64,000 nt of DNA from Lentzea waywayandensis (GTDB lineage Bacteria; Actinomycetota; Actinomycetes; Mycobacteriales; Pseudonocardiaceae). The DNA lies in assembly GCF_900115955.1 (NCBI RefSeq), contig NZ_FOYL01000020.1, positions 17,726-81,725 on the forward strand, given 5' to 3'. Below, piece by piece: positions 1 to 64,000 of this stretch; position 1 is the first letter of the stretch, and the number at the start of each line of letters is the position of its first letter. The notes under the pieces were generated by a model. It made no database searches. It was given only the letters and a program-made list of their open reading frames with translations, and had not been told where the DNA came from. Position numbers and translations under genes: made by a program.

Positions 1-28
1 CGTCGCCAGGGCCTGCCGGGGCTCGCAG

Positions 29-2575
29 TCAGCCAGGCGCGGTGCCGGAGTCCGTCGCCAGGGCCTGCCTCAGTTCGGCGCGTGCTGTGACCCCGAGCTT
101 CGGGAAGATCCGGTGCAGGTGCGTGCTGACCGTCCGGTGCGACAGGTGCAGCCGCTCGCCGATCTCCTTGTTGGTCAGCCCGTCCGCCGCCATCCGCGCG
201 ATGGTCAGCTCGTGCTCGGTCAGCTCTCCGTTGCCGCCGCGCGACTCGCCGGACGCCCGCAGCTCCTCGCGGGCGCGTTCCGCCCAGTCCCTGGTGCCGA
301 ACGCCTCGAACGCCTCCGCGGCCGCCTTGAGGTGCGGCCGGGCCTGAGTCGCCCGGCGCTGCCTGCGCAACCACACGCCGAACGCGAGTTGTACGCGCGC
401 CCGGTCCCACGGCGAGCTGCCGGTGTCGAGCGCCGCCTCGAACAACGCCTCGGCCTGGTCGTCCGCCGCCAGGAGGGCCCGCGCGTACCTCAGACCGGCC
501 GCCAGCGCGGGCGAACTGGTGGCGGTGTCGAGCTCCTCCACGATCTTGCCGGCCTCGTCGGCGTTGCCGCTGCGAGTCGCGGCCTCGACCAGTTCGGGCA
601 GCACGTACCGGCGCAACGCCAGCTGGTAGGCCGGATCGGACGGGTCGTGGACGCGGCGGACGGCGGCGAACGCGTCGGCGTAGCGGCCCTCACCGAGCGC
701 GGCCAGGCTTCTGGCCAGCTGCACGGTGGCGAGGACGGGTCGCGCGCCCGCCGCGAGCCCGATGCGTTCGGCGACGGCCGCCAGTTCGGCCGACCGCTCG
801 TACTCGCCGCGCAGGGCGGCGATCTCGGCTTGGACGGCGACGGCCAGGCCGCGCATGTACGGCTGGCCGGTCTCCTCGGCGAGGCGGGCGGCTTCCTCGG
901 CTGCGGGTTCGGCGGCGGCGATGTCGCCCAGGCGGGTCCGGCTCCAGGCCTCGACGGCGAGGGCTCGGGCGAGAAGTCCGAACTGGCCTTGCGCACGGAA
1001 ATCCCGTTGGGCGGCAAGGGAGAACCGGACGGAGTCGGCGAACGCGCCGACCTGGAGGGCGGCGCTGCCGAGCAGCCGGAGGGTGGCGGGGTCGTCGGCG
1101 ATCGAGCCCAGCCGCTCGCCTGCGGGCTCCAGACCACCCCGGGCCACGCGCAGCCCGGCCACCACCGCGTCTCCCTGCCGCACCGGGCACACGTACGCCG
1201 TCATCGCCAGCATCCGCGGGTCGCACGGGTCGATCGGCAACCTGCGCGCCACCGCGGCGATCCGCTCCCGCACAGCCGCGCCGGGCTCGACCCAGAAGCA
1301 GCGCATCGCGACGCTCCAGAAGATCCGCAGGCCCAGTTCGACGTCACCGTCGGCCACCACGGACTCGGCCAGCCCGACCAGTTCGCCGGGTCCCGCCACA
1401 CCCTCGCTCACGCCGTCGTCGAACGCCGTGGGCAACCACGTCACGAGCGCGCGCTCCCGTGTCGTGAGGTCCAGGCCGCGCACGTCCAGCAGGATTCGCT
1501 CGACGTCGTCGCGCCGTCCGGCCTCCGCCGCCAGCTCGGCCGCCCGCAACAACCGCCGGGCACGTTCACCGGCCTCGCCCAGAGCGGCAGCGCGTTCCAG
1601 AGCATGAACGGCGGCCACCGCGCCGCCACGCCGGAGCGCCCGGTCGGCCGTCTTCTCCAGCAGGCAGGCCACGTTCTCGTCGGCACCGGTCGCGGCGCCG
1701 GCCAGGTGCCACGCCCGCCGGTCGGGCTCGTCGGTCGCCCAGGCGAGCCGGCGATGGACCTCCCGGCGTTCGGAAACGCTTGCGGCGCCGACGATCGCCG
1801 ACCTGATCAACGGATGCCGGAACGCGCCGTCCCGGTCGAGCAGCCTGGCCTCGACGGCAGGGGCGAGATCTGCGGAGGCCACGCCGCCGAGTGCCAAGGC
1901 GAGCAGCGACGACCGCACGTCCGCGGGCAGGGCCGAGGCGCGGGTGGCGAAGCTCTCCTCCAGGGAGTTGCCGCCGAACGGGAGTTCGGTGAGCGCCAAC
2001 GGGTTCCCGGCCGCCTGGGCGAGCACCCACGAGCGGCGTCCGGGATCCAGGCCGGGCGCGACCGCGTCGAGCACCGCGAGGGACTCCGGCGATTCCAGCG
2101 GTGCCAAGGAGAGCGTGGGCACGCCGGCGAACAAGGGCGTCCGGGCGGCGAGAACCAGTGCGGCACCGGTGAGGCGGCGCGCCACGAACCCGAGGACGTC
2201 CTGGCTCGCCTGGTCCAGCCAGTGCGCGTCGTCGACCAGGACGACGGGCCGTGCCGCGCTCAGCAACTCCAGCGCGGCGAGCCCGACGAGGTGCACGGGT
2301 GGCGCGGGGCCGTCGGAGAGTCCCAGTACGACTTCCAGCGCGCCGCGCCGTGCACCGGGCAAAGTGGACAGTGCGAGGAACGGGTGCAGGACCTGGTGCA
2401 GTCCGGCGTAGGGCAGGTCCTGCTCGGCCTCGACGCCCGCGACCAGGTGGCCGTCGAGGCAGGACAGCAGTGCCGACTTGCCGACGCCGAGCTCGCCGAC
2501 GATCAGCAGCGACCCGCCGCCCTCGGCCAGCGCGGCCAGCCGCTGCCGTTCCCGATCCCGCCCGACCAGCGACAC
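29..2575 (-). CDS. LuxR-family ATPase transcriptional regulator (LAL/MalT-like)
   Basis: Predicted large ATP-binding LuxR-type (LAL) regulator of 848 aa, within the normal size of the family. The N-terminus carries a Walker A motif GELGVGKS at residues 27-34 and a Walker B-like VVLVDDAHW at 111-119, as in STAND ATPases. The middle is helical and Ala/Leu-rich, consistent with TPR-like sensor repeats. The last ~65 residues hold a LuxR helix-turn-helix with the typical GLTNKEIGERLHLSHRTVSTH core. The start is GTG with only a weak Shine-Dalgarno. Such proteins usually activate sugar or secondary-metabolite operons after ligand and ATP binding, but its target is not evident from the neighbours. 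A 17-bp sequence at 53-69 inside its 3' end is repeated at 1-17 just past the stop. Confidence 0.9.
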   Translation of the reverse strand: MSLVGRDRERQRLAALAEGGGSLLIVGELGVGKSALLSCLDGHLVAGVEAEQDLPYAGLHQVLHPFLALSTLPGARRGALEVVLGLSDGPAPPVHLVGLAALELLSAARPVVLVDDAHWLDQASQDVLGFVARRLTGAALVLAARTPLFAGVPTLSLAPLESPESLAVLDAVAPGLDPGRRSWVLAQAAGNPLALTELPFGGNSLEESFATRASALPADVRSSLLALALGGVASADLAPAVEARLLDRDGAFRHPLIRSAIVGAASVSERREVHRRLAWATDEPDRRAWHLAGAATGADENVACLLEKTADRALRRGGAVAAVHALERAAALGEAGERARRLLRAAELAAEAGRRDDVERILLDVRGLDLTTRERALVTWLPTAFDDGVSEGVAGPGELVGLAESVVADGDVELGLRIFWSVAMRCFWVEPGAAVRERIAAVARRLPIDPCDPRMLAMTAYVCPVRQGDAVVAGLRVARGGLEPAGERLGSIADDPATLRLLGSAALQVGAFADSVRFSLAAQRDFRAQGQFGLLARALAVEAWSRTRLGDIAAAEPAAEEAARLAEETGQPYMRGLAVAVQAEIAALRGEYERSAELAAVAERIGLAAGARPVLATVQLARSLAALGEGRYADAFAAVRRVHDPSDPAYQLALRRYVLPELVEAATRSGNADEAGKIVEELDTATSSPALAAGLRYARALLAADDQAEALFEAALDTGSSPWDRARVQLAFGVWLRRQRRATQARPHLKAAAEAFEAFGTRDWAERAREELRASGESRGGNGELTEHELTIARMAADGLTNKEIGERLHLSHRTVSTHLHRIFPKLGVTARAELRQALATDSGTAPG

Positions 2576-2620
2576 CGCCCGACACCCCGTTCGTTGATCC
2601 GTCCGGACCAGACCAGAGTG

Positions 2621-3505
2621 TCAGAACGTCCAGACCGCGCGCTTGCCCGGACCCACGACCAGCGTGGACGTGCCCAGCTTCTCGACGTGCCGCGCGACCG
2701 GGCGGTTCAGGTCGAACTCGACGCGCTTGAGCCCGGTCTGTCCCATCGGCGCCTCGTCGAAGCGCATCGTGGTGCCCCCGCGCGAGGCCACGACGGAGCC
2801 CGGTCCGGTCCGCAGCGTGAACCCGCCCGCCCGCAGCAACGGCACGGTCGCGGCCAGGTCCGAGGCCGTGACGGCGACGCGGATGAGCGTGATGTCGCGC
2901 ATCACCTTGTCCTTGTACGCGTCCGGCAGGTACCGCTCACGCGTGACGTCGCCGGGGAACTTCGCGGGACCCACCTTGCTGCGCGGGTCGGCCAGGTACT
3001 CGTCGCGGTACTCCATGGCCCAGGCGCCGAACCTGTCGTACCGCTCGATCAGGAACACCGAGTCGAACCACGGCACGGGCTTGCCGTCGCCGAAGTCGCG
3101 GGTCTGCAGGAAGTCGATCGGCTTCGCGCCCGCGGCGCGCAGCCTGGTCTTGAGCTTCTCGATGTCACCGTCGTGCTCGGTCGAGAGCCCGAGGCCGGCG
3201 GAGCCCAGTTCACCGTCCTGGCCCGGCACGTCACCGATGCCGAAGATCTCCAGGTAGGTCTCGCGGCCGCGCAGGTAACGGCCCGTCCAGACCCTGCCGT
3301 CCGCGCCGGTCGTGGTGCGGACCTCGACGCTCGCGAAGTCCTTGAGGTAACGCGAGTGCTCGACCGCGTCCGCGGTGACGCGGTCAAACGTTCCCCAAGC
3401 GTGGTTGTAGTACAACAACTGCCGCTCTCCTGCCAGTGCCGGACCCGCTCCCGACACGACCAGAACTACGGCCAAGATCATGCTCAACACCCGTCGGATC
3501 CCCAT
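2621..3505 (-). CDS. Secreted DUF5829-like protein
   Basis: Secreted protein of 294 aa whose biochemical role is unknown. The start is the ATG at 3505, because it begins a clean signal peptide (MGIRR, a hydrophobic Leu/Val stretch, then GPALAG), whereas upstream in-frame codons would place charged residues before it. The mature part begins with a QLLYYNHAWGTFD segment and carries the conserved TGRYLRGRETYLEIFG and STEHDGD patches, which I recognise as the DUF5829 family. The pattern of repeated strands resembles a glyoxalase/VOC-like fold; that is inference. It lies 45 bp downstream of the LuxR gene on the same strand and could be read from its own promoter, divergent from the methyltransferase gene. 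Confidence 0.75.
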   Translation of the reverse strand: MGIRRVLSMILAVVLVVSGAGPALAGERQLLYYNHAWGTFDRVTADAVEHSRYLKDFASVEVRTTTGADGRVWTGRYLRGRETYLEIFGIGDVPGQDGELGSAGLGLSTEHDGDIEKLKTRLRAAGAKPIDFLQTRDFGDGKPVPWFDSVFLIERYDRFGAWAMEYRDEYLADPRSKVGPAKFPGDVTRERYLPDAYKDKVMRDITLIRVAVTASDLAATVPLLRAGGFTLRTGPGSVVASRGGTTMRFDEAPMGQTGLKRVEFDLNRPVARHVEKLGTSTLVVGPGKRAVWTF

Positions 3506-3564
3506 AGATTCAATCGTAAGAGGGACACGCTCAAGCCAGACTCGAGTCAGACGAAGGGGACTTT

Positions 3565-4629
3565 GTGTTGGACACCGCCCGGTGGACGGTTCTCGCCCCA
3601 CTGCTGCAGGCCGCCACCGCCGGCCGTGACCTGCTCGACGACACGATCCGCAGGCTCACCCCCGAGGCCGTCGCCGGGGAGGTCCTGCGGGAGATCGGCG
3701 ACCACGACGTCCGGCTCGACCTGCGCTTCGACCGTCGCACCACCAGCCACCTGTGCGCGGACGCCGAGGTCGTGATCACGCTCGACCTCGGCGATGCCGT
3801 GCGCGGCCTCTACGGCACCGACGAACGCCCGTGGCCGAGCCTCGCCGTCACGACCCCGGACCCCGATCTCGACGAGCGCGGGATCGGCGGGTGGTTCCAG
3901 GACCGCAAGGGCCTCGCGGAGTCGGTTCAGGAACTGCTGTCCGCGCTCAGGCCCGCCCACCGGGACCTGGGCGAGCTGGCCGTGGAGCACGGCTCGGACA
4001 AGTGGGGCGACCTGCACTGGTACACGCAGCACTACGAACGTCACTTCGCTCGCCTGCGCACCGAACCCGTGCGGGTGCTGGAGATCGGCATCGGCGGCTA
4101 CGACGACCCGGACCGCGGCGGTGGCTCGTTGCGGATGTGGCAGCGGTACTTCCGGCGCGGCCTCGTCCACGGCCTGGACATCGCGCCCAAGAACGTCACC
4201 GGCCCGCGGATCATGACCGTGCTGGGCGACCAGTCCGACGCGGAGTTCCTCGATCGGCTGGGCCGCGACCTCGGCCCGTTCGACGTGATCATCGACGACG
4301 GCAGCCACCTCAACGAGCACGTGCGGACCTCGTTCCACGCGCTGTTCCCGCACGTCCGGGCGGGCGGGCTCTACGTCGTGGAGGATCTGCAGACCGCGTA
4401 CTGGCCGAGCTGGGGCGGCCATCCCGAGGCGACCGCGGGCACGTCGATGGGGATGCTCAAGTCCTTTGTGGACGGCCTGAACCAGGCCGAGGTGCGCGCC
4501 CCTCGCGGCGAGGGTTCCTATCTGGAGCGCAACATCAGCGGGATCTCGTTCCACCACAACATCGCGTTCGTCGAGAAAGGACTGAACGCCGAGGAGGGCG
4601 GGCCCGCGTTCCTGCGCACCCTGGCCTAG
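3565..4629 (+). CDS. MycE/TylE-like sugar O-methyltransferase
   Basis: Predicted metal-dependent class I SAM methyltransferase of 354 aa. It starts at a GTG preceded by an AAGGGGA ribosome site. Residues ~1-125 form an auxiliary domain. The catalytic part starts near the VLEIGIGGYDDPDRGGGS segment at ~171, a signature of the MycE/TylE family that methylates deoxysugar hydroxyls on macrolides and of related sugar methyltransferases. The IIDDGSH and VVEDL motifs supply the acidic and histidine residues that bind Mg2+ and act in catalysis in MycE (family knowledge). It is slightly shorter than MycE (about 400 aa). No glycosyltransferase or polyketide gene is nearby, so a cell-surface or free sugar glycoside may be the acceptor. 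Confidence 0.82.
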   Translation: MLDTARWTVLAPLLQAATAGRDLLDDTIRRLTPEAVAGEVLREIGDHDVRLDLRFDRRTTSHLCADAEVVITLDLGDAVRGLYGTDERPWPSLAVTTPDPDLDERGIGGWFQDRKGLAESVQELLSALRPAHRDLGELAVEHGSDKWGDLHWYTQHYERHFARLRTEPVRVLEIGIGGYDDPDRGGGSLRMWQRYFRRGLVHGLDIAPKNVTGPRIMTVLGDQSDAEFLDRLGRDLGPFDVIIDDGSHLNEHVRTSFHALFPHVRAGGLYVVEDLQTAYWPSWGGHPEATAGTSMGMLKSFVDGLNQAEVRAPRGEGSYLERNISGISFHHNIAFVEKGLNAEEGGPAFLRTLA

Positions 4630-4655
4630 GCGAGCAGAGCCGCGCCGGCACCCCC

Positions 4656-6302
4656 TCAGTCCGCGAGTCGCCTCAGCGCGGCCCTCGCAACCGACCTCAC
4701 CCGCGGATCGGGGTCGGCGACCAGCAGCCTGACGTACATGGCGCCTGAGGGATCACGCAGGCGGCCGAGCGCCTCCGCGACACGGGCTCGCACCAGCGCG
4801 TCAGTCGCCGTGACCTCGGCGATCAGGCCGGTGCGGTTCCAGTCCGGCTTGTGGCCGATCAACCACATGTACGCCCGCTTGACTCGGGGATCGTGCAGGG
4901 AGCCCGACTGCGGAGGGCCTTCGATGCGGGCCAGACCTCGTCCCGCCGCGTGGCGAGCCGCCTTGTCCGGATGCCGGAAGAACAGGTGCCACAACGTGGG
5001 CAACGCGCGAGGATCACCGATGCGGGCCAGCGCGTCGGCCGCCACGGCGGCGTGCCGGGTGTCGCAGAGACGGATCAGCGTTGTCACCGCACGACCGCCG
5101 GCGTGCTTGGCGAGCACCTTCGCAGCCCGATCCCGCACTCGCACGTCCGGGTCGTCGCACGCCATCATCGCCACTTCGACCACATCAGCGCCCCCGGTCC
5201 GGCTCAGGGCCTGCAACGCCTCTTCACGCACCCACGCGCTGGCGTGTGCGAGCAGTTCCACGAGCGTCGGCCCGGCCTCAGGAGAACCGATCCTGCCCAG
5301 GGCCTGGATCTGCTGGACGGGCAGCTCATCGGTCCGCGCACTCTCACACAACGGCCCCACGGCCTCCACTGCGCGAAGCAGGCCCAGCGCGAGAGGAGCC
5401 TCGTGCTTCCACTCCGGATCGGACAGAGCCTCGATCAGCCTGGGAGTCACGCTCGCTGCGTTGCGGTGCAACCAGGACCTGTCGTTGCGCCAAGGCGGGT
5501 CCAACGGGGTGAACGCGCGTTCCCGCAACGCGGCTTCCGCGGCCGCCCCGCCGATCGCGGTGAGCCTGGCCGCCGCGTCGGCACGAAGCCAGCGCCACTG
5601 AGGCTCCGGCCTGCGCACGATCGACCCCAGCACCTCGACCTCGTCCGGGGTGCCCTCACCTCGCAGGTTCTCGATCGCGAGCTTGGCCGCGTGAGGACCG
5701 CCTTCGGCCGCTTTGTGCAGCAGCCGCTCCCGGTCCAGCAGGCCGGCGCCGCGCGCGGCCAGCACGGCGACGGCGGCCTCCCAGTCGTTCTCCGAGTCCC
5801 ACCACTGTTCGGCGATCTCGGCCACCGCCGGGGTGGTCAGGCCGGTGGGCGTGCTGAGCACGCCGTAGATCATCCGGTGCGTGTCGGGGCCGGCCTCGCG
5901 CCGGTAGTCGGCGAGCAACTTCGGCAGCATGCTCGCGTCCAACGGCTCCACGGGTCCCGGTGAGCTCTTCGGCCAAGCGCGACGCTTGTCCGCGTCCAGC
6001 ACCTCGCGCACCAGTTCCTCGTCGTGCCGCACTCGGGCTGAGGCCGGGGGCGACCAGCCTGGCGCACACCGCAGCGCTTCCACCACCCGCACGACCCGCC
6101 AGGGGACGCCCTCGCGCACGAGGTCGACCCCGGTAGCGGGAACGGCGTACAACCAGGCCGCCTGCTGGGCCGCCCACCCGCCGCCCCGTTCCTCGACGGC
6201 GCGGGCGACCCGTTCCAGATGGTCCAGGAACAGCCCACCGTCGTCCGTGAGCTGCCCCTGGTGTGCCCGCCTCGCGATGCGACGCGCTTTCGCGATCCCC
6301 AT
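4656..6302 (-). CDS. HEAT-repeat protein with degenerate RelA-type HD head
   Basis: Protein of 548 aa built mainly of HEAT/PBS-lyase-like helical repeats: EALQALSRTGGADVVEVAMM, VRDRAAKVLAKHAGG, AADALARIGDPRALP and a final VRARVAEALGRLRDP. These normally serve as a protein-binding scaffold. The start is the ATG at 6302, giving the N-terminus MGIAKARRIARRAHQGQ. Residues ~5-75 align by eye with the (p)ppGpp hydrolase HD fold: the AHQGQ and FLDHLERVA histidines are kept, but the expected LLHDV is WLYAVP, so the metal-binding HD pair is lost. It is therefore probably not catalytic. Its partner is unknown. It ends 26 bp from the convergent methyltransferase stop. Confidence 0.72.
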   Translation of the reverse strand: MGIAKARRIARRAHQGQLTDDGGLFLDHLERVARAVEERGGGWAAQQAAWLYAVPATGVDLVREGVPWRVVRVVEALRCAPGWSPPASARVRHDEELVREVLDADKRRAWPKSSPGPVEPLDASMLPKLLADYRREAGPDTHRMIYGVLSTPTGLTTPAVAEIAEQWWDSENDWEAAVAVLAARGAGLLDRERLLHKAAEGGPHAAKLAIENLRGEGTPDEVEVLGSIVRRPEPQWRWLRADAAARLTAIGGAAAEAALRERAFTPLDPPWRNDRSWLHRNAASVTPRLIEALSDPEWKHEAPLALGLLRAVEAVGPLCESARTDELPVQQIQALGRIGSPEAGPTLVELLAHASAWVREEALQALSRTGGADVVEVAMMACDDPDVRVRDRAAKVLAKHAGGRAVTTLIRLCDTRHAAVAADALARIGDPRALPTLWHLFFRHPDKAARHAAGRGLARIEGPPQSGSLHDPRVKRAYMWLIGHKPDWNRTGLIAEVTATDALVRARVAEALGRLRDPSGAMYVRLLVADPDPRVRSVARAALRRLAD

Positions 6303-6325
6303 CGCGCCATTGAAACCCCGAAGAT

Positions 6326-8017
6326 CTACGGAATCCAGTGGTTTCCGGAGACCGTGATCATCACCTGGAGCTGGATGCTCGCGCCGAAGTACGTGTCCGT
6401 GGCGATCGGCGTGTTCACCATCTTGTTCCACAACGCGTCCAGCCAGGCCTGGCTGCCCGGATCCGTCGTCGCCGCCACCGCGAACGGCGCCACGAAGGCC
6501 GCGTCACCGCCGCTGTTGATCTGCGTGCCGTTGAGCTGGTAGCCGACCGCGATCTTGCTCGGGTCGCCGCCGGTCTTGCCCTTGATCCACGAGTTCATCT
6601 TGCGCGCGGCGGCCAGTGACTTGCCGTCGCCGGTGAGGGCGGCGTCCGCGCCGATGCGCCACGGGTCGCGGCACGCGTTGTACCAGTACTTGCCGTCGGT
6701 CGCGGCCTCCTCGAGCACCTTGCCGACGGCGGGCCTCACCGTGGAGTTGGTGTCCTGCACGAAGTCCGGCAGCAGGCCGGTGCTCGCCGCGTACTTGGAC
6801 TGCAGCGACGCGATCAGGTCCTGGTGCTTGGCGCGGATCGTGTCCCAGGCCCCGTCACCGGTCGCGTTGCGGAACGCCCTGAAGTGGTCGGCCATCCAGT
6901 CCGACGACCTGGAGCCGTAGTACGTCAGGCTGTCGTCCGGGCCTGACCAGTCGCCCATCAGCAGCAGGCCGGTGCTGGGGTTGATCAGGCTCTTCTTGAT
7001 CGCGTTGACGTTCTTCACCGCGATCTGCTTGTAATTGTAGGTGCCCGCGCTGCCCCACTGCTTGTCGGCCAGCAGCAGGCCGTAGGCCGTGTCCATGTCG
7101 CCGTCGGTGGCGCTGTCGCTGCCGTTGACGCTCCTGCAGGCGGTGTCCTGCTCGGCGGCCAGCAGGTCGGGGTTGTTGACCGACGGGTGGGCCAGCTTGT
7201 ACTTCAGCAGGCCGTCGAAGATCTTCTTCGCGTCCGGGTCGGCGCCCGCCATCTGCGCGGTGATCACCATGCCGTAGCCCTGCGCCTCGGCCACGTACGG
7301 GAACTTCGCGTCCGGCGAGATGACCTGGTACCAGCCGTTGCCGCAGTTCTGCTTGACGAACGCGGCCTTCCAGCGCTGGTAGTAGTCGACGATCTTGGCG
7401 TCCAAAGTGGACGCGCTGCCCGACGGCCGCAGGATCCCCGCCGCGTACGGGGTCTGCCTGCTGCCGAACGGATAGCCGAGACCGCTCGGGGGCGGAGACG
7501 TCGTGGTCGTCGGCGGAGTGGTCGTCGTCGGTGGGGTGCCACCGCCCACGCCGAACACCTCGAACTCCCACAACGAGTAGCCGTACGCGGTGCCGCGTGC
7601 CGTGCCGTAGACCCGCACGTACCGACCGGAGCCGGACAGCGTCAGGTCGTCGGTGCCGCCGTCACCGGCGCTGGTCGAGTACACGTCGGTCCACGCCGAG
7701 CCGTCGGAGGACGTCTGCACGCGGTACGACCTGGCGTACGCGGCCTCCCAGCTCAGCTTCACCCGGCTGATCGTGTGCGCCGAACCCAGGTCGACCCGCA
7801 GCCACTCCGGGTCGTGCCCCTCCACCGAGGCCCAGCGGGTCGACGTGCTGCCGTCGACCGCCTTGGCCGCCTCGAATCCCGACCCCTCGATGGAGGAGGC
7901 CGTCACCGCCTTGCCGCGGGAGACCAGTGGGTCCGCCGCCGATGCCATCGTCGTTCCCGCGACGAGGAGGCCGAGCACGAGCCCGGCCGCCCCCAACGCC
8001 ATCGTTCTGCCGCCCAC
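6326..8017 (-). CDS. Secreted GH8 glycoside hydrolase with N-terminal F5/8-type CBM (copy A)
   Basis: Secreted enzyme of 563 aa. A signal peptide ending TMASAADP is followed by an F5/8 type C/CBM32-like sugar-binding module (~25-150), a Thr/Pro linker (PPTTTTPPTTTTSPPP) and a family 8 glycoside hydrolase domain (~185-563). GH8 hallmarks are AEAQGYGM, which holds the presumed catalytic Glu, and TDGDMDTAYGLLLADKQW, matching the family's Asp-containing signature. Known GH8 activities are endoglucanase, lichenase, chitosanase and xylanase, and the exact substrate cannot be read off. I chose the GTG at 8017 because a GGAGG lies 5 nt before it, as in the paralogue; a TTG at 8032 is also open. It is a tandem duplicate of the gene at 8135-9820. 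Confidence 0.9.
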   Translation of the reverse strand: MGGRTMALGAAGLVLGLLVAGTTMASAADPLVSRGKAVTASSIEGSGFEAAKAVDGSTSTRWASVEGHDPEWLRVDLGSAHTISRVKLSWEAAYARSYRVQTSSDGSAWTDVYSTSAGDGGTDDLTLSGSGRYVRVYGTARGTAYGYSLWEFEVFGVGGGTPPTTTTPPTTTTSPPPSGLGYPFGSRQTPYAAGILRPSGSASTLDAKIVDYYQRWKAAFVKQNCGNGWYQVISPDAKFPYVAEAQGYGMVITAQMAGADPDAKKIFDGLLKYKLAHPSVNNPDLLAAEQDTACRSVNGSDSATDGDMDTAYGLLLADKQWGSAGTYNYKQIAVKNVNAIKKSLINPSTGLLLMGDWSGPDDSLTYYGSRSSDWMADHFRAFRNATGDGAWDTIRAKHQDLIASLQSKYAASTGLLPDFVQDTNSTVRPAVGKVLEEAATDGKYWYNACRDPWRIGADAALTGDGKSLAAARKMNSWIKGKTGGDPSKIAVGYQLNGTQINSGGDAAFVAPFAVAATTDPGSQAWLDALWNKMVNTPIATDTYFGASIQLQVMITVSGNHWIP

Positions 8018-8029
8018 GACCGCCTCCAG

Positions 8030-8096
8030 CAATTAGTTAACAAAGCTGTCAATGCGAGTGGTTGGCGACGGTATGCAGGTCAGACCCCCTGAACAA
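8030..8096 (-). promoter_or_regulatory. Promoter and palindromic box upstream of GH8 copy A
   Basis: Read on the minus strand, TTGTTC (8091-8096) and TACCGT (8068-8073) are 17 nt apart, a good sigma-70-type promoter. Downstream of the predicted start lies TTTGTTAACTAATTG (8030-8044), centred on the GTTAAC palindrome and touching the ribosome site. The same box is found in the same place before copy B with one difference. Its position suits a repressor site; TTAACTAA-type sequences recall ROK-family operators, which is only a resemblance. Confidence 0.5.
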
Positions 8097-8134
8097 GAGG
8101 TGCAGACCTTTGTTGCGCGATCGAACAGTGCTGG

Positions 8135-9820
8135 TCAGGGCACCCAGTGGTTGCCGGTCACCGTGATCATCACCTGGAGCTGGATGCTCGCGGAGAAGTA
8201 GCTGCTGGCGTCGATCGGCGTCTGGACCATCTTGGTCCACAGCGCGTCGAGCCACGCCTGGCTGCCCGGATCGGTTGCGGCCACGACCGCGAACGGCGCG
8301 AAGAACGCCGCGGCGCTGCCACCGGAGATCTGCGTGCCGTTGAGCTGGTAGCCCATGCCGATGTTGTTCGGGTTGTTGCCGGCCTTGGACTTCACCCACG
8401 TGTTGAGCTTGCGGGCCGCCGCAAGGGACTGGGAGTCGCCGCTGGTCACCGCGTCCGCGCCGATCCGCCACGGCACGCGGCAGGCGTTCCACCAGTACTT
8501 GCCGTCGTTGACGTCCTCCAGCACCTGACCGGCCGGCGGGCGCGGCGAGGAGTTCGTGTTCTCCACGAAGTCCGGCAGCAGGCCGGTGCCCGGTGCGAAG
8601 TTCTGCTGCAACTGCCCGATGAGGTTCTGGTGAGCGGAACGGATCGTGTCCCACGCCGCGTCACCCGTCGCCTTCCGGAACGCCCGGAAGTGGTCGACCA
8701 TCCAGTCCGACGACCGCGAGAGGTAGTAGTACTGGTCGCCCGAGCTGGTCCAGTCGCCGAGCTTGAGCAGGTTCGTCGACGGGTTGACCTCGCTGGCCTT
8801 GATCGCGTTGACGTGCCGGATCGCCAGCTGCTTGTAGTTGTACGTGCCGGCGCTGCCCCACTGCCGGTCGGCGAGCAGCAGCCCGTAGGCCACGTCCATG
8901 TCGCCGTCCGTGGCGCCGTCGCCGCCGTTGACGCTGCGGCAGTTCACGTCCTGCTCGGCCGCGAGCAGATCCCGGTTGATCGAGGACGGGTGGTCGATCT
9001 TCCACTTCACCATGCCGTCGAAGATCTTCTTCGCGTCCGGGTCGGCGCCCGCCATCGTGGCGACGACGACCATGCCGTAGCCCTGCGCCTCGGCGACGTA
9101 CGGGTGGTCGGCATCAGGCGAGATCACCTGGTACCAGCCGTTGCCGCAGTTCTGCCGCACGAACGCGGACTTCCAGCGCTGGTAGTAGTCCACCACCGCG
9201 GCGTCCAAAGTGGACGTCGAGCCGGACGGACGCAACGTGCCCGCCGCGTATGGGGTCTGCCGGCTGCCGAACGCGTAGCCGAGACCGTTCGAGGGCGGCG
9301 TCGTGGTCGTGGTCGTGGTCGTCGTCGGCGGGTTGCCGCCGGCCACGCCGTAGACCTCGACCTCCCACAGCGAGTAACCCCACGCCGTACCGCGCGCCGT
9401 GCCGAGAACCCGCACGTACCGACCGGCACCGGACACGGTCAGGTCGTCGACGCCACCGTCACCGGAGCTGGTCGAGAACACGTCCGTCCACGCCGAACCC
9501 TCCGGAGAGGTCTGCACGCGGTAACCCCTGGCGTACGCGGCCTCCCAGTTCAGCTTCACCCGGCTGACCGTGTGCGCCGCGCCGAGGTCGACCCGCAGCC
9601 ACTCGGAGTCGCTGCCCTCCGCCGACGCCCACCTGGTCGTCGTGCTGCCGTCCACGGCCTTCGCCGCCTCCAGCCCGGCGCCCTCGACCGAGGACGCCGT
9701 GACCGCCTTGCCCTGCGAGACCAGTGGGTCCGCCGCCGTCGCACTGGTCGTCCCCGCCACCAGGAGACCAATCACGAGCCCGACCGCACTGACCGCCGCC
9801 AACACCGCTCGTCTGTCCAC
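8135..9820 (-). CDS. Secreted GH8 glycoside hydrolase with N-terminal F5/8-type CBM (copy B)
   Basis: Secreted enzyme of 561 aa, paralogous to the downstream copy A over its whole length. The order is signal peptide (MVDRRAVL-type start, hydrophobic core, TTSATAADP), F5/8 type C/CBM32-like module, Thr-rich linker and GH8 domain. The presumed catalytic AEAQGYGM and TDGDMDVAYGLLLADRQWG segments are intact, so both copies look active. The GTG at 9820 is preferred because GAGG precedes it by 5 nt, mirroring copy A. The linkers and surface loops differ, so substrate or regulation may have diverged. The genes are separated by about 115 bp that carries a full promoter, so they are probably transcribed independently under shared control. 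Confidence 0.9.
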   Translation of the reverse strand: MDRRAVLAAVSAVGLVIGLLVAGTTSATAADPLVSQGKAVTASSVEGAGLEAAKAVDGSTTTRWASAEGSDSEWLRVDLGAAHTVSRVKLNWEAAYARGYRVQTSPEGSAWTDVFSTSSGDGGVDDLTVSGAGRYVRVLGTARGTAWGYSLWEVEVYGVAGGNPPTTTTTTTTTPPSNGLGYAFGSRQTPYAAGTLRPSGSTSTLDAAVVDYYQRWKSAFVRQNCGNGWYQVISPDADHPYVAEAQGYGMVVVATMAGADPDAKKIFDGMVKWKIDHPSSINRDLLAAEQDVNCRSVNGGDGATDGDMDVAYGLLLADRQWGSAGTYNYKQLAIRHVNAIKASEVNPSTNLLKLGDWTSSGDQYYYLSRSSDWMVDHFRAFRKATGDAAWDTIRSAHQNLIGQLQQNFAPGTGLLPDFVENTNSSPRPPAGQVLEDVNDGKYWWNACRVPWRIGADAVTSGDSQSLAAARKLNTWVKSKAGNNPNNIGMGYQLNGTQISGGSAAAFFAPFAVVAATDPGSQAWLDALWTKMVQTPIDASSYFSASIQLQVMITVTGNHWVP

Positions 9821-9832
9821 AACCACCTCAGC

Positions 9833-9902
9833 CAATTGGTTAACAAACCTGCCTAAAGGGGCAATGGCGGCGACCTTAGGCGGGCCGGTCGACTTTGGAC
9901 AA
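9833..9902 (-). promoter_or_regulatory. Promoter and palindromic box upstream of GH8 copy B
   Basis: On the minus strand TTGTCC (9897-9902) and TAAGGT (9873-9878) are separated by 18 nt. Further downstream TTTGTTAACCAATTG (9833-9847) matches the copy A box at 14 of 15 positions while the intervening bases differ. This argues that the box has been selected rather than merely inherited with the duplication. A shared repressor is the simplest reading. Confidence 0.5.
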
Positions 9903-9944
9903 GAGGTGTGGACCGGTCATCTCGACCGAAATCGGTTGCGGAAA

Positions 9945-10784
9945 CTACCCCCAGACCTTCCGGACGGCCTCCGCGATCGAGACGGCCTGCGCGTACCCGG
10001 CCTCAGCAGCGGGTTTGCGCTTGGCCGGGTCCAGCAGGTTCGTGCCGATGGCGGCCAGGGCGGCACTGTCGGGACTCACCACGATCGACGGCACCCCGAG
10101 CTTCGCGGCCTGCGCGCCGGGCGTCGCGGCCGGACTGGCCGCCCGCGTGATCGGCGCGATGACCACGACCCGCGAGTACCCGGCGGCGAGGTCGACGTTC
10201 GCCACGGACCGCATGCCGCCGTCCATGTACCGGCTGCCGTTGATGCTGACCGGCGGCCACACCAGCGGCACCGCACAACTCGACGCCACCGCGTTCACCA
10301 GCGGCACCCCGCTGTCCCGGTCGAACGCCACGAACTTCCCGTTCGCCACGTCGACGGCGGTGACCTTGAGCGCACGCTCCGGCCAGTCCTTAGTGGACAG
10401 TCGACTGTCGAACACCGCCAGCCGCAACTCCTCCGACGGCGTACGGGCCTTCAGCGCGGCCCGTCCGAGCCGGGCCCGCTTCTGCGCGGGCGACCCCGGC
10501 ATCACGTAGGAAAGCGCGTACCTGACGACCATCCACGAGGTCAACCGGGCCGGGATCTCCCCGTCGGGCGGCGACAACTGACCCGCGTAGAGGTCAGCGA
10601 GCACACCACCGCCCGCCAGTTCGGTGGCCACCACCGATCCGGCGGACGTCCCCACGAACAGGTCGGCGTCCGTCAGATCGACGCCCTGTTCGGCGAGTCC
10701 GTGCAAAATCCCGGTCTCCCAGGCGATTCCGGTGACACCACCGCCACCCAGCACCAACGCGCGTTCTCCGGTCACAGTGGTCAT
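9945..10784 (-). CDS. Patatin-like phospholipase family protein
   Basis: Predicted patatin-like serine hydrolase of 279 aa. The oxyanion-hole glycine run GGGGVTGIAWETG lies near the N-terminus. It is followed by GTSAGS, where the Ser is the nucleophile of the GxSxG motif, and by MDGGMRS, whose Asp completes the Ser-Asp dyad. Family members cleave acyl groups from phospholipids or glycerolipids; no signal peptide is seen, so it is probably cytoplasmic or membrane-peripheral. The ATG at 10784 gives a start close to the first strand, while an ATG ten codons earlier is also open; neither has a strong ribosome site. It is divergent from metH and shares the short intergenic region with the metH promoter and riboswitch. 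Confidence 0.85.
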   Translation of the reverse strand: MTTVTGERALVLGGGGVTGIAWETGILHGLAEQGVDLTDADLFVGTSAGSVVATELAGGGVLADLYAGQLSPPDGEIPARLTSWMVVRYALSYVMPGSPAQKRARLGRAALKARTPSEELRLAVFDSRLSTKDWPERALKVTAVDVANGKFVAFDRDSGVPLVNAVASSCAVPLVWPPVSINGSRYMDGGMRSVANVDLAAGYSRVVVIAPITRAASPAATPGAQAAKLGVPSIVVSPDSAALAAIGTNLLDPAKRKPAAEAGYAQAVSIAEAVRKVWG

Positions 10785-10843
10785 CCTATGGAGTGGGACG
10801 AGTTCCTGGTGCATGAGCTAGGTTGGTAGCCTTTAAAGTGAAA

Positions 10844-10914
10844 CCGAGAAGCGCTGCAACGGGCCGTGCGCCTGCCACGCTCGGCTTCGTTCCACCACGA
10901 ACAAGGGCGCTTCC
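10844..10914 (+). ncRNA. S-adenosylhomocysteine (SAH) riboswitch upstream of metH
   Basis: The sequence matches the SAH riboswitch plan. P1 pairs CCGAG (10844-10848) with CTCGG (10880-10884), enclosing the conserved AGCGCTGCAACGG and GCCACG segments. P4 is GTTC/GAAC at 10889-10892 and 10899-10902. The pseudoknot pairs AGCGCT (10850-10855) with GGCGCT (10906-10911). The aptamer ends about 20 nt before the metH GTG start. A TAGGTT -10-like element at 10819-10824 would start transcription just upstream. SAH riboswitches normally raise expression of SAH-recycling genes (ahcY, metH, metF) when SAH accumulates. Confidence 0.85.
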
Positions 10915-10933
10915 GGACTTTTCGGGAGCGCGC

Positions 10934-14506
<3,573 letters not shown>

Positions 14507-14519
14507 CCGTTCCTCAACG

Positions 14520-14533
14520 TGAAAGCGCTTCCC
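14520..14533. promoter_or_regulatory. LacI/CebR-like operator, weak copy
   Basis: TGAAAGCGCTTCCC shares the GAAAGCGCTT core with the three sites at 51.5, 54.5 and 57.2 kb but departs at the outer bases. It lies 98 bp before the lipoprotein gene at 14631. A TGTAGCAT extended -10-like element is at 14571-14578, so the site would sit upstream of the promoter rather than over it. Confidence 0.4.
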
Positions 14534-14630
14534 GGTACTGGCAGGCGTTATCCGGTTTGGCACCAAGAGATGTAGCATCGGCCGCTCTGGAGATCAATCA
14601 CCCGTAGGTCGAGCGAGCCCGAGGTCATCC

Positions 14631-15665
14631 ATGCGAGCTGCGGCGCTGGTGCTGGGTCTGGTGCTGTTAGCGGGCTGCGGTGCCGCCGCGGAGTCCGAGG
14701 CGCTGCCTCACATCGGCTTCGTGGTCAAGCGCACGGGTGGCTCCTTCGCTCAGGAGATGACCAGCGGCTTTCACGAGGGCGTCGGCCGCATCGGCGGGGT
14801 CAGCGCGACGGTGACGGGACCTCCCGGACAGGACGGGCACAAGGAAGTCGAGTTGTTCCGGGATTTGACGATGGCCGCGAAAGGCGGAATCGCCGTGGCG
14901 ACGTCCGAGCCCGCGCTGATGGCGCCGTCCATCGGTGAGGCGCTCACTCAGCGCGTGGCCGTGGTCGGTGTGGACATGCGACTCACCGCGAGTTCCGGCG
15001 TGAAACTCCACATCGGTAACGACGACTACGAACTCGGCGAAAAGCTGGCTGACGAGTTGATGCGCCGATTGCCCCCGGACGCGACCGGAACAGTGGTGCT
15101 GGGAAACACGGCACCGGGACTCGCCGGGTTCGACGACCGGGCCGAGGGAATCCGGGGCCGGTTCGCCGAAAAGCTACCGGGGGTAGTGGTGCTGGGGCCG
15201 TTCGACACGCAACGTGACGACGCCGCGAATCGCGACGCGTGGAAACGTCTCGTGGCGGCGAACCCGGACGCACTCGCGTTCGTTGGTACGGGCGACTGCG
15301 ACGGAATCAACCTCGCGGCGCTGAAGACGGAGAAGTCGGCGAGGTGGCTGGTGGGCGGTTTCGGGGTCGACCCGAGAACGTTGCAGGCGGTGCGGGACGG
15401 CGCGATGGTCGCGACGATCTCGCCGGAGCACTACCTCAAGGGCGCCGTCGCCGGCTGGCTGCTCGCCCGGCACGCGAAGGGCGGGGCGGCACTGCCGGAG
15501 GGCTGGATCGAGACGCCAGGGCTGACGGTGACCACCGGGAACCTGGACCAGATCCTGCACCGGCAGGAGTCGGAGAAGGCGCGCAAGGACTTCTTCCAGC
15601 CTCAGATCGACAGCTTCGTCGAGGATCCGGCGAGCTGGGTGCGACCGTTGGAGCAGGCACGGTGA
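14631..15665 (+). CDS. Sugar-binding-like substrate-binding lipoprotein
   Basis: Periplasmic-binding-protein-like lipoprotein of 344 aa. The signal ends at the lipobox LLAGC (Cys17), so it should be anchored on the outer face of the membrane. The body (PHIGFVVKRTGGSFAQEMTSGF, then a VGVDMRL strand, then GTGDCDGINLAAL) has the two-lobe layout of the RbsB/XylF class that binds monosaccharides or autoinducer-type ligands. No ABC permease or ATPase follows. Instead its stop codon overlaps the GTG of a membrane GGDEF-EAL gene, so it probably acts as the external ligand sensor for that protein rather than as a transporter subunit. A LacI-like operator half-matches upstream. Confidence 0.8.
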   Translation: MRAAALVLGLVLLAGCGAAAESEALPHIGFVVKRTGGSFAQEMTSGFHEGVGRIGGVSATVTGPPGQDGHKEVELFRDLTMAAKGGIAVATSEPALMAPSIGEALTQRVAVVGVDMRLTASSGVKLHIGNDDYELGEKLADELMRRLPPDATGTVVLGNTAPGLAGFDDRAEGIRGRFAEKLPGVVVLGPFDTQRDDAANRDAWKRLVAANPDALAFVGTGDCDGINLAALKTEKSARWLVGGFGVDPRTLQAVRDGAMVATISPEHYLKGAVAGWLLARHAKGGAALPEGWIETPGLTVTTGNLDQILHRQESEKARKDFFQPQIDSFVEDPASWVRPLEQAR

Positions 15666-17584
15666 GCTTTTGGGAAGGCCGCGCCACCGCGAAGGTGGCG
15701 ACGGTGGGGCTGACGTTCGGGCTGCTGGTCCTCGCGGGACTGGCGCTGTGGAGCAGTGTCAGCGCGCAGGACACCACCGCGCACGTGCGGCAGCTCAACG
15801 AGACCAGTGAGCGGTGGGCCCGCGTGCTGGAACACATCAACGTCGCCGACAACGCGTTGCGGGACCTTCAGGTCGCGCGCACCGAGCAGACCGTCGAGCC
15901 GCTGGAGAACTCCGCCGGCTCCGCGCGCGGCGAGCTGGAGTGGTTGCGCACCAGCGGCATGCCGTCCGACGCCGCGGTGGCGTCGAGGCTGCTGCCGTTC
16001 TACGACCAGACCACGGACATCCTGCGCAAGGTCGTCGCCGGCACCGACCCGCTGCAGGCCGACCAGGCCTCGCTCGCGCACTCGTCGTTGCGGCGCCAGA
16101 TCTCCGCGGAGATCGGCGCCAAGCGGCTCGACACCACCGAGTACCTGCGCGAGGCCGACGAGAAGAACGCGCGGCTGCGGGTCGCCCAGATCGTGGCGTT
16201 CGGGCTGGACGCGGTCCTGGTGGCGCTGTTCGGCGGGGTGCTGCTGGGCTACCGCCGCAAGATACTGCGCCAGGCCGCCAAGAACGAGCACGAGGCCCAC
16301 CACGACGCCCTGACCGGGCTGGCCAACCGCACGCTGCTCGCGCGGCGGATGGACGTGGCCGTGGACAAGGCGCGCAAGAAGGACGAGCCGCTGGCGTTGC
16401 TGATCGTGGACCTGGACAGGTTCAAGGAGGTCAACGACTCGCTCGGGCACCACACCGGCGACCTGCTGCTGCGCCAGGTGGCGAACCGCCTGTCGTGGGC
16501 GGTGCGCGACACGGACCTGGTGGCGCGGCTGGGCGGCGACGAGTTCGCCGTGCTGCTGCCCGGCGTCGGCTCGGCGGAGAACGCGGGCATGGTCGCGGAG
16601 AAGATCCTCCAGGCACTGGCGATGCCGGTGACGCTGGAGGGCCTGGAGCTCGAGATAGCGGGCAGCGTCGGTGTGGCGCTGTGCCCGTCGGACTCGGGCG
16701 ACGGCCACGAACTGCTGCGGCACGCGGACATCGCGATGTACGCGGCGAAGCGCGAGAAGTCCGGTGTGGCCGTGTACGACGCCCGCCTGCACGAACGCGG
16801 CGCCGCGCACCTCACCGCGGTGACGGAGCTTCGGCACGCGATCGACCGCGGCGAACTGTTCCTGCACTACCAGCCCAAGGCGCTGGCCGACACGGGCGCG
16901 GTGTGCGGCGTCGAGGCCCTGGCCCGCTGGCAGCACCCGACGCGCGGGCTCGTGCGTCCCGACGAGTTCATCCCGATCGCCGAGGAGAACGGCCTCATCG
17001 AGCCGTTGACCCGCTACGTGATCGACGCGGCGCTGCGCCAGTGCCGCACGTGGCAGGACGCGGGCTGGGAGGTGCCGGTCTCGGTGAACGTGGGCGCGGC
17101 CTGCCTGCACCACACCGAGTTCCCCGGCGACGTGGCCGACCTGATCAAGCGCCACGGCTTGCCGGCCCGGTTGCTGACGCTGGAGATCACCGAGTCCGCG
17201 ATCATCTCGGACCCGGACCGCGCGGTGGAGGTGTTGCGCGGCCTGACCGAGCTGGGCGTGCGGCTGTCCATCGACGACTTCGGCACCGGCTACTCGTCCA
17301 TCTCCTACCTGCGCAGCATGCGGGTGCACGAGATGAAGCTCGACCGGTCGTTCGTCACGCACATGTGCACCGACGCCGGTGACAGCGCGATCGTGCACGC
17401 CCTGGTGGCGCTGGCCCGCAACTTCGGGCTGCAGGCCGTCGCGGAGGGCGTGGAGGACCAGGACACCTGGACGGCTTTGGCCGCGGCCGGATGTGACGTG
17501 GTGCAGGGGTATTTCCTCAGCGAGCCGTTGCCCGCCGAGGAAATCGTTGCCTGGCTAGGAGATCGGGCGGCCGCTCACGCGTAA
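15662..17584 (+). CDS. Membrane GGDEF-EAL c-di-GMP turnover protein
   Basis: Bifunctional-type cyclic di-GMP protein of 640 aa. The start is the GTG overlapping the upstream stop (GTGA). A transmembrane segment at ~9-30, an extracytoplasmic helical region to ~178 and a second transmembrane segment at ~179-200 precede the GGDEF domain with intact GGDEF at 291-295 and an RDTD I-site exactly five residues before it. The EAL domain has intact EAL at 418-420 plus DDFGTGYSS and KLDRSFV motifs. Both catalytic signatures are preserved, so either synthesis or breakdown is possible. Translational coupling to the binding lipoprotein suggests a ligand-controlled unit. The 3' end overlaps the convergent phosphotransferase gene by 10 bp. 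Confidence 0.92.
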   Translation: MSFWEGRATAKVATVGLTFGLLVLAGLALWSSVSAQDTTAHVRQLNETSERWARVLEHINVADNALRDLQVARTEQTVEPLENSAGSARGELEWLRTSGMPSDAAVASRLLPFYDQTTDILRKVVAGTDPLQADQASLAHSSLRRQISAEIGAKRLDTTEYLREADEKNARLRVAQIVAFGLDAVLVALFGGVLLGYRRKILRQAAKNEHEAHHDALTGLANRTLLARRMDVAVDKARKKDEPLALLIVDLDRFKEVNDSLGHHTGDLLLRQVANRLSWAVRDTDLVARLGGDEFAVLLPGVGSAENAGMVAEKILQALAMPVTLEGLELEIAGSVGVALCPSDSGDGHELLRHADIAMYAAKREKSGVAVYDARLHERGAAHLTAVTELRHAIDRGELFLHYQPKALADTGAVCGVEALARWQHPTRGLVRPDEFIPIAEENGLIEPLTRYVIDAALRQCRTWQDAGWEVPVSVNVGAACLHHTEFPGDVADLIKRHGLPARLLTLEITESAIISDPDRAVEVLRGLTELGVRLSIDDFGTGYSSISYLRSMRVHEMKLDRSFVTHMCTDAGDSAIVHALVALARNFGLQAVAEGVEDQDTWTALAAAGCDVVQGYFLSEPLPAEEIVAWLGDRAAAHA

Positions 17585-18510
17585 AAATCGGTGTCCCGCC
17601 ATTGGTTGATGAACGGCTGCATGAAGTCGACCATGGCGGGCAACTGGTCCGCGACCGACAGGTAGGCGATGACCCGGATCGCGCCGACGGCGTTGACGAA
17701 CCTGAGCACCTCCTTGTCGAGCGGGCGCAGGCCGTTCTTGGTGGCGCCCCGGTCGTAGGCGGCTTCGAGCTCCAGGCCGAGGCCGCCCAGGTCCCATTCG
17801 ACCGGGCCGTACGTGATCAGCTCGAAGTCGGAGAACAACGGGCCGCCGGTGCTCGCGAAGATGTTCGCGGGCGGCGAGTCGCCGTGGATGGGCTGAAGTT
17901 CGATGCCGGGGAACTTCGCTTGGAACGCGTCCTGGGAGCTGACGAGCGGCTCCAGTACCTCCCATTCGGCCCGTGCCCTCCGCAGGTCCTCCGCGGTGAC
18001 GATGTCCAGGCCCTCAAGCCTTTCCAGGCCTTCCCGGACGAACTGCGGTTCCGCTGACGACAGGAAGCCGAGCTCGCCGGGATAGTCCTCGAGGGCCTTG
18101 TGCAGGTCGGCGGTGAGCTCGGAGTTCTTGACGTAGTCCGGTTCCTGGGACTTGTCCTCGTCGGTGAACGGCCAGAACGTGATGGAGAAACCGTCGCGCT
18201 GCACGGGTTTGCGCTCGACGAGTGGGCTCGGCGGGATGACCGGGGTGCCCTGCTCGTGCAGCCACTGGGCCACGTCGAGCTCCTGTTGCTGGCGCCTGGC
18301 CAGGCTTTCGAGCGTCGTGGTGTGCGGCAGGACGGTCGGGATGCGGGCCACGACCGGCGACGGCGCGAGGTGCACGACTACGGAGAACAGTTCGTAGAGG
18401 ACCTTGCCCTCGGTGATCTCCAGGCCGAGTTCGCGACCGGCGGCGACGGCGGCTTCGGTGGCCGCGGCAGTGCGATTGGCGATGTCCTCGGGGGTCGCGA
18501 AGGCTGTCAT
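17575..18510 (-). CDS. Aminoglycoside phosphotransferase-family kinase
   Basis: Phosphotransferase (APH/choline kinase fold) family protein of 311 aa. The catalytic segment is LQPIHGDSPPANIFAS, equivalent to the HGDxxxxN Brenner motif with catalytic Asp and metal-binding Asn, followed by LFSDFELITYGPVEWDLG, the metal-binding D-F/G motif. The N-terminal lobe carries an ATP-binding strand region (FSVVVHLAPSPVVARIP). These enzymes phosphorylate small hydroxylated molecules; real antibiotic resistance is only one possibility. The ATG at 18510 follows the family N-terminus. It is divergent from the Nudix gene, 54 bp away, and convergent with the GGDEF-EAL gene. Confidence 0.8.
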   Translation of the reverse strand: MTAFATPEDIANRTAAATEAAVAAGRELGLEITEGKVLYELFSVVVHLAPSPVVARIPTVLPHTTTLESLARRQQQELDVAQWLHEQGTPVIPPSPLVERKPVQRDGFSITFWPFTDEDKSQEPDYVKNSELTADLHKALEDYPGELGFLSSAEPQFVREGLERLEGLDIVTAEDLRRARAEWEVLEPLVSSQDAFQAKFPGIELQPIHGDSPPANIFASTGGPLFSDFELITYGPVEWDLGGLGLELEAAYDRGATKNGLRPLDKEVLRFVNAVGAIRVIAYLSVADQLPAMVDFMQPFINQWRDTDFYA

Positions 18511-18564
18511 GGCACGATCGTGCCACGACCCCTGGGCCGAACGCAGATCATTTACGGTGGGCTC

Positions 18565-19032
18565 ATGGTCGACCGCCACCTGATCGACGCCCACGTCCTG
18601 CTCGTCCGCGACGGCGAGGTGCTGCTCACCCGGCGCCGCGACCCCGACCCTCGTTTCGACGGCCTCTGGCACCTGCCGTCCGGCAAGCTCGACGCGGGCG
18701 AGTCCGTGCTCGCCGCCGCCGTGCGCGAGGCTTCGGAGGAGGTCGGGGTGCGGATCGATCCCGGCGACCTGCGGCACGTGCACACGTCGCACGCCAACGG
18801 GTTCGGTGTGGAACCGCGGCTCGGCCTGTACTTCGAGGTCCGGCGCTGGAGCGGCGAGCCGGAGAACCGCGAGCCCGAGAAGTGTTCGGAGGTGCGGTGG
18901 TTCGGGCTCGACGCGCTGCCCGGCGACATCATCGCGTATCCCGCCGCCGGCATCGCCGGCTATCTCGCGGGCGAGGCGTTCAGCGTGCTCGGGTGGGACC
19001 TCACCGGCGCAACCCGTCCAGGACGAGGGTGA
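18565..19032 (+). CDS. Nudix hydrolase
   Basis: Nudix hydrolase of 155 aa. It has a perfect Nudix box (Gx5Ex7REUxEExGU, with REASEEVGV at its end) following the typical LWHLPSGKLDAGE strand-turn. It hydrolyses a nucleoside diphosphate linked to another moiety; sequence alone does not fix the substrate, but the compact form is typical of nucleotide-sanitising or ADP-sugar enzymes. The ATG at 18565 has GGTGG 4 nt before it. The 3' end overlaps the convergent TetR gene by 32 bp. Confidence 0.9.
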   Translation: MVDRHLIDAHVLLVRDGEVLLTRRRDPDPRFDGLWHLPSGKLDAGESVLAAAVREASEEVGVRIDPGDLRHVHTSHANGFGVEPRLGLYFEVRRWSGEPENREPEKCSEVRWFGLDALPGDIIAYPAAGIAGYLAGEAFSVLGWDLTGATRPGRG

Positions 19033-19564
19033 TGACACCGTCGGCCTCGGCCCTCCAGTCAGGCCGGTCGTGGGCCGCACCGATGCCGTGCAGCGCCATC
19101 ATGACGGCACCGGCCCCCACGTCGTCGCGGACGGCACCGGCCTGCACGGCGGTGGCCACGAGGTCGGTGACGGCCTGTTCCAGCGCCCGGCTGCCCTCGG
19201 CGAGCGTGTCCGAACCCGCCCCCATGAGCGTGGCCAGCGTCCGGGCGAGGCCCCGGTGGGTGTGCAGGTAGTCGACCATCGCACGGAGAAAGGCTGCCAG
19301 TGCCTCCCCCGCGGGCAACGTGGCCTGCAACCGGCGGGCGCGCTCGCACAGCGCGGCGACCTGGTCGTGGTAGACCGCCTCGGCGAGTGCCTCCCTCGTG
19401 GGGAAGTGGCGGTACAGCGTGCCGGTGCCCACGCCCGCCAGGCGGGCGAAGTCGTCGAAGCGCAGGTCGAAGAACTCCCCGGCGTCGAAGACCTCCCGTG
19501 CCTTGGCCAGCAGGGCCTCCCGGTTGCGCAGGGCGTCGGCGCGTAGCGGCTTGGCGGCGTTCAT
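19001..19564 (-). CDS. TetR-family transcriptional regulator
   Basis: TetR repressor of 187 aa. The N-terminal helix-turn-helix contains the family motif LRFDDFARLAGVGTGTLYRHFPTREALAEAVY, and the helical C-terminal part should bind a small effector. The ATG at 19564 has GAGGGAG immediately upstream and is preferred over an in-frame TTG seven codons earlier. It is divergent from the PanE-like reductase gene. Two near-identical palindromes lie between them, so it very probably represses itself and the reductase. Confidence 0.92.
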   Translation of the reverse strand: MNAAKPLRADALRNREALLAKAREVFDAGEFFDLRFDDFARLAGVGTGTLYRHFPTREALAEAVYHDQVAALCERARRLQATLPAGEALAAFLRAMVDYLHTHRGLARTLATLMGAGSDTLAEGSRALEQAVTDLVATAVQAGAVRDDVGAGAVMMALHGIGAAHDRPDWRAEADGVITLVLDGLRR

Positions 19565-19583
19565 GCGCTCCCTCGTGGTTGAC

Positions 19584-19631
19584 AAACGGAGACCATCTCC
19601 ATATTTTCGGAAGTGGAGACAGCCTCCGTTT
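19584..19631. promoter_or_regulatory. Twin TetR operator in the divergent promoter
   Basis: Two sites of the form GGAGAnnnnnTCC are seen: GGAGACCATCTCC (19588-19600, perfect GGAGA-n3-TCTCC) and GGAGACAGCCTCC (19615-19627, one mismatch). They are 27 bp apart, about 2.5 helical turns. The outer arms AAACGGAG (19584-19591) and CTCCGTTT (19624-19631) make the whole block a larger dyad. It fills the space between the divergent TetR and PanE-like genes. Confidence 0.7.
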
Positions 19632-19654
19632 CATCGTAGCCCACGAGGTGCCGT

Positions 19655-20596
19655 GTGAAGATCCTGATGTTCGGCCGAGGCGTGATCGCCACCGTGTACG
19701 GATGGGCTCTGGAACGGGCCGGGCACGACGTCGAGTTCTACGTCCGGCCCGGTCGCGCGGCGGAGTACGGGCCGACGGTCGACCTCGACCTGATCGACCT
19801 GCGGCGGCGGTTGCGGGGACGGCCTGTCCGCGAGGAGTGGCCGGTGCGCTTCCGCGAGGAACTGGCGCCGGACCACGACTTCGACCTGATCGTGCTGAGC
19901 GTGGGGCACCACCGTCTGGCGGAGGCAGCGGCCTTCCTGGCACCGCGCGTCGGCAAGGCGACGGTGCTGGTCTCCGGCAACGTCTGGACCGAACCGGCGG
20001 ACGCGGTCGGCGCCCTCCCGCTCGCCCAGGTCGCCTGGGGCTTTCCGATGGCAGGCGGCGGTTTCGGCGAGGACGGCGTGCTGCGCGGAATGCTGATGCC
20101 GCTGATCGTCTTCGGCACGATCGGCGGGCTGACGGACCGGGAACAGGCCGTGCGTCAGGTGTTTCGCGAGGCCGGGTTCCGGATCAAGGAGGTGCCCCGT
20201 CTCCGCGACTGGCTGCTGATCCACTTCGTGTCGGACGCGGGCATTCACTCGCAGGGCCTGAGGCTGGGCTCGCTGGCCGACCTGGCGGGACGCCGGCACG
20301 ACCTGCGCGAGGCGATTCTGGCCGGCCGCGAACTTCTGCCTCTCTTGGAGGCACGCGGTGTCGACCTGCGCCGCGGCACACTGTTCCTCCGCGCGCCGGC
20401 CTGGCTGACGGCGTCCGTGTTCGCCTTGCTGACCGCTCGTTTCCCACCGGCCCGCTTGAGCTTCACGGCGCACTCCGACCCCCATGCCGTGGAGCCCCGG
20501 GAGATCTGCCGGGACACCCTGGCGGAAGCGCGCCGGCTGGGCGTCCCCGCACCCCGGCTGGCCGCGGCGGAACCGTACTTCGCGGCCCAGGCCTGA
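19655..20596 (+). CDS. Ketopantoate reductase (PanE/ApbA)-family oxidoreductase
   Basis: NAD(P)-dependent oxidoreductase of 313 aa in the PanE/ApbA family. It begins with the Rossmann fingerprint MKILMFGRGVIATVYGWAL, where the usual GxGxxG is GRGVIA, so the fingerprint is atypical. The central LVSGNVWTEPADAVG and the helical C-terminal half fit the family. The start is a GTG with GAGG a few bases upstream. Control by its own TetR points to a dedicated response, perhaps detoxification, rather than pantothenate synthesis, and no panB/panC is nearby. The specific substrate is unknown. Confidence 0.8.
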   Translation: MKILMFGRGVIATVYGWALERAGHDVEFYVRPGRAAEYGPTVDLDLIDLRRRLRGRPVREEWPVRFREELAPDHDFDLIVLSVGHHRLAEAAAFLAPRVGKATVLVSGNVWTEPADAVGALPLAQVAWGFPMAGGGFGEDGVLRGMLMPLIVFGTIGGLTDREQAVRQVFREAGFRIKEVPRLRDWLLIHFVSDAGIHSQGLRLGSLADLAGRRHDLREAILAGRELLPLLEARGVDLRRGTLFLRAPAWLTASVFALLTARFPPARLSFTAHSDPHAVEPREICRDTLAEARRLGVPAPRLAAAEPYFAAQA

Positions 20597-20616
20597 ACTC
20601 GGGTTACCGTGGACGG

Positions 20617-21504
20617 ATGGCACTCGTGCACCCGCCCGGCCTGACGAGGTTCCGGACGCACGACCTGCCCGGCTCGCGCAGGCTGACCGGGTGGGAGGAG
20701 CACAACGCCCGTGCCCTGGTGGGGCTGCGCGTCACGACCGACCGCCCGTTCAACGGCACCGAGGTGAACCTGACGCTGCCCCGGCTGCAGGTGGCGCGGG
20801 TGAGCGGGTCGCCGCACGCCGTCGAACGGGACGTCCGGCAGATCGCCGAGCACCCGGCCGACGGTGTGGTCGTCTACTTCTCGATTGCCGGGGAAAGTCG
20901 CTTCGAGCACCGGGGCGGCCGTGAACTGGTCGTCCCCGGTCAGGCACTCGTGCTGGACGGCGACCAGCCGTTCCGGCGCGAGTTCTCGGACGGCCTCACC
21001 GAACTCGTGCTGAAGGCGCCGCGTCGTGGACCCGTGCGGCCTCAGGTGTTCAGCTTCCGGGACAACGCGCACGCGCACGCGTTGGTGAGCGCGCTGTCGG
21101 GTGCGTTGCGCGGCCCCGCCGACTGGGACGGGCTGGAGCACACAGCCACAGACCTGCTCGACACGCTGCTCGGCGCCCGCACCCCGACCGCGGACCTGGC
21201 CGCCGCCCACGCTTTCATCGCCGCTCATCTGCACGAGCCGGAGTTGTGCGCGCTCCGGATCGCCGCCGCGATCGGATACTCCGAACGTCATCTCTCGCGG
21301 TTGTTCGCGAAGTCCGGCCAGAGCGTGCCGCAGGCGATCCTGAACGCGCGGCTCGACGCGGCCCGGCTGGTGCTGGCCGAGCCGATCTCGCTGGCCGAGG
21401 TCGCCGCGCGGCACGGTTTCGTGTCACAGGCGCACTTCTCCCGCACCTACCGGGCGCGGTTCGGGGTGACGCCCCGGCAGGACCGGGCGGCGCTGCGGTC
21501 CTGA
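20617..21504 (+). CDS. AraC-family regulator, likely activator of the resorcinol operon
   Basis: AraC/XylS-type regulator of 295 aa. The N-terminal ~180 residues form a cupin-like AraC-binding-type domain (YFSIAGESRFEHRG, then PGQALVLDGDQPF). The C-terminal double helix-turn-helix has IAAAIGYSERHLSRLFAKSG and a second unit ending AARHGFVSQAHFSRTYRARFGVTPRQ, the AraC signature. It lies 70 bp upstream of the flavin monooxygenase on the same strand, so it probably senses an aromatic substrate and activates that operon. In Corynebacterium the analogous cluster uses a different regulator family (established knowledge), which makes this pairing of some interest. Confidence 0.88.
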   Translation: MALVHPPGLTRFRTHDLPGSRRLTGWEEHNARALVGLRVTTDRPFNGTEVNLTLPRLQVARVSGSPHAVERDVRQIAEHPADGVVVYFSIAGESRFEHRGGRELVVPGQALVLDGDQPFRREFSDGLTELVLKAPRRGPVRPQVFSFRDNAHAHALVSALSGALRGPADWDGLEHTATDLLDTLLGARTPTADLAAAHAFIAAHLHEPELCALRIAAAIGYSERHLSRLFAKSGQSVPQAILNARLDAARLVLAEPISLAEVAARHGFVSQAHFSRTYRARFGVTPRQDRAALRS

Positions 21505-21574
21505 GTTTTTGCCTGTTTCCGCCACGTGCGGGCGCACGGCCCTCGTGGCGACACACGACTGTCACCGTTCCGTC

Positions 21575-23377
21575 ATGGTGACTTTCCACGACGGTCTCAC
21601 CGACACGTCCCCGCCGGCGAGCACAGTGGTCGAGACCGATGTGCTGATCGTGGGATCGGGTCCGGCCGGGGCCTCCGCAGCGCTGTTCCTGTCCACTCTG
21701 GGCGTTCCGAACATCATGATCACGAAGTACCGGTGGACCGCGAACACCCCTCGCGCGCACATCACCAACCAGCGCACGATGGAGATCTTCCGCGACGTCG
21801 GCATCGAGGACCAGGTGCTCGCCGACGCCACACCGCACCACCTGATCGGCGACACGGTGTTCTGCACCGCGATCACCGGCGAGGAGATCGGCCGCATCCT
21901 CACGTGGGGCAACCACCCCGCCCGGCACGCCGACCACGTGCTCGCCTCGCCGTCGCTCAACTGCGACATCCCGCAGACCTACCTGGAGCCGATCCTCGTC
22001 CGCAACGCCACGGCACGCGGCACGCAGACCCAGTTCAGCACCGAATACCTGGGGCACACGCAGGACTCCGACGGCGTGACCGTGCGGGTGCTCAACCGGC
22101 TGACCGGAACCGAGTACTCGATCCGGGCCAAGTACCTGATCGGCGCGGACGGCGCTCGGTCCGCCGTGGCCGCCGACCTGGACCTGCCCTACGAGGGCCA
22201 GATGGACGTCGCCGGGTCCATGAACATCACCTTCAAGGCCGACCTCTCCGAACTCTGCCGGCACCGGCCTTCGGTGCTGTACTGGGTGATCCAGCCCGGC
22301 GCGAACGTCGGCGGGATCGGCGCCGGGCTCGTGCGGATGGTCCGGCCGTGGAACGAGTGGCTGATCGTCTGGGGCTTCGACCTCGCGCAGGGCGTGCCCG
22401 AGGTGACCGACGACGACGCGTTGCAGATCGTGCGCAACCTCGTCGGCGATCCGGCGCTCGACGCGGAGATCACCGGGATCTCGTTGTGGGGCAACAACGA
22501 GCAGTACGCCACGCGGTTGCAGCGCGGCCGGGTGTTCTGCGCCGGGGACGCCGTGCACAAGCATCCGCCGAGCAACGGGCTCGGTTCCAACACCTCGATC
22601 CAGGACTCCTACAACCTGGCGTGGAAGCTCGCTCTGGTCCTCAACGGCCAGGCCGGCTCTTCGTTGCTGGAGACCTACTCCGCCGAACGTGCTCCCGTGG
22701 CGCGGCAGATCGTGACGCGGGCCAACAAGTCCGCTCGCGAGTTCGGTGCGCTCTTCGACGCCCTCGGGCTCGACGCTTCTCAGTCCGCCGACGAGATGGA
22801 CGCGCGCATCGAGGAGCGCAAGGACAGCAGCCTCGCGGGTGCCGCCAAGCGTGCCGCCGTCCGGGAGGCCATGGAGCTGAAGAACTACGAGTTCAACGCG
22901 CACGGCGTGGAGATGGGTCAGTCGTACGTCTCCAGCGCGGTTGTGGCCGACGGCGGTGAGCGGCCCGAACCGTCACGGGATCCGGAGCTGTACTACGAAC
23001 CGTCGACCTGGCCCGGAGCGCGGCTGCCGCACGCCTGGGTCGGCGACAGCAGGAGCAAGCTCTCCACCCACGACCTGGTGCCGTACGGGCAGTTCACGCT
23101 GCTGACGGGGATCACCGGCGAGGCGTGGGCCGACGCGGCGCAGAAGGCGGCCGACCGGCTCGGCGTGCCGCTGCGGACCGTGGTCATCGGTCCAGGACGC
23201 GCGGTCACGGACCTCTACTTCGACTGGTCGCGACTGTCCGGTGTGGACGAAGACGGCGCGGTGCTGGTGCGGCCGGACAAGCACGTCGCGTGGCGCGGCA
23301 CGTCGTTGCCCGCGGACCCGGAAGCGGAGCTGATGTCCGTCCTGACCACGATCCTGAGCCGGGAGGAGAGCGCGTGA
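21575..23377 (+). CDS. FAD-dependent aromatic hydroxylase (resorcinol/phenol-type monooxygenase)
   Basis: Single-component flavin monooxygenase of 600 aa in the PHBH/TfdB class. It shows the FAD/NADPH motifs in order: VLIVGSGPAGASAALFL near residue 26, the GADGARSAVA motif, and GRVFCAGDAVHKHPP, where GD binds FAD ribose. A thioredoxin-like C-terminal domain follows, as in phenol and 2,4-dichlorophenol hydroxylases. Its operon partners are maleylacetate reductase and hydroxyquinol dioxygenase, so the likely reaction is hydroxylation of resorcinol (or a related phenol) to hydroxyquinol; that is inferred from context. The ATG at 21575 is chosen because it directly precedes the conserved N-terminus. 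Its stop overlaps the next start. Confidence 0.88.
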   Translation: MVTFHDGLTDTSPPASTVVETDVLIVGSGPAGASAALFLSTLGVPNIMITKYRWTANTPRAHITNQRTMEIFRDVGIEDQVLADATPHHLIGDTVFCTAITGEEIGRILTWGNHPARHADHVLASPSLNCDIPQTYLEPILVRNATARGTQTQFSTEYLGHTQDSDGVTVRVLNRLTGTEYSIRAKYLIGADGARSAVAADLDLPYEGQMDVAGSMNITFKADLSELCRHRPSVLYWVIQPGANVGGIGAGLVRMVRPWNEWLIVWGFDLAQGVPEVTDDDALQIVRNLVGDPALDAEITGISLWGNNEQYATRLQRGRVFCAGDAVHKHPPSNGLGSNTSIQDSYNLAWKLALVLNGQAGSSLLETYSAERAPVARQIVTRANKSAREFGALFDALGLDASQSADEMDARIEERKDSSLAGAAKRAAVREAMELKNYEFNAHGVEMGQSYVSSAVVADGGERPEPSRDPELYYEPSTWPGARLPHAWVGDSRSKLSTHDLVPYGQFTLLTGITGEAWADAAQKAADRLGVPLRTVVIGPGRAVTDLYFDWSRLSGVDEDGAVLVRPDKHVAWRGTSLPADPEAELMSVLTTILSREESA

Positions 23378-24381
23378 CCTGGCAGTTCGAGCACGTCACG
23401 CTCGGCCAGCGGGTGCGGTTCGGCACCGGCACGGCGGCGGACGACGTCGCCGCGGAGGTCGCCCGCCTTGGCTCCCGGCGGGTGCTGCTGATCTCCTCCA
23501 AGCCTGTTCCCGAGGTGACGGCGAAGATCGACGTGGCCGCACATTGCACGGACGTGGCGCCACACGTCCCGGTGGAGAACGCCGAACGCGCCCGCGCGCT
23601 GGCCTTGGAGTCCGGGGCGGACCTGCTGGTGAGCGTCGGCGGCGGCTCCACGACCGGCCTCGCCAAGGCGGTCGCGCTAACTACCGGCCTGCCGATCGTC
23701 GCCGTGCCGACCACCTACGCGGGCTCGGAGGCGACCAACGTGTGGGGCCTCACCGAGGCCGCGCGCAAGACCACCGGGGTCGACGACCGGGTCCTGCCGG
23801 TGACCGTCGTCTACGACGCGGCCCTCACGGCGTCGCTGCCGCTGGACCTGTCGATCGCCTCCGGGTGCAACGCGCTGGCGCACTGCGTGGACTCGATGTG
23901 GGCCCCGCGCGCCGATCCGATCAACCAGGCGCTGGCGCTGGAAGGCGTTCGGGCGTTGAGCCGCGGGCTTCGCCTGGTCAGCGACGCCGAGGGTCGCGAG
24001 TTGATGCTCCACGGCGCCTACCTGGCCGCCGTGGCGTTCGCGTCGGCGGGTTCCGGCCTGCACCACAAGATCTGCCACGTGCTCGGCGGCGCCTACAACC
24101 TCCCGCACGCCCAGACGCACACGGCGATCCTGCCGCACGTGCTGGCTTTCAACGCCCCCGCGGTCCCCGAGGCAGCCGCCAGGATCACGGAGGCACTCGG
24201 TGGCGGGCTCCTCGACCTGTACGACGAAATCGGTGCCTCACATGAGCTTCATGGCGTGCCTGACGTTCGCGAGGCCGCGCGTCTCGTGTTGCCGTCCGTG
24301 CCCGAGTCGAACCCTCGCCCCGTCACCGAGGACGACCTGATCTCCCTGCTCGCCGCTGCCCAGAAGGGGCTCGACGCATGA
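23374..24381 (+). CDS. Maleylacetate reductase
   Basis: Iron-containing alcohol dehydrogenase-family maleylacetate reductase of 335 aa, reducing maleylacetate to 3-oxoadipate with NAD(P)H. Diagnostic segments are [15 protein letters not shown] (nucleotide binding), [14 protein letters not shown] and [21 protein letters not shown], which carries metal-binding histidines in this superfamily. The GTG start overlaps the monooxygenase stop (GTGA) and its own stop overlaps the next ATG (ATGA), so the three genes are translated as a coupled unit. The length matches TfdF/MacA-type enzymes. Confidence 0.93.
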
Positions 24382-25262
24382 CCGCCCAGCACCGCATCGA
24401 GGAACAGCTCACCGACGAGGTCATCGCGTCGTTCGCGCGCACACCGGACCCGCGACTCAAGGTGCTGATGGAGGCGCTCACCCGGCACCTGCACGCGTTC
24501 ATCCGCGAAACCCGCCTCACCGAAGAGGAATGGACGCGGGGCATCGAGTTCCTGACCGCCGCCGGGCACATCACCGACGACAAGCGGCAGGAGTTCATCC
24601 TGCTGTCCGACGTGCTGGGTGCCTCGATGCAGACCATCGCGGTGAACAACGAGGCCTACGAGAACGCCACGGAGGCAACGGTCTTCGGCCCGTTCTTCGT
24701 GGAGGAGTCGCCGCTGGTCGGCGTCGGAGGGGACATCGCAGGGGGCGCCGCCGGAACTCCGTGCTGGGTCGAGGGAACCGTGCGCGACGCCTTGGGCAAC
24801 CCGGTGCCGGGCGCGCGGATCGAAGTGTGGGAGGCCGACGAGGACGGCTTCTACGACGTGCAGTACACCGACTCACGGGTGGCGGGCCGAGGCCACCTGT
24901 TCTCCGGCGAGGACGGCGGTTTCGCGTTCTGGTGCACGACGCCGACCCCGTATCCGATCCCGCACGACGGCCCGGTGGGCGCCCTGCTGGACGCCGTGGA
25001 CCGCTCCCCCGTGCGCGCCGCCCACCTGCACTTCATGGTGTCGGCGCAGGACTTCCGCACGCTCGTCACGCACATCTTCGTCGAGGGCGATCCGCAGCTG
25101 GAGATCGGCGACTCGGTGTTCGGGGTCAAGGAGTCGCTGATCAAGCGGTTCGACGAGCAGCCGGCCGGTGCGCCGACGCCGGACGGGAGGGCGCTGGGCG
25201 ACAAGCCCTGGGCGCGCTCCCGGTTCGACATCGTGCTGGCCCCTGGCCAGAACAAGGCCTAG
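24378..25262 (+). CDS. Hydroxyquinol 1,2-dioxygenase (intradiol)
   Basis: Intradiol ring-cleavage dioxygenase of 294 aa. The N-terminal helical dimerisation domain is followed by the catalytic beta-sandwich. The Fe(III) ligands can be assigned: Tyr in DGFYDVQY, Tyr in [14 protein letters not shown], and two His in [14 protein letters not shown] and TLVTHIF. The best functional match is hydroxyquinol 1,2-dioxygenase, which converts hydroxyquinol to maleylacetate, the substrate of the preceding gene; catechol 1,2-dioxygenase is the alternative. It is the last gene of the operon and is followed by a long perfect hairpin likely to end transcription. Confidence 0.92.
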
Positions 25263-25311
25263 TGGCGCGACCCAGAACGTTGACTGGGTAATTCACGCTC
25301 AGCAGGGCACC

Positions 25312-25372
25312 TCGTCGTACCGCCCCCACGCCCACGTACAACCAGTACGAGGACGTGGGGGCGGTACGACGA
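25312..25372. terminator. Perfect 19-bp inverted repeat, bidirectional terminator or REP-like element
   Basis: The 19-nt arm at 25312-25330 is exactly complementary to 25354-25372. The 23-nt loop contains a further perfect 5-bp stem, CGTAC/GTACG, around AACCA. It sits between two convergent genes ending at 25262 and 25422, so it can end both transcripts. The extreme perfection and the symmetric inner stem are more than a terminator needs and may mark a dispersed repeat family. Confidence 0.7.
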
Positions 25373-25421
25373 TGCACCCGTCTGACCGCGAACTCGCCCG
25401 GCGACGTTCTGGGCCACGCCA

Positions 25422-28400
25422 CTAGCTGTGATCGCAGCAGACCCGCTCGGCCCACTCCGGTTCGTGCCACCAGTGCTTGTTCTCCGCTGACGGCAACGCC
25501 GGCAGCTCGGCGGTGTGGGCGGCGAGCGTCTGCTGGTTCCGGTAAGGCGCGAGCAGTTCCGGGATGTCGTGGACCTGCCCGCCGACCGCGACCAGCTTGA
25601 CGTTCGCGGCCGCCTTGATGTCGGCCAGCGGGTCGCCCTCCACGAACGCGATGTCGGCCGGCGCTCCCGGCTTGATCGCGCCGAGCGGCAGGCCGAGCCA
25701 CCTCGCCGGGTTGCGGGTCGCGGTGATGAGCGCTTCCCGTGGTGTGAAGCCGAACTCGACCAGCGCGCGGAGGTTCGTGTGGGTTGCGGTGGCGGGGCTG
25801 TCGAGCGGCGCGTCGGTGCCGGTGATGACGAAGCCGCCGCCCCGGTGGACCTTCAGGGCGAACTCGACCCAGCCGCGCAGGACGTTCAGCGACGACGTGC
25901 CCGCCGGGGTGCCCTGGTTGTTGGCGTCGGCGACGAACCGCTCGTACTCCCACGGCGGGTACAGCACGCGGGTGCGTTCGTCGGTGACGATCGACTTGTC
26001 CTTGGCGTACAACGCGCGTGACTGGAAGAGCGTGGGCGTGATCGACATGCCGGACGCCGTGAAGAGCGCGATCACATCCTGGTAGGCCCGGCCCTGGCGG
26101 GTGACGGTGTGGGAGTAGCCGAGGCGGTTGGTGGCGCCGACGTGCTCCATGCCGTCCATGCCGAGGTTGGCGGCCGGGTAGAGGTAGTGGCTGGAGAGCG
26201 GGACCCGGGATCGTTGCACGGCGGCGCGTTGCAGCTCGACGGGCAGACGGACGTAGGTCTTGATCAGGTCGTAGCCGAGCTCGTGGGCGCGGCGGAGCTC
26301 CAGGTCGAGCTGGGCCCTGCTCAGGGTCGGGCGCATGAAGTTGTAGTAGACGCGCGAGCCGTCCACCGCCTCGCCGGTCGCGTAGAACCGTGGCCCGACC
26401 AGGGTTCCGGCGGCCAGCGCCTCGCGGGTCTCGACCATCTGGTAGACCGGGTCACCGGGCGAGCGAACCGTCGTGATGCCGTACGCGAGCCACGTCAGGC
26501 CCTGCCTCGCGCCCCACTGGCGGCCACGCAGGTGCCAGTGGTTGTGCGCGTCGATCAGGCCGGGGATGGCGGTCAGGGTGCCGGCGTCGACGTCTGCCTT
26601 GCCGTGCTGTGGCCGGATCTCCTTGACCTTGCCGTCTTCGACGACGATGTCGACGTTCCGCTTGAGCGCGTGCGCTTCGCCGTCCCAGTAGGCGCCGACG
26701 CGGATCACCTTGCGCTCGGGGGCCTTCGGCCTGCGCCACGTGAGGTCGTGCCGGATCGTCGTGACCCTGCCGTCCAGTGTGGACCTCCGGAGGCGGCCGT
26801 TGTTCAGGTACACCAGCGAGTCGGTGCCGCTCCAGGCCAGCGAGTCGGTGACCTCGCGGGTGACCTGACGCGGTTCGGCGAGGAACCTGCCCTGGACGTC
26901 GACCGGGACGACCCAGGCGACGCTCTCCACGACGAACGTGATGTTCCTGCCGTCCGGCGACCACACCGGGCCGTCGTCGCCGCGCGTCGCGATCGACCGG
27001 AACGGCAGCGGCTCGGTGTAGGTGAGCGTGCCGCCGACGAGGTCGACGAACAGCAACTGGCTGGTGCCTTCACGGAACCGGCGCGAGAACGGCTTCACAG
27101 CGGCGAGTGCGACCGTGTTGCCGTCCTTCGACCAGGTCGGCCGGCCCGGCTGGAACAACGTCGGCGTGACCTGGCGAAGCCCGGCGGGTTCGGCGATCCA
27201 GACCTGGCCGTCGTGGTCCAGGTAGGCGACCTTCGTGCCGTCCGGCGAGAACCTCGGCGTCATCTGCGCGTGCGGGGCGGGCGCGAACGCCTTGTCGTCA
27301 CCGGTTTTCAGGTCGCGGACCCGCAACTGCGGGATGCCGTCGCGGTCGCTGGTGTAGAGCAGTTTCGTGCCGTCCGGCGAGAAGTCCGGGTCGGAGTCGA
27401 AGTACCTGTTGTCGGTCAGCTTCGTCGCTTTTCCGCCGCTCAGCACGTACAGGGCGTTGAGTGCGCGGAACGCGATCTTCGTGCCGTCCGGCGACACGAC
27501 AGGGCTCGCGATGCCCTTCACGGCACCGCCGGTGAGGTTCTTGGTGCGGTGCTGACGCCGGTTCGTGCGCACCGGAACCGTTGCCTCGAAAGGAATGTCC
27601 TTGACAGCATCGCCGCTGCGCGACCTGAGCTTGCCGTCCGAGGTGTACAGGACGCCGTCGCCGTTCCAGATCGGCGCGAACCCGAACACGTCCTCCTTGG
27701 ACGTGATCGCCGTCGTACCGAGGATCAGATCGGCCTGGCCGGGCCGCATCCGCGTGTAGCTGGGCTGGTCACCGGGCCCGAACGCGGCACCGAACAACTG
27801 CGTGCCCGCCGGCGCCGTGACGAGCCGCTCGCGCTTGCCGTCCAAGGTCACCGTGTCCACGGCCGCGTTGCCGACGGTGAAGATGATCCGCTTGCCGTCC
27901 GCGGACCACTGCGGTGCCGCGGCTTCGTCCGGCACGCCGGTCAGCTGCGTGATGGCGTTCGTGGCCAGGTCGAGCACGTGCACGCCATAGCTTCCGGCCC
28001 GGTCGCTGACGAACGCGAGGTGCTTGCCGTCCGGCGAGAACGCGGGCTCCCGGTGGTCGTAGCGGCCCTGTGTGAGCTGCTTCAGGCCACGCCCGTCGAG
28101 GCCGATCAGGTAGAGGTGGAAGTTCCCGTCCCGATAGGACTGAAAGGCGATCTGGTTGCCCGGCCCGAACGACGGCAGCGTGGCGTCCTGCAACTCGTCG
28201 GTCAGCTTGCGCGCTTCTCCGCCGCCAGAAGGCAGAACCCAGATGGCGGTGACGAGGTCGATGGCGAGCCACTTGCCGTCACGCGACCGCGACACCGAGA
28301 TGTTGGTGCCCTGCGTCAGTTTCACGCGTTCGCCCGGTTCCGCCCGCGCGGTCCCGATCGTGAGCGTGGACGCGGCGGTGGCGACGGCGGCGGCCTGGCC

Positions 28401-28436
28401 GGTGCGGGTCAGCAGTTCGCGGCGGGACAGTTCCAT
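25422..28436 (-). CDS. Secreted PD40/TolB-propeller amidohydrolase
   Basis: Secreted protein of 1004 aa. A twin-arginine signal (SRRELLTRTG at 4-13, Ala-rich core) is followed by a long TolB-like beta-propeller made of PD40 repeats of the type FSPDGKHLAFVSDRAG (~50-600). A metal-dependent amidohydrolase domain lies at ~640-1004, with GLIDAHNHWH (HxH metal ligands), the GMEHVGA region and ITGTDAPLDSP near the C-terminus (catalytic Asp). Export of a folded metalloenzyme fits Tat transport. The substrate is unknown; related fusions are annotated as imidazolonepropionase-like or prolidase-like hydrolases. The ATG at 28436 is chosen for the Tat signal. A MITE lies between its start and the upstream DUF4253 gene. 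Confidence 0.87.
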   Translation of the reverse strand: MELSRRELLTRTGQAAAVATAASTLTIGTARAEPGERVKLTQGTNISVSRSRDGKWLAIDLVTAIWVLPSGGGEARKLTDELQDATLPSFGPGNQIAFQSYRDGNFHLYLIGLDGRGLKQLTQGRYDHREPAFSPDGKHLAFVSDRAGSYGVHVLDLATNAITQLTGVPDEAAAPQWSADGKRIIFTVGNAAVDTVTLDGKRERLVTAPAGTQLFGAAFGPGDQPSYTRMRPGQADLILGTTAITSKEDVFGFAPIWNGDGVLYTSDGKLRSRSGDAVKDIPFEATVPVRTNRRQHRTKNLTGGAVKGIASPVVSPDGTKIAFRALNALYVLSGGKATKLTDNRYFDSDPDFSPDGTKLLYTSDRDGIPQLRVRDLKTGDDKAFAPAPHAQMTPRFSPDGTKVAYLDHDGQVWIAEPAGLRQVTPTLFQPGRPTWSKDGNTVALAAVKPFSRRFREGTSQLLFVDLVGGTLTYTEPLPFRSIATRGDDGPVWSPDGRNITFVVESVAWVVPVDVQGRFLAEPRQVTREVTDSLAWSGTDSLVYLNNGRLRRSTLDGRVTTIRHDLTWRRPKAPERKVIRVGAYWDGEAHALKRNVDIVVEDGKVKEIRPQHGKADVDAGTLTAIPGLIDAHNHWHLRGRQWGARQGLTWLAYGITTVRSPGDPVYQMVETREALAAGTLVGPRFYATGEAVDGSRVYYNFMRPTLSRAQLDLELRRAHELGYDLIKTYVRLPVELQRAAVQRSRVPLSSHYLYPAANLGMDGMEHVGATNRLGYSHTVTRQGRAYQDVIALFTASGMSITPTLFQSRALYAKDKSIVTDERTRVLYPPWEYERFVADANNQGTPAGTSSLNVLRGWVEFALKVHRGGGFVITGTDAPLDSPATATHTNLRALVEFGFTPREALITATRNPARWLGLPLGAIKPGAPADIAFVEGDPLADIKAAANVKLVAVGGQVHDIPELLAPYRNQQTLAAHTAELPALPSAENKHWWHEPEWAERVCCDHS

Positions 28437-28542
28437 GGCGGCACACACTCCCCAGTGTCGATCCCCTAGGAGATCCACCCTGGCACCGCGAAAGCCTTGC
28501 GCCATCGGCCATTCGGCCCAGCGTCCACCAGCTGGAACGCTA

Positions 28543-28703
28543 GTCCGTGTCCTGTAGGTCTCGTCCGCGATAGTCGCGGCCGAGGGCCCCGGAGACGGCA
28601 CCGCCGAAACGCCCGAATACGCCCGGTATGAGGGCGTTCCGGCGGCACCGCCTCCGGGTCTCTCGCCCGTGACTCTCATCGAACGGACCTACAGCACACG
28701 GCC
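28543..28703. mobile_element. 161-bp MITE with 18-bp terminal inverted repeats, TA target duplication
   Basis: Terminal repeats at 28543-28560 and 28686-28703 match at 16 of 18 positions (GTCCGTGTCCTGTAGGTC against GGCCGTGTGCTGTAGGTC). Both ends abut TA within CTAG (28540-28543 and 28703-28706), the target style of IS630/Tc1-mariner elements. The interior folds almost completely: 28588-28614 pairs with 28632-28658 with few mismatches around a small ATAC/GTAT hairpin. No transposase is encoded, so it is a non-autonomous element. The right-hand TA is part of the TAG stop codon of the DUF4253 gene. Confidence 0.75.
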
Positions 28704-29440
28704 TAGTCCCACCAGAACTCCCACGAGTCCAGCCCCACCAGGCGAGACGCGTAGGAGTCCAGAGTCGGTGCGTCCGAACGCGACCAGATGTTGTCCGGGC
28801 ACAAGGCGAAGTGCTCGGCTGCCACCAGCAGAGCGTCTTGTTTGGTGCGCGGCGGCGAGGCCACGCTCAGATGCACCGTGTCGTGCCCGCGCAACCCGAC
28901 CACGCGCGCCCCGAACCGTTCCTCCCAGTCCCGGATGACGGCGACGACCTCACCCATGTCGCCGACGTAGTTCGCGGGCCCGGACCACCCCATCTCCCCC
29001 AGAGCGTCCGCACCCCGATCCGCCGCCACGAGCCCGAGCCGCATCCGCGGATCCCCGCCCAGCAGACTCGCCACGAGCCCGAACGCGGCCCCGCCCGGAT
29101 CACCGCCGTCGGGCAACGCGGGCGCGAACCCCGGCCAGTCCCGCCCGAACGGCGCGGTGACGTCGTCGTCCTCGTCCTCGTCGACGTACTCGTACCACCA
29201 CTTCGGCAGCAGGATCGCGGGATCGTGCTCCCCCGACGCCGCCGAGATGAGCTCGCCGCTGTCCCACGGGCCGTCCTGCCCCAGCACCAACGGCCACAGG
29301 CCCGGCTTCTGCCCGGCGATCGACGACCACAGGCCGGGCGTCGCCGGGCCGTGGCTCACCCACAACGCCGACGCGCCGTCCCCGTGCACGACGTGGCCGG
29401 GCGGCAGAGCCAGCCCGGCCAGACGATCTTCGAGACTCAA
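28703..29440 (-). CDS. DUF4253-containing protein
   Basis: Cytoplasmic protein of 245 aa. The C-terminal ~110 residues match DUF4253: VIRDWEERFGARVVGLRGHDTVHLSVA, then AAEHFALCPDNIW. The N-terminal half carries an acidic loop (YEYVDEDEDDDV). The molecular function of DUF4253 is unknown; it is often found in small actinobacterial operons of unknown role. It follows the gene at 29446 by only 5 bp on the same strand, so they form an operon. Its TAG stop overlaps the MITE insertion target, so the element has landed on the stop codon and recreated it. Confidence 0.82.
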   Translation of the reverse strand: MSLEDRLAGLALPPGHVVHGDGASALWVSHGPATPGLWSSIAGQKPGLWPLVLGQDGPWDSGELISAASGEHDPAILLPKWWYEYVDEDEDDDVTAPFGRDWPGFAPALPDGGDPGGAAFGLVASLLGGDPRMRLGLVAADRGADALGEMGWSGPANYVGDMGEVVAVIRDWEERFGARVVGLRGHDTVHLSVASPPRTKQDALLVAAEHFALCPDNIWSRSDAPTLDSYASRLVGLDSWEFWWD

Positions 29441-29445
29441 CGGAC

Positions 29446-29835
29446 TCAGAGAGCGAGCGCGCCCTCGATGCGGGCCACCATCGCGTCCTCGGCGTCGACG
29501 ACCACGCCGTCGGCCTCGGCGACCTCGCGGCAGATCGCCAGCACGGCGCGCGGGAAGTCCGCGGCGTCCTCGGGCGACTTCGCCGTGAGGGTCTTCATCG
29601 AGGAACGCAGGGCCTCCAGGATGACCGGCTCGATCTCCTCGTCGGTGCCGGCGGGCACGGACGGGCGGGCTGCGCCCAGGACGCCGCGCAGGTCGGGCGA
29701 CAGGTTCGCGAGCGCGCGCAGGCCGGCGAAGCGCTCCTCCAGCACGGGGCCGGGGTCGGCGTGGGAAACCAGCAGCATCGCGCCGTACACGGCGGTGCGC
29801 AGCGTGCGGCTCTCCTCGTCGGTGTAGAAGATCAT
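29446..29835 (-). CDS. Small hypothetical helical protein
   Basis: Unrecognised protein of 129 aa, predicted mostly alpha-helical, without signal peptide or membrane segment. The C-terminal AICREVAEADGVVVDAEDAMVARIEGAL has the look of a TerB/DjlA-type helical bundle motif (acidic residues around ADG), but the match is too weak to name. The ATG at 29835 is preferred; a GTG three codons earlier is also open. It is the first gene of a two-gene operon with the DUF4253 gene. Confidence 0.65.
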   Translation of the reverse strand: MIFYTDEESRTLRTAVYGAMLLVSHADPGPVLEERFAGLRALANLSPDLRGVLGAARPSVPAGTDEEIEPVILEALRSSMKTLTAKSPEDAADFPRAVLAICREVAEADGVVVDAEDAMVARIEGALAL

Positions 29836-30024
29836 GTGGCCCACTCTAGGTCGTCGGGTCAGGCGGCTGTTCCGGTCCTGATATGAGGATGCTCGGCCGG
29901 CCTGGCGGTTGCTTCCGAGCTGCGAAAACGCCTGTGACGGACGTCTATCGGCCGCGACGCGAACAAACTGACCGGTCCGCGCGTTGACATGGTTTGAGAA
30001 AGCTCACCCCAGGAGGACTCGCGC

Positions 30025-31179
30025 ATGACGACCACCGCTGCCCGGCCCCGCATCACGGTTCGGCGGGTGGTGTTCACGCTCGTCCTCTTCACCGTGACGA
30101 CGCTGCTGTTCTGGGTGCCGTTCGAGGGGCTGTTCGCGGCCAGCGCCGAGTGGCCCGATCCGGTCCGGCCGATCGCCGCCATCGTGTTCATCGCGAGTGC
30201 CGTCGCGATGATCGTGCTGTTCACCCAGCGAAACAGTGACCGCGCCGCGCGGATCTCCCAGTTCCTGCTCGGCTTCGTGTGGATCGCGTTCGTGTGGACG
30301 CTGATCTCCGACGTCGTCAGGCTCGGCATGGCGATGGCCGGCGTCGAGAACCCGTTCCGCTCCCGTTTCATCGCCGTGCTGCTCGCGGTCCTCATCGTCA
30401 CCGTGACGGTGTACGGCGTGTATGAGGCGATGCGCGTGCCTCGGATCAAGCGGCAAGACGTGACGATTCCCCGGCTCGACCCCGCGTTCGACGGGCTGAC
30501 GGTCGCCGTCATCACCGACACCCACTACGGCGCCATCAACCGCGCGAAGTGGTCGCGGGGCATGGTCGACGCGGTCAACAGGCTCGACGCGGACGTCGCG
30601 GTGCACGTCGGCGACATCGCGGACGGCACCGCCGACCAGCGCCTGGAGCAGGCCACCCCGCTCGGCGACGTGAACACGCGGCACCGCTTCTACATCACCG
30701 GCAACCACGAGTACTACTCGAACGCGCAGGGCTGGATCGACCTCATGACCAGGCTGGGCTGGAAGGCGCTGCGCAACGAGCACGTGGCGCTCGAGCGCGG
30801 CGACGCCAAGCTGGTGTTCGCGGGCATCGACGACGTCACAGCCGACCACTCCGGCGAACCCGGCCACGCCGCCGACCTGACGCGCGCGTTGCGCGACGCC
30901 GACTCCACCGCGCCGGTCGTGCTGCTCGCGCACCAGCCGTCGGAGATCAAGAAGGCCGTGGACGCGGGCGTGGACCTCCAGTTGTCCGGGCACACGCACG
31001 GCGGGCAGATCTGGCCGTTCCACTACCTGGTGCGGTTGCAGCAGCCGGTGGTCGCCGGCCTGAGCAGGCACAGCGACCGCACGCAGCTCTACACCAGCCG
31101 TGGCGCCGGTTTCTGGGGCCCGCCGATGCGCGTGTTCGCGCCCAGCGAGATCACGCTGCTCACGCTCAAAGCGAGCTGA
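30025..31179 (+). CDS. Membrane-anchored metallophosphoesterase
   Basis: Membrane metallophosphoesterase (YkuE/YaeI-like) of 384 aa. Four hydrophobic segments in the first ~140 residues are followed by the calcineurin-like catalytic domain. All metal-ligand motifs are present in order: DTHYG, HVGDIADG, GNHEYY, the LAHQP histidine and GHTHGGQ. Bacterial relatives act on phospholipid-derived or nucleotide substrates at the membrane. AGGAGG at 30011-30016 gives a strong ribosome site 8 nt before the ATG. The 3' end overlaps the convergent histidine phosphatase gene by 14 bp. Confidence 0.92.
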   Translation: MTTTAARPRITVRRVVFTLVLFTVTTLLFWVPFEGLFAASAEWPDPVRPIAAIVFIASAVAMIVLFTQRNSDRAARISQFLLGFVWIAFVWTLISDVVRLGMAMAGVENPFRSRFIAVLLAVLIVTVTVYGVYEAMRVPRIKRQDVTIPRLDPAFDGLTVAVITDTHYGAINRAKWSRGMVDAVNRLDADVAVHVGDIADGTADQRLEQATPLGDVNTRHRFYITGNHEYYSNAQGWIDLMTRLGWKALRNEHVALERGDAKLVFAGIDDVTADHSGEPGHAADLTRALRDADSTAPVVLLAHQPSEIKKAVDAGVDLQLSGHTHGGQIWPFHYLVRLQQPVVAGLSRHSDRTQLYTSRGAGFWGPPMRVFAPSEITLLTLKAS

Positions 31180-31696
31180 GGTGCCCGCTGTCGTTGAACC
31201 TGATCAGACGGGGTGACTCGCCGGTCGTGTAGCGGATGACCGTCAGAGCCGCGTTGTCGTGGTTCAGCGTCAGCCACCGCTCGGGCGGGGCGTCGAGCGC
31301 GTCCCGCACGAGCCAGCTGATCAGGAACGAGTGCGTCACGACCAGCACCGGGCCGTCGCCGGGCCGGGCGAACCGCGTCTCGGCCTCGTGCGCCAAAGCA
31401 GGCCCTCGCGTGCGTTCCGACTCGGGGAACTGGTCGAAGAACTCGTCGTGGTCGGGAACGAAGTGCGGCACGTAGTCGTCCGCCGCCGCTTCGACGCGGC
31501 ACGGCACGCGCAGCACTTCGGCAATGATCGACGCGGTCTCGGTGGCACGAGGCAACGGACCGTGGTGCACGGCCGCGAAACCCGTGCCCCGCAACCGTTC
31601 CGCGAGTGCCTCGGCCTGCTTGCGGCCCCGTGCCGTCAGCCGGGACTCGTCCTTCGTCGCCTCGCCGTGCCGGACCAGGTGCAGATCTCTCGTCAC
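31166..31696 (-). CDS. Histidine phosphatase (phosphoglycerate mutase-like) family protein
   Basis: Histidine phosphatase of 176 aa. The N-terminal DLHLVRHGEA gives the catalytic His of the RHG motif, and LVVTHSFLISWLVR supplies the second catalytic His. The acid/base Glu is probably in the GPLPRATETASIIAE helix region. The size and motifs fit SixA/phosphoglycerate mutase-like phosphatases. The GTG at 31696 overlaps the stop of the upstream membrane protein gene (GTGA), so the two are translationally coupled and may share a function, as yet unknown. Confidence 0.87.
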   Translation of the reverse strand: MTRDLHLVRHGEATKDESRLTARGRKQAEALAERLRGTGFAAVHHGPLPRATETASIIAEVLRVPCRVEAAADDYVPHFVPDHDEFFDQFPESERTRGPALAHEAETRFARPGDGPVLVVTHSFLISWLVRDALDAPPERWLTLNHDNAALTVIRYTTGESPRLIRFNDSGHLSSL

Positions 31697-32607
31697 GCCG
31701 TGCAGTCTGCCTTGATGGCACTGGCGGCGTGATGGGCGTAGGTCGGTCCGGAGCTGTTCCAGTCCTGACCTCGGGTGAGCAGCTGCACGGTCAGGTTTCC
31801 GCTGGCCTTGAACTTCCCGACGCCGACCCACTGGCCGCGCTTGTCGACCTGCTTGATCGCGAACGAGGCCAGCGGAGTGCCGCCGACGCCCGCCCGGTCG
31901 AAGACGTAGTACACGGTCGGGTTACCCCCGACCTCCTCCAGGCTGCCGTTCGGGACGTGCACGGAGACGTCGCACGTGCCGGTCACCGCGAACGTCCACT
32001 GCCCGTACGCGGAGCTGTCGTCCCGGCGGGCGTCACCGGACATCGGGATCGACACGAACGCCGAGCCGCACTTGCCGTCGCCGTGGTCGACCCAGCCCTT
32101 GCGGCCGTCGCGGTACGAGCCGACGTTGCTGTAGCCGCCGCAACCGGGGCCGGTCGTGAACGACTTGGCGCCACTGGGAGCCCGGCCCGTGTCCCCGGCG
32201 GGCGGCGGGGCGACGTTCTGCGTGGTCGTCGGGATCAGGCCCAGCGCGGACGAGGCCAGCGTCGGGTTCATGCCGTTCGACGTCGACTCCTCCGGCAGTT
32301 CCTCCGGCGGGGTGATCAGGCCGGGGATGTAGCTGTGCGAGGGCTGCGCGATGTCCGTGGCGCCGCCGCCGGAGCCACCGTTGAACGTCACGATCGCGAT
32401 CCCGCCCAGAACGAGGAGCGCGGCGATGGCGGCGATCGCGGCGGCGCGTGGCTTGAGCGGACGGCCCGGCGGCTTCTGCTCCTGCTCCGGAAAGTCACCG
32501 GCCGCGGCCCAGCGGGCGGCTCCCCTGGCGCGCGCGGCCTCCATCAACGCAGGGTCGGGCGCCAGATGACGCTCGGTCGGTGGTTCGTCGGGGAACTGGG
32601 TCGGCAC
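31693..32607 (-). CDS. Single-pass membrane protein with extracytoplasmic domain, unknown function
   Basis: Unrecognised protein of 304 aa. Residues ~1-52 are cytoplasmic and contain PTERHLAPDPALMEAARARG, a motif often seen near the start of actinobacterial membrane-anchored proteins. One transmembrane helix (~54-75, AAAIAAIAALLVLGGIAIV) follows, then a Pro/Thr-rich linker and a C-terminal domain (~150-304) with four Cys and many short strands (WTFAVTGTCDVSVHVP), consistent with an extracellular beta-sandwich. Coupling to the downstream histidine phosphatase is the only functional hint. Confidence 0.75.
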   Translation of the reverse strand: MPTQFPDEPPTERHLAPDPALMEAARARGAARWAAAGDFPEQEQKPPGRPLKPRAAAIAAIAALLVLGGIAIVTFNGGSGGGATDIAQPSHSYIPGLITPPEELPEESTSNGMNPTLASSALGLIPTTTQNVAPPPAGDTGRAPSGAKSFTTGPGCGGYSNVGSYRDGRKGWVDHGDGKCGSAFVSIPMSGDARRDDSSAYGQWTFAVTGTCDVSVHVPNGSLEEVGGNPTVYYVFDRAGVGGTPLASFAIKQVDKRGQWVGVGKFKASGNLTVQLLTRGQDWNSSGPTYAHHAASAIKADCTA

Positions 32608-33151
32608 GGAGCGCAGTGTGCCAGGGACACAGGGCCACCTGAACGTGTGGTTGTTTCACGAACAGGTTGTTTGAGCTCAATAGACCGCACGCTGTGTCGA
32701 CCGTTAGCCCGTTTCGTCTACACACCGTCACGAACACTGGTCCAAGCGGACCCTCATTCCTGACTCGTGAGTCAGGCTAAGCACCGTCCCGCACCTGCGC
32801 ACAACCGCCGCGCCGCCCCCGAAAAACCGGATCTTGTCCCGGTTTTCGTGTCACGGAACGGAAACACCTGAAGAACGCCTTGATCTCGTCGCGTTTCAGG
32901 GCAACGGAACCGGTCAAGGCGGCCAGGTTCAGGACAGGGCGTCGATCAACGCGTTCCCGGCCGGCTCGCGGACCGGTCCCGGCACTCGCTCGCGTGACAG
33001 CCGGCCCTGACCGCGGCCGGTTCAGGAAAGCGGTTCGAGGTCGTGTTGGTCGCATTGGCGGACAAGGGTTCCGCCACGCTGTGCCCCGGAGCGATCTTGC
33101 CGGCGAAAGCGGTAGTAGCCAAGCTTCCCCAGCCCGTTTAGGGTGCCCGCC
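32608..33151. other. Intergenic region with palindrome and hairpin, no gene seen
   Basis: About 540 bp without a convincing gene; the open frames lack codon bias and ribosome sites. Two structures stand out. A perfect 8+2+8 palindrome CCTGACTCGTGAGTCAGG at 32759-32776 has too short a loop for RNA and looks like a DNA operator. An AAAACCGG/CCGGTTTT hairpin at 32823-32846 looks terminator-like. A partial copy of the LacI-like site (GGAAAGCGGTT) is near 33016. The region holds the promoters of the flanking divergent genes. Confidence 0.4.
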
Positions 33152-34264
33152 ATGCCCTCAGGTAGACAGGCCGTCGTGCTGCTTGCCGCCCTCGTGGCGG
33201 GTTGCGGCACGGCGATCCCCGGTTCCCCCGTCGCAGGACCGCAGTTACCTCAGACATCGACGTCGCAGACCGTCACCGTCGTGACGACGACGCCACCTTC
33301 GAGCAGCAGCAGCGCCGTTCCCCCGCCTGCTCCTCCGCCTCCGCCTCCTCCCGTCGCGAAGTTCGGCAACCCGGCCGGCACCGCCGCCGTACCGGCCGAA
33401 GCCGCCGCCGAGGACACCTCGAAGCCCACCCGCGTGATCGGCACCGGCACGCCCGCCTCCTGCACGTCGCAGGCCGTGGTCGACGCGGTCGCCGCCGGCG
33501 GGGTCGTCACCTTCGACTGCGGCCCGCAGCCGCACGTCATCCCGATGGCCGCGACCGCGAAGGTCCGGGCGAAGACCGTGCTCGACGGCGGCGGCAGGAT
33601 CACGTTGAGCGGCCAGGGACAGCGCCGGCTGCTCGACCAGAACGGGCCGAGGCTGGTGGTCCAGAACATCACCCTCGCCGACGGCAACTCGACCGGCGAC
33701 AAGACCGAGGGCGGTGGCGGCGGCGCGATCATGGTGCTCGGCGGTCAGCTCAAGGTCGTGAACTCCCGCTTCGCGAACAACAAGTGCGACGCCAACGGTC
33801 CCGACCTCGGCGGTGCCGCGATCCGCGTGACCGACTGGGCCCAGAAGGTGCCGGTCTACGTCGTGAACAGCACGTTCGAGGGCGGTGTGTGCTCCAACGG
33901 TGGTGCGCTGAGCAGCATCGGCGCGTCGTTCGTGGTGCTCAACAGCCTCATGAAGAACAACAAGGCCATCGGCCGCGGCGCCAACCCGGCCCGCGGTGGC
34001 ACGCCGGGTGGCGGCAGCGGTGGCGCGATCTACAACGACGGCAACACGTTCACGCTGCGCCTCGCCGGCACGCTGATCGAGGACAACCAGGCCAACGAGG
34101 GCGGTGGCGCGGTGTTCTTCGTCAGCAACGACAAGTCGGGCTCGATGTCGGTCGAGGGCTCCACGTTGCGCCGCAACCCGAGCCTCGGTTTCGAGACCGT
34201 CAAGGGCATCTTCTACCTCGGCGTCGGGGAGAAGCCGAAGGTCACCGCCTCGACGGTGCAGTGA
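33152..34264 (+). CDS. Surface lipoprotein with right-handed beta-helix domain
   Basis: Lipoprotein of 370 aa. The signal ends in LAALVAGC, so it should be lipid-anchored outside. A Ser/Thr/Pro-rich spacer (PPSSSSSAVPPPAPPPPPPP) precedes a parallel beta-helix of pectate-lyase or polymorphic-outer-membrane style: LVVQNITLADGNS, LKVVNSRFANNKCD, VYVVNSTFEGGVCSNGGAL and FVVLNSLMKNNKA are successive coils, with GGGGGAIMVLGG-type turns. Such folds bind or cleave polysaccharide; no catalytic set can be assigned. The ATG at 33152 has AGGGTG upstream. It overlaps the convergent transporter gene by 23 bp. Confidence 0.82.
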   Translation: MPSGRQAVVLLAALVAGCGTAIPGSPVAGPQLPQTSTSQTVTVVTTTPPSSSSSAVPPPAPPPPPPPVAKFGNPAGTAAVPAEAAAEDTSKPTRVIGTGTPASCTSQAVVDAVAAGGVVTFDCGPQPHVIPMAATAKVRAKTVLDGGGRITLSGQGQRRLLDQNGPRLVVQNITLADGNSTGDKTEGGGGGAIMVLGGQLKVVNSRFANNKCDANGPDLGGAAIRVTDWAQKVPVYVVNSTFEGGVCSNGGALSSIGASFVVLNSLMKNNKAIGRGANPARGGTPGGGSGGAIYNDGNTFTLRLAGTLIEDNQANEGGGAVFFVSNDKSGSMSVEGSTLRRNPSLGFETVKGIFYLGVGEKPKVTASTVQ

Positions 34265-35423
34265 GCCTGCCCGCGGCCAGCAGCAGCGCGAGGCCGAGGA
34301 CGGACATCGCGAGGCTGAAGCCGTAGACCCAGCGGAAACCCAGCTGCTGGGAGACACCGAGCAACGCGCCCGCGACCATGCCGCCGACGATCTGGGTGTT
34401 GCTGAACATCGTCGTGGCGTGACCGGGGCGGCCTGGGTCGAGGCTCTGGAAGTACGTGATGCCGACGCCCATGATCAACGAGATGACGGTGGCGTGCAGC
34501 AGCTGCGCGGCCATCACCTGCCAGATCGAGTCGGTGAACACCATCAGGCCGTGATAGCTCAACGCGATCACCGCGCCGATGAGCACGAGCCTGTGCTGCG
34601 ACATGCGGTTCGCCAGTGAGCCGAACCACAGCATCATCGGGATCTCCAGCGCCGCGCACAGCCCCATCGCGAGCCCGGCGTCACCGGCCGTTCCCCCGAG
34701 CTCGGTCGTGACGAACAACGGCAGGCCGCTCACCGCGAGCGCCACGGCTCCCTGCAGGAACAGGAAAGCGGCGGACACGACCATCATGTTGCCGCGCGCC
34801 GGGCCTGCCGCCTCTTCTTCCTCGGCCTGCTCCTCGGTCTGAGCGGGCGGCACCGGAAGCGTGAGCGCGAGCACCGCGACGCCGAGTTGCAGCACGGCGG
34901 TGGAGGCGAACAGACCGATCCACCCGGTCTTCGCGACGAGCAGCGCGGCCACCGGCGGTCCGGCGACCCACGCGACCGAGAGCAACGTGCGCAGCACGCT
35001 GACGACCATCGACGGTCCCTGTGAGACCTGACGGCCGTACGCGAAGAGCTGTGGCAGCAACGACGATGTGATCGCGATGAACACCACGGACGTGCCGAGC
35101 AGGAACCAGTAGTCGCGCAACACGGCGAACAGGCCGTAGCCGACCGCACCGGCGATGCCGCCCACGGCGAGCATGTACCGGCGCTGCACCCGGCCGTCGG
35201 ACAGCCTGCCCATGATCGTGCTGGCGACCACCGACGCGAGCGGGCTCACGATCAGGAAGAAGCCGAGCTGGAACGGCGAGACCTTGATCTCGCTCGTCAG
35301 GAACAGCGAGCCGAACGGCAGCGCGAACGCCATCGACACGCCCGACACGACGCTGATGACGGAGAGTTGGAGGAACGTACGGGACAGGAGCGGCGAGGAT
35401 GTTCTCTCGCGTAGTGCCGTCAC
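34242..35423 (-). CDS. MFS sugar-efflux transporter (SetA-like)
   Basis: Major facilitator superfamily exporter of 393 aa with about 12 hydrophobic segments and a central acidic cytoplasmic loop (QTEEQAEEEEAAGPARG). Length and the N-terminal VSGVSMAFALPFGSLFLTSEI region fit the sugar efflux (SetA/SotA) group, which exports sugars or sugar analogues. The start is a GTG with a weak ribosome site. It is convergent with the beta-helix lipoprotein gene and unlinked to an obvious regulator. Confidence 0.83.
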   Translation of the reverse strand: MTALRERTSSPLLSRTFLQLSVISVVSGVSMAFALPFGSLFLTSEIKVSPFQLGFFLIVSPLASVVASTIMGRLSDGRVQRRYMLAVGGIAGAVGYGLFAVLRDYWFLLGTSVVFIAITSSLLPQLFAYGRQVSQGPSMVVSVLRTLLSVAWVAGPPVAALLVAKTGWIGLFASTAVLQLGVAVLALTLPVPPAQTEEQAEEEEAAGPARGNMMVVSAAFLFLQGAVALAVSGLPLFVTTELGGTAGDAGLAMGLCAALEIPMMLWFGSLANRMSQHRLVLIGAVIALSYHGLMVFTDSIWQVMAAQLLHATVISLIMGVGITYFQSLDPGRPGHATTMFSNTQIVGGMVAGALLGVSQQLGFRWVYGFSLAMSVLGLALLLAAGRLTAPSRR

Positions 35424-35487
35424 CCCGTAATCGTGCTCGTTGAGCGGTCAATCAGGAAACTAGATATCCCATGATGCGGGCAATGTC

Positions 35488-36840
35488 TCACACAACGACG
35501 ATCGCGCCGTCCCTGCGGTGATCTGCACCACCCCTGAGCAGGCCGGATCCGGTCATTTCGACCACCTGACAACCGCCGAAGAACATGTTCGGAGCGCGGA
35601 ACCGGGTGACCGGGAGCTCACTTTCCGGTCGAATTCCCGGCTCGACGTGGAGGTGGTCTCCGCTCAGGTGCATCCGGGGCGCGTCGACCGCGTCCTGGGC
35701 GGGCATGCCGCGGTCCAGGACGTTGACGAGCACCTGGAGGATCGCGCCGCAGATCCGGCTCGAGCCCGCGCTGCCGAGCACGAGCTCGGCCTGGCCGTGC
35801 CGGGTGACCACGGTCGGCGCCATCATCGACGGCAGCCGGTCGCCGGGCGCGTGGCTGAAGAACCCGTCCGGCGACAGGTCCTCCTCCCCCATCATGTTGT
35901 TCAGGTGCACGCCGGCGATCGAGATGCCGGAGCCCGCGCCGTTCGTCGTCGTGACCGAGCAGGCCGTGCCGTCCGCGTCGAGCACGGAGATGTGCGTGGT
36001 GGAGCCGAGGCGGTTCAGGTGCGTCTTCGGGGTGGCCAGCGCGCGGATGAGGTCCTGCTGCGACGGGTTGTCCGGCAACGCTTCCAGCATCTGCGTGAGC
36101 AACGCACCGCCCGCGGCGGGTGGTGGGTTCGTGTGGATGTCACGGCCGCGATGCTCTACGTGCAACGGCTCGCGCCGTACGGCTTCGTACGCCTTGAGGT
36201 CCGCCTTGCCGAGGTCACCGCCGTGCGAGGTGATCCAGTCGGCGACCGCGCCCGCGATGTCGCCGGTGTAGAACGGCGCCGCGCCGTCGCTGCCGAGCCG
36301 GTCGAGGGCTTCGGCGAGTTCGGGCTGGACGAGGAGCTCGCCTTCCTCGAACGCGTTGAGGCCCGCGCTGTGAGCGAGCGGCAGCAGCAACGACGTCACG
36401 TACGCCTGGTACCGGTTGACCCGGTGACCTTCACGGGCGTGCATCGCCGCCGTGGCCACGAGTTCGTGCAACGGCGCGCGGCCGTAGGTGGCGGCTTTCG
36501 CGGCACCGGCGGGCATCCCGTAGGCGGCGACCGAGGACGGTCCCACGTGGAATTCCTGCTGCGCGTCACCGAAGTGGACGGTGATGGGAGTGAGCGGAGC
36601 GCGTTCGCCGGTCCGTCCACGTCCCGGCGCCACGGCCGAGAAGTCCAGCAGCACAGGGGTTTCCCCGGCCGGGGCGATCATCATGTACCCGGCGGAACCG
36701 AGCCCGGTCAGCAACGGCTCGGTGACGCACGACGTGAGCATCGCCGCGACGGCCGCGTCCACGGCGTTCCCACCGGCGCGCAGCATCGCCGCGCCCGCCT
36801 GTGCGGTGAGCGGGTGGCCCGCCGCGATCGCGCCTCGCAC
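35488..36840 (-). CDS. Gamma-glutamyltransferase family protein
   Basis: Gamma-glutamyltransferase-like Ntn hydrolase of 450 aa. The typical N-terminus AAGHPLTAQAGAAMLRAGGNAVDAAVAAM is followed by the processing site NRLGSTTHISVLDADG, where the Thr becomes the catalytic N-terminus of the small subunit after self-cleavage. The substrate-binding LGSAGSSRI is also present. Family members cleave gamma-glutamyl bonds of glutathione or related peptides. The GTG at 36840 has a perfect GGAGG 6 nt upstream. There is no signal peptide and it is shorter than E. coli Ggt (580 aa), so a cytoplasmic role is likely. Confidence 0.88.
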   Translation of the reverse strand: MRGAIAAGHPLTAQAGAAMLRAGGNAVDAAVAAMLTSCVTEPLLTGLGSAGYMMIAPAGETPVLLDFSAVAPGRGRTGERAPLTPITVHFGDAQQEFHVGPSSVAAYGMPAGAAKAATYGRAPLHELVATAAMHAREGHRVNRYQAYVTSLLLPLAHSAGLNAFEEGELLVQPELAEALDRLGSDGAAPFYTGDIAGAVADWITSHGGDLGKADLKAYEAVRREPLHVEHRGRDIHTNPPPAAGGALLTQMLEALPDNPSQQDLIRALATPKTHLNRLGSTTHISVLDADGTACSVTTTNGAGSGISIAGVHLNNMMGEEDLSPDGFFSHAPGDRLPSMMAPTVVTRHGQAELVLGSAGSSRICGAILQVLVNVLDRGMPAQDAVDAPRMHLSGDHLHVEPGIRPESELPVTRFRAPNMFFGGCQVVEMTGSGLLRGGADHRRDGAIVVV

Positions 36841-36911
36841 CGTCGACCTCCAGAAGTGAAGGCAATCAACGGTAGACCTGTGCGCGAGCGGCGGGCCACC
36901 CGGACTACGTC

Positions 36912-37676
36912 CTACTTCTTGGTCGCCGAGTAGTTCCGGAAGTTGATGTAGGTGTCGAGGATGTCCGACGACGCGCTCTCGACCGAGCGGTAGATGCCCC
37001 ACTTCGGCCGCACGTAGTCGCCCTCGTCCGGGATCTTCACGCCGGAACGCTTGCCCTGCACCGCGATCGGCGCGTTCGCCCCCGTGCCGTTGCGCAGCAC
37101 GAAACCGACCGTGCCGCTGGAACCGGGCGTGATCGTCCACTCGACCGTGACCCACTTGTCGCGCAGCGGGGCCAGGTTCGTGGCGGCGATGTCCGGGGCG
37201 CCGGACGTGCTGAACGCGCGTGCCCGGATCGTCTCGGTGCTACCGCTTCGGCTCAGGGACAGCGTCGTCCACGGGCCGCCGTTGGTGCTGGGCGTCTTGG
37301 TTTGGAAGATGTGCGTGAACTTGCTTGTGCCGTGCAGCGATGACGGCATGTACATCTCGTACGAGATGACCCACGTCTCGCCGTTCTTCATCTTGAGCGC
37401 GTTGCCGCCCGACACCATGCCCTTGGACTCGGTGCGTTGACGGTCGCCGCCACCGGTGGTGTCGCGGTCGTTCTTCCAGATGTTGAACCGGTAGGCGTCG
37501 CCCTGGACGACGATGTACTTGCCTTTGCGCTCCGGGAACTTGTTGCCCCGGTCGACCTCGATGCCCTCGAACGCCTTGAGACCGTCGGTCGCGGGGTTCG
37601 GGCTCCACGCGGGTGCCGCGTGGGCGGGAGAGACGGTGACCAGCATCAGTGCGGCGGCCGTCAGTGCGATTTTCAT
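36912..37676 (-). CDS. Secreted polysaccharide-lyase-like jelly-roll protein
   Basis: Secreted protein of 254 aa with a clear signal peptide (MKIALTAAALMLVTVSPAHAAP). The mature part has the strand pattern of a concanavalin-like jelly roll: YRFNIWKNDRDTT, WVISYEMYMPSS, HIFQTK and a C-terminal RPKWGIYRSVES...FRNYSA segment that recalls the heparin-lyase-I/alginate-lyase superfamily. I therefore call it a putative polysaccharide lyase, without naming a substrate or claiming that the catalytic residues are verified. It is followed by the gamma-glutamyltransferase gene on the same strand. Confidence 0.65.
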   Translation of the reverse strand: MKIALTAAALMLVTVSPAHAAPAWSPNPATDGLKAFEGIEVDRGNKFPERKGKYIVVQGDAYRFNIWKNDRDTTGGGDRQRTESKGMVSGGNALKMKNGETWVISYEMYMPSSLHGTSKFTHIFQTKTPSTNGGPWTTLSLSRSGSTETIRARAFSTSGAPDIAATNLAPLRDKWVTVEWTITPGSSGTVGFVLRNGTGANAPIAVQGKRSGVKIPDEGDYVRPKWGIYRSVESASSDILDTYINFRNYSATKK

Positions 37677-37825
37677 CGAGCTTTCCTTCCTGGCGGCAGC
37701 ACCGAAGGTAGGAGGTCTCGACCTGCGTTGTCAACGAATATGACTAGAATTGCCTCTGGATGACAAGATTCATCGGAGCTTGGGGCGGCGTCGGCGCGCG
37801 AGTGCGGGCGGTCTTGACGAACAGG

Positions 37826-37853
37826 TTGAACAGCCGGGCAAAGCGGGTAGTTC
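37826..37853 (+). promoter_or_regulatory. Leaderless promoter of the DedA gene
   Basis: TTGAAC (37826-37831) and TAGTTC (37848-37853) are 16 nt apart and the ATG at 37861 falls 7 nt after the -10 element. This places the transcription start at or next to the start codon, as in leaderless actinobacterial mRNAs. The absence of a Shine-Dalgarno sequence agrees. Confidence 0.55.
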
Positions 37854-37860
37854 GACAAGC

Positions 37861-38454
37861 ATGGAGTGGATCACCCGGTTGATGGAGGCGTTGGGCTCGC
37901 CCGGCGCGGGCATCGCGGTCGCGCTGGAGAACGTCTTCCCGCCGGTGCCGAGCGAGGTGATCCTGCCGCTGGCCGGGTTCACCGCCGGCCAGGGCAGGAT
38001 CTCGCTGGTCGCCGCGATCCTGTGGACGACGGCGGGATCGGTCGTCGGTGCTCTCGTGCTGTACGGCCTGGGCGCGTGGCTCGGACTCGATCGGCTGCGC
38101 AGGGTCGCGGACAAGATCCCGTTCGTCACGGCGTCCGATGTGGACAAGGCCGACGCGTGGTTCGACGAGCACGGCAACAAGGCTGTGTTCTTCGGCCGGA
38201 TGGTGCCGGTCGTGCGGAGCCTGATCTCCATCCCCGCCGGCGTGTCCGGGATGCCGATCGTGAAGTTCACGCTCTACACCGCGGCCGGCAGCCTGGTGTG
38301 GAACACCGCGCTGATCCTCGCCGGGTACGCGCTCGGCGACAACTACGAGCTCGTCGACCGCTACCTGGGCTGGGGCTCGACGGTGGTGCTGGCCGCGCTG
38401 GCCATCGCCATCGTCTGGTTCGTGGTCTCGCGCTCGAAGGCACGCCGTTCGTAG
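37861..38454 (+). CDS. DedA-family membrane protein
   Basis: DedA-family (SNARE-associated, PF09335-type) membrane protein of 197 aa. Conserved features are the ENVFPPVPSEVILPLAGFTAG segment, the FFGRMVPVVRSLISIPAGVSGMP motif with its essential Arg, and four or more hydrophobic segments. Family members act in undecaprenyl-phosphate or phospholipid flipping and membrane homeostasis. The ATG at 37861 is chosen because upstream codons are charged and not family-like, and a leaderless promoter fits it. Its last 94 bp overlap the end of the convergent MFS gene. Confidence 0.9.
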   Translation: MEWITRLMEALGSPGAGIAVALENVFPPVPSEVILPLAGFTAGQGRISLVAAILWTTAGSVVGALVLYGLGAWLGLDRLRRVADKIPFVTASDVDKADAWFDEHGNKAVFFGRMVPVVRSLISIPAGVSGMPIVKFTLYTAAGSLVWNTALILAGYALGDNYELVDRYLGWGSTVVLAALAIAIVWFVVSRSKARRS

Positions 38455-39587
38455 AGCACCGACGCCACCGCGATCGCCAGGCCCGCCACCGACAGCGCCA
38501 CGCCGACCCACGCCGTCGAGGTGTAGCCCCAGCCCGCCGCGATGGCCAGGCCACCGAGCCACGCGCCCGCGCCGTTCGCGACGTTGAGCGAGGAGTGGTT
38601 GGACGAGGCCGCGAGCGACGGAGCGTCCGGCGAGGCGTCCATCAGCCTGATCTGGAGGGCGGCCGCCAGGATCTGCACGACGAAGCCCAGCAGGAACAGG
38701 AAGAAGAACAGGAACACCGGGATGCTCGCCGTGAGCCCGAACAACACCAGGATCACGCAGACCGCGACCAGCCCGCCGAACACCGACCCCGTCACCGACC
38801 GGTCGACGAACCGGCCGCCGAACGTCGCACCGAGCGTCATGCCGAGCCCGAACAGCGCGAGGATCCACGGAACGGCACCGCCCGGCAGCCCGGCGACCTC
38901 GGTCGTCAGCGGGGCGACGTAGGAGTAGACGGCGAACATGCCACCGAAGCCGATCATGCCGGTGAAGATCGCGAACCACACCGTCGGGCGGCCGAACGCC
39001 CGGACCTCGCCCTTCATCGACGCGCCCTCGACCTTGGGCACCAGCGGCACCCACGTCGCGATCGCCGCCGCCGTGATCAGCGCGATCACCGAGACCGCCA
39101 GGTAGGCGGTGCGCCAGCCGATCTGCTGCCCCGCCGCCGTTGCGAGCGGTACGCCCACGAGGTTCGCCACGGTCAGTCCGACCATCACGCGCGCTACGGC
39201 CGTGCCGCGCCGTTCAGGAGCAACGAGCGTGGCGGCGACAACGGCCGCGATGCCGAAGAACGCGCCGTGCGGCAGTCCGGCGACGAACCGCGCGACGAGC
39301 AGAAGCGTCTTGTCCTGCGCGGCGGCCGACAACCCGTTGCCCAGGGCGACCGCGAGCATCAGGCCGATCAGCATGCCCTTGCGCGGGAGCTTGGCGCCGA
39401 GCACCGCGATCAGCGGCGCGCCGACGACGACTCCGGCGGCGTAGAGGCTGATCGCGTGGCCGGCCTCGTAGTCGGGGATGCCGAACGTCTCCGCGATCTG
39501 CGGCAGCAGTCCCATGGTCGCGAACTCGGTCGTACCGATGCCGAACCCGCCGAGCGCGAGAGCGGTCATGGCGCGGGTGGTGTTCAA
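38361..39587 (-). CDS. MFS transporter (DHA1/AraJ-Cmx type), first of two paralogues
   Basis: Drug:H+ antiporter-1 family MFS exporter of 408 aa with 12 predicted transmembrane segments. The N-terminal FGIGTTEFATMGLLPQIAETF and the LPHGAFFGIAAVVAATLVAPERRG loop are hallmarks of the AraJ/Cmx group of arabinose or drug exporters. It is clearly paralogous to the gene at 39617-40828, directly upstream on the same strand with a 29-bp gap, so the pair is probably co-transcribed. Its polar C-terminal tail extends across the end of the convergent DedA gene. Confidence 0.88.
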   Translation of the reverse strand: MNTTRAMTALALGGFGIGTTEFATMGLLPQIAETFGIPDYEAGHAISLYAAGVVVGAPLIAVLGAKLPRKGMLIGLMLAVALGNGLSAAAQDKTLLLVARFVAGLPHGAFFGIAAVVAATLVAPERRGTAVARVMVGLTVANLVGVPLATAAGQQIGWRTAYLAVSVIALITAAAIATWVPLVPKVEGASMKGEVRAFGRPTVWFAIFTGMIGFGGMFAVYSYVAPLTTEVAGLPGGAVPWILALFGLGMTLGATFGGRFVDRSVTGSVFGGLVAVCVILVLFGLTASIPVFLFFFLFLLGFVVQILAAALQIRLMDASPDAPSLAASSNHSSLNVANGAGAWLGGLAIAAGWGYTSTAWVGVALSVAGLAIAVASVLYERRAFERETTNQTMAMASAASTTVEPQPR

Positions 39588-39616
39588 GGCTTCCCCATGG
39601 CTCGTGAGCAGCGGAC

Positions 39617-40828
39617 TTAGTTAGCTACCGCATCGATTTTACGGGTCTTCTGAAGCGCTTCAAAAGACTCCGGACCGGTGCCGCTCCTCACACGTCGATC
39701 GAGGAGTACCGAGACGATCGCGACCGCGAGACCGCCGACCGCGAGCAGGGCTCCGATCCAGTTCGGCGCGGTGTAGCCGAGGCCGCGCTCGATCGCGAGA
39801 CCGCCGAGCCACGCTCCACCGGCGTTGCCGAGGTTGAACGCCGCGATGTTCGCCGCACTGGCGAGGGCCGGCGCGCCTTCCGCGGTCTGCATGACCCGCA
39901 TCTGCAACGGCGGCACCGTGGCGAACCCGGCCGCACCGAACAGCACGATGGTGATCGCGGCGAGGACGGGCGAGTGCGCGGTGAACACGAACGCGGTGAG
40001 GATCGCGGCCAGCGCGATCAAGATGATGATGGTGCTCTTCATGACCGACCGGTCCGCCGCCTTGCCGCCCAGCAGGTTGCCCGCGAACAGACCGACACCG
40101 AACAGCACCAGCAGCCACGTCACGGCACCTGACGAGAAGCCCGCGACCTCGGTCATCATCGGCGCGATGTAGGTGAACGACGCGAAGACACCCGCGAAGC
40201 CGAACGCGGTCATCAGCAGTGCGAGCCACACCTGCGGGTTGCGGAACACGGCGAGTTCGCTGCGGAGGTTGCCGCCCTGGGCCTGTTGCCGCGGCACGAG
40301 GAACACGATGCCGAGCAACCCGATCACGCCGAGCACGGTCACCGCCCAGAACGTCGAACGCCAGCCCAGCTCCTGGCCGAGCGCCGTGCCCATCGGCACG
40401 CCCAGAACGTTCGCCACGGTCAGACCGGTGAACATCAACGCGATGGCGCTCGCCCGGCGTTGCGGCGCGACGAGGTCAGCGGCGACGACCGAGCCGACGC
40501 CGAAGAACGCGCCGTGCGCCAGCGCCGCGATCACGCGCCCGCTCATCAGCACGCCATAGGTGTCCGCGAGCGCGGAAACCAGGTTGCCCGCGATGAACAG
40601 CACCATCAGCCCGAGCAGCATCTTCTTGCGCGGCAGGCGTCCGCCGAGAACGGTCAGCAACGGCGCGCCGATCACGACACCGAGTGCGTAACCGGAGATC
40701 AGCAGCCCCGCGCTCGGAATGGAAACGCCGAGGTCAGTGGCCACCTCGGGCAGCAGTCCCATGATCACGAACTCGGTCGTGCCGATGGCGAAGGCGCTGA
40801 TCGCGAGGGCGAGCAGGGCGACAGGCAT
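39617..40828 (-). CDS. MFS transporter (DHA1/AraJ-Cmx type), second paralogue
   Basis: DHA1-type MFS exporter of 403 aa. The N-terminus MPVALLALAISAFAIGTTEFVIMGLLPEVA and the LAHGAFFGVGSVVAADLVAPQRRAS loop match Cmx/AraJ transporters, some of which confer chloramphenicol efflux. The ATG at 40828 with AAGGA upstream is chosen over an earlier frame opening. It is paralogous to the next gene downstream. Near its 3' end the codons for SFEALQKTRK form a 24-nt near-perfect palindrome centred on AAGCGCTT, which may act as an operator for the downstream copy. Confidence 0.88.
   Translation of the reverse strand: MPVALLALAISAFAIGTTEFVIMGLLPEVATDLGVSIPSAGLLISGYALGVVIGAPLLTVLGGRLPRKKMLLGLMVLFIAGNLVSALADTYGVLMSGRVIAALAHGAFFGVGSVVAADLVAPQRRASAIALMFTGLTVANVLGVPMGTALGQELGWRSTFWAVTVLGVIGLLGIVFLVPRQQAQGGNLRSELAVFRNPQVWLALLMTAFGFAGVFASFTYIAPMMTEVAGFSSGAVTWLLVLFGVGLFAGNLLGGKAADRSVMKSTIIILIALAAILTAFVFTAHSPVLAAITIVLFGAAGFATVPPLQMRVMQTAEGAPALASAANIAAFNLGNAGGAWLGGLAIERGLGYTAPNWIGALLAVGGLAVAIVSVLLDRRVRSGTGPESFEALQKTRKIDAVAN
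39645..39668. promoter_or_regulatory. Near-perfect 24-nt palindrome inside the MFS coding end
   Basis: Eleven of twelve base pairs are symmetric around GAAGCGCTTC, with a single C/A mismatch. It lies 58-81 bp before the start of the downstream MFS gene, a normal operator distance. The core is one base pair shorter per arm than the LacI-like sites at 51-57 kb. It could be a LacI-type operator inside coding sequence or a fortuitous hairpin. Confidence 0.3.
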
Positions 40829-40865
40829 GTCACACAGTCCTTGAAGTCGTAGGTTGTCCGCGCGA

Positions 40866-40893
40866 GCAATAGTTGCATACGCGGGCAATTGCA
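40866..40893. promoter_or_regulatory. Alternating GCAA/TTGC inverted repeats before the MFS pair
   Basis: GCAA-TAG-TTGC (40866-40876) is followed by GCAATTGC (40885-40892), so TTGC-N8-GCAA (40873-40888) forms a dyad. It lies about 40-65 bp upstream of the MFS start at 40828. The arrangement resembles a MarR-type operator, but no such regulator is adjacent, so this is tentative. Confidence 0.35.
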
Positions 40894-40931
40894 GGCGACT
40901 CCTGTATCGGTGAAGCTCGTCACGCGAAAGA

Positions 40932-40957
40932 AGGCCGGCCCCAGCAGGGACCGGCCT
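40932..40957 (-). terminator. Rho-independent terminator of the carbonic anhydrase gene
   Basis: AGGCCGG/CCGGCCT plus CCC/GGG arms close an AGCA loop with one internal mismatch. On the minus strand the stem is followed by TTCTTTC. It lies 17 bp past the carbonic anhydrase stop. Confidence 0.7.
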
Positions 40958-40974
40958 CCGCGTTCAGATCCGGC

Positions 40975-41709
40975 TCAGATGCGCGGGACACCCACGAACG
41001 TCCGGCCGTTGAGCGGCTGCGGCGCACGGGCGTTGCCGGCCGTGAACAGGCCCTTGAAGCGCGCGATGGTCGCGGCCGACACGTGCTGCTCGCCGGTCAG
41101 GTACCACTCGACACCCTCGGTGAACGGCGCCGTGGTGAGCGACCCGGTGTAGTGCAGCGTGTGGTGACCCGAGGGCAGCAGCCGGTTCAGGTCGATGGAC
41201 TCGATGTCGACCGGCGCACCGCACTCGGGCGAGAGCTTGGCCAGCACGTCGTCCACGACGGAGTGCGAGCCGACGACCAGCGGAACGCCGACCACGAGCA
41301 GCTTGCCTTCAGCGCTGCGGTGCACGAGGTGCATCTCGAGCGGGGTGTTGCGGCCGGCGAACTGGTGCTCGGACGGCGTGTGGAAGTGGAACTGCACCAG
41401 GTCGTATCTGGTGCCGGCGACGGTGACGTGGCCCGCCCCTGGCTCGACCTCCGCCTCCTCTGTCTCCTCGTGGTCGCGGGTCGTACAACCGGCAGGGTTG
41501 GCCGCGTCCTTGCGGATGTACTTCAGCTCCAGCGCGGAGTGCCCGTAGGACACGTCGAGCTTGGGCGCGTGCGGGTCGAACCGGATCGCGTTGGGCGTGA
41601 CGTTCACCGGGCTTTGCTTCGGTGTCGCCGACTCTGCCGCGCCACTCGCGAAGAACGTCGCGGTGAGCACGAGCGGAAGAAGAGCCGGAAGGGACCGCTT
41701 CAGGTTCAT
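40975..41709 (-). CDS. Secreted alpha-class carbonic anhydrase
   Basis: Alpha-carbonic anhydrase of 244 aa with a signal peptide (MNLKRSLPALLPLVL, cleavage near SGAAESA). It hydrates CO2 to bicarbonate outside the cell. The zinc ligands are visible in QFHFHTPSEH (two His) and EMHLVH (third His). QSPVNV at the mature N-terminus and PLNGR near the C-terminus are typical of the family. The ATG at 41709 has AAGGTGG 5-6 nt upstream. A perfect 20-bp palindrome directly before the ribosome site implies repression by a dimeric regulator. Secreted alpha-class enzymes are uncommon in actinomycetes compared with beta-class ones. Confidence 0.94.
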   Translation of the reverse strand: MNLKRSLPALLPLVLTATFFASGAAESATPKQSPVNVTPNAIRFDPHAPKLDVSYGHSALELKYIRKDAANPAGCTTRDHEETEEAEVEPGAGHVTVAGTRYDLVQFHFHTPSEHQFAGRNTPLEMHLVHRSAEGKLLVVGVPLVVGSHSVVDDVLAKLSPECGAPVDIESIDLNRLLPSGHHTLHYTGSLTTAPFTEGVEWYLTGEQHVSAATIARFKGLFTAGNARAPQPLNGRTFVGVPRI

Positions 41710-41718
41710 AACGCCACC

Positions 41719-41738
41719 TTTCACCCGATCGGGTGAAA
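41719..41738. promoter_or_regulatory. Perfect 20-bp palindrome upstream of carbonic anhydrase
   Basis: TTTCACCCGATCGGGTGAAA is fully symmetric and lies 10-29 bp before the ATG, touching the ribosome site. A symmetric site of this length is typical of TetR- or GntR-type operators. A related core, CACCCGATCGGG, recurs at about 47877 after the SGNH hydrolase gene. Confidence 0.6.
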
Positions 41739-42023
41739 TGGGGAGGGGAGTGTGGTCGCGCTCTCAGCGGCGGAATTAATTCCCGGCGTTCCACCCGGGA
41801 CCAGACTGAACTGATTCAGCGCCAGGACGTGCGTATATGCTGGTCAGCGGGCTCAAGGGCACGTTTTTCGTTGACGTCGCAACCTCGAATTGAGACAGCG
41901 CCGAATCGGTCGCAAGAATTGAAGAACCAGCACGTTCTTGATCACCATTGTCCGATTTACGCCGATTTGCCAAATTTGCCGGAAGTGACACCATTAACGG
42001 ACCGTGTGCGGCAGAATTACCTG

Positions 42024-42374
42024 ATGGTCACCGTCGCCGACATTCGTGCCGTGGCACTGACGCTGCCGCGCACCACCGAACACCTCATCCGCGACCGCGT
42101 GAAGTTCCGCGTGGGCCAGATCGTCTACGCGGCCCTCTCCCGCGACGAGACGGTGCTGGGCTTCGGCTATCCACGCGAGGAACGGGAGGCGCTCGTCGCG
42201 AGCGACCCCGTGAAGTTCGCGTTCCCGAGCCAGTCCGACATGCGCTTCCAGTGGGTGCACGCCTCGATGGCCCAGCTGGACGTCGAGGAGATGACGGAGC
42301 TCGTCATCGGCGCTTGGACGATGTGCGTGCCGAAGAAGGTCATCCGCGCGCGCCTCGGCGAGGACTTCCTTTAG
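42024..42374 (+). CDS. MmcQ/YjbR-family protein
   Basis: MmcQ/YjbR (CyaY-like fold) family protein of 116 aa. The N-terminal VADIRAVALTLPRTTEHLIRDRVKFRVG and the middle FAFPSQSDMRFQWVHASMAQLD match the family, whose members are small DNA-binding-like proteins of unclear function. The ATG at 42024 is chosen on family length; no strong ribosome site is seen. The 280 bp upstream (41742-42023) are distinctly AT-rich for this genome and contain no gene I can support. Confidence 0.83.
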   Translation: MVTVADIRAVALTLPRTTEHLIRDRVKFRVGQIVYAALSRDETVLGFGYPREEREALVASDPVKFAFPSQSDMRFQWVHASMAQLDVEEMTELVIGAWTMCVPKKVIRARLGEDFL

Positions 42375-42525
42375 TCAACACTGAAGCTATCGCGCGCACC
42401 ATTTTTGAGGGAGGCGAACGTGCCGTCACGGTGCGCGGTGGGCCGGAACCCTTGCACCAGGCCGATTCGCGCGCCACGCTCGGGGTCCCAGGCCGTCCGC
42501 GCCGGCGACGTACAGCAGCCCGCGG

Positions 42526-43395
42526 CTACTCAGCGCAGAGGCAGCCCACCCCGCGTTCGATCCACTCCTGCCCCGTCCACTCCGGATGCCGCTCGATCAG
42601 CAGCGCGCGCACCTCCGCGACGATCTCGTCGAGCGTCATCGCAGAGTCACGGCGCCGCCAGGTCTCGTCCCGCAGCTCGCCCAGGTAGTCCCGAACTCCT
42701 TGCAGCACCTGAACATCACCCACCGATCCGTGTCCAGGCACGACGATCCGCGGCTGACCGGCGATCAGCCCGTCCATCACGTCGATCCACGCGAGGCCGG
42801 AGACGTCGGTGTCGTGCGGCGGGAACCACGGGAAGATCGCGAACTGCCCGGTCTCGGCCAGGTCGCCGGTGAACAGCACGCCCGCGTCCGGCACCTCGAT
42901 CACCTGGTCCCCCAGCGTGTGTCCGCGGCCGGTGGGCCTGAGCAGCACCGTCCGGCCGCCGAGGTCGAGCGCGCGGACGCCGTCGAACACCTCGTCCGGC
43001 ACCGGCACCTCGACGCCGGCCAGCCGTCGCGCGATCGCCCCGCCGAAGCCGCGGAACATCTCCAGGTAGCCGGATCCCTTGTGCCGCAGGTCATCCGCCT
43101 GCGCCCGGTTCACCAGGTAGGAGCTTTCGAACACGGACGCGCCGAACGCGTGCTCCGGGTGGAAGTGCGTCGTCGTCAGGTGGATCCGCCGTCCGTTCGC
43201 GACCTTGTCCGCGAACGTGAGCACCTCGGTGGCGTTGGCGAGGCCGAGTCCGGTGTCCACGACGAGAATCGCCTCGGTGCCGCCGATGATCCCGATGTTG
43301 GGCACCAGTGCGACGTGCTCGTTGGGGATCACCAGCACGTCGGCGGCCACCTCGGCGGCACCGGAGACGTGGACGGCGGGGTCAGGAAGGTTCAT
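42526..43395 (-). CDS. MBL-fold metallo-hydrolase
   Basis: Metallo-beta-lactamase-fold hydrolase of 289 aa. Metal motifs in order are TTTHFHPEHAFG (HxHxEH, with Glu in place of the usual Asp), GRGHTLGDQVI, DAGVLFTGDLAE (metal Asp) and IVVPGHGSVG. The Asp-to-Glu change in the first motif is the only departure and may alter metal preference. The fold covers many thioester and lactone hydrolases, so the substrate is open. The ATG at 43395 has GGAGG just upstream. It is divergent from a LysR gene across 82 bp containing a LysR-type box, so it is the likely target of that regulator. Confidence 0.87.
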   Translation of the reverse strand: MNLPDPAVHVSGAAEVAADVLVIPNEHVALVPNIGIIGGTEAILVVDTGLGLANATEVLTFADKVANGRRIHLTTTHFHPEHAFGASVFESSYLVNRAQADDLRHKGSGYLEMFRGFGGAIARRLAGVEVPVPDEVFDGVRALDLGGRTVLLRPTGRGHTLGDQVIEVPDAGVLFTGDLAETGQFAIFPWFPPHDTDVSGLAWIDVMDGLIAGQPRIVVPGHGSVGDVQVLQGVRDYLGELRDETWRRRDSAMTLDEIVAEVRALLIERHPEWTGQEWIERGVGCLCAE

Positions 43396-43450
43396 GCCTC
43401 CACTCCACCCGCGGGATGCGGCGCGCGTCCAAGACCATCTGCGCACACCC

Positions 43451-43467
43451 GATACCGCGCGAGTATC
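43451..43467. promoter_or_regulatory. LysR-type box between the MBL and LysR genes
   Basis: GATACCGCGCGAGTATC is GATAC-N7-GTATC and contains the T-N11-A motif recognised by LysR regulators. It lies in the 82-bp divergent intergenic region, 11 bp before the LysR ATG. Confidence 0.65.
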
Positions 43468-43477
43468 GTGCCTGATC

Positions 43478-44299
43478 ATGGAGCTGCGGACCCTGCGGTA
43501 CTTCGTCGCGGTCGCCGAGGAGCTGCACTTCGGCCGTGCCGCGCAGCGACTCCACCTGAGCCAGCCACCGCTGAGCCGGGCGATCAAGCACCTGGAGCAC
43601 GACCTCGGCGTCACGTTGCTGGACCGCTCCCCCGCGGGCGTGACGCTGACCGACGCGGGCCAGATCCTGCTGGCCGAGGCGAGAGTCCTGCTCGACCACG
43701 CCGGCCGCATCCGCGCCAAGCTCGCGCGGACCACGATCACCGTCGGCATGCTCGGCGACCACGGAACCCGCATGGCCGAGGCGTTCCGGCGCAAGCACCC
43801 GAACGTCGAGATCCGCGTGCGCGAGACCGACCTCACCGACCCGACCTGCGGCCTGCGCACCGGCCAGGTCGACGTCGCCCTGACGCGCGGCCCGTTCGAC
43901 GAGAGCGGCCTGAAAACCCTGGTGCTGCGCCAGGATCCGGTCGGCGCGGTGCTGCGGTCCGATGATCCGCTCGCTGCTCGCGAGCGGATCACCACCGCGG
44001 ACCTCGCGGACCGGGACTGGTTCCAGTTCCCGGACGGCACCGACGAGATCTGGCGGAACTACTGGAACGGCGGCGAACCGCGCGGCGGCCCGACGGTCCG
44101 CGCCGTCCAGGAGTGCGTGCAATCCGTGCTGTGGAACGGTTCCGTGGGGCTGGCGCCGCTCGGCCACGACCTCGGCGAGCTCGTCGTGGTGCCGTTGACC
44201 GACATGCCGCCCAGCCCGGTCGTGATCGCGTGGATCAAGGACGACCCGCTCACGCTCGACTTCGTCGAGGCGGCATCTCAGGCCTACCCCCGGCTGTAG
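43478..44299 (+). CDS. LysR-family transcriptional regulator
   Basis: LysR regulator of 273 aa. The N-terminal winged helix-turn-helix (LRYFVAVAEELHFGRAAQRLHLSQPPLSRAIKHLEHDLG) is canonical. The effector-binding domain has the periplasmic-binding-protein layout and is somewhat short. By the usual LysR rule it should control the divergent MBL-fold gene and itself through the T-N11-A box between them. Its stop region overlaps the convergent metalloprotease gene by 16 bp. Confidence 0.93.
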   Translation: MELRTLRYFVAVAEELHFGRAAQRLHLSQPPLSRAIKHLEHDLGVTLLDRSPAGVTLTDAGQILLAEARVLLDHAGRIRAKLARTTITVGMLGDHGTRMAEAFRRKHPNVEIRVRETDLTDPTCGLRTGQVDVALTRGPFDESGLKTLVLRQDPVGAVLRSDDPLAARERITTADLADRDWFQFPDGTDEIWRNYWNGGEPRGGPTVRAVQECVQSVLWNGSVGLAPLGHDLGELVVVPLTDMPPSPVVIAWIKDDPLTLDFVEAASQAYPRL

Positions 44300-45981
44300 C
44301 CCCACTTCGTGCGCGTCGCCGCGTCCTCGACGCCGGTGAAGCCCTCGTTCGGCACGAACACGTCCTCGCCAAAGTCGATGTCCGTGTCGTCGGCGTTGCC
44401 ACCGATCGCGTCGGCGCCGACGGCGAACATCCCCTTCGGGTTGCCGCCCTGGTCCATGAGCGTGTCGTGCTCGTTGAACTGGTGCTGGTGCCACGAACCG
44501 GAGAGGTGGCCCAGCTCGTGCGCCGCGATGTTGCCCAGCACGCGGCCGACGAACAGGGCCTTGTCGCTCTGCGGCGTGATGTAGGTGTTGAGCGAGACGG
44601 GCGGGCCCGCGGGAGCGCTCAGCAGGTCGAGCTGGACCATCGCGGTCTCCTCGTGCCCGAAGTTGCCGGGGTCGATGGACTGCGCGATCGCCACCGTCCC
44701 CACCCCGGACTCGGCGATCGAGCCGCCGATGACGAGCCTGCTGACGTTCTTCTGGCCCCAGGGGTCGGCGTGGTCGCGGCTGTTGAGCAGCTTGACGCCG
44801 AAGTTGCCGTGCAACGCCAGGTTCTCGCGGATCGTGTCGACCGCGACGGACACGACGCGCTTCTCGTCGGCCGCGCTCAGGCCCCAGTTCGCGAGGAACT
44901 TCGACAACGGCGACAGCTGCTTCTCCCCCGGCGGGCCCCACACCGTCGTGTCGACGAGAGCACCGTCGAAGTCGACGAAGATCGTCTGCGGTCCGGCTTT
45001 CTCGCTGCCGGGCCGGAACGCCCGCACCGTCAGCTGGTACCGGCCGGTGCCGTCCTCGACGCCGACGTAGTAGCGGCCGTCGCGCGGGGCCAGGAAGTCG
45101 GCGGCCGCGTTGCCGCCGCCGGGCAACGGGTTCTCCTTCGGGTAGACGCCGGAGAAGTCCTGCCGGGAGCCCATCGCCTCGCGGCCCCTGCTGTCGTGCA
45201 CGGCGACCTTGCGCGCGGCACCGGCGACGGACGCGCCGATCACGTCGCCCGCCTTGAGGTCGACGGCGAAGAAGTCCTTGTCCCCCTTGCCTTCGCCTGC
45301 CCCGAGCGTCAGTTCGTACGCGCCGGACGTGTTCAGGGCGCCGGTGACGCGGACGAAGAAGTCCGCGCCCGCGGCCAGGTCGACCTCCAGGCGGGCGTCG
45401 GTGCTGACGCCGACCGTGTCGTTGGCCGCGATCTCCTTGCCGGACGCGTCGAACACCGTCAGCACGGTGTCGAGGTCGCTGCCCTCGGTACGGGTGTCGA
45501 CGGTCGTGTGACCGTTGCCGCGCAAAAGGTAGAAGTCCTGGTCCGCGCCGGTGATCTTGCCCGTCGTCCGGATCGCGCGATGGGTCGTGCCGACGCCCGA
45601 GTCGCTCGCGGTCTGCCGGCTGTCGTTGGGTTCGGCGAACTCGGCGACGACCGGCATGGTCGGGTCCGGGGCCAGCGAGCCCGTGAACAGCGCGCCGCGG
45701 TGCCGGCGGAAGTCCGTGGACTCGGCGGTCCACGGACTGTCGTTGCGCCCACGCGCCGATGCCGGCTCACGTTCGGCGTAGGTGTAGCCCGGTGCTGTTG
45801 CCGTGAGGATCCGTGCCCTGGTCTTCGCCTCACGCGCCTTGGCCGCCTTGGCCAGGTCGACCGCGCCCGGATCCGCCAGGAAGGCCAGCAACGGGTCCGG
45901 CTGCACCACCGCCGGCGCGGCCACTGCGGTCTGCCCGCTCAGCACCAGCGCGGTGACGGCGATCGCTCCCACTAAACGCAT
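44284..45981 (-). CDS. Secreted zinc metalloprotease with pre-peptidase-type domains
   Basis: Secreted protease of 565 aa. The signal peptide (MRLVGAIAVTALVLSGQTAVAAP) starts at the ATG at 45981. Residues ~130-330 contain repeats of the bacterial pre-peptidase C-terminal type (QDFYLLRGNGHTTVDTRTEGSDLDTVLTVFD, then KDFFAVDLKAGD). The C-terminal catalytic part has HELGHLSGSWHQH, an HExxHxxGxxH metzincin zinc site, followed by the DTLMDQGG turn that may provide the Met-turn. It is a metzincin-like enzyme whose target is unknown. An inverted repeat CTGGT-N8-ACCAG lies at 45990-46007 just upstream. Confidence 0.87.
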   Translation of the reverse strand: MRLVGAIAVTALVLSGQTAVAAPAVVQPDPLLAFLADPGAVDLAKAAKAREAKTRARILTATAPGYTYAEREPASARGRNDSPWTAESTDFRRHRGALFTGSLAPDPTMPVVAEFAEPNDSRQTASDSGVGTTHRAIRTTGKITGADQDFYLLRGNGHTTVDTRTEGSDLDTVLTVFDASGKEIAANDTVGVSTDARLEVDLAAGADFFVRVTGALNTSGAYELTLGAGEGKGDKDFFAVDLKAGDVIGASVAGAARKVAVHDSRGREAMGSRQDFSGVYPKENPLPGGGNAAADFLAPRDGRYYVGVEDGTGRYQLTVRAFRPGSEKAGPQTIFVDFDGALVDTTVWGPPGEKQLSPLSKFLANWGLSAADEKRVVSVAVDTIRENLALHGNFGVKLLNSRDHADPWGQKNVSRLVIGGSIAESGVGTVAIAQSIDPGNFGHEETAMVQLDLLSAPAGPPVSLNTYITPQSDKALFVGRVLGNIAAHELGHLSGSWHQHQFNEHDTLMDQGGNPKGMFAVGADAIGGNADDTDIDFGEDVFVPNEGFTGVEDAATRTKWGYSRG

Positions 45982-46050
45982 GCATCCCCCTGGTAGTAGA
46001 TCACCAGACCTACACCGTGAGACGGACGCAAGTGAAGAGTTCTGGCCCAA

Positions 46051-46581
46051 TCAAGACATGTGCACCGATACCGCGTAGTCGCCGCCGCGGAACTCCTCCC
46101 GGTCCCAGGTGGCGAACCGCTCGACCAGCGTCAGCCCGGCCTGGGCGCAGTGCTCGTCGTACTGCTCGACGGTGTAGCCCCGGTTCAGGCCGAACCCGGC
46201 CACCAGGAACCGGCCCACGTGCCGCGCCACGCCCGCGACGAGCGCGTCCTGCGTGCCGGGCGCGGTGAACAGCGGCACGTTGCCCGCCATCACGACCACG
46301 TCGAACGTGCGTCCCAGGTCGAGTTCGGCCAGGTCGGACCGCACCCAGGTGATGTCCGGTGCCAGTTCGCGCGCGTGGGCCAGCATCGACTCGTCCAGGT
46401 CCGCTCCGACCACGTCGATGCCGTGCCTGGCCAGCTCGATCGCGACCCGTCCCGTGCCGCAGCCGGCGTCCAGCACGGAGGCCGGCCCGAACGCGCGCAC
46501 GAAGGTCGCCTCGCCGTGCACGTCCATCCCCGACTCGGCGAGCGAGTCGAACCTGCGCTGGTACTCAGCCCCGTTCCACAC
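46051..46581 (-). CDS. Class I SAM-dependent methyltransferase
   Basis: Small class I methyltransferase of 176 aa. Motif I is VLDAGCGTGRVAIEL, then VVGADLDESMLAHAR (motif post-I acidic residue) and FDVVVMAGNVPLF (motif II). The GTG at 46581 is the likely start because the N-terminus VWNGAEYQRRFDSLAESG is common in this methyltransferase group, and residues encoded further upstream are compositionally unlike protein. The substrate is unknown. It is divergent from the SGNH hydrolase gene. Confidence 0.83.
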   Translation of the reverse strand: MWNGAEYQRRFDSLAESGMDVHGEATFVRAFGPASVLDAGCGTGRVAIELARHGIDVVGADLDESMLAHARELAPDITWVRSDLAELDLGRTFDVVVMAGNVPLFTAPGTQDALVAGVARHVGRFLVAGFGLNRGYTVEQYDEHCAQAGLTLVERFATWDREEFRGGDYAVSVHMS

Positions 46582-46697
46582 GAGACGCAGCCTAGGCGGC
46601 GCCTGGCCGTTCCGTTCGACGAGAACGGTCAGGCGCGGCCCAGGACCCGAAGATCGGCGGATACCGTCTCGATGAGAGCGCTGCCAAGGTCGAAGGC

Positions 46698-47873
46698 ATG
46701 ACGCGCTTTCTGCTGGCAGTGGCGTTGCTCGTGGCCGCGGCCTCCCCCGCACAGGCCGCACCTCTCCGATGGGTCGGCACGTGGGCGACCGCGCCGTCCT
46801 CCGCGGTCTCCGGCACCGAGAACGGCTATCCGAACTTCTCGCTGCGCAACATCGTGCACGTCAGCGCGGGAGGCAAGGAGATCCGCGTCCGGCTCTCCAA
46901 CGCCTACGGCCGCACCCCGATCGTGTTCGGCCAGGTCACGGTGGCCCGCGCGGCCGGTCCGGACACGCCCTTGGCGTTGGCCGGGACCATGCGCACGCTG
47001 ACGTTCGGCGGCTCCCAGTCGATCACGGCCCCGCCCGGCGCCGACGTGATCAGCGACGGCGTGGCGCTGAACGTCCCCGCCGACTCGGACCTGCTGGTGA
47101 GCGTCTACACGCCCGAGCCAGGCGGCCCGGTCACGCACCACCAGCTCACGATGCAGAACTCGTACTTCACCCGCGACGGCAACCACACGGCCGACGAGTC
47201 CGCCGCCGCCTACCGCGAACGCACCAGGAGCTGGCACTACGTCTCCGGCGTCGACGTGCGCACCTCCACCGTGCAGGGCAGCGTCGTGGCGCTCGGCGAC
47301 TCGATCACCGACGGCGCGAACTCGACCTGGGGTGCGAACCTGCGCTGGCCCGACCAGCTCGCCGACCGCGTGAACACCCGCCTGGGCGTGCTGAACGCGG
47401 GCATCAGCGGCAACCGCCTCCTGCTCGACGGCGGCTCGGCCGGCCCCAACGCCCTGGCCAGGCTGAACCGCGACGTGCTGACCCAGTCCGGCGTGCGCTC
47501 GGTGATCGTGTTCGAGGGCATCAACGACATCCAGCAGACCCCGCACCAGACCGACCCCGCCAAGATCATCGCCGCGCTGAAGCAGATCGCGCAGCGTTCG
47601 CACGACCGCGGTCTGCGGGTGATCGGCGCGACGATCACGCCGTTCAAGGGCTGGAACAGCTACACCGAGGAACTGGAGCAGGTCCGCCAGACCGTGAACG
47701 CGTTCATCCGCACCAGCCCCGACTTCGACGCGGTCGTGGACTTCGATCGCGTGATTCGCGACCCCGCCGACCCGCAGCGGATCAAGCCGGACTACGACCA
47801 GGGCGACCACCTGCACCCCGGCGACAAGGGGTTCGAGGCGATGGCGAAGGCGGTGAAGATCGCCACACTCTGA
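46698..47873 (+). CDS. Secreted SGNH/GDSL hydrolase
   Basis: Secreted SGNH-fold esterase of 391 aa. The signal is MTRFLLAVALLVAAASPAQAA. Blocks are seen in order: block I VALGDSITDG with the nucleophilic Ser, block II GISGNR with oxyanion Gly, block III EGINDI with oxyanion Asn, and block V DHLHPGD with the catalytic Asp-His pair. The N-terminal ~180 residues form an extra beta-rich domain seen in actinobacterial GDSL lipase-like proteins. Likely activity is hydrolysis of carbohydrate or lipid esters outside the cell. It is close to the extracellular carbohydrate-enzyme island, but no shared operator is seen. Confidence 0.93.
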   Translation: MTRFLLAVALLVAAASPAQAAPLRWVGTWATAPSSAVSGTENGYPNFSLRNIVHVSAGGKEIRVRLSNAYGRTPIVFGQVTVARAAGPDTPLALAGTMRTLTFGGSQSITAPPGADVISDGVALNVPADSDLLVSVYTPEPGGPVTHHQLTMQNSYFTRDGNHTADESAAAYRERTRSWHYVSGVDVRTSTVQGSVVALGDSITDGANSTWGANLRWPDQLADRVNTRLGVLNAGISGNRLLLDGGSAGPNALARLNRDVLTQSGVRSVIVFEGINDIQQTPHQTDPAKIIAALKQIAQRSHDRGLRVIGATITPFKGWNSYTEELEQVRQTVNAFIRTSPDFDAVVDFDRVIRDPADPQRIKPDYDQGDHLHPGDKGFEAMAKAVKIATL

Positions 47874-47958
47874 CACCCGATCGGGCGGTTCGGGTTTGCT
47901 GGGACCCTTGCTCCGGTTGTTCGATGGAGATCAACACACACCGGTAAGGGGTCCACGC

Positions 47959-48522
47959 ATGCGTCTCACGATCCTCGCCGCCGTGCTCGCGGCCGGCGCC
48001 ACGGCCTGCGGGTCGCCGGCCCCGGCGCCCCAGGGTCAGACGGCCTCCACGACCTCGACCGCGCCCACGTCCGCGTCGGCTCCGGTGAGCGACAAGCAGA
48101 AGCCCGCGGTGAAGGCCGAGCTGACCATGCAGGGCAAGCCCGGCCTGGGCCTGCTGACCGCGACGAACCAGGGCACCGCGCCGATCACGTTCCAGGGCTG
48201 GCCGAAGCTCGCCTTCACCAACCCCGCGAACCAGCCCGCCGCGATCCCCGTGGAGCAGAAGCTGGTGCCCGGCGAGGGGCCGTCGATCACGTTGCAGCCC
48301 GGGCAGACCGCGTTCGCCGGGGTGCTGCTCGACGTCGACGACGACGCCAACTCGTTCGCCATCAACGAGATGACCGCCGAACTGCCCGGGATGACGCCGG
48401 CGAAGGTGACGTTCATCGGGACGGACGGCCGGCCGATCGCCGACCTGACCAGGCTGAAGGTCAGCGAGGCCAAGGTCGGGACGATGCAGCCGGCCGCCCA
48501 GGGCGTCACGGTGTTCGACTAG
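47959..48522 (+). CDS. DUF4232-type lipoprotein
   Basis: Lipoprotein of 187 aa with a lipobox ending in ATAC. A Thr/Ser/Ala-rich spacer precedes a beta-sandwich with KAELTMQGKPGLGLLTATNQGTAPITFQGWPKLAF, the DUF4232 pattern common in actinobacterial surface proteins. Function is unknown. The ATG at 47959 is the natural start of the signal. It overlaps the convergent LamG-type gene by 4 bp. Confidence 0.8.
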   Translation: MRLTILAAVLAAGATACGSPAPAPQGQTASTTSTAPTSASAPVSDKQKPAVKAELTMQGKPGLGLLTATNQGTAPITFQGWPKLAFTNPANQPAAIPVEQKLVPGEGPSITLQPGQTAFAGVLLDVDDDANSFAINEMTAELPGMTPAKVTFIGTDGRPIADLTRLKVSEAKVGTMQPAAQGVTVFD

Positions 48523-49448
48523 CCCTTCATCCAGCGGTACTGCAGGTACACCTCCCACGGATGGGCAGCGCGGTCGAGGAACATCAGGCTGTCCATCCGG
48601 CAGTTGCAGGCGTTGCCCTCGCGGGTGTTCTGCGGGTAGCTGCCGCCGATCTTGTAGCCGCGCGGGTCGGTCGCCGACGCGAGGTCGGGTTCCGGTTCGC
48701 CTTCGAGCTTCCACGGGTCACCGGCGACGACGTACTTGCCCGCTACCGGATTTCCGTTGCGGTACAACGCCATGGCGCCGGTGTCGAAGTCGAACGTGGC
48801 CGCGAGGAACACCCATTCGTTCTGCGGCAACAGTTCCTGCCAGCCCTGGGAAGCGGCGAACGTCTGTGACTCACCGCCGTCGATCCTGCGGGCCAGGGCG
48901 ACCAGCTTCAGTTCGCCGTCGACCTGGATCAGTTCCAGCAGTGCGCGCACCGCGTGGCCGTTGGAGTCGCCGCTGAGGACGCCGGCCAGGCCGATCGCGC
49001 CGTAGAGGTCGTCGGGGTTGGCCGAGTTCGAGTTCGGGGCCGGGTTCTGGCCCGTCATCTTCACCCAGCCCATGATCGACGCCTGGCGCGTGCCGTTGAA
49101 CGCCTTCAGGGTGGGCACGCCGGTGTCGCTGTACAGGCCCGCCTTCCAGTCGTCGTTGCCGGCGACCGTCGGGTTGATCTGCTTGAGCTGCACCGAGTTG
49201 CGGCTGCGCCGGAACGCTCCGTCGCGCACGCGCATGTCGGCGCCGCCGTTGATCAGCTGCAACGACGTGCCTGAACGGCCGCTGTCCTGCTCAAGGGCCT
49301 TGTTGCCGCGCGCCGGGTGTTCGAAGTCGTAGTACGACACCAGGTTGCGCGACAACGTGGGCAGCACCGTGCCGAACGTGGCGTGAGCCGGTGCGGCCAG
49401 GCCCACGCTGAACGCCGCGACCAGGCCGAGAACCAGAAGACGCTTCAC
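48519..49448 (-). CDS. Secreted LamG-type concanavalin-like protein (separate copy)
   Basis: Secreted protein of 309 aa: signal peptide (MKRLLVLGLVAAFSVGLAAPAHA), then a LamG/concanavalin-like domain with VSYYDFEHPARGN, WVFLAATFDFDTGAMALYRNG and KIGGSYPQNTREGNACNCRMDSLMFLDRA. The whole mature domain is homologous to the C-terminal ~290 residues of the fused protein at 51608-54514. The start is a GTG with GGGGAG 4 nt upstream, overlapping the stop of the PQQ-type sugar dehydrogenase gene (GTGA). It is thus translated with that enzyme and probably binds the same polysaccharide or the enzyme itself. Confidence 0.87.
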   Translation of the reverse strand: MKRLLVLGLVAAFSVGLAAPAHATFGTVLPTLSRNLVSYYDFEHPARGNKALEQDSGRSGTSLQLINGGADMRVRDGAFRRSRNSVQLKQINPTVAGNDDWKAGLYSDTGVPTLKAFNGTRQASIMGWVKMTGQNPAPNSNSANPDDLYGAIGLAGVLSGDSNGHAVRALLELIQVDGELKLVALARRIDGGESQTFAASQGWQELLPQNEWVFLAATFDFDTGAMALYRNGNPVAGKYVVAGDPWKLEGEPEPDLASATDPRGYKIGGSYPQNTREGNACNCRMDSLMFLDRAAHPWEVYLQYRWMKG

Positions 49449-51502
49449 CGGACTCCCCTGCCCTGCACGCGCAGGTCGCGGAGCCTGCCGATGTTGTCGA
49501 ACGAGCCGAAACCGACTCGGCCCGAGGAGAACGTCTTGTCCACGGCGGTCATCAACGGATAGGGCGAACCGTCCACGTACACAGCTATCTCCCCCGAGTC
49601 GGCACAATGCTTGACCCGCACGCGATGCCAGGCCGTGTCGCTGACGGCCGGAGGCGCGCCGACCGAACGCACGGCGTCCCACTGGTGGTCGAGGCGCAGC
49701 CGGTCGGCGTTGTTCACGACGAAGATGCCGTTGTGCGGGTAGATCTTGTTGTCCGACGAGAGATGCGCGTAGTAGAACTCGGTGTCGGAGCGGTAGCCGA
49801 ACACGATGATCACGTCCCGGTTGGACTCGGCGACCGGCGTGTCCAACCGCACCGAGGCGTCGACCCGCACCGAGCCGAACGCGGGTCCCTTCTGGAGCAC
49901 CGCGTACTCGAACGGACGGCGCGGACCCGGCCGGGCGGCACCGGGTTGCGCCAGCACGACCTCGCGGCCCGGGAACTGCCAGAGGTCAGGGGTCACCGGC
50001 TGCCACGAACGCGCCGACGTGGCACCGGAGACGAAGTCGTGGCCGGAGCGGCAGGAGGCGAAGGTGCGCGCACCCGTCACCTTCCAGATCTTGCCGTTCG
50101 CCTTGGCCAGCACGTAGAGCTCACCGTCGGCGTCCTGACCGAAGCGCAGGTCGACGCGGTTCGGGTCGTTGACGAGGGCCTTCATCGTCGTCAGCGCGCC
50201 GTTGACGTAGACCATCATCTCGCGCGAGACGGCCATGGGTTTACCGGCGCGCATCTCGCGTTCGTCGGCGTAGTAGATCAGGCCCTTCACGCCCTCGCCG
50301 TAGATGTACTTGCCACGCAACGAAGGGATCTTCGAGCCGCGGTAGACAAAGCCGCCCATCAACGCGTTGCCGCTGTCCGCGCACGGACGTTGGGTGGAGA
50401 GGCGGTTGTGGTCGAACGCCGTCACCGGGTAGGTGTAGCCGTACTTGGCGTCGTCGGCGGGCAGCGGGAACACGCCGCACGACGGGTCGCCGCGCCGGTA
50501 CTGCCAGATGCCCTCGCGTTCGCTCCAGCCCAGGTTGGCGCCCTTGCGGACCTCGTAGACCGCGTCGACGGCCTTCTCGCCGATGTGGCCCATGTACATC
50601 CTGTGCGTGCTGGGGTCCCAGCTGAAGCGGTACGGGTCGCGCATGCCGTACGCGTAGATCTCGCCCAGCGCGCCTGCGTTGCGCACGAACGGGTTCGCGC
50701 GTGGGATGCCGTACTGGCCGTTGACGCCGTTGTGCCCGGCCGGGTCGATGCGCAGGATCTTGCCCTGCGGCAGCGCCAGATCCTGCGGCACGGTCGTCGA
50801 GACGCCGATGCCGCCGTCACCGGAGGCGATGTAGAGCAGCTTGTAGTCCTCGTCCCACCAGCGCGCCGTCGGGTTGAACCCGATCTCCTGGAAGCCGTGG
50901 ATGAACGAGGCGAAGCCGACTCGCAGCAGTTCGCGGCGTGTGCCGGAGAAGACGTCCGCGCTCGGGTCGGAGGCGGTCCACTCGGTGATCACCCCGTGCA
51001 CCTGGGTGCCGGCGGGCGACGGCAGGTCCGGCTTCTTGGTGGTGAGCGCGGAACCGGTTTCGGTGTGCACGGTGTAGAACTTGCCGTTGCGCCTGAAGTC
51101 CGGGTGGAACGCGGCGAACCCGAAGCCGCTACCCAGGCCGCGGTGGGTGTGGAAGTCGGGGCCGACCGCCACGCCCAGGTCGAGGAACGCGTGCTGCACA
51201 CCCTTGTCCAGGAGGTAGAGCTTGCCGTTCATGTCGGGCACGAACATCCGGCCGGAGCCGTCGGGCACCTCGCCCAGGTAGTTGATCCTGTTGTAGCGCA
51301 CCAGTCTGGTGTCGGTCGGCGGCGGCACGGGCTGCGACTTCGGCAGCTGCGCGACCTCCGTCAGTTCCAGGCCGACACCGGACGCACCCGGTGTCGGCAA
51401 CGGGTCGGCGATCGGCGCATCCGACTGCGCCGACGCGATGGGCACGAACAACGCCGAGAGCACGAATGTTGTGACAGCCAACCGAGACAAGCGTCTGTAC
51501 AT
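49445..51502 (-). CDS. Secreted PQQ-type sugar dehydrogenase with concanavalin-like domain (split paralogue)
   Basis: Secreted protein of 685 aa. After the signal peptide comes a six-bladed glucose/sorbosone dehydrogenase propeller (~40-450) with GLGSGFGFAAFHPDF, IASGDGGIG, GKILRIDPAGHNG and YGMRDPYRFSWD motifs. A C-terminal concanavalin-like domain (~470-685, DVIIVFGYRSDTEFYYAHLSSD) resembles DUF1080-type sugar-binding modules. Soluble PQQ dehydrogenases of this fold oxidise aldoses with PQQ and Ca2+; the cofactor here is inferred. The ATG at 51502 gives the signal peptide. Its promoter carries the LacI-like operator. The neighbouring gene 51608-54514 is a paralogue with the LamG domain fused on. 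Confidence 0.87.
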   Translation of the reverse strand: MYRRLSRLAVTTFVLSALFVPIASAQSDAPIADPLPTPGASGVGLELTEVAQLPKSQPVPPPTDTRLVRYNRINYLGEVPDGSGRMFVPDMNGKLYLLDKGVQHAFLDLGVAVGPDFHTHRGLGSGFGFAAFHPDFRRNGKFYTVHTETGSALTTKKPDLPSPAGTQVHGVITEWTASDPSADVFSGTRRELLRVGFASFIHGFQEIGFNPTARWWDEDYKLLYIASGDGGIGVSTTVPQDLALPQGKILRIDPAGHNGVNGQYGIPRANPFVRNAGALGEIYAYGMRDPYRFSWDPSTHRMYMGHIGEKAVDAVYEVRKGANLGWSEREGIWQYRRGDPSCGVFPLPADDAKYGYTYPVTAFDHNRLSTQRPCADSGNALMGGFVYRGSKIPSLRGKYIYGEGVKGLIYYADEREMRAGKPMAVSREMMVYVNGALTTMKALVNDPNRVDLRFGQDADGELYVLAKANGKIWKVTGARTFASCRSGHDFVSGATSARSWQPVTPDLWQFPGREVVLAQPGAARPGPRRPFEYAVLQKGPAFGSVRVDASVRLDTPVAESNRDVIIVFGYRSDTEFYYAHLSSDNKIYPHNGIFVVNNADRLRLDHQWDAVRSVGAPPAVSDTAWHRVRVKHCADSGEIAVYVDGSPYPLMTAVDKTFSSGRVGFGSFDNIGRLRDLRVQGRGVR

Positions 51503-51543
51503 CCCCCACCACCCTGTGGGCCAGGCCGTGCCAGCACGGCAGC

Positions 51544-51603
51544 GGAAAGCGCTTTCCAATGCAGCGGCACCCGGAATCTACCTAGCTAATAAGGTGGTTA
51601 CAA
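51544..51603 (-). promoter_or_regulatory. Promoter and LacI-like operator of the split sugar-dehydrogenase operon
   Basis: On the minus strand TTGTAA (51598-51603) and TAGATT (51575-51580) are 17 nt apart, putting the transcription start near 51568. The perfect 14-bp palindrome GGAAAGCGCTTTCC (51544-51557) lies at about +11 to +24, suiting a LacI/CebR-type roadblock repressor. Confidence 0.7.
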
Positions 51604-51607
51604 CCCC

Positions 51608-54514
51608 TCAGCGGCGGCCTGTGGTCACCCACTCGTACTGTCCGCGCACCTCGTCGGCGCTGACAGCGCGGTCCAGGAACATGAGGCCGTCGAGGCGGCA
51701 GTTGCAGGCGTTGGTCTCGCGGTTGTTCTGCGGATGACTGCCGCCGATCTTGATCCCCCGCGGGTTCGTCGCCGAGGTGACGTCCGGTTCGGGTGCTCCG
51801 TTGATCTTCCACGGATCTCCCTTGACCGCATAGGTGCCCTCCACGGCCTTGCCGTCCACGTAGAGGCCGATCGTGCCGTTGTCGAAGTCGAACGTCCCGG
51901 CGAGGAACACCCACTTGTTCAACGGCAGCAGCGTCTTCCAGTCGGCGTTGGCCACGAAGAACTGCTTGTCACCGCCGTCCACACGACGACCGAGCGCGAT
52001 CAGCCGCATCGCACCGTCGTGGTTCTCCGTCTCCAGCAACGCCCGCGCGGCGTGGCCGTCGGAGTCACCCGAGAGCACGCCCGCGATGCCGATGGCGCCG
52101 TAGAAGTCCGAGGTCCCCGACGAGTTGGAGTTCCGCGCGGGCGCCTCCCCGGTGATCTTCACCCAGGTCATGATCGACATGCCGCGTGCCTTGCCGAACG
52201 CCTTCATCGACGAGACGCCGGACGAGCTGTAGACGCCCGCTTTCCAGTCGTCGTTGCTCTTGTTGTTCGGCCGCACCTGTTTGAGCTGCATCGACGTCCT
52301 GGAGCCCGGGAACGCACCGTCCTGGACCCGCATGGCCGCACCGCCGTTGATCAGCGAGATCGGCGTCCTGGAGTCGGCGCGGCCGAGGTCGTCCTCCTTC
52401 TTCGGGTCGGTGGCGGGATGCTCGAAGTCGTAGTGGTGCACGACCGCGGACGCGATGCCCGGAGACACCTCGGGCGACGCCTCTGCCCGCACGGACGCGG
52501 CTTTGCCGGTGATCCGGAGGTCGGCGACACGGCCGACGTTGTCGAACGAGCCGAACCCGACCCTGCCGGACTTCAGCACGGTGTTCGTCGCCGTCATCAA
52601 CGGCTGCGACGAGCCGTCCACGTACACCGCGATCGCTCCGGTGTCCGCGCAGTGCGAGATGCGGACGCGGTGCCACTTCATGTCCGTCACGGCGGGTGCG
52701 GCGCCCACCGAGCCGTTCCACTGGTCGTCGATGCGCACGCGATCCGCGTTGTCCACCAGGAAGATCCCGTTGTGCGGGTAGATCTTGTTGTCCGACGACA
52801 GGTGCGCGTAGTAGAAGCGGGTGTCGGACTGGTAGCCGAACACGATCACGACGTCGCGGTCCTTCTGCGAGACCGGCGTGTCGAGCCGCACCTGCGCGTC
52901 CACCGTCACGTTGCCGAACGCGGGCCCCTTGGTGACGACCGCGTACTCGTTGGGACGCTTCGGACCAGGCCGCGCGGCGCCGGCCTTGGACAGCACCACC
53001 TCGTTGCCGGGGAACCGCCAGCGCGACGGCGAGACGGGCTTCCAGTCGCCGGCACCGGTGACCCCGCTGACCACGTCACTGCCGGAGTCGCAGGCCTGCT
53101 GGGTCGCGACGGTGCCGGTGACCTTCCAGATCTTGCCGTTCGCCTTGGCCAGCACGTAGAGCTCACCGGCCGCGTCCGTGCCGAACCGCAGGTCGACGCG
53201 GGACTTGCCGGCCAGCGACTGCATGGTCGTGCGCTTGCCCGCCGAGTCGTACACCGCGAGCTCGAACGTCTTCGCGATCGGCGCGCCGGCCCGCATGTCC
53301 TTCTCCTCGGCGTAGTACAGCAGGCCCTTCACGCCCTCGCCGTAGACGTACTTGCCCTGAAGGGAGGGAATCGCCGTGCCGCGGTAGACGAAACCGCCGA
53401 TCAACGCGTTGCCGCTGTCCCCGCAGCCACCGCCCGGCCGGTTGTGGTCGAAGCCCGCGACCGGATAGGTGTAGCCGAACTTCGCGTCGTCGGCGGGCAA
53501 CGGGTAGAGCTGGCACTTGGGGTCGTCGCGGCGGTAGGTCAGGTGGCCTTCCCGTTGTCCCCAGCCGAGATTGGCGCCGGGTTTGACCTCGTAGACCGAC
53601 TCCACGACCTTCTCGCCGATGTGGCCGAGCAGCATCTTGCGCGTGCCACCGGAGTCCCAGCTGAACCGGTACGGGTCGCGCATGCCGATCGCGTACAGCT
53701 CGGCCAGCGCGCCCGGCCTGCCCAGGAACGGGTTCGACGGCGGGATGCCGTACTTCTTGTTGCCGCTGTTGGTTCCCGCGGGGTCGATGCGCAGGATCTT
53801 CCCCTGCGGCACCTTCACGTCCTGCGGCACGTCCGAGCGATAACCGATGCCACCGTCACCGACCGCCAGGTACAGCAGGTTGTCCGGACCGAAGCCGATC
53901 TCCTGGAAACCGTGCAGGTACATGGCGAACCCGATGCGCAGCAGCTCTCGGCGAGTGCCCGAGAACGCCGCGGCTTTCGGATTGGACGCGGTCCATTCGG
54001 TGATCACGCCGTGCACCACCGAGTTCGGTGAGGGCAGGTCGGGTGTGCGGTTCTTCAGCGCGTCCTTGGCCTCGGTGTGCGCGGTGTAGAACTTGCCGTT
54101 GCTCGCGAACTGCGGGTGGAACGCGACGAACCCGAACCCGCTGCCGAGTCCCTGGTGGTTGTGGAAGTTCGCGCCGATGGCCGAACGGACGTCCAGGTAC
54201 GTCCGCTGCCCGCTGCCGTCGCGGTTCAGGGTGTACATCTTGCCGTTCATGTCCGGCACGTAGAACCTGCCGGAGCCGTCCGGAATTTCGCCGAGGTAGT
54301 TGACCCGGTTGTACTGCTTGAGCCTGCTGTCCCCGGCGGCGGGCGTGGTCGACGACTGCGGAAGCCTTGCGATCTCCTGCAGTCGCACGCCCACGCCCGA
54401 CGGCGCGGGCGCGGGAAGCGGGTCCGCGACCGGACCTGCCTGGGCGGCCGCCTGTGGCACCAGGGTGGCCGCCGCGACAGCCAGCGCGGCAACGATTGAG
54501 AGCGATCTGAACAT
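51608..54514 (-). CDS. Secreted PQQ-type sugar dehydrogenase fused to LamG domain
   Basis: Secreted protein of 968 aa. Order: signal peptide, PQQ-type sugar dehydrogenase propeller (~40-460, with GLGSGFGFVAFHPQF, LAVGDGGIG, GKILRIDPAG and IGMRDPYRFSWD), concanavalin-like domain (~480-655), then a LamG-like domain (~680-968) ending CNCRLDGLMFLDRA. It equals the products of the two overlapping genes 49445-51502 and 48519-49448 joined end to end. This fusion is strong evidence that those two proteins work together. The ATG at 54514 has GAGGTGG 6 nt upstream. The promoter has the same LacI-like operator in the same geometry as the split copy. Confidence 0.88.
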   Translation of the reverse strand: MFRSLSIVAALAVAAATLVPQAAAQAGPVADPLPAPAPSGVGVRLQEIARLPQSSTTPAAGDSRLKQYNRVNYLGEIPDGSGRFYVPDMNGKMYTLNRDGSGQRTYLDVRSAIGANFHNHQGLGSGFGFVAFHPQFASNGKFYTAHTEAKDALKNRTPDLPSPNSVVHGVITEWTASNPKAAAFSGTRRELLRIGFAMYLHGFQEIGFGPDNLLYLAVGDGGIGYRSDVPQDVKVPQGKILRIDPAGTNSGNKKYGIPPSNPFLGRPGALAELYAIGMRDPYRFSWDSGGTRKMLLGHIGEKVVESVYEVKPGANLGWGQREGHLTYRRDDPKCQLYPLPADDAKFGYTYPVAGFDHNRPGGGCGDSGNALIGGFVYRGTAIPSLQGKYVYGEGVKGLLYYAEEKDMRAGAPIAKTFELAVYDSAGKRTTMQSLAGKSRVDLRFGTDAAGELYVLAKANGKIWKVTGTVATQQACDSGSDVVSGVTGAGDWKPVSPSRWRFPGNEVVLSKAGAARPGPKRPNEYAVVTKGPAFGNVTVDAQVRLDTPVSQKDRDVVIVFGYQSDTRFYYAHLSSDNKIYPHNGIFLVDNADRVRIDDQWNGSVGAAPAVTDMKWHRVRISHCADTGAIAVYVDGSSQPLMTATNTVLKSGRVGFGSFDNVGRVADLRITGKAASVRAEASPEVSPGIASAVVHHYDFEHPATDPKKEDDLGRADSRTPISLINGGAAMRVQDGAFPGSRTSMQLKQVRPNNKSNDDWKAGVYSSSGVSSMKAFGKARGMSIMTWVKITGEAPARNSNSSGTSDFYGAIGIAGVLSGDSDGHAARALLETENHDGAMRLIALGRRVDGGDKQFFVANADWKTLLPLNKWVFLAGTFDFDNGTIGLYVDGKAVEGTYAVKGDPWKINGAPEPDVTSATNPRGIKIGGSHPQNNRETNACNCRLDGLMFLDRAVSADEVRGQYEWVTTGRR

Positions 54515-54541
54515 CGCGCACCACCTCGTGGAATCGGCTTG

Positions 54542-54601
54542 GGAAAGCGCTTACCACGCGGCGGCGAGCCAGACTCTACGCGCTCAGTCGTGCCCTGTCA
54601 C
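54542..54601 (-). promoter_or_regulatory. Promoter and LacI-like operator of the fused sugar-dehydrogenase gene
   Basis: GTGACA (54596-54601) and TAGAGT (54573-54578) are 17 nt apart on the minus strand. GGAAAGCGCTTACC (54542-54555, 13 of 14 to the consensus) lies about +11 to +24 from the predicted start, exactly as before the paralogue. The promoter sits in the 3' end of the ABC ATPase gene. Confidence 0.65.
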
Positions 54602-55393
54602 GGCTCCCAGCAGGTCTCGGATGTGCGCGGTCGCCGAGGCGAACTCCGGACGGGCCATCGTCGCGGAGTAGTCCCTGTCAGCGGGCAGGTCGACCTCGAT
54701 GATCTCGTTGACCACCGCCGGGCGTCGCGTCAGCACGATCACCCGGTTCGCCAGGTACACCGACTCCGCGATCGAGTGCGTCACGAGCAGCACCGTCGTG
54801 CCGGTCTCCCGCCACACCCGGTGCAGCTCGACGTTCATCTGCTCGCGGGTCAACGCGTCCAGGGCGCCGAACGGCTCGTCCATCAGCAACACGCGCGGCT
54901 GGTGCAACAACGCCCGGCACAACGCAACACGCTGCTGCATGCCACCGGACAACTCGTGCGGCAGAGCGTTCTCGAACCCGGACAACCCGGTCATCTCGAT
55001 GAGCTCGTCCGCCCGCTTGCCCGCCTCGGCCGAGTTCATCCCGCGCATCTCGGCCTGAAGCAGGATGTTCCTGCGCGCCGACCGCCACTCCAGCAACGCG
55101 GCCCGCTGGAACACGAACCCGATGTCGTGCCGCGGCCCGCGCACCTGCTCGCCGAGCAGCGTCACCGTGCCCGACGACGGCGCCAGCAAACCGGACACCA
55201 GCTTCAGCAACGTCGACTTGCCGCAGCCGGACGGCCCGACGATGGACACGAACTCGCCCGGCGCGACGTCGAGCGAGACCTGCTGGATCGCCGTCACCTC
55301 CGCGCGCTTCGACTGGAAGCGCACGGAGACGTCGTTGATCGCGACGGCGGAGGTGGAGACAGTCACATCAGTGCTCATCCCTGCGGTGCTCAT
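54584..55393 (-). CDS. NitT/TauT-type ABC transporter ATP-binding protein
   Basis: ABC ATPase of 269 aa, SsuB/TauB/ThiZ type. Walker A is GPSGCGKST, Q-loop FVFQRAALLEW, signature LSGGMQQR, Walker B VLLMDEPFGALD and switch His THS. The start is the ATG at 55393 overlapping the binding-protein stop (ATGA); a second in-frame ATG lies five codons on, both preceded by AGGG. It energises the permease and binding protein encoded just upstream in the same operon. Relatives import sulfonates, nitrate, or thiamine and pyrimidine precursors. Confidence 0.95.
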   Translation of the reverse strand: MSTAGMSTDVTVSTSAVAINDVSVRFQSKRAEVTAIQQVSLDVAPGEFVSIVGPSGCGKSTLLKLVSGLLAPSSGTVTLLGEQVRGPRHDIGFVFQRAALLEWRSARRNILLQAEMRGMNSAEAGKRADELIEMTGLSGFENALPHELSGGMQQRVALCRALLHQPRVLLMDEPFGALDALTREQMNVELHRVWRETGTTVLLVTHSIAESVYLANRVIVLTRRPAVVNEIIEVDLPADRDYSATMARPEFASATAHIRDLLGAVTGHD

Positions 55394-56397
55394 CCCTTCG
55401 GGGCAACGCTTTCTTCCCAGTAGGCCGACGGCTCGGAAGCCTCCTTGATGATGCCGGTCTTCTGGAAGGTCTCGATGGTCTTCTTCCAGTCGTCCAAGGT
55501 GTTGACGCCCGGCGCCTTGCCCTTCGTGGCATCGGTGTGCAGCAACGTCAGCGTCGTCTTGAACTGCTCCAGCACCACCGTCGGCGACGGCAACTGCTCG
55601 GCGGCGCCCTTCATCGACTCGGCCGCGGCCTCCGGCGCCTTCTCGGCCGCCGTCCACGCCTCCTGCGTCGCCGCGACCATCTTCTTCACCAGGCCGGGGT
55701 CCTTCTGCAGCATGGTCTTCGAGGTCAGCAGCCCGTTGCTGAAGTAGTTCAGCCCGAACTCGGAGAACCGCAGGTAGCCGACGTCCTTGCCGGACTTCTC
55801 CTTGATCGTCGGCCCCTGGTCGGACGCGAACCCGAGCAGCACGTCGGTGCGGTTGGAGATGACCGCGGCCATCTTGCCCGCCGGGTCGATGTTCTGGATC
55901 GAGACGTCCGACTCCTGCATGCCGTTCTGCTTCAGGAAAGCCGGGAACGTCTTCGTCAGCGCGTCCCCCGCGGTCGTGGCGACGGACTTGCCCTTGAGGT
56001 CCTCGGGCTTCTTGATGTTCTTGTCGGTGAAGAACTGCACGGACGCCGGAGTGGTCTGCAGGAACACCCCGATGCTCTTGGCCGGCACGCCCTGCTCGAC
56101 GGCCGTGGCGAGCGCCGACGTGTCGGCCCAGCCGAAGTCCGTCTGGCCGGCGCCGGTCGCCGTGACGGTCTTGCCGGAGCCCTGGCCCGCCTGGATCTTC
56201 AGCTTGATGCCGTGCTTCTCGTAGATGCCTTGCTTGACCCCGTAGTAGAACGGCGCGTGCTCGCCGTACGGGTACCAGTTGAGGGTCAGCGTGACCTCTT
56301 TGACCTCACCGCCGGATTCGGACGTCGTGCCGCCGCCCCCACCGCAGGCGGCAACCACCAGCAACGCGGGGAGAAGACCTGCGAGCAGTTTCCTCAT
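55390..56397 (-). CDS. NitT/TauT-type ABC substrate-binding lipoprotein (NMT1/SsuA-like)
   Basis: Binding lipoprotein of 335 aa. The signal ends in LLVVAACGGGG (lipobox). The NMT1/SsuA-like fold is shown by VTLTLNWYPYGEHAPFYYGVKQGIYEKHGIKLKIQ at the start and FGWADTSALATAVEQGVP, a strand-helix typical of the THI5/NMT1-like family, which favours an aromatic or pyrimidine-like ligand over a simple sugar. Start ATG at 56397 overlaps the permease stop and has AAAGGTGGG upstream. The LacI-like operator before this operon is unusual for such a transporter. Confidence 0.92.
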   Translation of the reverse strand: MRKLLAGLLPALLVVAACGGGGGTTSESGGEVKEVTLTLNWYPYGEHAPFYYGVKQGIYEKHGIKLKIQAGQGSGKTVTATGAGQTDFGWADTSALATAVEQGVPAKSIGVFLQTTPASVQFFTDKNIKKPEDLKGKSVATTAGDALTKTFPAFLKQNGMQESDVSIQNIDPAGKMAAVISNRTDVLLGFASDQGPTIKEKSGKDVGYLRFSEFGLNYFSNGLLTSKTMLQKDPGLVKKMVAATQEAWTAAEKAPEAAAESMKGAAEQLPSPTVVLEQFKTTLTLLHTDATKGKAPGVNTLDDWKKTIETFQKTGIIKEASEPSAYWEESVAPKG

Positions 56398-57215
56398 GAC
56401 CCACCTTTCGCGAGAAGGGTTGTGACGGCGGCGCCGCGCCGGCTGGCGTGCCACGGCAGCATCAGCTTTTCGGCGAGGTCGAGCAGGAGGAAGAGCAGGA
56501 CACCGACCAGCGAGATGACGATCAGGCCCGCGAACAGCATCGGGGTGTCCATGTTGCCGTTGGCCTGCAGGATCACGTACCCGAGGCCTTCGTTGGAGCC
56601 GACGAACTCACCGACCACGGCACCGGTCACGGCGAGCGTGACCGCGACCTTCAGGCCCGCGAACAGGTGCGGCAGCGCGGCTGGGAAGCGGATCTTCACG
56701 AACGTCTTGACCGGGCCGCCGCCCATCGTGGCCGCGAGTTCGAGCATCTCGGTGTCGACCGATTTGAGACCGGTGACCGTGGAGATCACGACGGGGAAGA
56801 ACGCCATCAGCACGGCCACGATCACCTTGGGCTCGAAGCCGAAGCCGAGCCACACCACGAACAGCGGCGCGATGGCGATCTTCGGGATGACCTGCGCGAA
56901 CAGCAGGATCGGGTAGGCGGTGCTCTCGACGGTCCTGGAGTAGACCATCGCGACGGCCATGAGCACGCCGAGGATGCCCGCGATGACGAAGCCGAGGATC
57001 GTCTCGTAGGTGGTCACCCAGGTGTGACCCGAGAGGTAGGACCACTTGTCGACCAGCAGGCCGAAGGTCTTGGCCGGGGACGGCACGAGGTAGGCCTCGA
57101 CCAGGCCGGTGACGGTGACGAGGTGCCAGATCGCGAGGCAGGCGGCGAGCAACGCGGCCGGACGCCAGGTCCGTTCCACGACGCCGCGCCAGCGGTCCGC
57201 CTGAACCGTGTTCAC
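56394..57215 (-). CDS. NitT/TauT-type ABC transporter permease
   Basis: ABC permease of 273 aa with six predicted transmembrane segments and the EAA-loop-like ELAATMGGGPVKTFVKIRFPAALPHLFAGL, typical of SsuC/TauC/ThiX. The start is a GTG with GAGGGAGC a few bases upstream. It is the first gene of a three-gene operon (permease, binding protein, ATPase) with 4-bp overlaps at both junctions. Transcription should start 17-30 bp upstream, at the LacI-like palindrome. Confidence 0.94.
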   Translation of the reverse strand: MNTVQADRWRGVVERTWRPAALLAACLAIWHLVTVTGLVEAYLVPSPAKTFGLLVDKWSYLSGHTWVTTYETILGFVIAGILGVLMAVAMVYSRTVESTAYPILLFAQVIPKIAIAPLFVVWLGFGFEPKVIVAVLMAFFPVVISTVTGLKSVDTEMLELAATMGGGPVKTFVKIRFPAALPHLFAGLKVAVTLAVTGAVVGEFVGSNEGLGYVILQANGNMDTPMLFAGLIVISLVGVLLFLLLDLAEKLMLPWHASRRGAAVTTLLAKGGS

Positions 57216-57231
57216 AAAGCTCCCTCGGGTC

Positions 57232-57277
57232 GGAAAGCGCTTTCCCGTACGCTATGTCCGACCCACTGAACGGTCAA
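57232..57277 (-). promoter_or_regulatory. Promoter and LacI-like operator of the NitT/TauT-type ABC operon
   Basis: TTGACC (57272-57277) and TAGCGT (57249-57254) are exactly 17 nt apart on the minus strand. The perfect palindrome GGAAAGCGCTTTCC (57232-57245) covers the predicted start at about 57242. The operator is identical to the one at 51544-51557. Confidence 0.75.
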
Positions 57278-57338
57278 GAAGCAGGAGCGACGAAGCGGCC
57301 GCGGTGACGACTGAATCGATTTTCCCGGCTATTAGGCA

Positions 57339-58016
57339 TTAGCTGTAGGTGTTGCCCGCGTGGTCGCGGCCGCGCGCGAGGTAGATCTTGTGGCTGTCCG
57401 GCTTCAAGAACCGGACGGTCGTCGGCATGTATCTCATGGTGTAGCCGCAACGGCGCAACGTGCTGCGGTTCGGCGGACTGCCGTGCACCAGCATGGCCGA
57501 GTGCACGCTGCACGCCCCGCGCTCCAGTTCCACATCGACGGCGCGTGACTCGTCCACCGCCGTTTCCTGGTTGAAGAACGAGTCGGCGGTGCCGGTGTGC
57601 TCGGCAGCGGTGAGATGACTGCCCGGAATGACGCGCAGGCAGCCGTTCTCGACGGTCGACGGGTCGATCGCCAGCCACACCGTGATCGCGTCGCCCGCGG
57701 GGTCGATGCTGTCGCGCCAGAAGTGCGCGTCCTGGTGCCACGGCACGGGTTTGCCGTCGCCGGCGGGCTTGCAGATGAAGTGCGACGAGAACAACGCGAT
57801 GTCCGGGCCGATCAGCGACTCGACGAGGTCCAGCACGTCGGGGTCCAGCAGCCACTCGAACAGCGCCGGGTCGGTCAGGTGCGGCACGTCCATGTGCTCG
57901 GGACGCTGCCCCTCCGGCAGCGCCGCCAGCTTGGCCTCGAAGTGCGCGGCCAGTGCCTCGAACCTCGCCGGTGCCAGCACGCTCGCGTGCGTCTCGTAGC
58001 CATCCTTCTCGAACAT
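57339..58016 (-). CDS. Phytanoyl-CoA dioxygenase (PhyH)-family Fe(II)/2-oxoglutarate oxygenase
   Basis: Fe(II)/2-oxoglutarate dioxygenase of 225 aa in the PhyH family. WHQDAHFW supplies the HxD iron ligands, and HGSPPNRSTLRRCGYTMRY supplies the distal His and the Arg that binds 2-oxoglutarate. The ATG at 58016 has GAGG 5 nt upstream; a GTG two codons earlier overlaps the previous stop. It is the last gene of the sugar-type ABC operon, so the imported substrate is probably hydroxylated at once, in contrast to ordinary sugar catabolism. PhyH relatives act on phosphonates, ectoine, alkaloid-like and lipid substrates; which applies is unknown. Confidence 0.9.
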   Translation of the reverse strand: MFEKDGYETHASVLAPARFEALAAHFEAKLAALPEGQRPEHMDVPHLTDPALFEWLLDPDVLDLVESLIGPDIALFSSHFICKPAGDGKPVPWHQDAHFWRDSIDPAGDAITVWLAIDPSTVENGCLRVIPGSHLTAAEHTGTADSFFNQETAVDESRAVDVELERGACSVHSAMLVHGSPPNRSTLRRCGYTMRYMPTTVRFLKPDSHKIYLARGRDHAGNTYS

Positions 58017-58018
58017 CG

Positions 58019-59002
58019 TCACCTCACGAGTAGGCCGGTCTCCTTGTCATAGCGCAGAACGCGTGCGGGCGGGGCGTCCACGGTCACCGTCGTGCCGATG
58101 GCGGGCTCGTCGTCCTCGGGCACGATGTAGCCGATCTGCTCCTCGCCGCAGTCCAGTGTCACCAGCGACGTCACGCCGAGGTTCTCCACAATGGACACCT
58201 CGCCGCCGAACAGGCCGTCGGCCGCGGGCGACAGGTACTCGGGGCGCACGCCGATGATCTCCGAGCCGCGCGGTACGAGGTTCATGGGCGTCGAGCCGAT
58301 GAAGTTGGCCACGAACGTGTCCGCGGGCCGCTGGAACACCTCGCGCGGCGTGCCGAGCTGCCGGATCCGGCCCGCGTCCATCACCGCGATCCGATCGGCC
58401 AGCGCCAGCGCCTCGGCCTGGTCGTGCGTGACGAACACCGTCGTCAACGCGAGCTCTCGTTGCAGTTTCTTGAGGAACGTGCGGGCTTCCAGCCGCAGCC
58501 GTGCGTCCAGATTGGACAGAGGTTCGTCGAGCAGCAGCACCTCGGCCGACGCGGCGACGGCGCGGGCGAGCGCCGCCCGTTGCTGCTGGCCACCCGATAG
58601 CTGGCCGGGCCGGCGGTCCAGCAACTCCCCCAGGCTCAGCCCTCGAGCGGTCCGCGCGGCGGTCTCCTGCTGCACGGACTTCGCGACGCCCCGCACCCGC
58701 AGCGGGTAGGCGATGTTCTCCGCCACCGTCATGTGCGGGAACAGCGCGTAGTCCTGGAACACCATCGCAACCCGGCGGTCTCCGGGCTGTAGCCGCGTGA
58801 CGTCCCGGTCGCCGATCGCCACGGCCCCGTCGGTGGCGCCTTCCAGACCTGCGATCGTGCGCAGCAACGTGGTCTTGCCGCACCCGGACGGGCCGAGCAG
58901 GGCGAACAGCTCGCCGTCGGCGATCTCGAGGTCCAGCTCGTCCACCGCCCGCACCCCGTTGGGGTACACGGTGGACAGACCCTCGACAGTGATACCCGCC
59001 AT
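58019..59002 (-). CDS. CUT1-type ABC transporter ATP-binding protein (UgpC/MsmK-like)
   Basis: ABC ATPase of 327 aa of the carbohydrate-uptake CUT1 class. Walker A GPSGCGKTT, signature LSGGQQQR, Walker B VLLLDEPLSNLD and switch THD are intact. The C-terminal ~90 residues are a TOBE-type regulatory domain (IIGVRPEYLSPA). Unlike the shared MsiK ATPase of many actinomycetes, this one is encoded in the operon of its own permeases, overlapping the second permease gene by 1 bp (TGATG). Confidence 0.95.
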   Translation of the reverse strand: MAGITVEGLSTVYPNGVRAVDELDLEIADGELFALLGPSGCGKTTLLRTIAGLEGATDGAVAIGDRDVTRLQPGDRRVAMVFQDYALFPHMTVAENIAYPLRVRGVAKSVQQETAARTARGLSLGELLDRRPGQLSGGQQQRAALARAVAASAEVLLLDEPLSNLDARLRLEARTFLKKLQRELALTTVFVTHDQAEALALADRIAVMDAGRIRQLGTPREVFQRPADTFVANFIGSTPMNLVPRGSEIIGVRPEYLSPAADGLFGGEVSIVENLGVTSLVTLDCGEEQIGYIVPEDDEPAIGTTVTVDAPPARVLRYDKETGLLVR

Positions 59003-59823
59003 CAGCTCTTGATGCCTCCGTGGAATCGGAACCCGTACCGCTTGTTCACGAACAGGTACAGCACGACCACCGGGATCGAGTACAGCAGCGAGAACACCGG
59101 GATCACCGTCAGGTTGGCGCTGCCGCCCTCGTCGTACAGGGTGCGCAGCAGCACCGCCGCCGGCTGCTGACCGACGTCGCGCAGCAGCAGGAACGGCAGC
59201 AGGAAGTTGCCCCAGGCGTTGACGAACGCCCACACGAAGATCGTCGCGACACCGGGCCGCGCGACGGGCAGCACGACGTGACTGAGAACCTGCCGGGGAG
59301 AGGCGCCGAACACCCGCGCCGACTCCTCGTACGAGCGCGGCACGGCGTCCATGAAGTCCTTGAGGATGAAGATGGCCGCGGGCAGCATGCCGCCCGCGAT
59401 CACCAGTGCCGTGCCGAACTGCGAGTTGATCAGGCCGAGCTGGAGCATCATCACGAAGATCGGCACCATCGCGGCCGTCCCCGTGACCACTGAAGACAAC
59501 AACAGCAGCAGGTACAGCAGCAGATCCCGGCCCGGAATCCGCACTCGTGACAACGCGTAGGCCGCCAGCGCCGCGAGCACCGTCGTCACCACGGTCGCGA
59601 CCACGCACAGCACCAACGAGTTGAGCAACGACGTCAGCGCGTACGGGTGGTCGAAGGTCGCCACGACGTTGCGCAGCGTCCAGTCCGGCCACCGCAATCC
59701 CAGGCCGGGCTTCGCGTCGAACGGCGCGGACGCCAGCCACAGCATCGGCACCGCGAAGAACGCCAGCACCAGCGTGATCAGCACGTAGAAGCCGATCCGC
59801 CGCACGATCCACAGAGGACTCAT
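59002..59823 (-). CDS. CUT1-type ABC permease, MalG-like
   Basis: Sugar-type ABC permease of 273 aa with six transmembrane segments. The EAA loop is EESARVFGASPRQVLSHVVLPVARPG. The C-terminus KRYGFRFHGGIKS is typical of MalG/UgpE proteins. The ATG at 59823 overlaps the stop of the partner permease (ATGA). It pairs with the MalF-like protein to form the membrane channel. Confidence 0.94.
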   Translation of the reverse strand: MSPLWIVRRIGFYVLITLVLAFFAVPMLWLASAPFDAKPGLGLRWPDWTLRNVVATFDHPYALTSLLNSLVLCVVATVVTTVLAALAAYALSRVRIPGRDLLLYLLLLLSSVVTGTAAMVPIFVMMLQLGLINSQFGTALVIAGGMLPAAIFILKDFMDAVPRSYEESARVFGASPRQVLSHVVLPVARPGVATIFVWAFVNAWGNFLLPFLLLRDVGQQPAAVLLRTLYDEGGSANLTVIPVFSLLYSIPVVVLYLFVNKRYGFRFHGGIKS

Positions 59824-60686
59824 GCACGCCTCCGCAGCAACCGCAGGTAAACCAGGGCCACAACCAGATTTCCCACCAGCAGCAGCATCGACATCGCGGA
59901 CGCGTACCCGAGCTGACCGCCCTCCAGCGCCTGCCGGTAGATCAGCACCGGCAGCACCTCGGACTGGTGGTTCGGCCCGCCGGCGGTCAGCAGGAACGGC
60001 GTGAAGTCGTTGGCCGTCCACAGGCTGATCAGCAGGGTGTTCGTCAGCACGTGGCCGCGGATGTGCGGGAACACCACGTCCCGCACGGTCTGCCGGCCGG
60101 ACGCGCCCATCAGCCGCGCGGTCTCCAGTTGCGACGGCGGCACCGCGGCCAGCGCCGAGGTGTAGAGCAGCATCGAGAACGCCGTGCCGCGCCAGATGTT
60201 GAAGATGATCAGGCTCGTCATCGGGTACTGCACCAGCCAGGCCGTCTGCGGCGAGCCGAGCAGCAGACCGAGCGTGCCGGTGTCGCGGCTGAGCACCGCG
60301 AACCACAGGTACGCCACCACCGTGCCCGGCAGGATCCACGCGAGCAGCACGAGCCCCTCGACGGTCCGCCGCAGCCCTGGCCGCACCATCCGCAGCAGCC
60401 ACGCCAGCGCGAACCCGAGCACGTTCTGCCCGATCACCGCCGACCCGAGCACGAACAACGCCGTGAGCCACAGCGAGTTCGTGAACAACGGGTCGCGCAC
60501 GGCCTCGACGACGTTGTCCAGGCCGACGACCTGCGGGTTGGCCGCCGCGGGCCCGGTGAGCTGGTAGTTCGTGACGCCGATGTAGAGCGTCCACAGCGCC
60601 GGGAAGACGAGGAAGACCCCGATCAGCACCAGCGCGGGCGTGACGAACCCCAGAGCGCGCCGGACGCCCAGCCCGGAGCTATCCAA
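59820..60686 (-). CDS. CUT1-type ABC permease, MalF-like
   Basis: Sugar-type ABC permease of 288 aa, six transmembrane segments, EAA loop LETARLMGASGRQTVRDVVFPHIRG. The start is a TTG at 60686 that overlaps the binding-protein gene by 8 bp; no ATG or GTG fits the family N-terminus. It is the partner of the MalG-like permease. Confidence 0.9.
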   Translation of the reverse strand: MDSSGLGVRRALGFVTPALVLIGVFLVFPALWTLYIGVTNYQLTGPAAANPQVVGLDNVVEAVRDPLFTNSLWLTALFVLGSAVIGQNVLGFALAWLLRMVRPGLRRTVEGLVLLAWILPGTVVAYLWFAVLSRDTGTLGLLLGSPQTAWLVQYPMTSLIIFNIWRGTAFSMLLYTSALAAVPPSQLETARLMGASGRQTVRDVVFPHIRGHVLTNTLLISLWTANDFTPFLLTAGGPNHQSEVLPVLIYRQALEGGQLGYASAMSMLLLVGNLVVALVYLRLLRRRA

Positions 60687-62058
60687 CGTTGGCCTCTCCG
60701 ACGGCTTTGACGAGTGCCGCGCGGTAGGCCGTGGCCACCTCGTCCGGACTCTTGCCCGCCACCACGTCCGCGGTCGCCTGCTGGAGCGCCGCCGACACCT
60801 TGGGGTAGTCGGCGAGCCCCGGCCGGTACCGGGTGATCGGCAGGACCTTCTCCGCGATGAACATCAGCATCGGGTCGCCCTTGAGCACCTCGTCGTTGAC
60901 GTCCTGCCGTTGCGTGAGCTGCGCCGTACCCGCCAGCGACTCCTTCACGGCCTCCGCGGAGTTGAGGAACTGCATGAACTCCCACGCCTGCCTGGGGTAC
61001 TGGGTGTTCGGGTTGATCACCCGCACGCCACCGCCCGACATGCTGACGAAGTCCTGCCCGCCCACACCGGCTTTCGCCTGCTTGGCGGGCACCAGCGCCC
61101 AGCCCACAGCCGTGTCGCGATCGGCCATCTTCGCCACGCCGTTCTTGGGTTCCACGACCGAACGCCAGAAGTAGTCGCTCTCCAGCAGGATGCCGATCTT
61201 GTTCTCGCCGAACAGCTGGAACGACCGGTCGCGTCCCTTGGCCTCCTGTTGCAGCACGGGATCGCCGAGTCCGCCGCCGTAGACCTTCTGGTACAGCCCC
61301 AGAACGTCCTTCAGCTGGGCCGAATCCCCTTGCCACTTCCCGTTCTCGTAGACGGGCTTGCCGGTGCCGGCGAGCGCGGGCAGCACGCCCTGCATGGTCG
61401 TCGCCTCGCCCATCGCGCTGCCGGCGTTGAGCTGGATCGGCGTCACGCCGGGCAGGGCCTTGAGCTTGGCCCCCGCGTCGAGCACCTCCTGCCACGACCT
61501 CGGCTGCCAGTCCGCGGGCAGCCCGGCCCGCGCGAAGAGGTTCTTGTTGAAGAACAGCACGCGCCCGTCCGTGCCCATCGGCACGCCGTACCGCTTGCCG
61601 TCGAACTCGCCGAGCCCCTGCACGGCCTTGGGAATCTGGTTCCAGCCGTCCCAGTCGGTGTCGCCGACGACATCGCCGAGGGGCTTGATCTGCCCGGCCT
61701 GCGCGAACTCGCCGAGCCAGATGCCGTCGATCTCGATGATGTCGCCGCCACCGCCGGTCTTCAGGTCCAGCGCGACCTTGGTCTTGAAGTCCTCGTCGCC
61801 CGCGCCGTTCTGCTCGAACTTGATCGTCGCGGTGACGCCCTTGGCCTTCTGCAGTTCGGTGAACCTGGGGATCACCCAGTTCTGGATCCAGTTCGCCCCG
61901 CGGGCGTTCTTCCCGCCGACCGCCGAGTTGGCGACGATCGTCAGCGTGATCTCCTTGGCGTCGGCGTTGCGCGCCTGATCACCGCTCTGCGTCTGTCCCA
62001 GGCAGCCCGCCAGCAGCCCGCACACCGCCACCAGCCCGAACGTCTTTGTTCGCCCCAT
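60679..62058 (-). CDS. Extracellular solute-binding lipoprotein, family 1 (sugar-type)
   Basis: Solute-binding lipoprotein of 459 aa, family 1 (MalE/UgpB-like). The lipobox is GLLAGC. The domain shows DIIEIDGIWLGEFAQAGQIKPL and YGVPMGTDGRVLFFNKNLFARAGLP, typical of CUT1 binding proteins, and a hinge-region WEFMQFLNSAEAVK helix. It is the first gene of a five-gene operon: binding protein, two permeases, ATPase, PhyH dioxygenase. The ATG at 62058 is chosen for the signal peptide. No copy of the GGAAAGCGCTTTCC operator was seen upstream, so it may be controlled differently from its neighbours. Confidence 0.92.
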   Translation of the reverse strand: MGRTKTFGLVAVCGLLAGCLGQTQSGDQARNADAKEITLTIVANSAVGGKNARGANWIQNWVIPRFTELQKAKGVTATIKFEQNGAGDEDFKTKVALDLKTGGGGDIIEIDGIWLGEFAQAGQIKPLGDVVGDTDWDGWNQIPKAVQGLGEFDGKRYGVPMGTDGRVLFFNKNLFARAGLPADWQPRSWQEVLDAGAKLKALPGVTPIQLNAGSAMGEATTMQGVLPALAGTGKPVYENGKWQGDSAQLKDVLGLYQKVYGGGLGDPVLQQEAKGRDRSFQLFGENKIGILLESDYFWRSVVEPKNGVAKMADRDTAVGWALVPAKQAKAGVGGQDFVSMSGGGVRVINPNTQYPRQAWEFMQFLNSAEAVKESLAGTAQLTQRQDVNDEVLKGDPMLMFIAEKVLPITRYRPGLADYPKVSAALQQATADVVAGKSPDEVATAYRAALVKAVGEANVG

Positions 62059-62143
62059 CGGTCCAACATGGCACTGGATCACGACGGCCACAAGCTCTCA
62101 GCACCCTCTCAGTGCACGGCTGCGAGGCTGGCGCGCGAAGGGG

Positions 62144-62496
62144 GTTGATCAAACGGCACGAGCACCCGCAGCCGGAGTGCTCGAACGTATGTGCTATCGT
62201 TTGGACCGAAGGAAACCGGTGGCAGCGAGAACCAAGCAGTTCACCGGAGACCTGCTTACCGGCATCAGCCGGGTGGCGGCGAGTTGCGTCGTGACGGCCC
62301 GATGGAAACCTATGTAAGACCAGCATTCGCTGGCGGCGGGTACTGCCACGGGAAGACCCAGGCTTGTCAGCTGGGCCAACGCCGCGCCGTAAGGCGACGG
62401 CTGCTTGAAAGCACGGACGCAAGTCTGTCGACTTCCAAGTAACGGTTGATCAACTATGCAGCGGTTGATCGCGGTGCTTCCAGCCGCTTCGGATCA
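62144..62496 (+). ncRNA. Candidate structured RNA / SOS-linked small locus (unrecognised)
   Basis: No family recognised. TCGAAC-GTAT-GTGCTA at 62181-62196 resembles the actinobacterial LexA box (10 of 12 positions), followed by a TATCGT -10-like element (62195-62200). Downstream are compact hairpins: CCAGC/GCTGG, CCCAG/CTGGG enclosed by GCGGCG/CGCCGC (62333-62338 with 62380-62385), CGCC-GTAA-GGCG with a GNRA loop (62385-62396), TGCT/AGCA with a TGAA loop, and AAGTC/GACTT. A perfect terminator stem follows. GTTGATCAA flanks the block at 62144-62152 and 62445-62453. It lacks the codon bias of neighbouring genes. Alternatives are a mobile-element scar or a leader of the broken hydrolase gene. 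Confidence 0.35.
62219..62317 (+). CDS. Possible 32-aa small protein with strong ribosome site
   Basis: GTG start 5 nt after GAAGGA (62208-62213), running 32 codons to TAA. The peptide begins MAARTKQFTGDLL and ends TARWKPM, with a mixed hydrophobic/basic middle and one Cys. The start is 20-40 nt after the SOS-box-like promoter, so it would be the first product of that transcript. It has no relative that I recognise. It could be a small SOS-induced peptide, a leader peptide, or a chance frame inside a structured RNA. Confidence 0.3.
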   Translation: MAARTKQFTGDLLTGISRVAASCVVTARWKPM

Positions 62497-62526
62497 GGAA
62501 CGGGCCGCGGTTCAGCGGCCCGTTCC
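62497..62526 (+). terminator. Perfect 12-bp GC-rich hairpin
   Basis: GGAACGGGCCGC (62497-62508) and GCGGCCCGTTCC (62515-62526) are exactly complementary around the loop GGTTCA. No T-run follows, as is common in actinobacteria. It would end a rightward transcript from the structured block and coincides with the point where hydrolase homology begins. Confidence 0.65.
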
Positions 62527-63228
62527 AGTCGGCCATCAGCGCACGATCACACGCACGAGACGGTGGCCGTGGAGTTCCCCGGCGACCGCATCGAGTGGGG
62601 CCTGATGCAGGACGCCTCCCAGGCGACGATGAAGAAGGCCATCGACGCGCGCGTCGCCGACATGCGGTTCGTGCTGGACAAGCGTCCGAGCTTGCACAAG
62701 GACGCGGACACCACCCGCGTCGGTGTCGCCGGGCATTCGTACGGCGGCTACACGGCGGCCGAGACGATGGCGAACGACCGCAGGTTCGACGCGGGCATCA
62801 ACATCGACGGCGCGATGGAGCACACCGGCGAGGACGGCCCCTACGCGCCGGGCAGGGCGGTCACCCAGGGGCTGGACCGGCCGTTCCTGCTGTTCGGCGG
62901 TGACCTGGGCGAGCGCGAACTGAGCCACGTCGACACGAGCCTGACCAGGACGTGGGCCGACTTCTGGCCGAACCAGCGCGGCTGGAAGCGGGACGTGCAC
63001 CTGGACGACGGCGCGCACCTCGGGTTCAGCGACATGCAGTGGTCGGTGCCGCAGATCGCCGCTGTGCCAAGGGAACGCCGGGAGAGTCTCATTGGGACGA
63101 TCGACCCCGCGGACGCGTTGAGGGCCCAGCACGACTACGTGGCGGCGTTCTTCGACCTGCACCTGAAGCACCGGGGCACCAGGCTGTTCGAACGGGCACG
63201 CCACGAAGGGATCCGTCTGGTGCCCTGA
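62527..63228 (+). pseudogene. 5'-truncated alpha/beta hydrolase (PAF-acetylhydrolase-like)
   Basis: The frame to the stop at 63228 encodes the C-terminal ~230 residues of a secreted alpha/beta hydrolase. Recognisable sequence begins at HDHTHETVAVEFPGDRIEWG (62542), which in related proteins follows a strand deep inside the domain. The nucleophile elbow VGVAGHSYGGYTA is intact, as are INIDGAM and DDGAHLGFSDM (probable catalytic His). The signal peptide, first strands and oxyanion region, about 150-200 residues, are missing. The preceding in-frame codons cross the terminator hairpin and do not look like protein. It is therefore most likely a remnant created by deletion or insertion at about 62530. 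Confidence 0.75.
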
Positions 63229-63249
63229 TCGGCGGTATGGTCCCGGGCG

Positions 63250-64000
63250 ATGTCTGTCGAGTTCGCCGTTCTCGGTCCCCTGCAGGTCCGCGTGGACGGC
63301 AGGGAGCACCGGGTCGGCGGGTTCACCCGCCGGGCGACGCTGGGTTTCCTGCTGCTCAACGCGGGCCGGGTGGTGTCGATCAGCGAGCTCACCGGCGCGT
63401 TGTGGCCGGACGGGCATCCGCCTACGGCGCGCGGGATCCTGCTCAACGTCGTGTCGGCGCTGCGCAAGGCCGGGCTCGACATCGTCACCCGCAAGCCCGG
63501 CTACCTGCTGCGGGTGGAGCCGGATCGCGTTGACCTGCACCGGTTCCGCGCCGCCCTCGCCAGAGCGTCCACGGCGCCGGGGCCGGAGCAGGTAGCGCGC
63601 GTTCTGCGGGACGCGCTGGCGTTGTGGCGCGGGCCCGTTCTCGCGGATCTGGTGGCGGACGGCGTCACGTGGCCGGCGCTGGTGGAGATCACGCACCTGC
63701 GCGACGTGGCGGTGGAGGACAGGTTCGACGCCGAACTGGCGTGCGGGCGTCATCGCGAGGTGATCGCGGAGATCGAGGCGCTGGCCAGCGATCACCCGTT
63801 GCGCGAACGGTTGCAGGGGCAGCTGATGCTCGCGCTCTACCGGTCCGGCAGGCAGGCCGACGCGCTCGCGGTCTTCCGCACGGCACGCGCGCGGTTCGCC
63901 GCCGAGCTCGGCATCGATCCGGGGCCTGATCTGGTCAGGCTGGAGCAGGCGATCCTCACGCAGGACCCGGCGCTCGGGACGAGCACTGCACAGGCGCCGA
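63250..64000 (+). CDS. SARP/AfsR-type regulator, N-terminal part (runs off the window)
   Basis: The open frame from the ATG at 63250 continues past the window end (250 codons seen). It starts MSVEFAVLGPLQVRVDG, the usual opening of SARP regulators, with an OmpR-type winged helix (ISELTGALWPDGHPPTARGILLNVVSALRKAG) and then a bacterial transcriptional activator domain (LRERLQGQLMLALYRSGRQADALAVFRTAR, FAAELGIDPGPDL). SARPs activate secondary-metabolite clusters. Whether an NB-ARC/TPR extension (AfsR type) follows cannot be seen. The ORF is incomplete, so its end is not determined here. Confidence 0.88.
   Translation, partial: MSVEFAVLGPLQVRVDGREHRVGGFTRRATLGFLLLNAGRVVSISELTGALWPDGHPPTARGILLNVVSALRKAGLDIVTRKPGYLLRVEPDRVDLHRFRAALARASTAPGPEQVARVLRDALALWRGPVLADLVADGVTWPALVEITHLRDVAVEDRFDAELACGRHREVIAEIEALASDHPLRERLQGQLMLALYRSGRQADALAVFRTARARFAAELGIDPGPDLVRLEQAILTQDPALGTSTAQAP

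What the first reader, a model, noticed from the sequence alone, without database searches (positions are those of the whole stretch)
62144..62526. Unrecognised SOS-linked structured RNA or small-protein locus
A LexA-box-like promoter, hairpins with GNRA-type loops over about 180 nt, and a perfect 12-bp terminator lie in a stretch that is not a conventional gene. The block is bordered by GTTGATCAA copies. It fits none of the riboswitch, tmRNA, RNase P, SRP or T-box patterns I can recall. It may be a new noncoding RNA, possibly DNA-damage induced.
Basis: partly seen in the sequence, partly recalled or inferred. Interest (0 to 1): 0.7.

Follow-up and report, generated by a model that had tools for sequence, protein, structure and literature searches.

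The report
Guide-RNA-only jumping element
The block is a 300-base relative of bacterial jumping genes that has lost its protein gene but kept the whole guide RNA by which a DNA-cutting protein (TnpB) recognises the element's empty insertion site, which suggests a mobile element made almost only of RNA that depends on a nuclease encoded elsewhere in the genome.

Summary
Window 62145-62445 is a tnpB-less IS200/IS605-type element: left-end hairpin, LexA-like promoter site, leader, and a complete TnpB guide-RNA scaffold (omegaRNA/reRNA) ending at AACGG. Homologous scaffolds follow tnpB genes in the same genome and its relatives, and the structure covaries. Ten of ten syntenic relatives examined lack the element and have a G-run joined to the sequence that follows it in the window, so the predicted guide (62446 onward) reads the empty site. 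Of 77 scaffold copies examined, 28 lack tnpB upstream. The LexA-like box has 2 mismatches and recurs in 3 of 14 copies with this leader; a perfect GAAC-N4-GTTC lies before the tnpB of the genome's only other such scaffold. The "terminator" is outside the element, has no T-run, and half of it is hydrolase sequence. Best reading: a non-autonomous element supplying its own guide to a TnpB made elsewhere; a new variant of a known kind. Transcription, SOS control and use in trans are inferred, not shown.

The parts
62140..62144 (+). G-run (GGGGG) left of the element: insertion target and presumed TAM of the TnpB complex
   Evidence: Present at the empty site of 10 of 10 relatives examined; 15 of 15 other copies with a recognisable left end have GG there, 14 of 15 GGG. 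TAM function inferred.
62145..62152 (+). TTGATCAA: first 8 nt after the G-run, repeated at 62446-62453; either the left-end tip or a duplication
   Evidence: the left end does not fit the TTnnn..RCTG left ends of the copies
62159..62183 (+). Left-end hairpin CGAGCAC / GTGCTCG
   Evidence: folded as DNA, z -4.4, 0 of 200 shuffles as good
62181..62196 (+). LexA-like box TCGAACGTATGTGCTA, presumed promoter site
   Evidence: same sequence at the same place in L031 and nearly so in L101. LexA binding and promoter activity not tested
62208..62277 (+). Leader with a GNRA-type hairpin, shared by 14 tnpB-less copies from four genus handles
62278..62445 (+). omegaRNA/reRNA scaffold, ending at the right end ..AAGTAACGG
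62446..62465 (+). Predicted guide (about 16-20 nt), identical in position to the 3' side of the empty site
   Evidence: guide length taken from ISDra2 (PMC8612924, passages)
62456..63228 (+). Remnant of the alpha/beta hydrolase gene (PAF-AH-like) before whose start the element sits; not part of the element
   Evidence: N-terminal part diverged, about 345 bp missing
62497..62526 (+).
   Evidence: no T-run, right arm is hydrolase sequence, left arm not in relatives

Best explanation
It is a miniature, non-autonomous derivative of an IS200/IS605-family (tnpB-type) element in an actinobacterium of the genus group that holds Lentzea: tnpB is gone, but a left-end hairpin, a promoter-like site and the entire guide-RNA scaffold up to the right end remain. 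SHOWN: homology to tnpB-linked scaffolds, covariation, absence of tnpB, insertion after a G-run just before a hydrolase start codon, and a guide position that reads the empty-site sequence. INFERRED: the RNA is transcribed from the LexA-like site, runs into the flank to give about 16-20 nt of guide, and is bound in trans by the TnpB encoded at G000:C25; the complex cuts alleles that lost or never had the element, so that repair from an occupied copy restores or spreads it. INFERRED, weaker: tnpB and this RNA are both raised by the SOS response, when single-stranded DNA favours movement of such elements. My odds: identity about 0.95; working trans guide RNA about 0.6; SOS control about 0.45.
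For: Own-genome homologue 80% identical, E 3.3e-19, beside a tnpB frame with PF01385, PF07282 and PF12323. Matches in 14 of 24 genus genomes. 49 of 77 scaffold copies examined have tnpB upstream. Scaffold conserved up to AACGG in 26 of 27 aligned copies. 49-pair structure: 93.5% paired, 19 pairs changed on both sides, 0 of 500 shuffles on four measures. Empty sites in 10 of 10 relatives examined. 28 of 77 copies without tnpB, several in near-identical sets. LexA-type cores before tnpB in 5 of 41 against 5 of 14,046 random stretches.
Against: No transcript is known. The window's left end does not fit the family's left-end consensus, and TTGATCAA is repeated at both junctions. The right-end hairpin folded alone as DNA is no better than shuffles (z 0.0), though it covaries in the family. 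The window scaffold scores 142.7 bits, fourth lowest of 30, and its leader GNRA hairpin is damaged. Eleven of 14 copies with this leader lack the LexA-like box. Nothing shows that the C25 TnpB accepts this RNA or that any transposase moves the element.
Confidence: 0.7

Rival explanations
1. An inert relic: a deletion derivative of a tnpB element that inserted before the hydrolase gene, is no longer transcribed or bound, and decays with its neighbour.
For: Damaged leader hairpin, low score within the family, aberrant left end, truncated and diverged hydrolase, a single standalone copy in this genome.
Against: Most scaffold helices are intact; the LexA-like box, leader and scaffold are shared with L031 and L101; standalone copies occur in four genus handles and in near-identical sets in G286.
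Confidence: 0.3
2. A domesticated guide RNA with a host regulatory role, like the guides used by nuclease-dead TnpB relatives (TldR).
For: Orthologous standalone scaffolds with conserved 3' flank exist in five genomes of genus handle g38.
Against: The window copy is absent at the same site in 10 of 10 relatives examined, so it is a recent insertion whose guide reads its own site.
Confidence: 0.05
3. An SOS-induced small RNA or small-protein gene unrelated to mobile elements.
For: LexA-like site and structured region; ORFs of 46-147 aa overlap.
Against: Homology to tnpB-linked scaffolds, a right-end boundary and empty sites; no meaningful Pfam match in four ORFs; covarying structure.
Confidence: 0.02

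Closest known systems
TnpB reRNA/omegaRNA of ISDra2 and other IS200/IS605 elements (PMC8612924, passages read)
   Same: Scaffold from the right end of the element, guide from the flank beyond it, target motif equal to the insertion motif.
   Different: Here no tnpB is attached, a promoter-like site and a leader stand before the scaffold, and the motif is a G-run, not TTGAT.
PATEs of haloarchaea, gene-less IS605 derivatives (PMC3119063, passages read)
   Same: Gene-less derivative of an IS605-type element, explained by core deletion, no inverted terminal repeats of the usual kind.
   Different: The window element keeps a whole guide-RNA scaffold; the passages I read on PATEs say nothing of guide RNA.
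Standalone omegaRNAs of IscB elements (recalled, Altae-Tran and others 2021; not read here)
   Same: Guide RNA without an adjacent nuclease gene, presumed to act in trans.
   Different: TnpB family rather than IscB, with LexA-like site and element ends defined.
TnpB gene drive in plasmids (PMC11870625, passages read)
   Same: Cutting of element-free copies favours element-bearing ones.
   Different: There tnpB is carried by the element; here the nuclease would come from another locus.
Irradiation-stimulated ISDra2 transposition (PMC2806898, passages read)
   Same: Link between DNA damage and IS200/IS605 movement.
   Different: There the effect is put down to single-stranded DNA, with no induced transposase expression seen; here LexA-like boxes before tnpB and the guide RNA suggest transcriptional control.

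Membership tests
TnpB guide RNA (omegaRNA/reRNA) | Sequence and structure homology to the RNA at the 3' end of tnpB | tested here: met
   (the R1 match of the window is by construction)
TnpB guide RNA (omegaRNA/reRNA) | Scaffold ends at the right end and the guide is the flanking host sequence next to the target motif | tested here: met
TnpB guide RNA (omegaRNA/reRNA) | RNA is made and bound by TnpB | not testable with these tools
   No expression or binding data
IS200/IS605 element | Insertion 3' of a fixed short motif | tested here: met
   G-run
IS200/IS605 element | No target-site duplication | tested here: inconclusive
   TTGATCAA stands at both junctions in the window
IS200/IS605 element | Subterminal hairpins at both ends | tested here: inconclusive
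   Left hairpin z -4.4, right hairpin z 0.0 as DNA; right hairpin covaries in the family
IS200/IS605 element | Left-end sequence shared with autonomous copies | tested here: not met
   Window left end differs from those; L101 fits
IS200/IS605 element (autonomous) | Encodes TnpA and/or TnpB | tested here: not met
   No tnpB homology beside the window copy; overlapping ORFs without Pfam match
PATE-like gene-less IS605 derivative | Gene-less, ends related to those of IS605-type elements | tested here: inconclusive
   Right end met, left end not
PATE-like gene-less IS605 derivative | Amplified in the genome | tested here: not met
   One standalone copy in this genome; amplified sets exist in G286
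LexA regulon | LexA box at the promoter | tested here: inconclusive
   2 mismatches to the palindrome; shared by 3 of 14 leader-bearing copies
LexA regulon | LexA binding and damage induction | not testable with these tools
   No binding or expression data
Rfam families, tRNA, tmRNA | Match to a covariance model or ARAGORN | tested here: not met
   relatives L037 and L101 likewise show only chance-level matches

The most novel reading that the evidence does not exclude
An RNA-only selfish element: about 300 bp consisting of ends plus a DNA-damage-controlled guide-RNA gene, which borrows both transposase and TnpB nuclease in trans and uses the nuclease to home back into, or spread to, empty alleles. 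Such elements form recurrent families in this actinobacterial family, and some became fixed host RNA genes.
Probability: 0.3. Interest if true: 0.75.

Novelty: new variant of a known kind. Interest (0 to 1): 0.52.

Why it matters
It would show that a TnpB guide RNA, without the nuclease gene, can be the cargo of a mobile element, and would make the use of guides in trans directly testable in a genome with one other scaffold of the family. LexA-like boxes before both a nuclease gene and an orphan guide would give the known link between DNA damage and this transposon family a transcriptional side. The scaffold family is not in the Rfam copy searched, yet had matches in 57 of 297 genomes of the family searched.

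Tried and rejected
Rfam at gathering and relaxed thresholds: nothing but chance-level matches in these stretches. Plasmid and phage collections by distant blastn: no match. Small-protein reading: no Pfam support. GTTGATCAA as the target motif: rejected, since relatives and other copies show a G-run. The 12-bp hairpin as terminator of the RNA: rejected (outside the element, no T-run, left arm not in relatives).

I first read 62463-62547 as unrelated filler starting 17 nt into the guide and noted it as a possible nuclease scar (note). One search corrected this: 62463-62532 aligns with the hydrolase start (37-44 of 72 columns identical in ten relatives) above 1000 shuffles in each of the four relatives tested, so no scar is claimed. 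A genus search with 62460-62560 found no clear source elsewhere (best E 3.9e-4).

Off-site targets of the conserved flank in five genomes of handle g38: among the places listed no second one with at most one mismatch (the list was cut). Paper searches: no listing showed a paper on tnpB-less guide-RNA elements or on LexA control of tnpB, but I saw listings only, apart from passages of four papers, the library lacks most subscription papers, and the Greek-letter form of omegaRNA could not be searched.

Scope limits: the 12 family genomes were chosen because they had given strong hits, so 28 of 77 is no population rate. 77 of 86 model hits were examined (29 of 30 in the genus, 48 of 56 in the 12 family genomes). 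By my reading six of the 28 (L032, L103, L105, L116, L189, L199) are decayed or partial; L102 and L178 have a tnpB-like match 1.4-2.7 kb downstream, not upstream. Of 11 relatives with strong hydrolase matches I fetched ten; G002 was not fetched. The left ends were picked by eye: 16 copies tried, 15 found, and L035 and L114 appear to be the same insertion.

Full report
What is there. GTTGATCAA occurs in the window only at 62144 and 62445 (three matches with its palindromic overlap). A LexA-like site with two mismatches lies at 62181-62196. The RNA 62195-62445 folds better than shuffles (z -2.3). The 12-bp hairpin is real but begins 51 nt beyond the element defined below and has no T-run. Four ORFs across the block have no meaningful Pfam match; Rfam and ARAGORN find nothing there.

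Homologues. BLASTN of 62140-62540 found one more copy in the same genome, G000:C25:49569-49684, 80% identical, E 3.3e-19, and matches in 14 of 24 genomes of the genus, own genome included. Upstream of many copies the sequence codes for the C-terminus of TnpB (CD.CG..DRDLNAARNL); by tblastn 49 of 77 copies examined have tnpB upstream. The own-genome copy has an open tnpB frame with OrfB_IS605, HTH and Cas12f1-like TNB domains; its catalytic residues were not tested. After orientation, 27 copies (window included) align from about 62278, and 26 of them run to AACGG (L022 does not). Beyond AACGG most differ, though a few share a flank, probably as the same or a duplicated site (for example L006 with L029, L024 with L027). 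This is the layout of a TnpB guide RNA: scaffold in the 3' end of tnpB and the right end, guide in the flank (PMC8612924, passages read).

Structure. In alignment A1 (25 of the 27; L022 and L027 left out as divergent or truncated) a 49-pair structure that I wrote has 93.5% of cells paired and 19 pairs changed on both sides; no shuffle in 500 reached this on four measures and one did on the fifth, and slid versions fall to 30-42% paired. RNAalifold agrees with many of these helices but pairs columns 108-111 with 139-142 instead of the hairpins I used there. A covariance model finds 30 places in the 24 genus genomes, including the window at 142.7 bits, which is by construction.

No tnpB, and the empty site shows the insertion. 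tblastn with the own-genome TnpB finds no homology in the 7 kb around the window copy. In the ten relatives fetched, of 11 with strong matches, the sugar-binding-protein gene on the left and the hydrolase on the right are adjacent and the element is missing. Nine of them read G-run|TAGATCA and L259 has the same run followed by AGATCAAC, one base shorter; then comes the hydrolase start. The window reads GGGGG, the element, then TTGATCAACTATGCAGC, 16 of 17 bases as in L254. So the element sits after a G-run, probably the ribosome-binding run of the hydrolase, and its predicted guide is the 3' side of the empty site. Among other copies with a recognisable left end, 15 of 15 have GG and 14 of 15 GGG at that position, and 15 of 15 end in AACGG; a sixteenth tried, L039, had no such left end.

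Standalone copies recur. Of 86 model hits (30 in the genus, 56 in 12 family genomes chosen for strong hits) I examined 77, and 28 have no tnpB homology upstream. They include copies with the window's kind of leader (14 rows in A2, from genus handles g1, g25, g27 and g38), a four-copy near-identical set in G286 (L181-L184) and a set in g38 (L196, L197, L202, L203); six look decayed or partial. The leader has a conserved GNRA hairpin GGYGARARCC and two further helices with compensatory changes. There three measures exceed every shuffle, one exceeds 477 of 500, and 'further pair types' does not stand out (495 of 500 as high); two of the 18 pairs I wrote never pair because I misplaced one helix by a column or more. 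The hairpin resembles the GTGAAAGCCAAG codons of the TnpB zinc finger, and L105 joins a perfect LexA palindrome to such codons and a scaffold, which suggests origin by internal deletion of tnpB.

SOS control. TCGAACNNNNGTTCGA with up to one mismatch occurs 112 times in the genome against 21 for the reversed pattern, and one perfect box lies at the start of a frame that reads like DNA polymerase IV (motif recalled), so LexA boxes are meaningful here. TCGAAC(G/A)T(A/G)TGTGCTA stands 80-85 nt before the scaffold in the window, L031 and L101; the other 11 leader-bearing copies lack it. Of 41 tnpB genes whose start could be placed, 5 have a perfect GAAC-N4-GTTC within 70 nt upstream, including the own-genome one, against 5 of 14,046 random stretches; 9 of 41 have at most one mismatch against 447 of 14,046. 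The five come from three genomes, so they are not independent. I hold SOS control at about even odds.

Mechanism. By the published model TnpB with its guide cuts the empty donor site and repair from an occupied copy restores the element (PMC8612924, passages; plasmid gene drive, PMC11870625, passages). For the window element the nuclease must come in trans. The genome has 11 OrfB_IS605 matches but only one other scaffold of this family, so the C25 TnpB is the one candidate supported by RNA similarity. One Y1 transposase match exists (C24:327520) and would have to mobilise the ends in trans; that it fits these ends is not tested. ISDra2 movement rises with irradiation, put down to single-stranded DNA and without evidence of induced transposase expression (PMC2806898, passages); LexA-like boxes on tnpB and on the orphan guide would be an added layer.

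Against. The window's left end does not fit the left ends, and TTGATCAA stands at both junctions where relatives have one copy of TAGATCAA or a close variant: a duplication, a conversion between junctions, or chance. The right-end hairpin alone is no better than shuffles. The scaffold score is among the lowest in its family and the leader hairpin is damaged, so a relic is a serious rival. No transcript has been seen.

Novelty. Transposase-free IS605 derivatives are known as PATEs (PMC3119063, passages), TnpB guide RNAs are well known, and standalone omegaRNAs are recalled for IscB. My paper searches listed no report of tnpB-less elements carrying a complete TnpB guide RNA behind their own promoter-like site, or of LexA boxes before tnpB, within an incomplete library. 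I call it a new variant of a known kind.

Noticed in passing
L264-L268 (G152, G192, G167, G060, G202): A tnpB-less scaffold stands at the same place in five genomes of genus handle g38, about 150 bp before a frame that I read by eye as rpmB (ribosomal protein L28), with a nearly unchanged 3' flank (guide position). It looks like a vertically kept, perhaps domesticated, guide RNA; no clear second target among the places listed.
   Followed up: partly
window 62145-62152 and 62446-62453: TTGATCAA follows the G-run on the left and AACGG on the right, while relatives carry one TAGATCAA or a close variant; both window copies share the T. Duplication or conversion at the junctions is unexplained.
   Followed up: partly
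window 62456-63228: Hydrolase gene behind the element is truncated by about 345 bp and its first 75 bp have diverged to 51-61% identity, although the rest is 82-89% identical to relatives.
   Followed up: partly
L181-L184 (G286): A second, near-identical multi-copy set of tnpB-less scaffold elements with its own leader.
   Followed up: partly
L105 (G145:C66): Apparent deletion intermediate: perfect LexA palindrome, remnant of TnpB zinc-finger codons, then the scaffold.
   Followed up: no
window 10840-10919 +: SAH riboswitch match just above its gathering score (37.6 against 37 bits).
   Followed up: no
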